Program-made: the position numbers and the translations under genes
DNA from: an uncultured Lachnospiraceae bacterium
GTDB lineage: Bacteria > Bacillota > Clostridia > Lachnospirales > Lachnospiraceae
Assembly: GCA_944381515.1 (NCBI GenBank)
Contig: CALWLM010000118.1
Location: forward strand, 1-37,136
Direction of reading: 5' to 3'
DNA length: 37,136 nucleotides
In this document: one piece after another, positions 1 to 37,136 of the stretch
Layout of the letters: every line of letters begins with the position of its first letter
Numbering within the stretch: the first letter of the stretch is position 1
Notes under the pieces: model-generated
Databases searched by the model: none
The model's input: the letters and a program-made list of their open reading frames with translations, nothing else
What the model was told of the DNA's origin: nothing

Positions 1-7
1 GGAAGGC

Positions 8-20
8 TATAATATAACCA
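8..20 (+). promoter_or_regulatory. -10 promoter element and probable transcription start of the riboswitch leader
   Basis: A perfect TATAAT lies at 8-13, so transcription would begin near position 20, just before the first riboswitch stem at about 28. The -35 element would lie before the window starts and cannot be seen. Confidence 0.55.
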
Positions 21-27
21 ACAATAT

Positions 28-214
28 GTTCGGAAGAGGATAGCCCTAGACGCCCGCGTCCTTGCGCGGGGGCCGAAGAAGCAACGCTGGAGAGAGCCGC
101 TCTTTCTCCGGCAGAAACTGACAGGCAAAAGGAAGGTTATCGGACGAGACTCTGGAGAGAACGCATAAAGCGTCGCCTACGCGGCTACAACCAACTGGCA
201 AAAGGACAGAGAGA
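28..214 (+). promoter_or_regulatory. Tandem glycine-type riboswitch (divergent)
   Basis: Two consecutive aptamer-like units carry glycine-riboswitch signatures. Unit 1 (about 28-135) has GCCGAAGAAGCAA at 72-84, a hairpin with arms GCTGGAGA/TCTCCGGC at 86-112, then AAACTGACAGGCAAAAGG. The linker and unit 2 (about 148-214) contain GACTCTGGAGAG followed by GGCAAAAGGACAGAG. Stem P1 of unit 2 pairs CTCTG (150-154) with CAGAG (207-211). Divergence is clear: the usual GGAGAG/CUCUC pairing is not kept in either unit, and unit 2 lacks the CCGAAGG core, having GCCTACGCGGC instead. Glycine is the expected ligand by family, but a changed ligand or a damaged second aptamer is possible. Confidence 0.7.
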
Positions 215-252
215 TGCGGATGTGTTAAGTATCCGTATTTCCCTGTCTTTTT
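205..252 (+). terminator. Riboswitch-controlled intrinsic terminator
   Basis: Arms 205-221 and 231-247 form a 17-bp stem with one mismatch and two G-U pairs, a 9-nt loop and a TTTTT tail. The 5' arm shares bases 207-211 with the 3' strand of aptamer-2 P1, so ligand-stabilised P1 and the terminator exclude each other. This predicts transcription read-through when ligand is bound. Confidence 0.85.
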
Positions 253-384
253 GTATAAAAATAGCATTATTCAAATAACGTCCTGATTCAGTATCCTGAA
301 CTGGGATGGGAATCATGGACAGGAACCCTGGACGGGAAATCATATTGTCGGGAGCGGGAATAAAATCCTAGGAGGAAGACAAAG

Positions 385-1632
385 ATGAGGATGCTGTTAG
401 TAGGTGCAGGCGCGGTAGGTGAAAGTATCTTAAAGGTGTTAAAAAAGAGAGATCCTCAGAGCGAGTGGCTTGAGCTGGTACTGGTGGGAGACTGCCGCCA
501 GGCGCGGGCGGAGGAGGTGGCGGAGAGGCTTCAGGAGCCGCTGCGCTTTTGTCCGGTGCAGGTAGATGCCTTTGACCGGGAAGGGATGGTAAAGCTGATA
601 CATGACAATGCCATTGATTTTGTCATGGACGCAGCGGACCCTTACGTGAGCAATTACATTTTTGACGCGGCCTTTGCAGCCGGAGCCCGTTACGGCAATA
701 TGGGGACCTGGTCTGTGCCCAAGGAAAATCCGGCCTATGGTCTGGGCATAGAGAACAGCTACGATGAGCCCATGACCAAATATAACTTTGACCGCCATGA
801 GGCATGGAGAAAGGCCGGGAATATGGCCTGTATTTGCCTGGGCATTGATCCGGGAGCGGTCAACGTCTTTGCCCGCTACGCGGCGGAGGAGCTTTTCGAT
901 GAGCTGGAAGAGGTCCATGTAAAAGATGGAGGCAGCCTTGAGATGCCCCAGGCAGAGGAAGGCAAAATATGGTTCGGCTTTAATGTATGGACGGTGCTGG
1001 ACGAGGTAATGAATCCCAATGTGGAGTACGATGAGGCAAAGGGCGGCTTTTGGGTGGAGAAGCCTTTTGCGGGGGCGGAGGACTTCACAATGCCGGAGGG
1101 CATCGGTACGAATCATCTGGTGAAGGTGGAGCATGAAGAGACGGTAACGCTTCCCCGTTATCTCAAGCCGTTCGGGCTGAGACGGGCTACCTTTAAGATT
1201 GCTCTGGATGAAAATCTGATCAATGCTCTCAAGGTGATCGACGCGCTGGGACTGCGCAGTCTGAAGCCGGTCCGGGTGGACGGAGCAGACGTGGTGCCCC
1301 GGGACGTGGTGGCGGCCGTGGCGGCACAGCCGGCGGACATTGGAGAGGAGCTTGCCGGAGCTATGTGCGTAGGTGTGCACTGCATCGGCCGCAAGGACGG
1401 CCGGCGCCGGGAGGTGTTTATTTATCAGAAATTTGAAAACGACCGGGCAATGAGGGAGTGGGGGACCCAGGCAGTCGTTATGCAGACCGGCTTTGCGGCG
1501 GCCCTGGGGATTGAATGTATCGGCAGAGGATTTTGGAAGGATGCGGGCGTATTTTCGCCGGAATATTTTGATCCGCATCCTTATATGCAGCTGATGGAAG
1601 AATCCGGATTTGGCTGGAATATGGTGCTGTGA
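385..1632 (+). CDS. Saccharopine dehydrogenase-family NAD(P)-dependent oxidoreductase
   Basis: A 415-residue soluble protein with an N-terminal Rossmann dinucleotide site (VGAGAVGES from residue 6) and the layout of the saccharopine dehydrogenase/carboxynorspermidine synthase family: NAD(P) domain to about residue 130, then a substrate domain containing LGIDPGAVNVFARYAAEELF and a C-terminal return to the first domain. The family forms or cleaves secondary amines between an amino acid and a 2-oxo acid or aldehyde; which substrate applies here cannot be read from sequence. The start has AGGAGGAAG nine bases upstream. It stands alone behind the riboswitch and terminator, so its expression is probably tied to the riboswitch ligand, which hints at glycine or a related amine as substrate or signal. 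No lysine or polyamine biosynthesis gene adjoins it. Confidence 0.8.
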   Translation: MRMLLVGAGAVGESILKVLKKRDPQSEWLELVLVGDCRQARAEEVAERLQEPLRFCPVQVDAFDREGMVKLIHDNAIDFVMDAADPYVSNYIFDAAFAAGARYGNMGTWSVPKENPAYGLGIENSYDEPMTKYNFDRHEAWRKAGNMACICLGIDPGAVNVFARYAAEELFDELEEVHVKDGGSLEMPQAEEGKIWFGFNVWTVLDEVMNPNVEYDEAKGGFWVEKPFAGAEDFTMPEGIGTNHLVKVEHEETVTLPRYLKPFGLRRATFKIALDENLINALKVIDALGLRSLKPVRVDGADVVPRDVVAAVAAQPADIGEELAGAMCVGVHCIGRKDGRRREVFIYQKFENDRAMREWGTQAVVMQTGFAAALGIECIGRGFWKDAGVFSPEYFDPHPYMQLMEESGFGWNMVL

Positions 1633-1640
1633 TACGGCTG

Positions 1641-1667
1641 TAGGAGCAGCGGATAAAATAGCTCCTA
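1641..1667. terminator. Possible bidirectional hairpin between convergent genes
   Basis: TAGGAGC (1641-1647) pairs with GCTCCTA (1661-1667) around a 13-nt loop. It sits between the convergent oxidoreductase and mgtC-like genes and includes the mgtC-like stop codon. Neither side has a good T-run, so this is a weak terminator call. Confidence 0.3.
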
Positions 1668-2342
1668 TACTTCCTCCAGAAACGTAATCCCGTCCAGCGC
1701 ACCGTAGATTTCAACGATTTGGGCATGGGATATGGGTTCCTCGAATTTCAGACTCATAACGGCGGAGATGGACACGGAACCGTCGGCGTTTTTGGAACGG
1801 TTCATTTCCAGATTGCGGACGCTGCAGTTCTGACTGCGGGCATAGGCGATAAAATGGCTTACATCGCTGACGCTGGTAAATTCCACATAAAGGTTAATGA
1901 CTTTGGAATGAAGATAGAGATAGCTGTCTACCTTTTGCAGAATTTTCAGAGAGGACCAGATACCGATGAAACTTAAAACGGCGCCGATATAGAAGCCTGC
2001 GCCCAGAGCCAGACCCAGGCAGGCGCTGGCCCAGAGGCCCGCAGCTGTGGTCAGCCCTTTTACCTGGTTTTGCCTGGTTACCAGGATTGTGCCTGCGCCC
2101 AGAAAGCCGATGCCGCTTATGACCTGAGCGGCAATTCGGCCGGGATCGCCTGTGCCGTACAGATCTGTCAGATAAATTCCGGTCATCATGGCAAGGGAGG
2201 AGCCCAGGCACACTACAATATAGGTGCGAAAGCCGGCGGGCCTGCGTTTTTTCTCCCTTTCAAATCCCAGGATGCCGCTGAGCAGCATGGACAGGGCAAT
2301 GCGCAGCAGTATGGACCCAATAGTTAATGATTCACTTGGCAT
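1665..2342 (-). CDS. MgtC/SapB family membrane protein
   Basis: A 225-residue protein with an N-terminal MgtC/SapB membrane domain of about four helices (residues 8-140). It shows the family motifs GFEREKKRRPAGFRTYIVVCLGSSLAMM and QVISGIGFLGAGTIL, followed by a cytoplasmic ACT-like C-terminal domain (about 145-225). MgtC proteins are linked to growth in low magnesium, acid or inside hosts, and act partly by inhibiting other membrane ATPases; the role of this one is unknown. The start at 2342 is chosen over a longer frame because AGGAGGAAAGG precedes it. It is transcribed from its own promoter (2535-2562) through a leader of about 185 nt with repeats, so post-transcriptional control is plausible. 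A calcium-type P-type ATPase lies far downstream in the window, not adjacent. Confidence 0.9.
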   Translation of the reverse strand: MPSESLTIGSILLRIALSMLLSGILGFEREKKRRPAGFRTYIVVCLGSSLAMMTGIYLTDLYGTGDPGRIAAQVISGIGFLGAGTILVTRQNQVKGLTTAAGLWASACLGLALGAGFYIGAVLSFIGIWSSLKILQKVDSYLYLHSKVINLYVEFTSVSDVSHFIAYARSQNCSVRNLEMNRSKNADGSVSISAVMSLKFEEPISHAQIVEIYGALDGITFLEEV

Positions 2343-2528
2343 ATGTACCTTTCCTCCTGTTCTTGGCGGGAGGGATGCTTGCAGCGGCGGCAACGCTTTC
2401 GGCCTGCAATTCCCTTGGCTTATGACAATTCCCCTGGTTTATGACAAGGTTTATGACAATCTGCTTTGATTATGACAGTTCCCGTGGCTTTTGCCTCTGC
2501 CCGATCTGTTTGTTAATAGCAAGATTAT
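2343..2528 (-). promoter_or_regulatory. Long repeat-bearing 5' leader of the mgtC-like gene
   Basis: From the predicted start near 2528 to the ATG at 2342 the leader contains four GTCATAA-centred repeats, then a stem TTGCAGGC with GCC and CTGCAA (about 2379-2406) just upstream of the ribosome binding site. No convincing upstream ORF was found. It does not match the M-box magnesium riboswitch as I know it. Confidence 0.45.
2410..2487. repeat. Degenerate 19-bp direct repeats (TTATGACA boxes)
   Basis: On the plus strand TTATGACA occurs at 2420, 2439, 2451 and 2470, spaced 19, 12 and 19 bp. TTCCCNTGG occurs at 2410, 2429 and 2479, giving two full 19-bp units followed by partial ones. The array lies within the predicted transcribed leader of the mgtC-like gene. 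Confidence 0.8.
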
Positions 2529-2534
2529 CAAACT

Positions 2535-2562
2535 ATTATAAACATTTTTTTGTATTTGTAAA
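2535..2562 (-). promoter_or_regulatory. Promoter of the mgtC-like gene
   Basis: On the minus strand TTTACA (2557-2562), a 16-bp spacer and a perfect TATAAT (2535-2540). The surrounding bases are AT-rich. The transcript would start near 2528. Confidence 0.65.
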
Positions 2563-2586
2563 TAGAATGTTATAAAATGTTTTGCG

Positions 2587-3378
2587 TCACAAAAACTGCT
2601 CTACAGCCTGGGCTATGCCGTCCTCCCATGAATTGCCGCAGATAAGGTCTGCGGCTTCTTTCAGATCCGTGCAGGCGTTGCCCATGGCGATACCGATTCC
2701 GGCCCAGCGGATCATCTCGATGTCATTGCGGCTGTCGCCAAAGGCGATGCAGCGGGTGCGGTCGAGTCCGAGTATATCTGCCAGACGGGACAGAGCTGTC
2801 ATCTTGTTGATTCGAGGAGAAAACACGTCGCATTCGGTTATATCGTGGAAAAGTTCTACGCGGTAATCATTGACATGGGCGGACAAAGACTCTTTGATCT
2901 CATGTCCTCCCCGGATCGTGAAGCCGACGGGCAGCTCCTCATAATGGTGATCCATGGACGGGCAAAGCCTAAAGGCGTCTTGAGAAAGGCCGATATTGTT
3001 GAAGACTTGGAACATTTCGTCGGGGTTGCTGTAAAGATAGCTGAAGTCGTTATATTTGAGCAGGAGTCCGCACTTATACTGCCGAGCAAGCCGGACGACC
3101 AGCTCGGTTTGTTCAAAGGTAAAGCGTGAGGTGAAGATTTCCCTCCGGTGGGAATCCAGTATGCTGTGGCCATTGGCGGAGATGTAAAAATCTGCGGGAA
3201 TTTTGCTCAGGCATTCGTCCCCTAACAGAGGGAACGACCGTCCCGAAGCGATAAGAATCCGTGTGCCGCGGGCTTTCAGGCGTTTTATGGCTTGGACCGT
3301 GGAATCATGGATTTTTTTATCATGGTAGTCGAAAAGCGTACCATCCACATCGAAAATAGCTGCCTGGATATCATACAT
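2587..3378 (-). CDS. Cof-type HAD-IIB family hydrolase
   Basis: A 263-residue soluble phosphatase of the haloacid dehalogenase superfamily. Motif I is FDVDGTLFDY (nucleophile Asp10 and acid/base Asp12), motif II is the Ser of IASGRS, and motifs III and IV are a C-terminal Lys region and GDSRNDIEMI. The cap domain between them (about residues 85-185) is of the C2B type. Members dephosphorylate sugar phosphates, flavin or pyridoxal phosphates; substrate cannot be assigned here. AGGAGG precedes the start. It lies upstream of and co-directional with the mgtC-like gene (244 bp apart, separate promoter) and is divergent from nanE, so it may share regulatory DNA with the sialic-acid operon. Confidence 0.88.
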   Translation of the reverse strand: MYDIQAAIFDVDGTLFDYHDKKIHDSTVQAIKRLKARGTRILIASGRSFPLLGDECLSKIPADFYISANGHSILDSHRREIFTSRFTFEQTELVVRLARQYKCGLLLKYNDFSYLYSNPDEMFQVFNNIGLSQDAFRLCPSMDHHYEELPVGFTIRGGHEIKESLSAHVNDYRVELFHDITECDVFSPRINKMTALSRLADILGLDRTRCIAFGDSRNDIEMIRWAGIGIAMGNACTDLKEAADLICGNSWEDGIAQAVEQFL

Positions 3379-3454
3379 ATGAATACCTCCTGTTTTTTAA
3401 ACACGCTGTACTTTATGGCTGCCGCTTTCGTTCTCGAGAGGTGAAAGGGCTGTC

Positions 3455-3483
3455 ATCATAACTCGTTTTTTCTGCTTTGTCAA
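3455..3483 (-). promoter_or_regulatory. Promoter of the HAD hydrolase gene
   Basis: On the minus strand TTGACA (3478-3483), a 17-bp spacer and TATGAT (3455-3460). It is back to back with the nanE promoter, the two -35 elements being 15 bp apart. Confidence 0.7.
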
Positions 3484-3498
3484 GAGAAAAACAGGTCG

Positions 3499-3526
3499 TT
3501 GACAAAAATAATTTCCGTTATATAAT
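3499..3526 (+). promoter_or_regulatory. Promoter of the nanE-nanK-rpiR operon
   Basis: TTGACA (3499-3504), a 16-bp spacer and TATAAT (3521-3526), both perfect. A repeated operator-like sequence occupies the spacer. Confidence 0.8.
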
Positions 3527-3548
3527 CAAATCAGAAAATAATTTCCGT
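3505..3548 (+). promoter_or_regulatory. Repeated operator-like site, probably for the RpiR-type regulator
   Basis: AAAATAATTTCCGT occurs at 3505-3518 and again at 3535-3548, exactly 30 bp apart, or about three helical turns. The second copy contains the dyad GAAA-ATAA-TTTC. The first fills the promoter spacer and the second lies just after the expected transcription start, a typical repressor layout. RpiR-family operators often contain GAAA..TTTC half-sites, and the operon encodes an RpiR regulator; the link is inferred. Confidence 0.5.
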
Positions 3549-3581
3549 AACGATTTTTACACTGTTTGGGGAGGTATGTTC

Positions 3582-4316
3582 ATGGAAAAACAGGAATTTT
3601 TTGAGAAAATCAAAGGCCGGATGATCGTTTCCTGCCAGGCGGTGCCCGGTGAGCCGCTCTATGTGGAGGAAAAGTCGATTATGTATCTGATGGCCAGAGC
3701 GGCCAAGATGGCCGGAACTCCTGCCATTCGCACCAGCAGCGTGCGGGATGTGGCGGCGATAAAGGAGGAGACGGGGCTTCCTGTCATTGGACTGATCAAG
3801 ATTCAGTATCCTGGCTTTGAGAGCTATATCACTCCTACCATGAAAGAAGTGGACGAGCTCTATGCGGTCGGCAGCGATGTGATTGCTCTGGACTGCACTT
3901 TCAGCAGGCGCGGCGATGGAAGGACGGTCAATGATTTTATTCGTGAGGTCAGAGCAAAGTACCCGGATCAGCTGCTGATGGCGGATGTCTCTACCTACGA
4001 GGAAGGGGTTAATGCCTGGGAGCTGGGAATGGATATGGTGGGAACGACCATGAGCGGTTATACGCCCCAGTCTCCTAAGCTTGACGGCCCTGATTATGAG
4101 CTGGTGAGAAGACTTTCATCCAAGATTAGCGTGCCGGTGATCGGAGAGGGAAAGATCCATGAGCCCGGCCAGGCTGTGGAGATGCTAAAGGCCGGAGCCT
4201 ACGCCATTGTCGTTGGCGGAGCCATCACCAGACCGCTGGAGATTGCCCAGAGATTTATGAAGGCCATTGATGATGCGGCGGAAAATACTGATAAGGCCAG
4301 AGCAGAGAAGGCGTGA
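3582..4316 (+). CDS. nanE: N-acetylmannosamine-6-phosphate 2-epimerase
   Basis: A 244-residue TIM-barrel enzyme that converts ManNAc-6-phosphate to GlcNAc-6-phosphate in sialic-acid catabolism. Family features include IVSCQAVPGEPLY near the N-terminus, VIGLIKIQYPG with the catalytic-type Lys73, LDCTFSRRGDGRTV, LLMADVSTYEEG, GTTMSGYTP and VIGEGKIHEP with Glu189. The start at 3582 is preferred to an earlier frame because GGAGG lies seven bases before it; an ATG two codons earlier sits too close to that site. It is the first gene of the operon. Its last 15 bases, including the stop, form the first unit of a 15-bp tandem repeat that runs into nanK. Confidence 0.95.
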   Translation: MEKQEFFEKIKGRMIVSCQAVPGEPLYVEEKSIMYLMARAAKMAGTPAIRTSSVRDVAAIKEETGLPVIGLIKIQYPGFESYITPTMKEVDELYAVGSDVIALDCTFSRRGDGRTVNDFIREVRAKYPDQLLMADVSTYEEGVNAWELGMDMVGTTMSGYTPQSPKLDGPDYELVRRLSSKISVPVIGEGKIHEPGQAVEMLKAGAYAIVVGGAITRPLEIAQRFMKAIDDAAENTDKARAEKA

Positions 4317-4421
4317 GCAGAGAAACTGTGTTCAGAGAAAGCTTGTGCGGAGAAAGCATGAGAAGCGAAGGCATGAGAAGTGAAAACATGGGAAGAAAAA
4401 ACATGGGAAGAGAAGATATGG
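4302..4421 (+). repeat. 15-bp tandem repeat across the nanE/nanK junction, one start codon per unit
   Basis: Eight consecutive 15-bp units, consensus GMAGAGAAAGCATGA, occupy 4302-4421, with a decayed ninth after them. Each carries a purine-rich SD-like tract followed by GTG, TTG or ATG in the nanK frame, at 4313, 4328, 4343, 4358, 4373, 4388, 4403 and 4418. Because the period is a multiple of three, copy-number change would lengthen or shorten the N-terminus without a frameshift. Confidence 0.9.
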
Positions 4422-5323
4422 GAGACGAAAAGATTGCGGTCTGCGACATAGGCGGGACAAAGATCAAGTCTGCTTTGTGGAACGGCAGAGAACTTACGGG
4501 CGAGAAAGAGACGGATACCCAGGCCTGGCAGGGAGGGGAAGCGATTCTTTGCCGGGTGGAGGAGCTTCTCTCTTCCATGGGGGCGTTCGATGCGGTGGGA
4601 ATCAGCACGGCTGGTCAGGTAAATCCGCTGGACGGCAGCATCCTTTATGCCAACAGCAATATTCCGGGCTATACCGGAATGGCCGTGGGAAGACGCCTGG
4701 AGGAAAGGTTCGGCGTGCCGGCGGCGGTGGAGAACGATGTCAATGCGGCTGCTCTGGGCGAGGGTTACTGCGGAGCCGGAGCGGGACACAAAGATTTTCT
4801 GTGCATTACATACGGCACGGGAGTGGGCGGAGCCATTGTGACTGGCGGCCGGCTGTACCGCGGCAGCGGCTTCTCTTCCGGAGAGTTTGGCGGAATTGTC
4901 ACCCACCCGGAGGCGGTGCGGGAGAATGAGCCCTACAGCGGCTGCTATGAGCGCTATGCCTCCACTACGGCCCTGGTGGAGCGGATGAAGACCTATGACG
5001 GACAGCTGAACAATGGCCGTCTTATCTTTGCGCAGCTGGAAAATCCGCAGGTGAGACAGATCGTGGACGAGTGGATTGAGGAGGTGCTCCATGGTCTGGT
5101 GACTCTGATTCATATTTTTGATCCTTCCTGCGTGATTCTGGGCGGCGGGATTATGGCACAGAAATATATATTGGATCAGATACGGCAAAAAATCGGCAGA
5201 AGACTGATCCCCTCTTTTGCCGGAGTGCAGATCAGTCCGGCCGGTCTGGGCAACAGGGCCGGACTGATGGGAGCTGTTTGCATTGCGGAGGAAAGACTGC
5301 GGAGGGAAAGTTATGCAGAGTGA
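4358..5323 (+). CDS. nanK: ROK-family kinase, probable N-acetylmannosamine kinase
   Basis: A kinase of the ROK family that would phosphorylate ManNAc before NanE acts. The phosphate-binding loop is VCDIGGTKIKSALW, and VENDVNAAALGEGYCGAGAG with ITYGTGVGGAIV forms the sugar/ATP region. The start is uncertain: eight in-frame starts 15 bp apart precede the conserved fold. I use the ATG at 4358, which has the best SD (GGAGA), giving 321 residues; 4418 would be the shortest and 4313 overlaps the nanE stop. The canonical ROK zinc motif (CxCGxxGCxE) is reduced to YSGCYERYAS, leaving one cysteine, so it is probably zinc-independent. The 3' end overlaps the next gene by 11 bp. The ManNAc role rests on context. 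Confidence 0.88.
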   Translation: MRSEGMRSENMGRKNMGREDMGDEKIAVCDIGGTKIKSALWNGRELTGEKETDTQAWQGGEAILCRVEELLSSMGAFDAVGISTAGQVNPLDGSILYANSNIPGYTGMAVGRRLEERFGVPAAVENDVNAAALGEGYCGAGAGHKDFLCITYGTGVGGAIVTGGRLYRGSGFSSGEFGGIVTHPEAVRENEPYSGCYERYASTTALVERMKTYDGQLNNGRLIFAQLENPQVRQIVDEWIEEVLHGLVTLIHIFDPSCVILGGGIMAQKYILDQIRQKIGRRLIPSFAGVQISPAGLGNRAGLMGAVCIAEERLRRESYAE

Positions 5324-6173
5324 TTTCCTGACACGAATCAAGAATACTTATAATCAGTTTGGAGCGGCGGAGGCCAGGGTGGCGGACCGGGTGCTTTTGG
5401 ACCCGCAGCGGGTTGTTTTTATGTCCATCAGCGAGCTGGCGGACAGCTGCAAAGTCAGCGACAGCACGGTGTTTCGCTTCTGCCAGAAGCTGGGGGTCGG
5501 CGGTTATCAGGAATTTAAGACCCTCCTTTCCCTGGGGATTCGGGAGGATAAAGATACGGCCGGAGAAGGGGAGGCGGAGAAGTATAATGAAAATGCGACT
5601 CCCTTTATGAGGCGGGCCGCCGGCATTCTGGAGACGGACGTGGAGGCCCTGCGGGAAACCTGCGCCGCTGTCCGGGAGGAAGATATCAAAGAAGTGGTGG
5701 GGCTGCTTCACGAAGCCCGCCGGATTGCCTTTTTTGGGGCGGGAGTCAGCCTGCTGTCCGCCATGCAGGCAGCCAACCGGTTTACCCGGATTACGAACAA
5801 GGTGAGCTGCGTTCAGGATACACATTTGCAGGCCATGCAGGCGGCTCTTTTGCAGCCTGGGGATGCGGCGGTGATCTTCTCCTATTCGGGAGCGTCCAAA
5901 GATACGGTTCAGACCGCGCAGATTGCCAAAAAAGCGGGGGCTCGCCTGATCTGTATCAGCCGGTTTTCCAAGTCGCCTTTGTCCGGGTACGCGGATATGC
6001 TGCTGATTTCAGGGGGAAACGAGGGCCCTCTCCAGGGAGGCTCGGCCTCGGCGGTGATGTGCCAGCTGTTTTTGGCAGATGTGCTCTATGAGGAATATTA
6101 CAGGAGATACTACGAGGAATGCCGGGCCAACCATGAAAAAACCAGCGCAGTCATAGCGGACAAGCTGTACTGA
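5313..6173 (+). CDS. MurR/RpiR family transcriptional regulator
   Basis: A 286-residue regulator with an N-terminal RpiR helix-turn-helix (about residues 1-77; FMSISELADSCKVSDSTVFRFCQKLG is the recognition region) and a C-terminal SIS sugar-phosphate-binding domain (about 120-250; FFGAGVSLLSAMQAANRFTRI and VIFSYSGASKDTVQTAQIAKKAGA). Such proteins sense phosphosugars; NanR regulators of this family respond to ManNAc-6-P or related intermediates. The start at 5313 has GGAGG seven bases upstream and overlaps nanK by 11 bp, indicating coupling. It is the likely ligand of the duplicated site at 3505-3548. Whether it also controls the transporter operon is unknown. Confidence 0.92.
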   Translation: MQSDFLTRIKNTYNQFGAAEARVADRVLLDPQRVVFMSISELADSCKVSDSTVFRFCQKLGVGGYQEFKTLLSLGIREDKDTAGEGEAEKYNENATPFMRRAAGILETDVEALRETCAAVREEDIKEVVGLLHEARRIAFFGAGVSLLSAMQAANRFTRITNKVSCVQDTHLQAMQAALLQPGDAAVIFSYSGASKDTVQTAQIAKKAGARLICISRFSKSPLSGYADMLLISGGNEGPLQGGSASAVMCQLFLADVLYEEYYRRYYEECRANHEKTSAVIADKLY

Positions 6174-6226
6174 TAAGCGCATGAAGGGCGCGCAGCCGGC
6201 CGGCAGCGGAACGAAAAAGAGGGTGG

Positions 6227-7093
6227 ATGCCAGAAATGGAAAAACATGATTATATGCAGACAAGGCAGGAGCTTTTGTCACAGCGGCGGGGAAGAATCCT
6301 GATTGCCTCTCACAGAGGAAAGTTTGGAGCCAGTGTCATGGAAAATACGGTGACAGCCTTTTTGCTCGCCCTGGGACAGGGGGCAGATATGGTGGAAATG
6401 GATCTGGACCGGACGGCGGATGGGCATATTGTCTGTCATCACGATCCGGATATGAGACGACTGTTTCATCGGGAGGGAAAGATAAGGGAACATACCCTTG
6501 CGGCGCTTCAGCAGTTCACTCTGTATAATGTGTACGGCGAACTCTGCCGGGAAAAACTCAGCCTATTTTCAGAGGCGCTTAAGGCTCTGCGGGGCAGAAC
6601 CATGCTGGTATTGGATCGATGCTGGAATTTCTGGGATGAGGTGGATGCCCTGGTCAAAGACGCGGCCATGGAAGATCAGATCATACTGAAATATTATACC
6701 GATGACGAGGCGAGCAGCCGCTGGGCTGCGCTGCATCCGGAGTATCTCTATATCCCGATGCTGGTGCGGGCGGAGGATGCGGCGGAGACGGCCGCGCTGA
6801 AAAAACAGACGAGTCTGATTGGCGTGGAGATCCTTCCCGGAAGCCCGGAAGACAGGTTTCTGGACCCGGCGTACATAGAAACGCTTCACAGAAGCGGGCT
6901 GAAAGTATGGTGCAATTCGCTGACATACAGCAATCGTCTGATTTTTGGCGGAGGTTATGATGACAATCTGTCGCTGCAATGCGGAGGCCGGATGGGCTGG
7001 GGACAATTGATCGGCAGAGGGGTGGACATCATACAGACGGACTGGGTTTTCGAGCTGTCGCAGTATCTGCTGCAGGAGTCGAAAAACTCTTGA
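6227..7093 (+). CDS. Glycerophosphodiester phosphodiesterase family protein
   Basis: A 288-residue cytoplasmic TIM-barrel of the GDPD family. Catalytic signatures are ASHRGKFGASVMENTVTAF (His and Glu), GADMVEMDLDRTADGHIVCHHD (metal Glu/Asp and catalytic His) and the closing GVDIIQTDW strand. No signal peptide is seen. Family members release an alcohol from glycerophosphodiesters. It lies 53 bp after rpiR and before a strong terminator, so it is the last gene of the nanE operon. GAGG precedes the ATG at 6227; an ATG three codons later is a possible alternative. Why a phosphodiesterase belongs to a ManNAc operon is unclear: it may act on a phosphodiester-linked glycan or lipid head group, or be an unrelated passenger. 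Confidence 0.85.
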   Translation: MPEMEKHDYMQTRQELLSQRRGRILIASHRGKFGASVMENTVTAFLLALGQGADMVEMDLDRTADGHIVCHHDPDMRRLFHREGKIREHTLAALQQFTLYNVYGELCREKLSLFSEALKALRGRTMLVLDRCWNFWDEVDALVKDAAMEDQIILKYYTDDEASSRWAALHPEYLYIPMLVRAEDAAETAALKKQTSLIGVEILPGSPEDRFLDPAYIETLHRSGLKVWCNSLTYSNRLIFGGGYDDNLSLQCGGRMGWGQLIGRGVDIIQTDWVFELSQYLLQESKNS

Positions 7094-7126
7094 TGCTTGC
7101 AGCTGCAATAATCTTTTATCAAAATT

Positions 7127-7173
7127 GCCGTGGGTAATTCCTTTTTTGGGAGTTGCCCGCGGCTATTTTATTT
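7127..7173 (+). terminator. Rho-independent terminator of the nanE operon
   Basis: A 15-bp stem (7127-7141 with 7149-7163, three G-U pairs), 7-nt loop, then TATTTTATTT. It separates the nanE operon from the next gene. Confidence 0.85.
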
Positions 7174-7372
7174 GAAACCGGCGTATATGCAACAAAATTT
7201 AAAATATGTGAAACATGGCTGCAAGAGATAAAGAAAATTATGTGTTATGATAGGAAACGGGAATTGTAGAAAAAGGATAAAATAAGTTCGGAAAAACACT
7301 TTTTGATTGAGCATTTTACATAGATTTTACAAAACCCTCCCGGAAACTTTACGACATTTTTTGGTGCCTTGC

Positions 7373-7401
7373 TTTACAAAGGGATATGAAACATTTGTAA
7401 A
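7373..7401 (+). promoter_or_regulatory. Inverted repeat upstream of the MBL-fold gene
   Basis: TTTACAAA (7373-7380) and TTTGTAAA (7394-7401) form a perfect 8-bp dyad about 26 bp before the next start codon. The arms also resemble a weak promoter (TTTACA, 17-bp spacer, TGTAAA). The rest of the AT-rich gap from 7174 holds TTTTACAAAA (7325-7334), a related half-site, and nothing else recognisable. Confidence 0.4.
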
Positions 7402-7426
7402 AATGCAAAGCGGATAGGACGTGGCG

Positions 7427-8251
7427 ATGAAACTGCATTTTTATGGGACAGGAGCTTCAGAGGGATTTCCAGCCTTATTCTGCCAGTGCGAGAATTGCGC
7501 GAGGGCGAGAAAACTGGGAGGAAAGAATATAAGGACCAGGGCTTCGCTGGGGGTGGACGAAGAACTGCTCATCGACTTTTCTCAGGATACATACAGTCAT
7601 TGCCTCTATGGGGGACTGGACCTGACGAAAATAAGGCATGTTCTGATTACTCATTCGCACTCGGATCATTTCTGTCCCGCAGACATCGCCAATATCCTGC
7701 CTCCCATGGCGGTCACAGAGCCGGACAGAATCTTGCACGTATATGGAAATGCTACGGTGACGGACCGGCTGGACAGCATACTGAGGCGATTCCCGGAGTC
7801 AGCCGGAAAAATGCGTCTGCATCGGATCAGAGCTTTCGACCGGTTTGCAGCGGGGGAGTATGAAATCACAGCTCTGAGGGCGGACCATATGGAGACGGAA
7901 GAATCTCTGCTGTATGTGATTCAGGGAGGCGGCAAAACCTTTCTTTATGGACAGGATTCAGCCATGTTTCCCGAAGAAACCTGGCAGGCTCTCAAGGACT
8001 TTCGGTTTGACTGCGTGCTTTTGGACTGTACCTCTGTGAACCGGCCTCATCATTTTCGGACGCATATGAGCTTTGAGGACAATCTGTCCATCAAGCGGCG
8101 GATGGAGGAGGAAGAGATGGCCGGAGACGGCACGATTTTTATCGCAACCCATTTTGTCCATACCTTTGCACCCTTCCATGAAAGGCTGACGAAAATATTT
8201 TCACCCTATGGTTTTGTGGCCGCCTACGATGGGATGGAGATCGAATTCTGA
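7427..8251 (+). CDS. MBL-fold metallohydrolase, PhnP-like
   Basis: A 274-residue metallo-beta-lactamase-fold enzyme. LITHSHSDH (His76, His78, Asp80, His81) is the two-metal signature, with later metal ligands in LRADHME, YGQDSAMF and ATHFVHT. The N-terminal YGTGASEGFPALFCQCENC holds a CxCxxC structural zinc site as in PhnP-type cyclic phosphodiesterases. PhnP opens phosphoribosyl cyclic phosphate in phosphonate use, but no phn gene adjoins this one. A GTG two codons earlier is rejected because AGGA lies seven bases before the ATG at 7427. The gene lies alone between two sialic-acid operons and its last 28 bp overlap the convergent araC-type gene. A phosphodiester substrate linked to the sugar locus is an inference. 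Confidence 0.85.
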   Translation: MKLHFYGTGASEGFPALFCQCENCARARKLGGKNIRTRASLGVDEELLIDFSQDTYSHCLYGGLDLTKIRHVLITHSHSDHFCPADIANILPPMAVTEPDRILHVYGNATVTDRLDSILRRFPESAGKMRLHRIRAFDRFAAGEYEITALRADHMETEESLLYVIQGGGKTFLYGQDSAMFPEETWQALKDFRFDCVLLDCTSVNRPHHFRTHMSFEDNLSIKRRMEEEEMAGDGTIFIATHFVHTFAPFHERLTKIFSPYGFVAAYDGMEIEF

Positions 8252-9141
8252 TCTTCTTTTGTTTCCGGCGGATTTTTTCGGTACAGAGACGGCGAGACTC
8301 CGTATCTTCTTTGAAAGACATTGGAAAAATAGGATTGTTCCGAGAACCCACAGGAATTTGCGATCTCGCCGATCTTTGCCGAACTGTTTTTCAGCAGGGA
8401 GGCCGCCTTTTTCAGACGGAAGTCGAGAATATAGCTGCTGACGGACTGATGGGCGATCTGGTCAAAGACCTTGTACAGATGAGAACGGTTAATCCCGATA
8501 TAGTCGGCGATGCTGCTCACGGAAAGAGAGGAATCGTCATAGTGCATCTTGATGTACTGCTGGGCCTTGTAGAAATGCTCAGCATAGGCAGAAGAGATCC
8601 GGGTCTGGTTGGCGGCGATCATAGCGGAGAAAATCTCATAGAGATAGCCGGTCAGATGACATTCCAGGGCAATGCCGGTATCCTCACAGTGGGTGACGGC
8701 ATCAAACAGGGATAGAAGTCTTTCGGAGCAGTCAAAATGAACCACGCGGTTTTCTTCGGAAAAACCGCACAGGCTCAGCATCTGGATGGCGTTGGGACCG
8801 TTGAACCCGATCCAGTAGTATTTCCAGGGGTTCTGGGAATCGGACTCATAGGTTACGGTCTCATAAGGCAGGATGAGAAAGGCGTCGTGGGTGCCCACCT
8901 CATAGTCGCCCTGAGAGTTGTGGTAGGTGCCGCAACCGTCGAAAATATAGTGGATAATGCAGTGGTCATAGGTGGCCGGACCGCACAGAAAGTTGGGCGG
9001 ACAGAATCGCTTATGCCCGCTTTGATAGACTTCCAGGGAGCTGCCCAGGGAGAGATTATTGGTATAGTTGAAATAATCGATATTCCATTTGTTGCGTCTC
9101 TTGGAGATGTCTTCCAGACGGTAATGTCGTTTTGCACACAT
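8224..9141 (-). CDS. AraC family transcriptional regulator
   Basis: A 305-residue regulator with an N-terminal cupin-like sensing domain (residues about 25-170; FDGCGTYHNSQGDYEVGTHDAFLILP is the typical sugar-sensor strand pair) and a C-terminal AraC double helix-turn-helix (about 190-290; LSVSSIADYIGINRSHLYKVF and KIGEIANSCGFSEQSYFSNVFQRRYGVSPSLYR). It is divergent from the transporter operon and the two promoter regions share a 22-bp dyad at 9162-9183, so it very likely controls that operon, probably as an activator. GGAG lies about ten bases before the ATG. The cognate inducer is unknown; a sialic-acid derivative is suggested by the operon content. Confidence 0.92.
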   Translation of the reverse strand: MCAKRHYRLEDISKRRNKWNIDYFNYTNNLSLGSSLEVYQSGHKRFCPPNFLCGPATYDHCIIHYIFDGCGTYHNSQGDYEVGTHDAFLILPYETVTYESDSQNPWKYYWIGFNGPNAIQMLSLCGFSEENRVVHFDCSERLLSLFDAVTHCEDTGIALECHLTGYLYEIFSAMIAANQTRISSAYAEHFYKAQQYIKMHYDDSSLSVSSIADYIGINRSHLYKVFDQIAHQSVSSYILDFRLKKAASLLKNSSAKIGEIANSCGFSEQSYFSNVFQRRYGVSPSLYRKNPPETKEDQNSISIPS

Positions 9142-9161
9142 TTAACTCACGCTCCTTACCT

Positions 9162-9192
9162 GGATTTTAACATGGTAAAATCCGATTTTCAA
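9162..9192. promoter_or_regulatory. Shared divergent promoter and dyad operator between araC-type gene and transporter operon
   Basis: GGATTTTA (9162-9169) and TAAAATCC (9176-9183) form a perfect 8-bp inverted repeat around ACATGG. The right arm with its preceding TGG makes an extended -10 (TGGTAAAAT) for the plus-strand operon without a good -35, as expected for an activated promoter. On the minus strand TTGAAA (9187-9192), 16 bp and TTAAAA (9165-9170) form a weak promoter for the regulator. Both would be covered by a protein bound to the dyad. Confidence 0.55.
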
Positions 9193-9272
9193 TAAACAGG
9201 AGAACATTTTGCCGGGAGCCCGGCAAGTGTTGATAGATGAAACATAACACAAACAACGAAGGAGGTCATGTT

Positions 9273-10946
9273 ATGAGAAAGAGATCAAGATTCATCGCTC
9301 TGGTGCTGTCTCTGGCGCTGGCGGTCGGCATGCTGGCCGGATGCAGCGGCGGCGGAGAGACGGCTGCCTCGGAAGGTACATCCGTTCAGACAGAGGCGGC
9401 GGGTGGAAGCGAGACAGCCGGCGGTTCGGGAAGCACAGACGAGGTGCCTACGCTGCGGCTTGCTTCCCTGGCAGGTTCCACCAGCGACAAGATTGACACC
9501 AGCTGGAAGAATCACACATTGCAGACGACACTGCTGTTTCGTACCCTTTTCCTGGCAGATTCCGATCTGCAGACGGTGCAGCCGGATCTGGCGGAGTCCT
9601 ATGAGCTTTCCGATGATGGTCTGGTCTACACCATCAAGATGAAAGACGGCCTTAAGTGGTCTGACGGCGAGGATCTGACAGCGGAGGATGTGGCATTCAG
9701 CATCAAGGCCAATCTGAAGGCTTCCGTTACCAACGGTATCTACACCACAGCCTTTATGTACATCGAAGGAGCGCAGGAGTGGAAAGACGGAGCCGACGAT
9801 CTGAGCGGCCTTACCGTAGATGGGAATACCATCACGATCACTCTTACCACTCCGTATGCCACCTTCATCCCGGTGCTGGCACAGTTTGATATTCTTCCGG
9901 AGCACGTGCTGCGCGATGTAGATCCTCTGGAGATGCACAACAATGAATTTTGGAGCAAGCCGGTATGCAGCGGTATGTATATGGTAGAAGAGCACAATGC
10001 CGGCAACTATTACATCATGGTTCCCAACCCTTATTATGAGGGCGAGGCTCCCAAGATCCAGCGTATCATCAATTACTGGGTGACGGATATGGTGACCACG
10101 GCTCAGGCCGGCAATCTGGATTACTACACCACCAACAACCCGGAGGAGATCAGTCAGTTTAACGCCATGGCTTCCATGGAGAAGATTCCGATTGATATTC
10201 TCTTTTATCGCTACTTCATCTGCAACATGAGCGGCGTGGACGGCAATGAGAATCCTGTTATGCAGGATGTACGCGTGAGAGAGGCCATTCTCCACGCTAT
10301 TGACCGGGAGGCCCTGGCTGCCAGTCTGTTCCCGGATCTGGCCACCGTGGTAAATTCCGGCGTGTTAAACAGCGATCCGGAGTATAACGGCGTTACCTAT
10401 GAGTATGATCCGGAGCTGGCCAGACAGCTTCTGGAGGAGGCAAACTTCGATTTCTCCAAGCCGCTTCGCATCCTGTATTATTACAGCGATCAGGTTTCCA
10501 TCGACTTTATGGATGCCGTAGCTTACTATCTGAACCAGATCGGTGTGCAGACGGAGATCACCCAGACCAGCACCGGCACGGTAGATATGTTCCAGACCAG
10601 AGATTATGATATCGCTTACAAGGGACTGTCCGCCTTTGCGGTCAACGAGTGGTACGGCGAGTATCAGTCCACCAACAATAACTTCATGAACATCTTCGGC
10701 GGCGATACGGCCTTTGACGAGCTGACCAATCAGCTGAACGAGAGTTCCGATCCTGCCGTACGCTCCGAGACTCTTTCTGAACTGCAGGAGCTGGAGCAGG
10801 AGATGCTCTACAAGCTGCCGCTTTACACCATTGGTCACGTGCTCTATATCAACACGGACCATGTACAGATTCCCGATGGCGTGGAGTTTGCCAATCCCTG
10901 GTATCGTTCCGATATCGATTTTGAGAACTGGGAGATCGTTGGCTGA
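9273..10946 (+). CDS. ABC transporter substrate-binding lipoprotein, family 5 (peptide/oligosaccharide type)
   Basis: A 557-residue receptor of solute-binding family 5 (DppA/OppA, cluster C). It has a lipoprotein signal peptide ending in LAGC with the lipidated Cys24, a low-complexity Gly/Ser/Thr linker to about residue 60, then motifs such as LAESYELSDDGLVYTIKMKDGLKWSDGEDLTAEDVAFSIKANLK and VREAILHAIDREAL. It is anchored outside the membrane and delivers ligand to the permeases that follow. Although the family is named for peptides, members also bind oligosaccharides and, in SatABCD-type systems, sialic acid; the nan-type genes downstream favour that here. AAGGAGG precedes the start at 9273, and a further upstream in-frame ATG lacks a ribosome site. 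Confidence 0.9.
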   Translation: MRKRSRFIALVLSLALAVGMLAGCSGGGETAASEGTSVQTEAAGGSETAGGSGSTDEVPTLRLASLAGSTSDKIDTSWKNHTLQTTLLFRTLFLADSDLQTVQPDLAESYELSDDGLVYTIKMKDGLKWSDGEDLTAEDVAFSIKANLKASVTNGIYTTAFMYIEGAQEWKDGADDLSGLTVDGNTITITLTTPYATFIPVLAQFDILPEHVLRDVDPLEMHNNEFWSKPVCSGMYMVEEHNAGNYYIMVPNPYYEGEAPKIQRIINYWVTDMVTTAQAGNLDYYTTNNPEEISQFNAMASMEKIPIDILFYRYFICNMSGVDGNENPVMQDVRVREAILHAIDREALAASLFPDLATVVNSGVLNSDPEYNGVTYEYDPELARQLLEEANFDFSKPLRILYYYSDQVSIDFMDAVAYYLNQIGVQTEITQTSTGTVDMFQTRDYDIAYKGLSAFAVNEWYGEYQSTNNNFMNIFGGDTAFDELTNQLNESSDPAVRSETLSELQELEQEMLYKLPLYTIGHVLYINTDHVQIPDGVEFANPWYRSDIDFENWEIVG

Positions 10947-10976
10947 TCGAATCAGTTTATAACACGTTGACGATGA

Positions 10977-11008
10977 TATAGAGGCTGTTCGACCCGACAG
11001 CCTCTATA
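10977..11008 (+). other. Stable intercistronic hairpin after the receptor gene
   Basis: TATAGAGGCTGT and ACAGCCTCTATA form a perfect 12-bp stem with an 8-nt loop, without a following T-run. It probably protects the receptor mRNA 3' end, so that the receptor is made in excess over the permeases. Confidence 0.65.
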
Positions 11009-11041
11009 ATTACACAGAGCATGAAAAAGGCGGGTGAGGTA

Positions 11042-11998
11042 ATGCTCAAATTTATTGTGAAAAAACTTTTGCAGATGATACCGATGCTTTTGCTGATCAG
11101 CTTCATCGTGTTTGTCGGTCTGCAGTTTACCGGCATCGATCCCATCTACTATATGATCTCGCCGGATATGGCTGCAAATACAGACAATATTGAGGCCCTG
11201 CGGGAGCTGTATGGCTTTAACGATCCTTTGCTGGTTCGCTATTTTCGGTGGCTGGGCGATCTGCTGCAGGGAAATTTCGGCTACAGCATTGTGTCCGGTT
11301 CTTCAATCAAGACGCTGATTGCCCAGAGGCTTCCGGCTACGCTGGAGTTGTCTGCGTTTGCCCTGGTTCTCTCTACCATTATCGGGATTACCATAGGAAT
11401 TGTTTCAGCTATCAAGCAGAACGGTATCATTGATTACATTGGAAGAGTGTTTGCTGTGGTCGGTCAGGCCATTCCGCAGTTTTTCTTTGGTATATCCATG
11501 ATCCTGATTTTCGCTATCAAACTGGGATGGTTTCCTACGGCCGGCCGTATGTCGCCGGAGGGGGTGGGCTTTGGCGACCGTCTGTGGCATCTGGTACTGC
11601 CCGGCATGACCCTTACCTTGTCCATGTGCGCTGTGCTGATGCGCTATGCCCGCAATACCATGCTGGGCGTTTTAAACAGCGATTACATCAAGACGGCCAG
11701 AAGCAAGGGGATACCGGAGTGGAAGGTTTATTTGAAGCATGGTTTTCGGAACGCCATGAGACCGGTGTTAGTCATCCTCTGTTTCCGTCTGCCGATGCTC
11801 ATCGGCGGCTCTGTGGTAATCGAGGAAGTTTTTGCCTGGCCCGGAATTGGCACGATTCTCACGCAGGCTGTGGTATCCGGCGATTACCCGGTGATCCTGG
11901 TCACGACGCTGATGGTGGCTGCGGCCATGCTGGTCGCCAGCTTCCTTGTGGATGTACTGACCGCCCTTCTGGACCCCAGGGTTCGGATCGGAGAATGA
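11042..11998 (+). CDS. ABC transporter permease (DppB/OppB type)
   Basis: A 318-residue inner-membrane protein with about six helices: an N-terminal anchor (KKLLQMIPMLLLISFIVFVGL), a large external loop with NIEALRELYGFNDPLLVRYFRWLGDLLQGNFGYSI, and the binding-protein-dependent transport domain (about residues 95-310) with the EAA-type coupling motif near YIKTARSKGIPEWKVYLKHGFRNAMRP. It pairs with the next gene as the translocation pore. I choose the ATG at 11042 because GGTGAGG lies before it; the ATG seven codons upstream lacks a ribosome site. Confidence 0.93.
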   Translation: MLKFIVKKLLQMIPMLLLISFIVFVGLQFTGIDPIYYMISPDMAANTDNIEALRELYGFNDPLLVRYFRWLGDLLQGNFGYSIVSGSSIKTLIAQRLPATLELSAFALVLSTIIGITIGIVSAIKQNGIIDYIGRVFAVVGQAIPQFFFGISMILIFAIKLGWFPTAGRMSPEGVGFGDRLWHLVLPGMTLTLSMCAVLMRYARNTMLGVLNSDYIKTARSKGIPEWKVYLKHGFRNAMRPVLVILCFRLPMLIGGSVVIEEVFAWPGIGTILTQAVVSGDYPVILVTTLMVAAAMLVASFLVDVLTALLDPRVRIGE

Positions 11999-12014
11999 TG
12001 AGAGGAGGGTATAT

Positions 12015-12893
12015 ATGGAACTGACCTTAAAAGAAAAACGCTCCGCATCATCCAGTCTGATGAAAAAGAACATCCGCAAGTTTCTGAATAACAGACTGGC
12101 AATGATCGGTTTGATTTTTATGCTGATTTTGCTTTTCATGTGCGTGTTCGCTCCCCTCTTTACTTCTTACGATGCGGAAACCGTGGATTTTACGGCAATG
12201 CGGGCGGCTCCCAGCAGAGAGCATATATTCGGGACGGACAGACTGGGAAGAGACATCTTTGCCAGAATCCTCTATGGAGGCAGGGTTTCTATTCTGGTAG
12301 GCGTGGCCGGAGCTTTTTCCGGCTCTCTGATCGGCATGGTGCTGGGCAGCATAGCCGGCTATTTCGGCGGCAAGACAGACGCTCTGCTGGTGCGTATCTC
12401 CGAGCTGTTTCAGACCTTCCCTCAGATGGTTCTGATCCTGATTATGGTGGCCGTGCTGGGACAGGGGCTGGGAAATCTGCTGATTATCTTTTCCCTCACC
12501 GGCTGGATGACCACCTTCCGCATGGTGCGCAATGAATTCTTAAGTCTGAAGGAAGAGACTTATGTCAAGGTGTGCGAGGCCTTTGGCATGTCCAAGATGT
12601 CCATTATGTTTGGGCAGATCCTGCCCAATGTCATGTCGCCGGTCATTGTTGCCACCACAGTTAATGTGGCAGGCTTCATTCTGCAGGAAGCGTCCCTTAG
12701 TTTCCTGGGCGTAGGCGTACCGACGACAATACCCACCTGGGGCAATATTTTGAACGCGGCCAAATCCATAGACGTGGTGACCAACTACTGGTGGCTGTGG
12801 CTGATTCCGGGCCTGGTGATTACAATTTTCGTCCTGGCCGTCAATTTCTTCGGCGACGGCCTCAGAGATGTGCTGGACCCGAAGCAGCAGTAA
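12015..12893 (+). CDS. ABC transporter permease (DppC/OppC type)
   Basis: A 292-residue membrane permease. The short cytoplasmic N-terminus with LNNRLAMIGLIFMLILLFMCVFAPLF (OppC N-terminal domain) is followed by the DppC signature SREHIFGTDRLGRDIFARILYGGRVSILVG and the coupling motif YVKVCEAFGMSKMSIMFGQILPNVMSPVI. The C-terminus INFFGDGLRDVLDP-like stretch (VNFFGDGLRDVLDPKQQ) is typical. GGAGGG precedes the ATG. It forms the heterodimeric pore with the preceding permease, 16 bp away. Confidence 0.94.
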   Translation: MELTLKEKRSASSSLMKKNIRKFLNNRLAMIGLIFMLILLFMCVFAPLFTSYDAETVDFTAMRAAPSREHIFGTDRLGRDIFARILYGGRVSILVGVAGAFSGSLIGMVLGSIAGYFGGKTDALLVRISELFQTFPQMVLILIMVAVLGQGLGNLLIIFSLTGWMTTFRMVRNEFLSLKEETYVKVCEAFGMSKMSIMFGQILPNVMSPVIVATTVNVAGFILQEASLSFLGVGVPTTIPTWGNILNAAKSIDVVTNYWWLWLIPGLVITIFVLAVNFFGDGLRDVLDPKQQ

Positions 12894-12903
12894 GGAGGCA
12901 GGT

Positions 12904-13926
12904 ATGGATAACAAGGATATCATTCTCGATGTAAAAAAACTTAATACCAGCTTTGTCTCCGACAAAAAAGAGACGAAAATCATCAAGGACGTCTCTTTTC
13001 AGGTGAAACGGGGAAAGACGCTGGCTATCGTAGGAGAGTCGGGCTGCGGAAAGAGCGTGACGGTGCACTCCATCGTCAAGCTGATGCCCCGCAATGCCAG
13101 GGTCAGGGCCAAAAAGGTTCAATACAATGCCCTGAAAGACGGCGCTGTGACGGAATATTCCTTAGATAAGATGGAGGCCTACGGCAAAGAGATGCGAAAG
13201 CTGCGCGGTCCGGAGATTGGCATGGTTTTTCAGGACCCCATGTCTTCTCTGAATCCGGTTTACCGGGTGGGAGACCAGGTGGCGGAAGGGCTGATTGAGC
13301 ATGAGCATATCAGCAAGGCAGAGGCCAGAAAAAGAGTGCTGGATATGTTTAAGAAACTGGGTATTCCGGACCCGGAACAGCGAATCAACGATTATCCCCA
13401 CCAGTTTTCCGGCGGTATGAAGCAAAGAGTGGTAATTGCCATCGCCATGATCAGCAACCCGGAGCTGCTGATTGCAGATGAGCCCACCACCGCCCTGGAT
13501 GTGACGATACAGGCGCAGATCATGGAGCTGATGAAAAAGCTGCAGGTGGAGGATGGTAAATCCATCATTTTGATTACCCATAATATGGGACTGGTGGCCG
13601 AGATGGCGGACGAGGTCTGCGTGATGTATATGGGCAGGGTAGTGGAATTCGGTACCCTGGAGGATATCTTCGAACACACCTCCCACCCCTATACCAAGGC
13701 CCTGCTGCGGTCGGTGCCGGTTCTGGATATGGAGGATGGGGAGGAGCTGGAGACCATTCCGGGCATTACCCCCAATCCGGCGGATTTAAAAGAGGGATGT
13801 GAGTTCGCAGACCGCTGCAGCGAATGTATGGAGCGGTGCCGCAAAGGGACGATACCGGCCTATGAGGTTTCTCCCGGACACAGAGTACGCTGCCTGAAAT
13901 ATGACAAGTTTCCGGAGGTGGATTGA
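12904..13926 (+). CDS. ABC transporter ATP-binding protein (DppD/OppD type)
   Basis: A 340-residue cytoplasmic ATPase with Walker A GESGCGKSV, Q-loop QDPMSSLNPVYRVG, signature FSGGMKQRV, Walker B LLIADEPTTALD and H-loop ITHNMG. The C-terminal OppD/F extension has four spaced cysteines (CEFADRCSECMERC and RVRC), the pattern recently tied to an iron-sulfur cluster in a DppABCD transporter. AAGGAGG precedes the start at 12904, eleven bases after the permease stop. It works with the next gene as a heterodimer that drives uptake of the receptor-bound ligand. Confidence 0.94.
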   Translation: MDNKDIILDVKKLNTSFVSDKKETKIIKDVSFQVKRGKTLAIVGESGCGKSVTVHSIVKLMPRNARVRAKKVQYNALKDGAVTEYSLDKMEAYGKEMRKLRGPEIGMVFQDPMSSLNPVYRVGDQVAEGLIEHEHISKAEARKRVLDMFKKLGIPDPEQRINDYPHQFSGGMKQRVVIAIAMISNPELLIADEPTTALDVTIQAQIMELMKKLQVEDGKSIILITHNMGLVAEMADEVCVMYMGRVVEFGTLEDIFEHTSHPYTKALLRSVPVLDMEDGEELETIPGITPNPADLKEGCEFADRCSECMERCRKGTIPAYEVSPGHRVRCLKYDKFPEVD

Positions 13927-13927
13927 G

Positions 13928-14938
13928 ATGACAAAGGAAAACAGAGAAGTAATCTTTCAGGTGCGGAATCTCAAGACCTGGTTTCCTATTAAAAAGGGCA
14001 TGATGAAAAAGACCGTGGGATATGTCAAAGCCGTAGACGATGTGAGTCTGGACATCTACCGCGGGGAGACCCTGGGAATTGTGGGCGAGTCTGGCTGCGG
14101 CAAATCGACTCTCGGCAAGACGATTATGATGCTGGAGCGGCCCACCGGCGGCGAGGTCCATTACCTGAATCAGGGAGAATATAAGGATATCACAAAGTTT
14201 ACGGGCAAGGAGCTTCTGGCTTTTCGCAAAGAAGTGCAGATGGTGTTTCAGGACCCCTATTCTGCTCTGAATCCTCTGAAAAAAATCTACGAGGCCTTCG
14301 AGGAGCCGCTTAAGGTTCACGGGGTGACGGATAAAAAAGAGAGGGAAAAGATCATGTACAGGGTGCTGGAGCTGGTTAATATTCAGCCGGATTATCTGCT
14401 GCGTTATCCCCATGAGTTTTCCGGCGGACAGAGACAGAGGCTGTGTATTGCCAGGGCTCTGGAGGTTAATCCCCAGGTGCTGATCTGCGACGAGCCGGTG
14501 TCGGCTCTGGATGTGTCGATTCAGGCTCAGGTGCTGAATTTGATGAAAAAGATTCAGCGGCAGATGAACCTGACCTATTTGTTCATCGCCCACGATCTCT
14601 CCGTGGTTAAGTACATGAGCGACCGCATCGTCGTTATGTATCTGGGCAAGGTGGTAGAGGTGGCCGATTCCAAGGAACTCTATAAGAACCCGATGCATCC
14701 CTATACGAGAGCGCTGCTCTCTGCTATTCCGGTGCCGGATATTCATTACAAGAAGAACCGGCAGGTCCTGGAAGGGGAGGTGCCCAGCCCTATCAATAAG
14801 CCCAGCGGCTGTGCCTTCCACAACCGCTGTCCTCACTGCATGGGCATCTGCAAGGAGGCAGATCCGGCTTTGCAGGACGACGGAAAGGGGCATTTTGTGG
14901 CCTGCCATCTCTACAAGGAGGGAAAAACGGATGAATAA
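13928..14938 (+). CDS. ABC transporter ATP-binding protein (DppF/OppF type)
   Basis: A 336-residue ATPase subunit with Walker A GESGCGKST, Q-loop QDPYSALNPLKKI, signature FSGGQRQRL, Walker B LICDEPVSALD and H-loop IAHDLS. The C-terminal extension again carries the cysteine set CAFHNRCPHCMGIC...VAC. The ATG at 13928 follows the upstream stop after one base, with GGAGG about nine bases before it. It completes a five-component family-5 importer. The 3' end overlaps the next start by 8 bp. Confidence 0.94.
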   Translation: MTKENREVIFQVRNLKTWFPIKKGMMKKTVGYVKAVDDVSLDIYRGETLGIVGESGCGKSTLGKTIMMLERPTGGEVHYLNQGEYKDITKFTGKELLAFRKEVQMVFQDPYSALNPLKKIYEAFEEPLKVHGVTDKKEREKIMYRVLELVNIQPDYLLRYPHEFSGGQRQRLCIARALEVNPQVLICDEPVSALDVSIQAQVLNLMKKIQRQMNLTYLFIAHDLSVVKYMSDRIVVMYLGKVVEVADSKELYKNPMHPYTRALLSAIPVPDIHYKKNRQVLEGEVPSPINKPSGCAFHNRCPHCMGICKEADPALQDDGKGHFVACHLYKEGKTDE

Positions 14939-16379
14939 GTATTTTGTCTTTGACACCGGGGTGTTAAGCCCGCAGGGAATGGACAATGTAAAGCTTCATC
15001 TCTGTAAAATTCAAAAGGACACAGAGCATAATCCCATGTTTACCGAGGAATTCTTCGCCAATCCGCCCAAGAAATGGGAAGTGCGCTACGATAACGGCTA
15101 TCCCAATGTGATCTATGATCCCAAGTATCAGATATACAGACTGTACTATACGCTGTGCTCCTATGATGACGACAGCGCGTCCGCCTCGCAGAAGGAGCGG
15201 GTAAAAAGGGCCTACCGCCCGAAGAGAAACCGCATCATTTCCCTGGGCTACGCCGAGAGCCGGGACGGAGTACACTGGGAAAAGCCTAAGCTGGGGCTGG
15301 TGGAATTCGAGGGGAGCACAGACAACAACCTGCTCTTTCGCTATGCCCACGGCACGGGGATCTTTCTGGACGAAGAGGAAAAAGATCCGCAGAAGCGGTA
15401 CAAATTGGTGACGAAGGTGGAGTATCCCGGAGGTTACGCTTACATGGCGGTCAACTTTTCGGAGGACGGAGTTCACTTTGGCCCGATGAGGCCCTGGCCC
15501 CGGTACAATCCCCCGGCAGATTCCCACAATTTCCCGCTGCGGGATAAGAAGGATGGGAAGTTTAAGCTCTTTACCCGCACCTGGATGAACGGGATGCGTA
15601 TAGAGGTGATGAGCGAGAGCGCGGATTTTATCAACTGGTCGGAACCGGTGGAGGTGCTCCGGGGAGGGGGCTTTTCGGATCAGATTTATTCCATGCCGGT
15701 GTTCCAGTATGAGGGGCTTTACATCGGCCTCCCCTCTGTTTTTCACGAGGGCGACAGGTCTGCGCCGGATTTTGACACGGTGGATCTGGGTCTGGCCTAT
15801 TCGACGGACTGCCTTCACTTTAACCGGGTGGTGAAGGCCGAGTATCTGCTGGACCGGGGAGCGGGCCATTATCCCGACGGCGAATTTGACTGCGGCTGCA
15901 TCTACGCGGCGGCTCCCGTGGAGATAGACGGAAAGCTTTATATTTATTACATGGGAGGAAACGGCCAGCACACCAATTTCCGGCGCACTTCCTTTGGACG
16001 GGGATATCTGGAAAAGGATAAATTTGCCTACTATGAGGCGGCAAGCGGCGAGAAGGAGTCGATGCTTGCTACCGCCAACTTTCATATTTATGGAGAGGAA
16101 CTGCGGATCTTATGTGATCTGGAGGAGGATGGTTCTCTGGAGGCGGCTATTTTTGACCGCTGGAACGGGAAGGCCTATGAGGGCTTTGACTATGGGGACT
16201 GCCGGATGGAGAGAGGGGAAGACGGATGGATTTCCCTGCGCTTTGCCAAAGATTATCTCTGTCTGGGTACGGAACCGGCGTGTATCAAGCTGCGTTTTAA
16301 GAAGGCCAGAATATATGCCCTGGGCGGCGATCTGGAGAACATATCCAAGTCCTACGGCCCCATCGTTGCCTGGCCGTGA
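14931..16379 (+). CDS. Cytoplasmic beta-propeller glycoside hydrolase-like protein
   Basis: A 482-residue protein without signal peptide. Repeated blade-like motifs of the form S.D...(W/F) are visible: AESRDGVHWEKP, FSEDGVHFGPM, ESADFINWSEP and YSTDCLHFNRVV, spread over residues about 95-310. DNNLLF, NFPLRDKKDGKFKLFTR and GKLYIYYMGG are strand signatures of five-bladed (GH32/43/130-like) propellers. The last 100 residues look like a beta-sandwich (ILCDLEEDGSLEAAIFD...ALGG). AAGGAGG precedes the ATG, which overlaps the ATPase stop. The position between importer and aldolase suggests it cleaves the imported glycoside inside the cell. I cannot assign a CAZy family; it does not show typical GH33 sialidase features such as the FRIP motif. 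Confidence 0.7.
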   Translation: MNKYFVFDTGVLSPQGMDNVKLHLCKIQKDTEHNPMFTEEFFANPPKKWEVRYDNGYPNVIYDPKYQIYRLYYTLCSYDDDSASASQKERVKRAYRPKRNRIISLGYAESRDGVHWEKPKLGLVEFEGSTDNNLLFRYAHGTGIFLDEEEKDPQKRYKLVTKVEYPGGYAYMAVNFSEDGVHFGPMRPWPRYNPPADSHNFPLRDKKDGKFKLFTRTWMNGMRIEVMSESADFINWSEPVEVLRGGGFSDQIYSMPVFQYEGLYIGLPSVFHEGDRSAPDFDTVDLGLAYSTDCLHFNRVVKAEYLLDRGAGHYPDGEFDCGCIYAAAPVEIDGKLYIYYMGGNGQHTNFRRTSFGRGYLEKDKFAYYEAASGEKESMLATANFHIYGEELRILCDLEEDGSLEAAIFDRWNGKAYEGFDYGDCRMERGEDGWISLRFAKDYLCLGTEPACIKLRFKKARIYALGGDLENISKSYGPIVAWP

Positions 16380-16436
16380 CGGGAGAATAACGCGAAAAGG
16401 CGAAAGGCAGCGGCAGGGTAAAAGGCCGTGACGGGA
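16372..16436 (+). repeat. 13-bp direct repeat after the propeller gene
   Basis: GGCCGTGACGGGA occurs at 16372-16384, spanning the stop codon of the propeller gene, and again at 16424-16436. The 117-bp gap before the next gene is purine-rich and seems to have grown by partial duplication of the gene end. Confidence 0.6.
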
Positions 16437-16496
16437 TAAGGTCGCGGGGAGAAGCGTATGCGTGGGGAGAAATGCGAAAAAAAGGAGATAACATCT

Positions 16497-17414
16497 ATGT
16501 CTGGATATGATGTAAACAGATTTAAAAAGGTTACGGTGGCGCTCAATACGCCCTTTGATGCAGAGGGAAATATTGATCTGCAGGCGGCAAAGCGTGTGGT
16601 AGAGTATTTTTATGAAAAGGGAGTCCGCCAGATGTATGTCTGCGGAAGTACAGGCGAGGGCTTCTTTCTGGATTCCGATGAGAGAAAGGCCCTGGTGGAG
16701 GCGGTGGTGGACGCTTCGGCGGGCAGGATGAATATCATCGTACATGTGGGCTGCGCGGATACGAAGCATTCCGCAGAACTGGCCAGCCATGCCTGGAAGG
16801 CCGGGGCCGACGCCATATCGGCCGTGCCCTGCGTTTACTACCGTATGGGCGAGGAGAGCGTGTACCAGCACTGGATGCACATCGCCGATGCGGCGGATCT
16901 TCCGTTCTTTATCTACAATATCCCGCAGCTGACGGGCTTTAACCTGTCTGTCTCCCTGGTAAAGAGGATGAGGCGGAATGCCCGTGTGGCGGGGATGAAG
17001 TGTTCCTCTGACCCGGTGAAGGATATTATGACTTTTAAAGAGGCCGGAGGCGAGGACTTCCTGATTTTCACCGGGGAGGATAAGCAGTTCATTGCAGGCT
17101 ACCTGATGGGGGCAGAGGGCGGAATCGGCGGAACGTACGGGGCTATGCCGGAGCTCTACCTGAAGATGGAGGAGTTAATCCATAGGGGCGAGTGGGAGAA
17201 GGCCAGACAGGTGCAGAACCTGGTCAATCCGCTGATTACCAGACTGGGAAGCTTCCCTTCCATGTATGGAGCGGTCAAGAGCATTATCACTCTGGGCGGC
17301 TGCCCTATGGGAGATCCCAGGCTTCCGTTCCTGCCGGTCTCCACGACGGACCCTGCCCTGATTGATCTGCAGCACGATATTGCCAAGACGGTGGAAAGCG
17401 TTCGGGAGCTGTAA
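16497..17414 (+). CDS. nanA: N-acetylneuraminate lyase-type aldolase (DHDPS/NAL family)
   Basis: A 305-residue class I aldolase of the DapA/NanA family. The pyruvate-carboxylate loop reads GSTGE (50-54), as in neuraminate lyases rather than the GTTGE usual in dihydrodipicolinate synthase. YNIPQLTGF holds the catalytic Tyr140 and GMKCSSD the Schiff-base Lys168, matching Tyr137 and Lys165 of the E. coli lyase. It would split N-acetylneuraminate into ManNAc and pyruvate, feeding NanK and NanE. AAGGAG lies nine bases before the ATG at 16497. Family members also cleave other 2-keto-3-deoxy acids, so exact substrate depends on context, which is strongly sialic-acid-like. Confidence 0.85.
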   Translation: MSGYDVNRFKKVTVALNTPFDAEGNIDLQAAKRVVEYFYEKGVRQMYVCGSTGEGFFLDSDERKALVEAVVDASAGRMNIIVHVGCADTKHSAELASHAWKAGADAISAVPCVYYRMGEESVYQHWMHIADAADLPFFIYNIPQLTGFNLSVSLVKRMRRNARVAGMKCSSDPVKDIMTFKEAGGEDFLIFTGEDKQFIAGYLMGAEGGIGGTYGAMPELYLKMEELIHRGEWEKARQVQNLVNPLITRLGSFPSMYGAVKSIITLGGCPMGDPRLPFLPVSTTDPALIDLQHDIAKTVESVREL

Positions 17415-17418
17415 AGCG

Positions 17419-18123
17419 ATGAAGGATATTCTGGATCTTCACACCCATACCATATTCAGCGGCCACGCCTACAGTACACTGACAGAAAATGTGAAGGCTG
17501 CGGCAGAGAGGGGACTCGTTCTCTACGGCTGCGCCGATCACTCCCTGGGAATGCGGGGAATTCTGTCGCCCTGGTATTTTTCCAATTTTGGGAGGATACC
17601 AAGGGAACTGTACGGGGTGCGAATCCTGATGGGAGCGGAGTTTAATATCATGGATGAGGAGGGGCATATTGATTTTGAACCGGATAAATTCTCCTGGTTG
17701 GATTACGGGATCGCCGGTTTTCATATTCCCTGTTACCGATGCACGGATGCGGCCAAAAACACGGAGACCTATATAAAGGTCATGCAAAATCCGCTGGTGA
17801 ATATCATCGCCCATCCCGATGACAGCCGTTATCCGGTGGACTATGAGAAGCTGGTAGCAGCTGCCAAGAGGTATCACAAGCTTCTGGAACTGAACAACAG
17901 CTCGCTGCGGCCGGAAAGCGGCCGCAAGAACGCCAGAGAGAATGATCTGGTCATGCTGGAACTGTGCAGACAGTACCAGACGCCGGTGATCCTTGGCAGC
18001 GATGCCCATTTCTGGACGGAGGTGGGGGATCATGAGCGGGCCCTGGCCCTGCTTGCGGAGATTTCCTTCCCGGAGGAGCTGGTGGTAAACTTCGACGAGA
18101 AGAGAATATTTGAGTTTATCTGA
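17419..18123 (+). CDS. PHP-domain phosphoesterase (YcdX-like)
   Basis: A 234-residue protein of the polymerase-and-histidinol-phosphatase superfamily. Trinuclear metal-site motifs are LDLHTHTIFSGHA, CADHS, GAEFNI, GFHIP, IIAHPDD and GSDAHFWTEVGD, all intact. The likely start at 17419 follows the aldolase stop by four bases, with GGGAG ten bases upstream. YcdX-type enzymes hydrolyse phosphomonoesters, but the physiological substrate is mostly unknown. It is the third phosphoesterase-like gene in this sialic-acid region. Its role may be removal of phosphate from an imported or intermediate sugar; this is inference. Confidence 0.87.
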   Translation: MKDILDLHTHTIFSGHAYSTLTENVKAAAERGLVLYGCADHSLGMRGILSPWYFSNFGRIPRELYGVRILMGAEFNIMDEEGHIDFEPDKFSWLDYGIAGFHIPCYRCTDAAKNTETYIKVMQNPLVNIIAHPDDSRYPVDYEKLVAAAKRYHKLLELNNSSLRPESGRKNARENDLVMLELCRQYQTPVILGSDAHFWTEVGDHERALALLAEISFPEELVVNFDEKRIFEFI

Positions 18124-18170
18124 CCGTAGTATCAAATTTGCCTTACCCAGGGCGCGCAGAGGGGAGAAGA

Positions 18171-18620
18171 ATGATTTATACAAAAATAGACAAATTGAAT
18201 CGCTACAAAGGCCTGGGCAGCAGCCTGGACCGCGCCATCGATTACCTGACAGGAGGCGGGACAGAGACCTTGATGCCGGGCAAAAACGAAGTGGACGGGG
18301 ACAGGGTATTTGTCAACTGCTTCTCCTATTATACCAAGCCGGCTTCGGAAGCGGCTTTTGAGGCCCATGACAGGCATCTGGACATTCATCTGGTCCTGTC
18401 GGGCAGAGAGCGCATAGGGATCGCCGCCAGGGACAGGATGAAGGAGACGAAACGAGACGAGATCAACGATGGAATCACGCTGGAAGGGGCGGCGGAGCAG
18501 TTCATCCGGATGGAGCCGGGGGATGTGCTGATCGCTTTCCCGGAGGACGCCCATCAGGTGAAGGTAGAGGCGGACGGCAGCTGTGAGGTGAAAAAAGCGG
18601 TGGTCAAAGTGCTGCTGTGA
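18171..18620 (+). CDS. nanQ: YhcH/YjgK/YiaL family protein, NanQ-type sialic-acid anomerase
   Basis: A 149-residue cupin-like protein of the YhcH family. Signature stretches are FEAHDRHLDIHLVLSGRERIG (metal-binding His/Asp/His) and FPEDAHQVKV near the C-terminus. E. coli NanQ speeds opening of alpha- to beta- or linear N-acetylneuraminate, which is the form the lyase uses, so its place after the lyase fits. AGGGGAG precedes the ATG at 18171. It is the last gene of the operon, followed by two hairpins. Confidence 0.88.
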   Translation: MIYTKIDKLNRYKGLGSSLDRAIDYLTGGGTETLMPGKNEVDGDRVFVNCFSYYTKPASEAAFEAHDRHLDIHLVLSGRERIGIAARDRMKETKRDEINDGITLEGAAEQFIRMEPGDVLIAFPEDAHQVKVEADGSCEVKKAVVKVLL

Positions 18621-18633
18621 CATATGTTAACAG

Positions 18634-18668
18634 ACCGCGAACAGCGTATACTGTGAGCTGTTCGCGGT
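18634..18668 (+). other. Perfect 12-bp hairpin after nanQ
   Basis: ACCGCGAACAGC (18634-18645) pairs with GCTGTTCGCGGT (18657-18668), 11-nt loop, no T-run. It probably stabilises the mRNA end or assists the terminator that follows. Confidence 0.6.
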
Positions 18669-18673
18669 ATCGC

Positions 18674-18708
18674 AATGGATAGGGAAATAGCTTGCCCTAT
18701 CCATTTTT
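18674..18708 (+). terminator. Terminator of the transporter operon
   Basis: AATGGATAGGG (18674-18684) and CCCTATCCATT (18695-18705) form a perfect 11-bp stem with a 10-nt loop followed by TTT and an AT-rich tail. It could also work for minus-strand transcripts. Confidence 0.8.
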
Positions 18709-18740
18709 AATAATTGCTTTTTACAATCTAACTCTTTAGG

Positions 18741-18781
18741 GTAACGCGTGTTGTTATCTCTAACGCGCGTTCGTGCGTTAG
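18741..18781. promoter_or_regulatory. TAACGC-type palindromes behind the AlbA-type gene
   Basis: TAACGCGTGTTGTTA (18742-18756) and a 22-bp dyad with arms CTAACGC (18760-18766) and GCGTTAG (18775-18781) lie next to each other. The half-site TAAC(A/G)C recurs in the gene's own promoter at 20512-20529, and as GTGTGTTA at 20556-20563. Confidence 0.5.
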
Positions 18782-18805
18782 AAAACCGTTTTAAGCGTTA
18801 AAACG
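18781..18805 (-). terminator. Probable terminator of the AlbA-type gene
   Basis: On the minus strand CGTTTTAA, a 3-nt loop and TTAAAACG (18787-18805) are followed by GTTTTCT. The 8-bp stem is perfect but AT-rich, and its loop holds another GCGTTA half-site. Confidence 0.5.
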
Positions 18806-18824
18806 CGATAAAATGTGATAAAAA

Positions 18825-20486
18825 TTATTTTTTGATTTCTTTTTCTTGATAATGCCGGTATTTCGCATACCGCCCCTTATTTATCGGCTGAAGAAGTTTT
18901 TGATTTACAAGTTCTTTAAGAAGCCGGTATGCTTGATTTTCATTAACATGCAGTAGTTGAACAACATCAGCTCGGGAAATAAAATCACTTGATTTGGCCA
19001 ATTTAAGTATCAATTCCAAATAACGGCTTTTATCAATATCCGCTTGCCGTACATACCCAATTTTTTGGGCTTTTGTTTTGTAAACCGCCGGTGCTAAGAT
19101 ATAGGTGCGGTTTCCGCCATTTCCATAACATTCCACCAAAGCGTTTTCTACCAAAAAATCCAAGCAATTTTTGGTGATGGGTACGGAAAGATTGGCAGCT
19201 TCAGCGAGCTGACTTGCTGTTGAACGAGGCAAATCTTTCAATATATTTAAAATAAGCAAAGTATTAAGTGAAAGAGGATGCCCCAAGCGATTTTGTTCAT
19301 TTGCGACGAGCTTAACTATCTGGGCATCTGGTTTTCCACGAGGAATGAACAAAGAGACAGTGACAGATGTTGAATTACTATAATCTGGAAGAGGATTTCC
19401 ATAAACCAGAGAACCTTCGTAAATACGATCAATACCACGTCCTGTCCGTTCGCCTAGCCCAATACGTTTTAGAGCGTCTGCAAGCTGCGGATTTCGGCCA
19501 TGTGGTTCAGCTGTCAATAGATTTTTTGTAGTAACGCCTTCTATGAAGCCTCCAGGGTTTGCAATGGTCAACCCTTCATCGCTGATTGCCACGCGGACAC
19601 GTCCCATTTTTGTGTAATCTCGGTGACTAAATGCATTTATAATGGCCTCGCGAACGGCTCGTTTGCTGAAATCGGATACTGACATACGAAATAAGCCCAT
19701 TTCGATTTCTTGCTCTGGATTCCAAGCCTCCATATAGGTATTGATTCGTTCGATTGTCGCCAGCAGCGGCAGTGTAATATCATCATTAATTCTTACTTCT
19801 GTCCCTGTCAAAACTTGAAAAGCGGCAGAATGTGTGGGGATAAACTGCTTTATTTTTTCTGTTTTGCCGATTAAAAGCAACCCTGTTACTGTTGGAACAA
19901 TATTGCTATTTTGCTCGCGCACAAAACCGAGGGCCTTAAAAAGCTCAATATCGTCCAGTTCTAGCAGTGTTTTATCCCCATTATAAACTAAAATTAATTT
20001 GCGTAGGTGTTCAATTTCTATTGGATCAAAATCGGTCATGCGAGTCTGTGATACAGGCATTGCAGAATAATCCAGCATGCGGAGATCGGATAATCTTGTT
20101 GCAAATTCAGAAGGATACATCGGAACATTTTCGGGAGTTCCATCTGCTTTAATACGTCTGCGCAGAACCTTTCCTGAGATAGTGGCAACAATTCCGCTGT
20201 ATGATTTTGGGACAGAAATTTTTAGTACAGGATGTATATCATTGAGTATTTCCGTACGAACAGCAACTGGCGGAATTGTATTATTCGCAATGAAAGCGCT
20301 AAGCGTAGTTGGATTTTGATGCTTCTCGTGGACTCCTGTAACTTCTCCGGAATTTTCAATTCCCAAATATAAGTCTCCGCCTTCTGTATTGGCAAAGGCG
20401 ACTACCGCATCAAAGATATCTGCATCAGAATACTTCTTTTTATCGCTTTTAAATTCAATAGTAAGAGTTTCTTTTTTGGGTAACAT
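18825..20486 (-). CDS. Schlafen/AlbA-type ATP-binding protein with C-terminal winged helices
   Basis: A 553-residue protein with an N-terminal Slfn AlbA_2 domain (residues about 5-130; IEFKSD, VVAFANTEGGDLYLGIEN.GEVTGV), a GHKL-like ATP-binding domain (about 270-390; VREAIINAFSHRDY, GLTIANPGGFIEGV and GLGERTGRGIDRI), and helix-turn-helix segments near 405-470 and 500-545. Such proteins are annotated as ATP-dependent transcriptional regulators, and some occur near defence or mobile DNA. Base composition is clearly more AT-rich than the flanking genes, consistent with transfer. It is a single-gene unit whose promoter contains a perfect palindrome, suggesting autoregulation. GGAGG precedes the ATG. 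The target genes are unknown. Confidence 0.88.
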   Translation of the reverse strand: MLPKKETLTIEFKSDKKKYSDADIFDAVVAFANTEGGDLYLGIENSGEVTGVHEKHQNPTTLSAFIANNTIPPVAVRTEILNDIHPVLKISVPKSYSGIVATISGKVLRRRIKADGTPENVPMYPSEFATRLSDLRMLDYSAMPVSQTRMTDFDPIEIEHLRKLILVYNGDKTLLELDDIELFKALGFVREQNSNIVPTVTGLLLIGKTEKIKQFIPTHSAAFQVLTGTEVRINDDITLPLLATIERINTYMEAWNPEQEIEMGLFRMSVSDFSKRAVREAIINAFSHRDYTKMGRVRVAISDEGLTIANPGGFIEGVTTKNLLTAEPHGRNPQLADALKRIGLGERTGRGIDRIYEGSLVYGNPLPDYSNSTSVTVSLFIPRGKPDAQIVKLVANEQNRLGHPLSLNTLLILNILKDLPRSTASQLAEAANLSVPITKNCLDFLVENALVECYGNGGNRTYILAPAVYKTKAQKIGYVRQADIDKSRYLELILKLAKSSDFISRADVVQLLHVNENQAYRLLKELVNQKLLQPINKGRYAKYRHYQEKEIKK

Positions 20487-20507
20487 TTTTTTACCTCCGT
20501 TTATCGC

Positions 20508-20536
20508 ATTCTAACACACGCGTGTCTTAAAGTCAA
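20508..20536 (-). promoter_or_regulatory. Promoter of the AlbA-type gene with palindrome in the spacer
   Basis: On the minus strand TTGACT (20531-20536), a 17-bp spacer and TAGAAT (20508-20513). The spacer carries ACACGCGTGT within an 18-bp dyad (20512-20529, TAA.ACACGCGTGT.TTA). A protein bound there would block the polymerase. A further half-site is at 20556-20563. Confidence 0.7.
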
Positions 20537-20665
20537 TTTTTAATATTGCGTTTTGGTGTGTTAAAATTATTGTCGGTTATTTTAAAAGTGTTCGGATAGA
20601 ATACGCCAGGAATAAACCTCAGTCCTGCCGGATATGCTAATTATGGCTGTAAAAATGTGCGTATG

Positions 20666-20712
20666 GGCAGCAGAAGTCTGCCTTTATCGTTTTACGGATA
20701 CCGCAGTGCGGT
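20666..20712 (+). promoter_or_regulatory. Small hairpin and palindrome upstream of the P-type ATPase gene
   Basis: GGCAG/CTGCC (20666-20682) forms a short hairpin followed by TTTATCGTTTT. The palindrome ACCGCAGTGCGGT lies at 20700-20712. They sit in the leader of the ATPase gene; a weak attenuator or an operator is possible, and no clear promoter was identified. Confidence 0.3.
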
Positions 20713-20750
20713 TGGGGAAGGGATTAAAAGGAGATAGCAGGAGGTAAAGA

Positions 20751-23369
20751 ATGAACGATTACAGCGCTTCGGCAGATGAACTGCTGGGAAGACTGGGAAG
20801 CAGCCCGCAGGCGGGAATCAGTGAGGAGGAAGCAGCCGCAAGGCTTGAGAAATACGGCCTCAACCGCCTGAAGGAAAAGAAAAAGAAGACCAACTTGCAG
20901 CGTTTTCTGGAGCAGTTTAAGGATGTAATGATTATTATCCTTCTGGCGGCGGCGGGGGTATCTGCCGTGCTGGCTGCTATGAGCGGGGAGCCTTCCGAGT
21001 TTTTTGAGCCGCTTTTGATTCTGCTGATCGTGGTACTCAATGCCATTATGGGCGTGATGCAGGAAAGCAAGGCGGAGAAGGCTCTGGACGCTCTGAAAAA
21101 TATGTCCGCGCCCCATGCCAGGGTACTGCGCGGCGGCAGGGAACAGGTTATTGATGCGGCAAGCCTGGTGCCGGGGGATGTGATTTTGCTGGAGGCGGGT
21201 GATTTCGTGCCGGCAGACGGAAGACTTCTGGAGTCTTCGGCTCTCAAGGCGGAGGAGTCGGCCTTGACCGGAGAATCGGTGCCGGCGGAGAAGGATGCCG
21301 CGGCAGACGTGCCGGATAACGCTCCTCTGGGAGACCGGATCAACATGGTATACTCTGGCTGCAGCGTGACCTACGGGCGAGGACGCGCGGTAGTTACCGG
21401 CACGGGCATGAACACGGAGATGGGCAAGATCGCAGGTCTTCTGGACAATGAGGAAGAGACGCAGACTCCTTTGCAGATGAAGCTGGCTCAGCTGGGAAAA
21501 TATCTGGGCGTACTGGCGTTGCTTGCCTGCGTTATTATTTTTGTGGTGGGGCTGATTGATGGCCTGGATGTGATGGAGCTTTTTATGACATCGGTATCTC
21601 TGGCTGTTTCGGCCATTCCGGAAGGACTGCCTGCCATTGTTACCATTGTGCTGTCCATCGGCGTGCAGCGAATGGTAAAAAAGAATGCGATTATCCGCCG
21701 CCTGCCCGCTGTGGAAACCCTGGGCAGCGCTTCGGTTATCTGCTCGGATAAGACGGGTACTCTGACGCAGAACAGAATGACCCTGGTAAAAGCATATCTG
21801 GATGGAGAACTGGAGGCTGAAAATATCGGAGCACAGGACAGCGAGGCTGTGAAAAACCTGCTGAAAGCAGGCGCGCTCTGCTGCGACGGCACGGTGACCT
21901 TCGGCGAAAATGGCGAGGAGCATCATGTGGGCGATCCTACGGAGACGGCTATTGTTCTGGCTGCCCACCGTGACGGTATGCCTAAGGATAAGCTGAATGA
22001 AGAGTGTCCCCGTCTGGCAGATCTGCCCTTTGATTCCGATCGCAAGAGAATGACGACGCTGAATCGGATAGATGGAAAGATCGTGGCGGTGGTTAAAGGC
22101 GCTTTTGACAGCATTCGCCCCTTATGTGTGTCCGGGGATCTGGATCGGGCCTCGGCGGTCAACGATGAGATGAGCGGCCAGGCTCTGCGGGTGCTGGCTG
22201 TGGCTTGCCGGGTCTTTGATGAAATGCCGGAACCGGTGACCATTGAGAATGTGGAAAAGGATCTGACTTTTATGGGACTTCTCGGAATGATCGATCCGCC
22301 CCGCCCTGAGGCCAGGGACGCCGTGGCCGTCTGCCGGCAGGCCGGCATTCGCCCTGTGATGATTACCGGAGATCATGTGGTAACGGCCGCCGCCATTGCA
22401 AAGGATCTGGGTATTTTGCAGGAAGGCGACCGGGCGATTACCGGGAGCCAGCTGGCTCAGATGAGCGATGAGGAACTGGACAGCCAGGTTCGCGGCATTG
22501 CCGTCTATGCCCGCGTTTCGCCGGAGGATAAGATTCGTATCGTCAAAGCATGGCAGAGGCAGGGAGAGACTGTATCCATGACGGGCGACGGCGTCAACGA
22601 TGCTCCCGCGCTGAAAGCTGCCGATATTGGCTGCGCTATGGGTATCACCGGTACCGACGTGGCCAAGGGAGCGGCAGACATGACATTGACCGACGATAAT
22701 TTTGCCACGATTGTCGATGCAGTTCGGGAAGGCCGGGGGATCTACGATAATATCAAGAAGGTGGTCGGTTTCCTGCTGGGCACCAATATCGGCGAGGTGC
22801 TGACCGTGTTCTTTGCGATGATTCTGTGGAGGCGGACTCCTCTGGTATCCATGCAGCTATTGTGGATCAATCTGGTGACGGACAGTCTGCCTGCCATCGC
22901 TCTGGGCATGGAGGCAGTGGAAGAGGATATCATGGATCGCACGCCAAAACCCAAAGATGAGGGGATATTTGCCCACGGCATGGGCGTCCGGGTGGTATTG
23001 CAGGGCTTTATGTTCGGCGTCCTTTCTCTTCTTGCATTCTGGCTGGGCTGGCAGCAGACCGGAACGGAGGCGGGCGGCCAGACGATGGCCTTCCTGGTAC
23101 TTGCCATGTCTCAGGTGGTGCAGGCCTTTAATATGCGTTCGCACCGTTCCCTGTTTAAAATTGGCCCCTTTACCAATCGCAGGCTAAACGGCGCGGCGGC
23201 TCTGTCCGCCATTTTGGTGGCGCTTGTCCTCTTTACCCCCCTTTCGGTAGCCTTTGAGCTTGTCTATCTGCCGCCGGTGATGTATTTGGAAGGACTGGGG
23301 CTGGCGTTTGTGCCTCTGGCGGCTATGGAGCTTGCCAAGGCGGTGGGGCTTATTCATCATAAGAACTAA
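20751..23369 (+). CDS. Type II cation-translocating P-type ATPase (calcium-pump-like)
   Basis: An 872-residue membrane pump. It has an N-terminal cation-ATPase domain, actuator loop TGES (173-176), the phosphorylated Asp333 in CSDKTGTLTQNRM, the nucleotide-binding KGAFDSI and DPPRPEARDAV regions, hinge MTGDGVNDAPALKAADIG, and about ten helices. Transport motifs are PEGLPA in M4 (290-295), GTNIGEVLTVF in M5 with an acidic residue, and LWINLVTDSLPAIALGME in M6, as in SERCA/PMCA-type calcium pumps. It would export calcium, possibly manganese, from the cytoplasm. AGGAGG precedes the ATG. No obvious partner gene adjoins it, and it differs from the regulator upstream in base composition. Confidence 0.93.
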   Translation: MNDYSASADELLGRLGSSPQAGISEEEAAARLEKYGLNRLKEKKKKTNLQRFLEQFKDVMIIILLAAAGVSAVLAAMSGEPSEFFEPLLILLIVVLNAIMGVMQESKAEKALDALKNMSAPHARVLRGGREQVIDAASLVPGDVILLEAGDFVPADGRLLESSALKAEESALTGESVPAEKDAAADVPDNAPLGDRINMVYSGCSVTYGRGRAVVTGTGMNTEMGKIAGLLDNEEETQTPLQMKLAQLGKYLGVLALLACVIIFVVGLIDGLDVMELFMTSVSLAVSAIPEGLPAIVTIVLSIGVQRMVKKNAIIRRLPAVETLGSASVICSDKTGTLTQNRMTLVKAYLDGELEAENIGAQDSEAVKNLLKAGALCCDGTVTFGENGEEHHVGDPTETAIVLAAHRDGMPKDKLNEECPRLADLPFDSDRKRMTTLNRIDGKIVAVVKGAFDSIRPLCVSGDLDRASAVNDEMSGQALRVLAVACRVFDEMPEPVTIENVEKDLTFMGLLGMIDPPRPEARDAVAVCRQAGIRPVMITGDHVVTAAAIAKDLGILQEGDRAITGSQLAQMSDEELDSQVRGIAVYARVSPEDKIRIVKAWQRQGETVSMTGDGVNDAPALKAADIGCAMGITGTDVAKGAADMTLTDDNFATIVDAVREGRGIYDNIKKVVGFLLGTNIGEVLTVFFAMILWRRTPLVSMQLLWINLVTDSLPAIALGMEAVEEDIMDRTPKPKDEGIFAHGMGVRVVLQGFMFGVLSLLAFWLGWQQTGTEAGGQTMAFLVLAMSQVVQAFNMRSHRSLFKIGPFTNRRLNGAAALSAILVALVLFTPLSVAFELVYLPPVMYLEGLGLAFVPLAAMELAKAVGLIHHKN

Positions 23370-23452
23370 GAGACCGGCTGCAACTGTTTTGCAGTCGAAA
23401 CGGCAGAAGCTTCATTTTTTCTTCCCCGCCTTTTAATAATTTCTACAATAAT

Positions 23453-23526
23453 CCTCCCTCTTTTTATCCGTTCCTTGTCTTTAAAATATGAATATAGTCA
23501 GGAACGGATAATCAAAAGGGGGAGGA
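23453..23526 (+). promoter_or_regulatory. Long inverted repeat that can mask a ribosome binding site
   Basis: TTATCCGTTCCT (23464-23475) and AGGAACGGATAA (23500-23511) are a perfect 12-bp inverted repeat. Outside it CCTCCCT (23453-23459) can pair with the AGGGGGAGG ribosome site (about 23517-23526) of the following gene. A transcript starting upstream would therefore fold with its SD hidden. If transcription starts inside the loop (AT-rich, TATAGT at about 23494), the dyad is instead an operator. Confidence 0.55.
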
Positions 23527-23532
23527 TGCAAA

Positions 23533-23999
23533 ATGAAGAACAAGCGGGATAATACGATGGCGAAGTTGGAAGCGGAACCGGAGCCGGTACCGGAGCCAGA
23601 AGCAGGGCGGGAGGCAGACAAAAGCTGCTGCTGTATTGTGATACCGGCCTATGAGCCGCCGGGGGCCTTTGTGCCCTATGTAAAGGAGCTGCTGAGCTGT
23701 CAGGAAGGACCGGTGCTGGTGGTGGACGACGGGAGCGGAGAGACCTTTGCCCCGGTCTTTCGTGCTCTGGAAAGGCTGCCGGGCTGCCGGGTGCAATGCT
23801 GAGGGAGCTGGAAACCCTTCGGGGCGATCGTTATGAATATGAGCTGAACATGCTTTTGCTGGCGGGAAAAAGGGGAATTCCCATTCATACCATTCCCATA
23901 CAGACCCTGTATTACAATGGAAATGAGGCGAGTCATTACCGGACTCTGACGGACAGCGCGCGCATATTGGGGCAGCTGATCCGGGGGCTTACATGGTAG
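23533..23999 (+). pseudogene. Family-2 glycosyltransferase broken by internal deletion and frameshift
   Basis: Two fragments of one GT2 protein remain. The first (23533-23802, 89 codons) has IVIPAYEPPGAFVPYVKELL and VLVVDDGSGE, the start of the GT-A fold. The second (read in another frame, about 23787-23999) has PGAMLRELETLRGDRYEYELNMLLLAGKRGIPIHTIPIQTLYY, the usual C-terminal end. The middle, with the nucleotide-sugar DxD region and catalytic loop, is absent, and the frames differ by one base. Compared with intact relatives over one hundred residues are lost. The junction lies in a doubled GCTGCCGGG stretch, so deletion between short repeats is likely. A strong ribosome site (GGGGGAGG) is still present. 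A sequencing or assembly collapse is the main alternative. Confidence 0.75.
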
Positions 24000-24712
24000 C
24001 GCGGAGTCTCCTGCGCGGCCTGCTTAGAGGAGCCGGCTGGAGATTGGACCAGAGCGCAGAGGATGTATATAGCGAACCGGCTGTTTTTCTGGTGCAGCAT
24101 CATAATATGTCCGGTCCGATTCACAGTCTGGGACTGCTGCCGGATTCCGTACACGTCTGGGCGCTGAGCAGCCTGTTTAGCTGCGGAGACTGTTTTGAGC
24201 AGTATTATGGATATACCTTTACAAAAAGATATGGCTGGCCCCGACCGCTGGCTTTGCCGGCGGCAGCGGCGGGAGCCTGTGTGGTCCCCCGGCTGATGAG
24301 GGCCACAGGGGCGGTGCCGGTGTATCGGGGAAAGAGAGAGATTCTTGAGACGATGGAGGAATCTGTCCGCCTTTTGCATGATGGAGAGAGCCTGCTAATC
24401 TGCCCTGACAAGGATTATAGCAGCCAGAAGGACGAGATCGGGGAAATCTATACCGGCTTTCTCCATCTGGAAAAATTGTACTGGCGAGATACCGGCCGCC
24501 ATCTGGCCTTCATTCCTCTCTGCGTGGACCGGCAGAAGAAAAGGATAACGGCAGCCGAGCCGCTTTTCTTCGCCGGAACAGGCAGATTTAAGGAGGAGCA
24601 GAGGCAGATGGAAGAAAGACTGATGGTCAGTTTTCGCCGTCTGGAATGCCGTCGGCAGATGCAGGGGCATCCGGAAAAGCTCCCGGCGGGCAATTCGCCG
24701 GATCGTCGATGA
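23993..24712 (+). CDS. PlsC-like (1-acylglycerol-3-phosphate) acyltransferase family protein
   Basis: A 239-residue protein that resembles lysophospholipid acyltransferases of the GT2-linked kind. FLVQHHNMSGPIHSLGLLP stands where relatives have a NHxxxxGP-type active site, and RATGAVPVYRGKRE with LLICPDKDY follow as the later acyltransferase blocks. The catalytic HX4D pattern is not clean, so activity is uncertain. It begins inside the end of the broken glycosyltransferase (7-bp overlap), so its translation may once have been coupled to it. No membrane helix is obvious. The last 86 bp overlap the convergent CYTH gene. A glycolipid or membrane-lipid role is inferred from the pairing. Confidence 0.65.
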   Translation: MVARSLLRGLLRGAGWRLDQSAEDVYSEPAVFLVQHHNMSGPIHSLGLLPDSVHVWALSSLFSCGDCFEQYYGYTFTKRYGWPRPLALPAAAAGACVVPRLMRATGAVPVYRGKREILETMEESVRLLHDGESLLICPDKDYSSQKDEIGEIYTGFLHLEKLYWRDTGRHLAFIPLCVDRQKKRITAAEPLFFAGTGRFKEEQRQMEERLMVSFRRLECRRQMQGHPEKLPAGNSPDRR

Positions 24713-25160
24713 TTCCGTGGCGGCTCATATAGCTGTTATGATATTCACAGCGGAAGGTTACTTCCTCGCCGAACCAGGGCGGAGGCGTAAAGGCCTCCGC
24801 CTGTTCTTGTGATTCAAATTCCACTTCGGCCATTACCAGTCTGCCCGGCTCTGTAAAAACGTCCAGTTCGGCGATGAAGCCTTCCGGACCGGGCAGAGGG
24901 ATGCGGTAGCGAATCTTGCGGATGCGATGGCCGTCTGCCTTGGCAATCAGATGGAGATAGGATTTTTCTTTTAACGGAAGGTTATATTCCTCCCGGACCA
25001 TCTGGCCGCATCCCTTGTAGGTCAAATAGTATTTTTCTCCTTCCTGGCGTACCCGTACTACCGGGCCGATACACAGATATCCCTGCTCCAGCGCGGCATT
25101 TTCATACTGATTTAGAGGGCCGGGCAGCTCCCGGACCAAAAATTTGCGTTCAATTTCCAT
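24627..25160 (-). CDS. CYTH-domain protein (triphosphate tunnel metalloenzyme family)
   Basis: A 177-residue protein starting with the diagnostic MEIERKFLV (ExExK), followed by alternating charged tunnel strands: VVRVRQEGEKYYLTYKG, REEYNLPL, RIRKIRYRIPL, FIAELDVF and LVMAEVEFES. CYTH proteins hydrolyse inorganic triphosphate or nucleoside triphosphates, or make cyclic AMP; small bacterial ones like this are often tripolyphosphatases. The ATG at 25160 is chosen because the fold starts there; AAGGAG lies 12 bases upstream, while a start 14 codons earlier has a poor site. The acidic, proline-rich tail (after about residue 150) is encoded in the 86-bp overlap with the acyltransferase gene. Confidence 0.82.
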   Translation of the reverse strand: MEIERKFLVRELPGPLNQYENAALEQGYLCIGPVVRVRQEGEKYYLTYKGCGQMVREEYNLPLKEKSYLHLIAKADGHRIRKIRYRIPLPGPEGFIAELDVFTEPGRLVMAEVEFESQEQAEAFTPPPWFGEEVTFRCEYHNSYMSRHGIIDDPANCPPGAFPDAPASADGIPDGEN

Positions 25161-25209
25161 GAGACGGATTTTCTCCTTATTATAATGGTGCAGGGCGGTC
25201 ATAAAGCCC

Positions 25210-25239
25210 TTGCTATCAGTATACCTCTGATGTTATAAT
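25210..25239 (+). promoter_or_regulatory. Promoter of the DJ-1/PfpI family gene
   Basis: TTGCTA (25210-25215), an 18-bp spacer and a perfect TATAAT (25234-25239). The same interval carries TATACT on the minus strand toward the CYTH gene. Confidence 0.6.
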
Positions 25240-25313
25240 GATGGCAATCCCAATAGATCTTAATTTTGGCATGGCCGTTATCGTTTCGCGGCTGGTGCCG
25301 GCAGGAGGTAAAA

Positions 25314-25868
25314 ATGAGCAAGGTAAGTGCATTTATGGCGGACGGAATGGAAGAAGTGGAGTGCCTGGCGGTAGTGGATATGCTGAGACGAGGCGGCATC
25401 GAGGTGCAGACCGTATCTGTCATGGGACGCAGGCAGGTGGTTGGTTCGCATCAGATAGAGATCGGCGCGGACCGGACCTTTGAGGAGGCGGATTTTGCAG
25501 ACAGCGAGCTTTTGTTCCTGCCTGGCGGCGTGCCTGGAACTCCGAATCTGGCGGCCCATGAGGGACTGTGCGGACTGCTGCGGGAATTTGCATCCAAAGG
25601 TAAAAGACTGGCGGCCATTTGCGCGGCGCCCAGCGTACTGGGAGGCCTGGGACTTCTCGAAGGAAAAACGGCTACCTGCTATCCCGGCTGGGAGGATCAG
25701 CTTGCCGGCGCGGTCTACACCCGTCAGGGAGTAATTACCGACGGCAATGTCACCACTGCGAGAGGCGTGGGCTTTGCCATTGACCTGGGAATTGAGCTGG
25801 TGCGTCTGCTGGCGGGGGAGGAGAAGGCTGCCGCTTTGAAGGAGAGCATTCAGCATCCAGATTGCTGA
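25314..25868 (+). CDS. DJ-1/PfpI family protein (YajL/ThiJ-like)
   Basis: A 184-residue flavodoxin-like fold protein. FMADGMEEVE gives the conserved acidic residue, LFLPGGVPGTPNL the first elbow, and AAICAAPSVLG the reactive Cys103. The remainder (TARGVGFAIDLGIELVRLL) is typical for the DJ-1 clade. Members act as chaperones, glyoxalase-like or protein-repair enzymes under electrophile stress; the exact role here is unproven. AGGAGG precedes the start at 25314, so the longer upstream frame is rejected. It has its own promoter. Confidence 0.9.
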   Translation: MSKVSAFMADGMEEVECLAVVDMLRRGGIEVQTVSVMGRRQVVGSHQIEIGADRTFEEADFADSELLFLPGGVPGTPNLAAHEGLCGLLREFASKGKRLAAICAAPSVLGGLGLLEGKTATCYPGWEDQLAGAVYTRQGVITDGNVTTARGVGFAIDLGIELVRLLAGEEKAAALKESIQHPDC

Positions 25869-25920
25869 TGCCCGCGGACAAAGGAAAAACCCTTGAATTT
25901 ACTAAATTTTCAGTAGATTT

Positions 25921-25954
25921 TTGCAGTGGTCTGTGTTATACTAGTATACTGCAA
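25921..25954 (+). promoter_or_regulatory. Nested palindromes and -10 element upstream of tig
   Basis: TTGCAGT (25921-25927) and ACTGCAA (25948-25954) flank TATACTAGTATA, a 12-bp palindrome (25937-25948) which itself includes the -10 TATACT. The -35 is poor. The layout suggests a regulated promoter, possibly stress-responsive, for trigger factor. Confidence 0.4.
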
Positions 25955-26056
25955 TGCCAGCATCTGATGAGGGCAGTAAGCATTTCTGCCTGGATCTAGA
26001 TTAGATTGGATAAGAATAACTGGCCGGCCTCAGGTCAGAAGGAGGAAAATAGAAAG

Positions 26057-27343
26057 ATGAGCGTACAAGTAGAGAACATGGAAAAAAATCTGGCGAAGCT
26101 GACGGTCCAGGTATCCGCTGAGGAGTTGGAGAAGGCCATCCAGCAGGCCTTTTTAAAGAATAAAAATCGTTTTAACGTTCCGGGCTTCCGCAAGGGCAAA
26201 GTGCCGAGACAGATGATTGAGAAGATGTACGGCAAGGGCATTTTTTATGAGGATGCAGTCAACAGCATTCTGCCCGGCGCCTATTCAAAGGCTGCCGATG
26301 AGTGCGGACTGGAAATCGTATCCCGCCCCGAGATCGATGTGACCGAGGTGGAGAGCGGCAAGGGCGTTACTTTCACGGCCACCGTAGCGGTAAAGCCTGA
26401 GGTGACTCTGGGCCAGTATAAGGGCGTTCAGGTTGAGAAGGCGGATACCGAAGTCAGCGATGACGAAGTGATGGCGGAGATCGCCAAGGAGCAGGAGAAG
26501 AACGCCACCACCGTTACGGTGACGGACCGTCCCGCCCAGATGGGAGATACCGTGATTATTGACTTTGAGGGCTTTGTGGACGGAGAGGCATTCGACGGCG
26601 GCAAGGCGGAGGATTATTCTCTGGAGCTGGGTTCCCATTCCTTTATCGATACCTTTGAGGATCAGCTGGCTGGCAAGAACACCGGCGACGAGGTGGAGGT
26701 CAATGTAACCTTCCCTGAGGAGTATCATGCAGAAAGCCTGAAGGGCAAGCCTGCTCTGTTCAAGGTTAAGATCAATGAGATCAAGGCCAAGGAGCTGCCT
26801 GAGATCGACGACGAGTTTGCCAGCGAGGTTTCCGAGTACGAGACGCTGGATGAGTACAAGGCCAGCGTGAAGGCTGATCTGGAGAAAAAGAAGGCTGATT
26901 CCGCCAAGGCCAAGAAGGAGGATGAAGCTCTCAAGAAGATCATCGAGGACAGCCAGATGGATATCCCGGATCTGATGGTGGAGACGCAGGCCGACAATAT
27001 GGTGGATGATTATCTGCAGAGAATGCGCGCGCAGGGAATCACGCCCCAGATGTATATGCAGTATACCGGCACGACCCAGGAGATGCTGGTGGATCAGATG
27101 AAGCCTCAGGCTCTGTCCCGCATTCAGGCCAGACTGGTACTGGAGGCTATTGCCAAGGCAGAGAATATCGAGATTACGGAAGAGGATCTGGAGAAAGAGC
27201 TGGCTTCCATGGCTGAGGATTACAAGATGGAGCTCGACAAGCTGAAAGAGCTGATGAATGAGGATGCCAAGAAGCAGATGAAGGAGGATCTGGCGATCCA
27301 GAAAGCCGCCGATCTGATTGTGGAGCAGTCTGTGGAGGGCTGA
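26057..27343 (+). CDS. tig: Trigger factor, ribosome-associated chaperone and peptidyl-prolyl isomerase
   Basis: A 428-residue chaperone of full family length. The N-terminal ribosome-binding domain (about 1-115) has the signature [21 protein letters not shown]. The FKBP-type isomerase domain (about 150-245) has [44 protein letters not shown]. The rest is the helical C-terminal substrate cradle. It binds nascent chains at the ribosome exit. AGGAGG is eleven bases before the ATG at 26057. It leads the tig-clpP-clpX-engB cluster. Confidence 0.97.
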
Positions 27344-27362
27344 AGCAAAGAAGCGAAAGATA

Positions 27363-27393
27363 CCAGCCGCCTTTAGTCAGGCGGCTGGCTTTG
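27363..27393 (+). terminator. Hairpin between tig and clpP
   Basis: CCAGCCGCCT (27363-27372) and AGGCGGCTGG (27379-27388), 6-nt loop, then CTTTGT. A perfect 10-bp GC-rich stem with a short T-run, so partial termination is likely. Confidence 0.6.
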
Positions 27394-27398
27394 TCCGT

Positions 27399-27404
27399 TA
27401 TAAT
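27399..27404 (+). promoter_or_regulatory. -10 element of a possible clpP promoter
   Basis: A perfect TATAAT lies 21 bp before the clpP start, just after the tig hairpin, but no convincing -35 is seen. Transcription from here would leave almost no leader before the AGGAGG site. Confidence 0.3.
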
Positions 27405-27425
27405 AGAATTAAAGGAGGAATAATC

Positions 27426-28007
27426 ATGAGTTTAGTACCTTATGTGGTGGAATCTACCAGCCGCGGAGAGCGTTCCTATGATATCTATTCCCGGTTGTTA
27501 AAGGATCGTATTATTTTCCTCAGCGAGGAGGTCAACGATGTAACGGCCAGCCTGGTGGTAGCTCAGATGCTTTTCCTGGAATCTGAGGACCCCAGCAAGG
27601 ATATCAATTTTTACATCAACAGCCCCGGCGGTTCTGTCAGCGCCGGCCTTGCGATTTATGATACCATGCAGTTTGTAAAGTGCGATGTCTCCACGACCTG
27701 CATCGGCATGGCTGCCAGCATGGGAGCTTTCCTGCTGGCCGGCGGAGCCAAGGGCAAGCGCTATGCTCTGCCCAATGCAGACATCATGATTCATCAGCCC
27801 TCCGGCGGAGCGCAGGGTCAGGCCAGCGACATCAAGATTGTGGCCGACAAGATTTTAAAGACCCGTCAGAAGCTCAATGAGATTCTGGCTGCCAATACCG
27901 GCCAGCCCCTGGAAAGAATTGCCCTGGATACCGAGCGGGATAATTATATGTCCGCCGAGGAAGCCAAGGCTTACGGGCTGATCGACGAAGTAATCGTAAG
28001 CCACTGA
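27426..28007 (+). CDS. clpP: ATP-dependent Clp protease proteolytic subunit
   Basis: A 193-residue serine protease of standard length. The catalytic triad is Ser98 in [10 protein letters not shown], His123 in MIHQPSGG and Asp172 in TERDNY. The oxyanion Gly-rich strand [11 protein letters not shown] is intact, as is the N-terminal [19 protein letters not shown]. It forms the tetradecameric chamber that degrades substrates fed by ClpX, encoded next. AGGAGG precedes the ATG at 27426. Confidence 0.98.
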
Positions 28008-28030
28008 TTAAGGTTTGAAAGAGGAAAATA

Positions 28031-29338
28031 ATGGCTAATAAATTTGACAATCAGTATCGCTGCTCCTTCTGCGGCAAGACCCAGGACCAGGTGCGCAAGC
28101 TGATCGCCGGCACGGGAAATGTCTATATCTGTGACGAGTGCGTGGAGCTGTGCGCCGAGCTGATCGATGAAGAGCTGGAGGAGCTGGAGGCTGATGAGAA
28201 GCGGGTGATTAACCTTCTCAAGCCCCAGGAGATCAAGAACTTTCTGGATCAGTATGTGATTGGCCAGGAGGAAGCCAAAAAGACTTTGTCCGTGGCGGTG
28301 TATAATCACTATAAGAGAATTACGACGGAGCCCTCCGATGACGAAGTGGAGATTCAGAAGAGCAATATTCTGCTTCTGGGTCCTACCGGTTCGGGTAAGA
28401 CCTTCCTGGCTCAGTCGCTGGCCAAGATTTTGAATGTCCCCTTTGCCATTGCCGATGCCACCGCGCTTACGGAGGCCGGCTACGTGGGCGAGGATGTGGA
28501 AAATATTCTGCTGAAGCTGATTCAGGCGGCGGATTATGATATCAGCCGGGCCGAGTATGGTATTGTCTACATTGACGAGATCGATAAGATTACCAAGAAG
28601 GGCGAGAATGTGTCCATCACCAGAGACGTATCCGGTGAAGGCGTACAGCAGGCTCTGCTCAAGATTCTGGAGGGAACCATGGCCAGTGTGCCGCCTCAGG
28701 GCGGCCGCAAGCATCCCCACCAGGAGATGTATCAGATCGACACCACCAATATCCTGTTTATCTGCGGCGGCGCTTTCGACGGTCTGGATAAGATCATCGA
28801 GAAGCGGGTGGGAGCGAGCAGCTCCATCGGCTTCAACGGCACAGTGACGGAGAAGAAGGATGAGAATATCGGCGAGCTGTTAAAGCAGGTGATGCCGGAG
28901 GACTTAATCAAGTTCGGTCTGATTCCGGAGTTCATCGGCCGCGTACCGGTGATTCAGTCCCTGGATATGCTGGACGAAAAGGCTCTGGTTCGCATCCTGA
29001 CAGAACCCAAGAATGCACTGGTAAAGCAGTATCAGAAGCTGTTTGATCTGGACGGCGTACAGCTGAAATTTACGCCGGAGGCTGTGGCTCTGATCGCCAG
29101 ACAGGCATTGGAGAGAAAGACGGGAGCCAGAGGCTTGCGCGCCATCATTGAGAAGGCGATGATGGATATTATGTATACGATTCCTTCTGATGACACCATC
29201 GGCACCTGCACGGTGACGGAAGATACCATTCGCGGCACGGCCGCTCCTCTTCTGACCTATCGGGATGTGTCGGTGGAGAAAGCGGAGCGGGAGCCCAGAC
29301 GCAGGATGATCCGCAAGCATGACGGAGAATCGGCCTGA
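28031..29338 (+). CDS. clpX: ATP-dependent Clp protease ATP-binding subunit ClpX
   Basis: A 435-residue AAA+ unfoldase. The N-terminal zinc domain has Cys11, Cys14, Cys34 and Cys37 ([15 protein letters not shown]). Walker A is GPTGSGKT (117-124), Walker [10 protein letters not shown], the pore loop is in the GYVG segment ([10 protein letters not shown]), and the ClpP-contact loop contains IGF (SSIGFNG). It recognises tagged proteins and threads them into ClpP. GAGG precedes the ATG, 23 bp after clpP. Its TGA shares one base with the engB ATG, so the two are translationally coupled. Confidence 0.98.
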
Positions 29339-29967
29339 TGATTATAAAGAGTGTAAATCTGGAGACGGTCTGCGGCTATACCAGCAAGCTGCCGGAGAAT
29401 GACAAACCGGAGTTTGCCTTTGCTGGCAAGTCCAACGTGGGCAAGTCGTCGCTGATTAATGCGCTGATGAACCGCAAGTCCTATGCCAGGACTTCGGCCC
29501 AGCCGGGCAAGACCCAGACCATCAATTTTTACAATATCAATGATGCGCTCTACTATGTGGATCTGCCGGGCTACGGCTACGCAAAGGTGTCTCAGGCGGA
29601 AAAAGAAAAATGGGGCAAGATGATCGAGCGTTACCTGCATCGTTCCAGGCAGCTGCGCCAGGTTTTCTTGCTGGTCGATATCCGTCATGAGCCGGGCGCC
29701 AATGATCGTCAGATGTATGAATGGATCGTTCACAACGGATATCGTCCGGTGATCATCGCCACCAAGCTGGACAAGATCAACCGCAGCCAGACGGCAAAGC
29801 AGGTAAAGCTTCTGCGCGCCGGACTGGGGATGAGGCCGGATGACGTGCTGATTCCTTTTTCGGCGGAGACCAAGCAGGGCCGCGAGGAGATCTGGGCGCT
29901 GATCGAGGGATATCTGGACGAGGGACCGGCCGAAGGGGCGGACGAAGAGCCGGATATGAAAGATTAG
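29338..29967 (+). CDS. engB: Ribosome-biogenesis GTPase EngB/YsxC
   Basis: A 209-residue TRAFAC GTPase. G1 is GKSNVGKS (30-37), G2 TSAQPGKT, G3 DLPGYGYAKVS, and G4 TKLDK. It is needed for assembly of the large ribosomal subunit. The acidic C-terminal tail (EGPAEGADEEPDMKD) is longer than the core fold needs. Translation starts within the clpX stop codon. In related Clostridia lon usually lies between these genes; it is absent here. Confidence 0.97.
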   Translation: MIIKSVNLETVCGYTSKLPENDKPEFAFAGKSNVGKSSLINALMNRKSYARTSAQPGKTQTINFYNINDALYYVDLPGYGYAKVSQAEKEKWGKMIERYLHRSRQLRQVFLLVDIRHEPGANDRQMYEWIVHNGYRPVIIATKLDKINRSQTAKQVKLLRAGLGMRPDDVLIPFSAETKQGREEIWALIEGYLDEGPAEGADEEPDMKD

Positions 29968-29974
29968 ATTTTTG

Positions 29975-30024
29975 AGGGAGATACGCGATAAAGGTTTGCT
30001 TTGCCGCGCATCTCCCTTATTTTT
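29975..30024 (+). terminator. Terminator of the clpX-engB cluster
   Basis: AGGGAGAT and CGCG pair with CGCG and ATCTCCCT (29975-29987 with 30005-30017, one mismatch), followed by TATTTTTG. Confidence 0.85.
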
Positions 30025-30094
30025 GTACGCGGCAGCGCAGGTATATGGCAAAAGCTTTTCTTTTACTCTTTCGAAGACTGTAGCCGGTCACTGC

Positions 30095-30146
30095 ATCTGG
30101 ATACTCTATCTGGATACTTTATCTGGATGTTCTATCTGGACCCTGT
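30095..30146 (+). repeat. 13-bp tandem repeat, four copies
   Basis: ATCTGGATACTCT-type units lie at 30095, 30108, 30121 and 30134, exactly 13 bp each, the last diverging after ATCTGGA. They lie in the 508-bp noncoding stretch between the engB terminator and the next operon. A short open frame crosses them but has no ribosome site. Confidence 0.85.
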
Positions 30147-30386
30147 CCGTTCCGGCATACCCTGGGAGCAGGGAAGGCAAACCGATGGGGTTAAAGGCAA
30201 ATGGATAGGGTTATGGATGCGATTATAAAAGGGACGACAGAAGAGACTGACAAAAATATTAAGAAAACGGTTAACGAAAATATTATTAGAGGAGGGAAAA
30301 AGCGTAATTTATTGGGCAGAATGCACATAAAATGGAGTAAAAAATAAGCATAAATCACAAAAATAATATTTGTCAACATAACATTA

Positions 30387-30415
30387 TTGACGGAAATGGC
30401 AAAAGGCGATATAAT
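30387..30415 (+). promoter_or_regulatory. Promoter of the maltodextrin-type operon
   Basis: TTGACG (30387-30392), a 17-bp spacer and TATAAT (30410-30415). It lies in the AT-rich part of the gap; the leader to the first start codon is about 105 nt. Confidence 0.85.
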
Positions 30416-30429
30416 CAAACCATCGGAAC

Positions 30430-30480
30430 TGGAAACGTTTCTGGAAACTTTTCCAAAGACTTTTGGAAACTTCGGAAACC
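30430..30480 (+). promoter_or_regulatory. GGAAAC operator array downstream of the maltodextrin promoter
   Basis: GAAACGTTTC (30432-30441) is a perfect palindrome of LacI/CcpA type. GGAAA-CT-TTTCC follows at 30443-30454, then TTCCAAA-GACT-TTTGGAA at 30451-30468 and another GGAAAC at 30474. The array begins just after the expected transcription start, so a bound repressor would block the operon. The LacI-type protein at 33823 is the natural candidate; catabolite control through a cre-like site is the alternative. Confidence 0.6.
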
Positions 30481-30525
30481 TTCCCGGACGAGGACGACAC
30501 ACAAATTATAAAAGGAGGTCATGAA

Positions 30526-31938
30526 ATGAAGAAAAGGTTATTGGCATTGGCGCTGGTAGCTGCGTTGGCGCTCTCTGCTCTGTCAGCGTGCAGCAGTACC
30601 ACTGACGAGACAACGGCAGGCACGACGGCCGGGGCCGCGGGAGAAACGGCTGCAGGCGGGGACGAGACGTCGGCTGAAACAGAAGGTGGAAGCACGGCCA
30701 GCGGCGGCTCTGTCTATTATCTGAATTTTAAACCTGAACAGGATGCCCAGTGGCAGGAGCTGGCGCAGATCTATACGGAAGAGACCGGCGTGCCGGTGAC
30801 GGTGACTACGGCGGCTTCGGGTACATATGAGACCATGCTGACCAGCGAGATGGCCTCCAGCGATGCCCCTACCATGTTCCAGGTAAACGGTCCTGTGGGC
30901 CTGAACAGCTGGAAAGATTACTGCTATGATCTGAGCGGCAGCGCAATCTACGGCGAGCTGACCAGCGATGATTACGCCCTGAGCGAGGACGGCGCTGTCT
31001 ATGGCATCGCTTATGTTATTGAATCTTACGGCATCATCGTCAACAAGACTCTGCTGGCTGAGGCCGGATACTCTGTTGACGACATTCAGTCCTTTGCGGA
31101 TCTGCAGACTGTAGCCGAGGATATCACCGCCCGCAGCGACGAGCTGGGATTTGCAGCTTTTACGTCGGCCGGCATGGACAGCTCCTCCGACTGGCGCTTC
31201 AAGACCCATCTGGCTAACCTGCCCATTTACTTTGAGTATCAGGAGAAGGGAATCACCTCTACCGATGCTATCGAGGGTACTTATCTGGACAACTTCCGCA
31301 ACATGTGGGATCTGTACATCAACAATTCCACCTGCCCTCCTGCTGAGCTGACGGCCAAGACGGCTAACGACTCCCTCAATGAGTTCTTGAACGGCGAGGC
31401 TGTGTTCTATCAGAACGGTTCCTGGGAGTATGCCAATGTAGTGGGCGAGGGCAAATACACGGACGATGACGTGACCATGATCCCGATCTACATCGGAGTA
31501 GGCGACGAGGCTAATCAGGGTCTGTGCACCGGCAGTGAGAACTACTGGTGTGTCAACAAGAACGCAAGCGAAGAGGATATTCAGGCAACTCTGGATTTCA
31601 TGGAGTGGTGTGTAACCGATGAGACCGCCCTGCAGGCGATGACCGGCGGCGAGGGCGCTATGCCTTCCGGCGGCGCAGGTATGGCATTTGCGATTCCTTT
31701 CGCCAAGGCTCCCGAATCCTCCAACCTCTTTGTGGCGCGGGATGCTGAGATGACCGCTGAGGGCAAGACTCCTGTCAGCTGGAACTTCACCACCATGCCT
31801 TCCGAGGAGTGGAAGAACATGCTGGGTTCCGCCATGGCTGTGTATGCCGCGGATCAGACGGACGACAACTGGGCCGGCGTAGTTTCCGCATTCGTGGATA
31901 ACTGGGCATCTGAGTATGCTCTGGCCAATGGGGGCTGA
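30526..31938 (+). CDS. ABC transporter substrate-binding lipoprotein, family 1 (maltodextrin-type)
   Basis: A 470-residue extracellular receptor. The signal peptide ends in LSAC with lipidated Cys22, followed by a Thr/Gly/Glu-rich linker to about residue 60. The mature part resembles MalE/UgpB-type family-1 proteins (VYYLNFKPEQDAQWQELAQIYTEETGVPVTV, FLNGEAVFYQNGSWEYANV, ATLDFMEWCVTDE). It binds a sugar, by context a malto-oligosaccharide, and delivers it to the next two permeases. AAAGGAGG precedes the ATG at 30526; the longer frame starting at 30463 overlaps the operator array and is rejected. Confidence 0.92.
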   Translation: MKKRLLALALVAALALSALSACSSTTDETTAGTTAGAAGETAAGGDETSAETEGGSTASGGSVYYLNFKPEQDAQWQELAQIYTEETGVPVTVTTAASGTYETMLTSEMASSDAPTMFQVNGPVGLNSWKDYCYDLSGSAIYGELTSDDYALSEDGAVYGIAYVIESYGIIVNKTLLAEAGYSVDDIQSFADLQTVAEDITARSDELGFAAFTSAGMDSSSDWRFKTHLANLPIYFEYQEKGITSTDAIEGTYLDNFRNMWDLYINNSTCPPAELTAKTANDSLNEFLNGEAVFYQNGSWEYANVVGEGKYTDDDVTMIPIYIGVGDEANQGLCTGSENYWCVNKNASEEDIQATLDFMEWCVTDETALQAMTGGEGAMPSGGAGMAFAIPFAKAPESSNLFVARDAEMTAEGKTPVSWNFTTMPSEEWKNMLGSAMAVYAADQTDDNWAGVVSAFVDNWASEYALANGG

Positions 31939-32014
31939 TTGAGAGAACCCTGAAGAATAAAATGTAACGTTTCAGAGCTGCCGGATTTGACCGGAGCTTA
32001 TAGCGAATCACTGC

Positions 32015-32052
32015 CCGGGCAGGCTGCCACCTTATCTGTGCGGCCTGCCCGG
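32015..32052 (+). other. Stable intercistronic hairpin after the receptor gene
   Basis: CCGGGCAGG (32015-32023) pairs with CCTGCCCGG (32044-32052), without a T-run. It lies in the 151-bp gap before the permeases and probably stabilises the receptor transcript, as does the hairpin at 10977 in the other transporter operon. Confidence 0.6.
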
Positions 32053-32095
32053 TCGGCGTAAGAAGAAGTGCCAAACAATAGAAAGGAGGATGGCA

Positions 32096-32947
32096 TTGAA
32101 AAAAGCGATGAAAAAATATTGGCCGATATTTTTACTGCCTACCCTCGCGGCGTTTATTATCGGCTTTATCATTCCCTTCATTCAGGGCGTCTATCTGGCT
32201 TTTTGCCAGTTCACCACGGTTAAGGATGCCACATTTATCGGTCTCTCTAATTTTAGCCGGGCCCTCAGTGACAGTACCTTTCATCATGCCCTCTGGTACA
32301 ACTGTGCCTTTGTGATTGTCAGCACGCTGGCTATCAATCTGGGGGGACTGGCTGTGGCGATGATTCTGACCCGCGCTATATCGGGAAGAAATGCGTATCG
32401 CACGGTATTCTTTATGCCCAACCTGATTGGAGGTATTGTGCTGGGCTATATCTGGCAGATTCTTTTGAATTGCGTGCTGAGCCTTCTGGAGAAGCCTCTT
32501 TTGGCCCTGGACGCCACGGCCGGCTTCTGGGGTCTGGTGATTCTGATGTGCTGGCAGCAGATCGGATATATGATGGTCATCTATATTGCGGGACTGCAGA
32601 GCATTCCGGATACGTTGGTGGAGGCGTCGCAGATCGACGGGGCCACGCCGCTTCAGACCTTCTTTAAGGTCAAGCTGCCGATGCTGATGCCGTCCATTAC
32701 AATCTGCCTGTTCCTCACCATCACCAACGGCTTTAAGCTTTTCGACCAGAACATGGCGCTGACTGCCGGCCAGCCGGCCCATCAGAGCGAACTGCTGGCC
32801 TATAATATCTACTATACCTTCTATGGACGTTCCGGACCTCAGTGGAGAGGTATAGGACAGGCGAAAGCCGTTATTTTCTGCCTTATCGTTGTGGCAATCT
32901 CCCTGATTCAGCTGAGAATCACCCGAAATAAGGAGGTGCAGCAATGA
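32096..32947 (+). CDS. Sugar ABC transporter permease (MalF/UgpA type)
   Basis: A 283-residue membrane protein with about six helices (PIFLLPTLAAFIIGFIIPFIQGVYLAF at the start) and the EAA-type loop VEASQIDGATPLQTFFKVKLPMLMPS that contacts the ATPase. The ATG at 32090 is directly adjacent to AAAGGAGG and too close for initiation. The TTG at 32096 has a 6-base spacing, so I take it as the start; the next ATG is at 32108. It forms the pore with the following permease. The stop overlaps the next start (ATGA). Confidence 0.9.
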   Translation: MKKAMKKYWPIFLLPTLAAFIIGFIIPFIQGVYLAFCQFTTVKDATFIGLSNFSRALSDSTFHHALWYNCAFVIVSTLAINLGGLAVAMILTRAISGRNAYRTVFFMPNLIGGIVLGYIWQILLNCVLSLLEKPLLALDATAGFWGLVILMCWQQIGYMMVIYIAGLQSIPDTLVEASQIDGATPLQTFFKVKLPMLMPSITICLFLTITNGFKLFDQNMALTAGQPAHQSELLAYNIYYTFYGRSGPQWRGIGQAKAVIFCLIVVAISLIQLRITRNKEVQQ

Positions 32948-33786
32948 AAATTAAGACGCGTCGCATCAACAGGCTGTGGAGCGTGATCATGCTGCTTGTA
33001 TCGCTGCTCTACATGTATCCGATCTTTATGGTGCTGATGAATTCCCTGAAGATCGAGAGTGCGATCAGTACCAGCACGGCCTTTGAGCTCCCGACGGCGG
33101 AAACCTTCGCAGGCCTTGCCAACTATGAGAATGCGATCAATGCCCAGGGCTTTTTGAGCAGCTTCTTTTATACGGCCTTTATTACCATCACCTCCGTGCT
33201 GGCAATACTGTTCTTCTGCTCCATGTTTGCCTGGTATATCACCCGGGTGGAGACCAAGGTGACCAAAGCCCTTTATCTGCTGTGCGCCTTTTCCATGGTG
33301 GTTCCTTTCCAGATGGTTATGTTTACTCTTTCCTCCATGGCAGATACGCTGAATCTGAATACGCCGTGGGTGCTCTGGGTTATTTATCTGGGATTTGGAG
33401 CCGGCCTGGCCGTGTTTATGTTCTGCGGATTTATGCGCAGCGTTCCCATCGATATCGAGGAAGCGTCGATGATTGACGGCAGCAGTCCGCTGCAGACTTA
33501 TTTCCACATAGTAGTCCCTCTGCTTCGGCCTACGATGGTGTCCGTGGCAATTCTGGAGGCCATGTGGATCTGGAACGACTATCTGCTGCCTACGTTGATT
33601 TTGGATATCAACAAATACAAAACGATCTCAATGCTGATCCAGTTCTTCCGGGGAAGCTACGGACGCGTTGAGATGGGGCCGATGATGGCCTGCATCATGC
33701 TTGCCATCCTGCCGATTATCGTTATTTATCTGGTGGGACAAAAGCACATTATCAAGGGTGTGGTGGCAGGCGCGGTCAAGGGCTGA
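32944..33786 (+). CDS. Sugar ABC transporter permease (MalG/UgpE type)
   Basis: A 280-residue membrane permease with about six helices; the first (WSVIMLLVSLLYMYPIFMVLMNSLK) and the EAA loop IDIEEASMIDGSSPLQTYFHIVVPLLRPT are characteristic. The C-terminal QKHIIKGVVAGAVKG is the common ending of this family. It overlaps the preceding gene by four bases, with AAGGAGG before its ATG. It imports the sugar captured by the upstream lipoprotein. Confidence 0.94.
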   Translation: MKIKTRRINRLWSVIMLLVSLLYMYPIFMVLMNSLKIESAISTSTAFELPTAETFAGLANYENAINAQGFLSSFFYTAFITITSVLAILFFCSMFAWYITRVETKVTKALYLLCAFSMVVPFQMVMFTLSSMADTLNLNTPWVLWVIYLGFGAGLAVFMFCGFMRSVPIDIEEASMIDGSSPLQTYFHIVVPLLRPTMVSVAILEAMWIWNDYLLPTLILDINKYKTISMLIQFFRGSYGRVEMGPMMACIMLAILPIIVIYLVGQKHIIKGVVAGAVKG

Positions 33787-33822
33787 CGGCGCGCTGCGGT
33801 GAATGGGAGGCACAGGACAGAC

Positions 33823-34845
33823 ATGACAATAAAAGACATTGCGAGATTATCCGGATACAGCCTGGGAACAGTCTCCCGTGTACTCAATAATCATCCTGAC
33901 GTCAGCGAAAAAGCCAGACAAAAAGTGATGGCGGTGGTACAGGAGATGGGCTTTGAGCCCAATGCCAATGCAAAGCATTTGAAGATGAGAACCAGAACTG
34001 CCATAGCAGTGTTGGTAAAAGGTTCGCATAACCTGCTGTTTTCAGATATCCTGGAAAAAATACAGGCTAAATTCGCGGCCAGCGGGGAAGAAGTATATGT
34101 GGCTTATCTGGACGAGGACGCCGATGAGGTGCAGTACGCCCTGCAGCTGGCCAGGCAGAGGAGGCCCAAGGGTTTTCTCTTTCTGGGCGGTGATATGGAG
34201 TATTTTCGGACGGGCTTTGAAGGACTGGAGGACCCCTGCGTGCTTCTTACCAACAATGCTGCGGATCTGGGGTTCCCCAATCTTTCCAGCTTTTCCACTG
34301 ATGATGCGGCTGCGGCTGAGGAGGTGATCGACTACCTTTTTGCCTGCGGTCATCAAAAAATCGGGGTGCTGGGCGGAAATCTGTCCATCGACCAGATCAG
34401 CTACCGGCGTCTCAGAGGAGTATATCATTCGGTAAAAAAGAATGGGCTCGCCTTTGATACCACGAAACAGTATGAGCCCTGCCGCTATTCCATGGAAGAG
34501 GGATATCGCGCGGCGTCCAGACTGCTGCAGAAGGAGCCCGGACTTACCGCCATATTTGCCCTCGGCGATGTCATTGCTCTGGGCGCAATGCGGGCTCTGG
34601 CGGACAGAGGGTTTAAGATACCGGAGGATATCTCAGTGGTGGGCTATGATGGAATTGTCTCCTCCGAGTACAGCATCCCCAGGCTTACTACGGTGAGACA
34701 GGATGCGGAACAGCTGGCGGACAGGGGAGTGCGGACGCTGCTGCAAAATATACATTATGAACTGCCGCCGGTACATGAGTCGGTTCCTTTTACTCTTATG
34801 CGGCGGGAAAGCGTACGCAGCCTTGACGGAAAGGAGACTCTGTAA
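33823..34845 (+). CDS. LacI family transcriptional regulator
   Basis: A 340-residue repressor-type protein. The N-terminal helix-turn-helix and hinge are TIKDIARLSGYSLGTVSRVLNNHPDVSEKARQKV, and the periplasmic-binding-like sensor domain covers about residues 60-335 (FLFLGGDMEYF, GHQKIGVLGGNLS, FALGDVIALGAMRALADRGFKIPEDISVVGYDG). The start at 33823 fits the fold and has AGGA five bases upstream; an earlier in-frame ATG has no site. Its position between permeases and malQ points to control of this operon, with the palindrome at 30432-30441 as likely target. Confidence 0.93.
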   Translation: MTIKDIARLSGYSLGTVSRVLNNHPDVSEKARQKVMAVVQEMGFEPNANAKHLKMRTRTAIAVLVKGSHNLLFSDILEKIQAKFAASGEEVYVAYLDEDADEVQYALQLARQRRPKGFLFLGGDMEYFRTGFEGLEDPCVLLTNNAADLGFPNLSSFSTDDAAAAEEVIDYLFACGHQKIGVLGGNLSIDQISYRRLRGVYHSVKKNGLAFDTTKQYEPCRYSMEEGYRAASRLLQKEPGLTAIFALGDVIALGAMRALADRGFKIPEDISVVGYDGIVSSEYSIPRLTTVRQDAEQLADRGVRTLLQNIHYELPPVHESVPFTLMRRESVRSLDGKETL

Positions 34846-34909
34846 GGAATTTTGGACGAGGGGGTCCATAAAAACCGAAAATCCAGACAGAGAAAGGATG
34901 TGGGAATGT

Positions 34910-36403
34910 ATGAGAAGAGCGGGTATTTTGATGCCGATTACCTCTCTGCCTTCGGCATGGGGGATAGGCACGCTGGGAGATGAGGCGGGGAAATTTTTGG
35001 ATTTCCTGACGCAGGCCGGCCAATCGTGCTGGCAGATTCTCCCGATTGGACCTACCGGATATGGGGATTCCCCCTATCAGCCCTTCTCCTCCTTTGCGGG
35101 AAATCCTTATCTCATTGATCTGGACGACCTGCGGCAGGAGGGGCTGCTGCACGAGGAGGAGTACCAGGGACTGGACTGGGGAGACGATCCCGGACGGGCG
35201 GACTACGGGCTTCTCTACAGAAATCGTTTCGGCGTGCTGAAGAAGGCGGTGGGCCGGCTGACCGGCGAGAAAGCAGAGGAGCTTGAGAAATTTTGCCGGG
35301 AGGAGTCATGGTGGCTGGCTGACTATGCGCTTTTTATGGCTCTTAAGGGCAGGTTTGATGGCGCGGCCTGGAGCAAATGGCCCCAGGGACTTAGAAAAAG
35401 GGAGAGGGAGGCCGTAGCTGCGGCAGAGAGCGAGCTTTCGGCGGAGATAGATTTTTGGAAGGGCGTACAGTTTTTGTTCTTTCATCAATGGGAAAAATTA
35501 AAGAAGTTGTCTCAGGAAAAGGGCATATCCATAATCGGCGATCTCCCCATTTATGTGGCGGAGGACAGCGCGGATGTGTGGGCTCATCCGGAGCTCTTTC
35601 AGATGGACGAAGATCTTCGTCCGGTCAAGGTGGCGGGCTGCCCTCCCGATGGCTTTTCCGCCTCCGGTCAGCTGTGGGGAAACCCGCTGTTTGACTGGGA
35701 ACGGATGAAGGAGGAGGGGTACAGCTGGTGGATCAGCCGTGTAGCCTTTCAGTTCCGCTTTTACGACGTGCTTCGCATAGATCATTTCCGCGGGTTTGAG
35801 TCTTACTACGCCATACCGAGAGGGGCGAAGGACGCCAGGGAAGGCAGCTGGGAGAAGGGACCGGGAATGGATTTTTTCCGCGCTCTGGAGAAGGCTGTGG
35901 GGCAGCGCAGAATCATTGCGGAGGATTTGGGCTTTATTACGCCGGAGGTAGGAAAGCTGTTGGAGGATACCGGATTTCCCGGCATGAAAGTATTGCAGTT
36001 TGCTTTTGACAGCCGTGACGGCGGGGGGAGGATGTATCAGCCCCATAATTATCCGGTCAACTGCGTGGCCTACGTGGGCACCCATGACAATGAAACGGCT
36101 CTGGGATGGCTGGAGGAGGTATCGGCTGAGGATGCAGCCCTGGCACGGGAATATCTGCATCTGGACAGAGAAGAAGGAGAAAACTGGGGAATGATGCGCG
36201 GTATCTGGAGCAGTCCCGCCGGATATGCCATTGTACAGATGCAGGACATCCTGGGACTGGGAAGAGAAGGACGTATTAATACTCCGTCCACGCTGGGCGG
36301 CAACTGGCAGTGGCGAGCTCTGCCGGGTTCCTATGGCGCAGACCTGGCGGCGCGGGTCTACAGGCAGATGTATCTCTATGAGAGGCTGCCGGGTCAGGCA
36401 TAG
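34910..36403 (+). CDS. malQ: 4-alpha-glucanotransferase (amylomaltase, GH77)
   Basis: A 497-residue cytoplasmic enzyme of standard GH77 length. The N-terminal ITSLPSAWGIGTLG and PIGPTGYGDSPYQPFSSFAGNPYLI are diagnostic. Catalytic Asp is in LRIDHFRGFESYYAIP, the acid/base Glu in IIAEDLGFITPEV, and the third carboxylate in THDNET. It transfers maltodextrin chains between acceptors, releasing glucose. The ATG at 34910 is preferred (fold begins with GILMPITSLPS); an ATG four codons earlier directly abuts its AAAGG. It lies 64 bp after the LacI gene, so is probably co-transcribed. Confidence 0.96.
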   Translation: MRRAGILMPITSLPSAWGIGTLGDEAGKFLDFLTQAGQSCWQILPIGPTGYGDSPYQPFSSFAGNPYLIDLDDLRQEGLLHEEEYQGLDWGDDPGRADYGLLYRNRFGVLKKAVGRLTGEKAEELEKFCREESWWLADYALFMALKGRFDGAAWSKWPQGLRKREREAVAAAESELSAEIDFWKGVQFLFFHQWEKLKKLSQEKGISIIGDLPIYVAEDSADVWAHPELFQMDEDLRPVKVAGCPPDGFSASGQLWGNPLFDWERMKEEGYSWWISRVAFQFRFYDVLRIDHFRGFESYYAIPRGAKDAREGSWEKGPGMDFFRALEKAVGQRRIIAEDLGFITPEVGKLLEDTGFPGMKVLQFAFDSRDGGGRMYQPHNYPVNCVAYVGTHDNETALGWLEEVSAEDAALAREYLHLDREEGENWGMMRGIWSSPAGYAIVQMQDILGLGREGRINTPSTLGGNWQWRALPGSYGADLAARVYRQMYLYERLPGQA

Positions 36404-36441
36404 AGAGGTATAATCCGGGTCGGGCATAGAGAGATATAATT
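36391..36441 (+). repeat. 26-bp tandem duplication over the malQ stop, carrying TATAAT
   Basis: GGGTCAGGCATAGAGAGGTA and the following TAATC (36391-36415) recur as GGGTCGGGCATAGAGAGATA plus TAATT (36417-36441), 26 bp apart. The first copy contains the malQ stop codon. Each holds TATAAT, so the duplication may have created or doubled a -10 element for the downstream ATPase gene; no good -35 was seen. Confidence 0.8.
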
Positions 36442-36460
36442 AGGAAAGGAGAAAGCAGTT

Positions 36461-37136
36461 ATGGCGGAAGTCAGCTTGAGACATATTGAAAAGGTTTATC
36501 CCAATACGGAGAAGAAGAAAAAGGGAAGCAAGAGCAATTTGAAGGTCACGGAAGAAGGCGTACTGGCGGTACAGGATTTTAACCTGGACATAAAGGACCG
36601 GGAGTTTGTCGTTCTGGTGGGACCGTCGGGATGCGGCAAATCCACCACTTTGCGCATGGTGGCGGGACTGGAGGAGATCACAAGGGGAGAGCTCTATATC
36701 GACGGCGTGCTGGTGAATGACGCGGCGCCTAAGGACAGGGACATCGCCATGGTTTTCCAGAGCTATGCTCTCTATCCCCATATGACTGTGCGGGGCAATA
36801 TGGAATACCCCCTCAAGCTGAAAAAGATGGATAAGGCGGAGATGAACCGCCGGGTGGAACAGGCGGCTGAAATATTGGGAATCACCGAATACCTGGATCG
36901 TAAGCCTAAGGCCCTTTCCGGCGGCCAGAGACAGCGCGTGGCCATCGGACGCGCTATCGTGCGCGAACCCAAGGTGCTCTTGATGGATGAGCCACTCTCC
37001 AACCTGGACGCCAAGCTGCGTAATCAGATGCGCGCGGAGATTATCAAGCTGCGCCAGCGCATTGACACTACCTTTATCTATGTGACCCATGACCAGACGG
37101 AGGCCATGACGCTGGGAGACCGGATCGTTATCATGA
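36461..37136 (+). CDS. Sugar ABC transporter ATP-binding protein (MsmX/MalK/UgpC type), 3' end beyond window
   Basis: The first 225 codons of an ATPase running off the window. Walker A is [10 protein letters not shown]-loop [12 protein letters not shown], signature LSGGQRQRV, Walker [12 protein letters not shown] and H-loop [10 protein letters not shown]. About residues 15-35 contain a charged insertion ([19 protein letters not shown]) between the first two strands, longer than in typical MsmX. It would energise the MalF/MalG-type permeases and possibly other sugar importers of the cell. AAGGAG precedes the ATG at 36461. The C-terminal regulatory domain, which would separate MalK from MsmX, lies outside. 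Confidence 0.93.

Follow-up and report, generated by a model that had tools for sequence, protein, structure and literature searches.

The window analysed here covers 37,136 bases at the start of a contig of 102,896 bases (window start is contig base 1). It opens with a structured RNA leader in front of an oxidoreductase gene, which raises the question of what this RNA senses and which metabolism it controls. A sequence-only reading had described the leader as a tandem glycine-type riboswitch with a divergent core, and its coordinates and anatomy hold. RF03166 (glycine-GGAnGA) is the one RNA found by Rfam in the window, matched over its full length with 163.8 bits against a cut-off of 110, and the leader almost certainly belongs to this known class. 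The divergence that had appeared unusual is real as far as the altered core is concerned, but it belongs to a known class and is not peculiar to this leader. In full length, two-unit structure and core sequences, we find no important difference between the window RNA and RF03166; it is an additional member of an already catalogued class, and it adds a gene context that suggests a ligand. What is new here is this genomic context and the ligand and pathway proposal.

Table 1. Features of the leader and of the gene behind it, in window coordinates.
Feature	Position	Strand	Basis
-10 promoter element TATAAT	8..13	+	sequence; -35 position would be off contig end
tandem riboswitch glycine-GGAnGA, RF03166	30..213	+	163.8 bits, E 3.3e-36, model 1-177 of 177; covariation
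aptamer unit 1	39..141	+	P1 39-46/134-141; Rfam alignment, variant vs canonical alignment
aptamer unit 2	150..211	+	P1 150-154/207-211; Rfam alignment
intrinsic terminator	200..252	+	fold -27.3 kcal/mol; U-run 248-252; 5' arm includes aptamer-2 P1 3' strand 207-211
ribosome binding site GGAGG	371..375	+	sequence
carboxyspermidine-dehydrogenase-like oxidoreductase (saccharopine dehydrogenase superfamily), 415 aa	385..1632	+	PF03435 + PF16653; PDB 8deb E 8e-39

The Rfam alignment, together with an alignment of variant and canonical RNAs, reveals how the two units are built. Unit 1 is flanked by outer pairs (30-32/145-147), and its core comprises CCUAGAC (45-51), GCCGAAGAAG (72-81) and AAACUGACAGG (115-125), the last segment holding the variant core CUGACAGG. 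In the Rfam alignment, the core of unit 2 comprises GGAGAG (154-159), CGCCUACGCGG (174-184) and CCAACUGG (191-198), with the variant core ACCAACUGG at 190-198; variant cores are therefore present in both units. The GGAGAG/CUCUC pairing is lost in both units as first described, although GGAGAG itself is retained in unit 2, where only the CUCUC partner is replaced by CCAACUGG. The absence of CCGAAGG from unit 2 was read correctly, with CGCCUACGCGG in its place. Base U69 of the V. cholerae aptamer, which we take to be a contact base within the changed CUCUC segment, serves as a lead only. The promoter of the window leader is only half visible, the contig beginning within it, so that of the promoter claimed earlier the -10 element alone is seen; a -35/-10 pair (at most three mismatches) lies upstream of the RNA in 24 of 29 related leaders.

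RF00504 (gcvT motif), the family of canonical glycine riboswitches, detects unit 2 only, with 30.2 bits against a cut-off of 32. The window RNA shares with this family the two aptamers, the outer pairing, common GGCAAAAGGA segments and the P1/terminator layout, but it lacks the GGAGAG/CUCUC core in both units as well as CCGAAGG in unit 2 and CUCUCAGG, and it precedes other genes. We note that the RF03166 cut-off of 110 bits also lets in canonical tandem glycine riboswitches at 110–125 bits (L051-L060, L063 and similar loci), from which the variant type is cleanly parted by the core motifs; none of the canonical switches inspected scored near 163 bits on RF03166. Matches of 95–125 bits across the phylum were rejected as extra members, all those inspected having canonical cores, as were L187 and L229, which both precede gcvT. 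No RNA at the inspected survey loci combined core motifs of the variant and the canonical type. The leaders of L010, L115, L128 and L129 carry variable-stem insertions that bring the RNA to a total of about 240–260 nt, with unchanged cores.

Covariation was evaluated in 17 diverse relatives. Pairing cells hold standard pairs in 91.7% of cases, two-sided changes occur at 32 of 50 pairs, and the covariation score of 0.545, against 0.202 for shuffled alignments, is lost when the partner strand is slid. The structure is thus far beyond chance expectation. Our own model, built from these 17 sequences, returned 66 matches, 63 of them variant.

The terminator had been described as overlapping aptamer-2 P1 through its 5' arm, and this is what we see (hairpin 200-252, shared strand 207-211). 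In the window leader, the terminator excludes aptamer P1, as in ON riboswitches, and the strand overlap is kept in 48 of 59 leaders. On the basis of this overlap, the RNA is very probably a transcriptional ON switch: by analogy with canonical glycine switches of the same layout, a ligand-stabilised P1 should block termination.

Of 71 dehydrogenase orthologues (70 of them testable), 51 were found with our own model to be preceded by the variant RNA. Orthologous genes lacking the leader had been named in advance as evidence against the association, and there are 19 such testable orthologues; 51 of the 70 nonetheless carry it, and the gene tree indicates repeated loss. Carriers of the RNA occur on either side of the deepest splits of this tree, and the well-supported branches require at least seven changes, for which reason we regard it as probably old and repeatedly lost. 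The carriers belong to seven Firmicute families (Lachnospiraceae, Peptostreptococcaceae, Thermotaleaceae, Anaerovoracaceae, Erysipelotrichaceae, Oscillospiraceae and Christensenellaceae), and the nearest orthologue carriers, with protein identities of 90% and 86%, are labelled Lachnospiraceae, from which the window's genome takes its family name here. The variant RNA is rare, being found in 6 of 299 genomes of a family sample and 7 of 392 of an order sample (the window's genome counted in both); in a class sample it was found in the window's genome only, one canonical match having been removed, and in viral contigs the aptamer-2 core was not matched. All 12 variant RNAs of the family and order surveys precede either the dehydrogenase (8) or a permease–dehydrogenase operon (4). 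One group of RNA-less orthologues (L091, L095, L099, L153) is accompanied by an XRE-cupin regulator and Pot genes. At L133, a c-di-AMP riboswitch (L133:5877-6002, 86.5 bits) stands directly before the dehydrogenase orthologue, replacing the glycine-GGAnGA RNA; when the RNA-less orthologues were searched for another known riboswitch that could give away the ligand, this was the only one found.

The product of the controlled gene was initially called saccharopine-dehydrogenase-like. The superfamily is right (domains PF03435 and PF16653), but all four strong solved matches are carboxyspermidine dehydrogenases (CASDH; 8deb, 4rl6, 4ina and 8h4z), homologous over the whole length, and saccharopine reductases are not its nearest solved relatives. 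Two of these four solved proteins have themselves been re-annotated from saccharopine dehydrogenase to CASDH (PMC10413350). In B. fragilis CASDH, residues E188, H228, E229 and E230 are proposed to act in catalysis and substrate positioning (PMC10413350); a numbered alignment reveals all four conserved in 72 of 72 orthologues. Contrary to CASDH, all orthologues carry Val in place of Ser144, the protein reaches only 144.6 bits on the equivalog NF043000, whose 800-bit cut-off was set for carboxynorspermidine synthase, and the gene is accompanied by transport genes instead of a decarboxylase partner. The best relative found, adjoining a true nspC, scores 421 bits on the same model.

Among 26 genomes with the gene or a paralogue, only one holds a carboxyspermidine decarboxylase (nspC) above the cut-off, and there a distinct and closer relative of CASDH adjoins nspC; in the window's genome the nspC score is 20 bits, below the cut-off. 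As the decarboxylase is absent in 25 of the 26 genomes, we rejected a role of the gene in spermidine biosynthesis. Since the catalytic residues are conserved yet the decarboxylase partner is missing, the substrate is probably a related amine and the pathway a different one.

The gene neighbourhood indicates which pathway this may be. Of the 71 orthologue loci, 17 have a Pot (spermidine/putrescine-type ABC) transporter module within a few kb of the gene, with a P-II-like gene adjoining PotD in 11 of the 17, and in four loci an APC permease follows the gene. Both closest relatives of the window's gene are preceded by PotA-B-C-D in the same orientation. In the window's genome, a PotD homologue is found near the end of the neighbouring contig C72; the C72 end (stretch G000:C72:1-868) aligns to the relative L083 up to base 4715 and the alignment of the window starts at 4869. 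Because the two align about 150 bases apart, the Pot arrangement is very likely present in the window's genome as well, across the gap. The best solved matches of a PotD adjoining the gene are spermidine/putrescine-binding proteins (224 and 218 bits). A putrescine aminotransferase above the cut-off was found near two loci. At the L144/L206 locus, which is without the variant RNA, the gene is accompanied by a putrescine aminotransferase (656.7 bits; equivalog cut-off 612) and by iron alcohol dehydrogenase, GABA-transaminase-like and aminoaldehyde-dehydrogenase-like genes; at the other, L205, the aminotransferase lies several genes downstream. In most leaders the dehydrogenase alone is under control, and Pot or APC genes occur at a minority of loci, some of them divergent or at a distance of several genes.

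A longer RNA-led operon is seen in four genomes of one family, where a permease, a dehydrogenase paralogue and a beta-alanyl-CoA:ammonia lyase follow one another (closest solved protein of the lyase, PDB 4mtu, E 2.5e-79). The operon dehydrogenase (SDH2) is a distant paralogue with an HDE instead of the HEE triad. A CoA-acylating aldehyde dehydrogenase is found between paralogue and lyase in two of the four operons, in one of which the lyase gene was read as two separate pieces, and one of the four genomes has a putrescine aminotransferase (657.7 bits, cut-off 612) and a second aldehyde dehydrogenase further down. The lyase is common and multicopy in this family (41 of 58 genomes), which weakens its adjacency as evidence. 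An unrecognised reaction of glycine with 2-oxo acids, raised at the outset, finds no support in these neighbourhoods, which point to polyamine and beta-alanine metabolism.

We favour, with modest confidence, an explanation in which the RF03166 RNA is an ON switch for polyamine (aminopropylamine) catabolism and responds to a non-glycine ligand from polyamine breakdown. That the controlled genes form a polyamine-catabolic regulon is reasonably likely judging from their context. The link to polyamines comes from the Pot modules, the PotD matches, the putrescine aminotransferase and the APC permease near the gene, and that to beta-alanine from the lyase held by the RNA-led operons. In the ligand-free state, the 3' strand of aptamer-2 P1 would pair into the terminator and transcription would halt; with ligand bound, P1 would form, the terminator would be prevented and the dehydrogenase gene transcribed, making the riboswitch the inducer switch of a catabolic pathway. 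In this pathway, a polyamine would be imported and the CASDH-like enzyme would oxidatively cleave its aminopropyl group, most likely converting spermidine to putrescine and 3-aminopropanal, which amounts to the CASDH reaction reversed and without the carboxylate. The oxidative direction is the most likely one because these organisms are without carboxyspermidine decarboxylase. 3-Aminopropanal would then be converted to beta-alanyl-CoA by the CoA-acylating aldehyde dehydrogenase and deaminated to acryloyl-CoA, while putrescine would be processed through putrescine aminotransferase.

The genomic context suggests spermidine, another polyamine or beta-alanine as the ligand, and not glycine. As the substrate inducer, spermidine would be the natural first candidate, and beta-alanine is chemically closest to glycine; spermidine itself is a tentative choice. 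A pocket that descends from one for glycine offers it little room. That a variant aptamer can come to sense a polyamine has a precedent: a SAM-I variant riboswitch senses spermidine and acts as an OFF switch of biosynthesis (PMC10853860). Both RNAs are rare variants of an abundant class and are associated with polyamine genes, but the window RNA has another fold and is proposed to turn on uptake and breakdown in response to a ligand that is so far a candidate.

Two other readings concern the identity of the ligand. An N-linked amino-acid conjugate (saccharopine, an opine, carboxymethyl-lysine or a carboxy-polyamine), imported by the transporters and cleaved by the dehydrogenase, would suit a superfamily that works on N-alkyl amino acids, an ancestral pocket that bound an alpha-amino acid, and the conserved active site of CASDH, an enzyme that yields an amino-acid/polyamine conjugate. 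However, the closest match of the one solute-binding protein examined is the spermidine/putrescine-binding PotD, and the downstream enzymes of the RNA-led operons handle beta-alanyl-CoA and aldehydes, so that we consider a conjugate unlikely. The ligand might also be specifically beta-alanine, with the dehydrogenase acting in its production or use, which would be a special case of the polyamine-catabolic explanation. Beta-alanine is the next homologue of glycine and hence the smallest chemical step, and the lyase is found in the RNA-led operon in four of four genomes of one family; in contrast, neither Pot transporters nor putrescine aminotransferase count as beta-alanine genes, and many genomes of the operon family have ammonia lyase genes without the RNA. 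This narrower version, too, appears improbable to us.

Glycine itself fares far worse. A drifted ordinary glycine riboswitch would explain the shared architecture and clan, as well as the GCCGAAG and GGCAAAAGG segments kept in unit 1. Yet both pockets are altered alike in all relatives, unmixed with canonical cores, no glycine genes lie downstream, and the window's genome has a separate canonical tandem glycine switch upstream of gcvT/gcvH-like genes. Glycine variants with altered cores have moreover been reported in a review to reject glycine (PMC9481103), and we infer that these include RF03166. Because of this report and the separate canonical switch, the ligand is probably not glycine, a possibility that the sequence-only reading had raised, and continued glycine sensing is very improbable. 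A structure without ligand control, be it a relic or a plain attenuator, would accord with the literature searched, in which one paper names the glycine-GGAnGA class and none gives a ligand for it. The strong covariation, core nucleotides that are invariant over the seven families and the conserved terminator overlap all speak against this reading, which we find scarcely credible.

Taking up the polyamine-catabolic explanation again, the gene contexts from dozens of genomes leave only a few candidates, all purchasable, for what the glycine-rejecting variants bind. They also point to an undescribed anaerobic route by which gut bacteria, Coprococcus comes and Faecalicatena contorta among them, would break down polyamines, and which would bear on gut polyamine levels. 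Should the ligand be a polyamine, spermidine first among them, a further riboswitch fold for polyamines, the second, would be at hand, and it would be the first to turn on polyamine uptake and fermentation, via a new NAD(P)-dependent dehydrogenase that cleaves aminopropylamines and feeds beta-alanyl-CoA; we offer this as a speculative possibility.

Some further observations concern the loci themselves. The genomes of L105 (G1047) and of L107/L111 (G1049) have 8–10 CASDH-like paralogues each, some in tandem, and two RNA-controlled dehydrogenase copies each (L105 and L184; L107 and L111). In an operon at L207 (G1057:C19), polyamine transporter genes lie between two different dehydrogenase paralogues, SDH and SDH'. 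A P-II-like nitrogen regulator is located next to PotD in the polyamine ABC transporter operons of L120, L135, L137, L144 and others. Further along the window, at 3477-6173, genes for a NanE epimerase, a ROK kinase and an RpiR-type regulator stand in a row and form an amino-sugar (N-acetylmannosamine) cluster.
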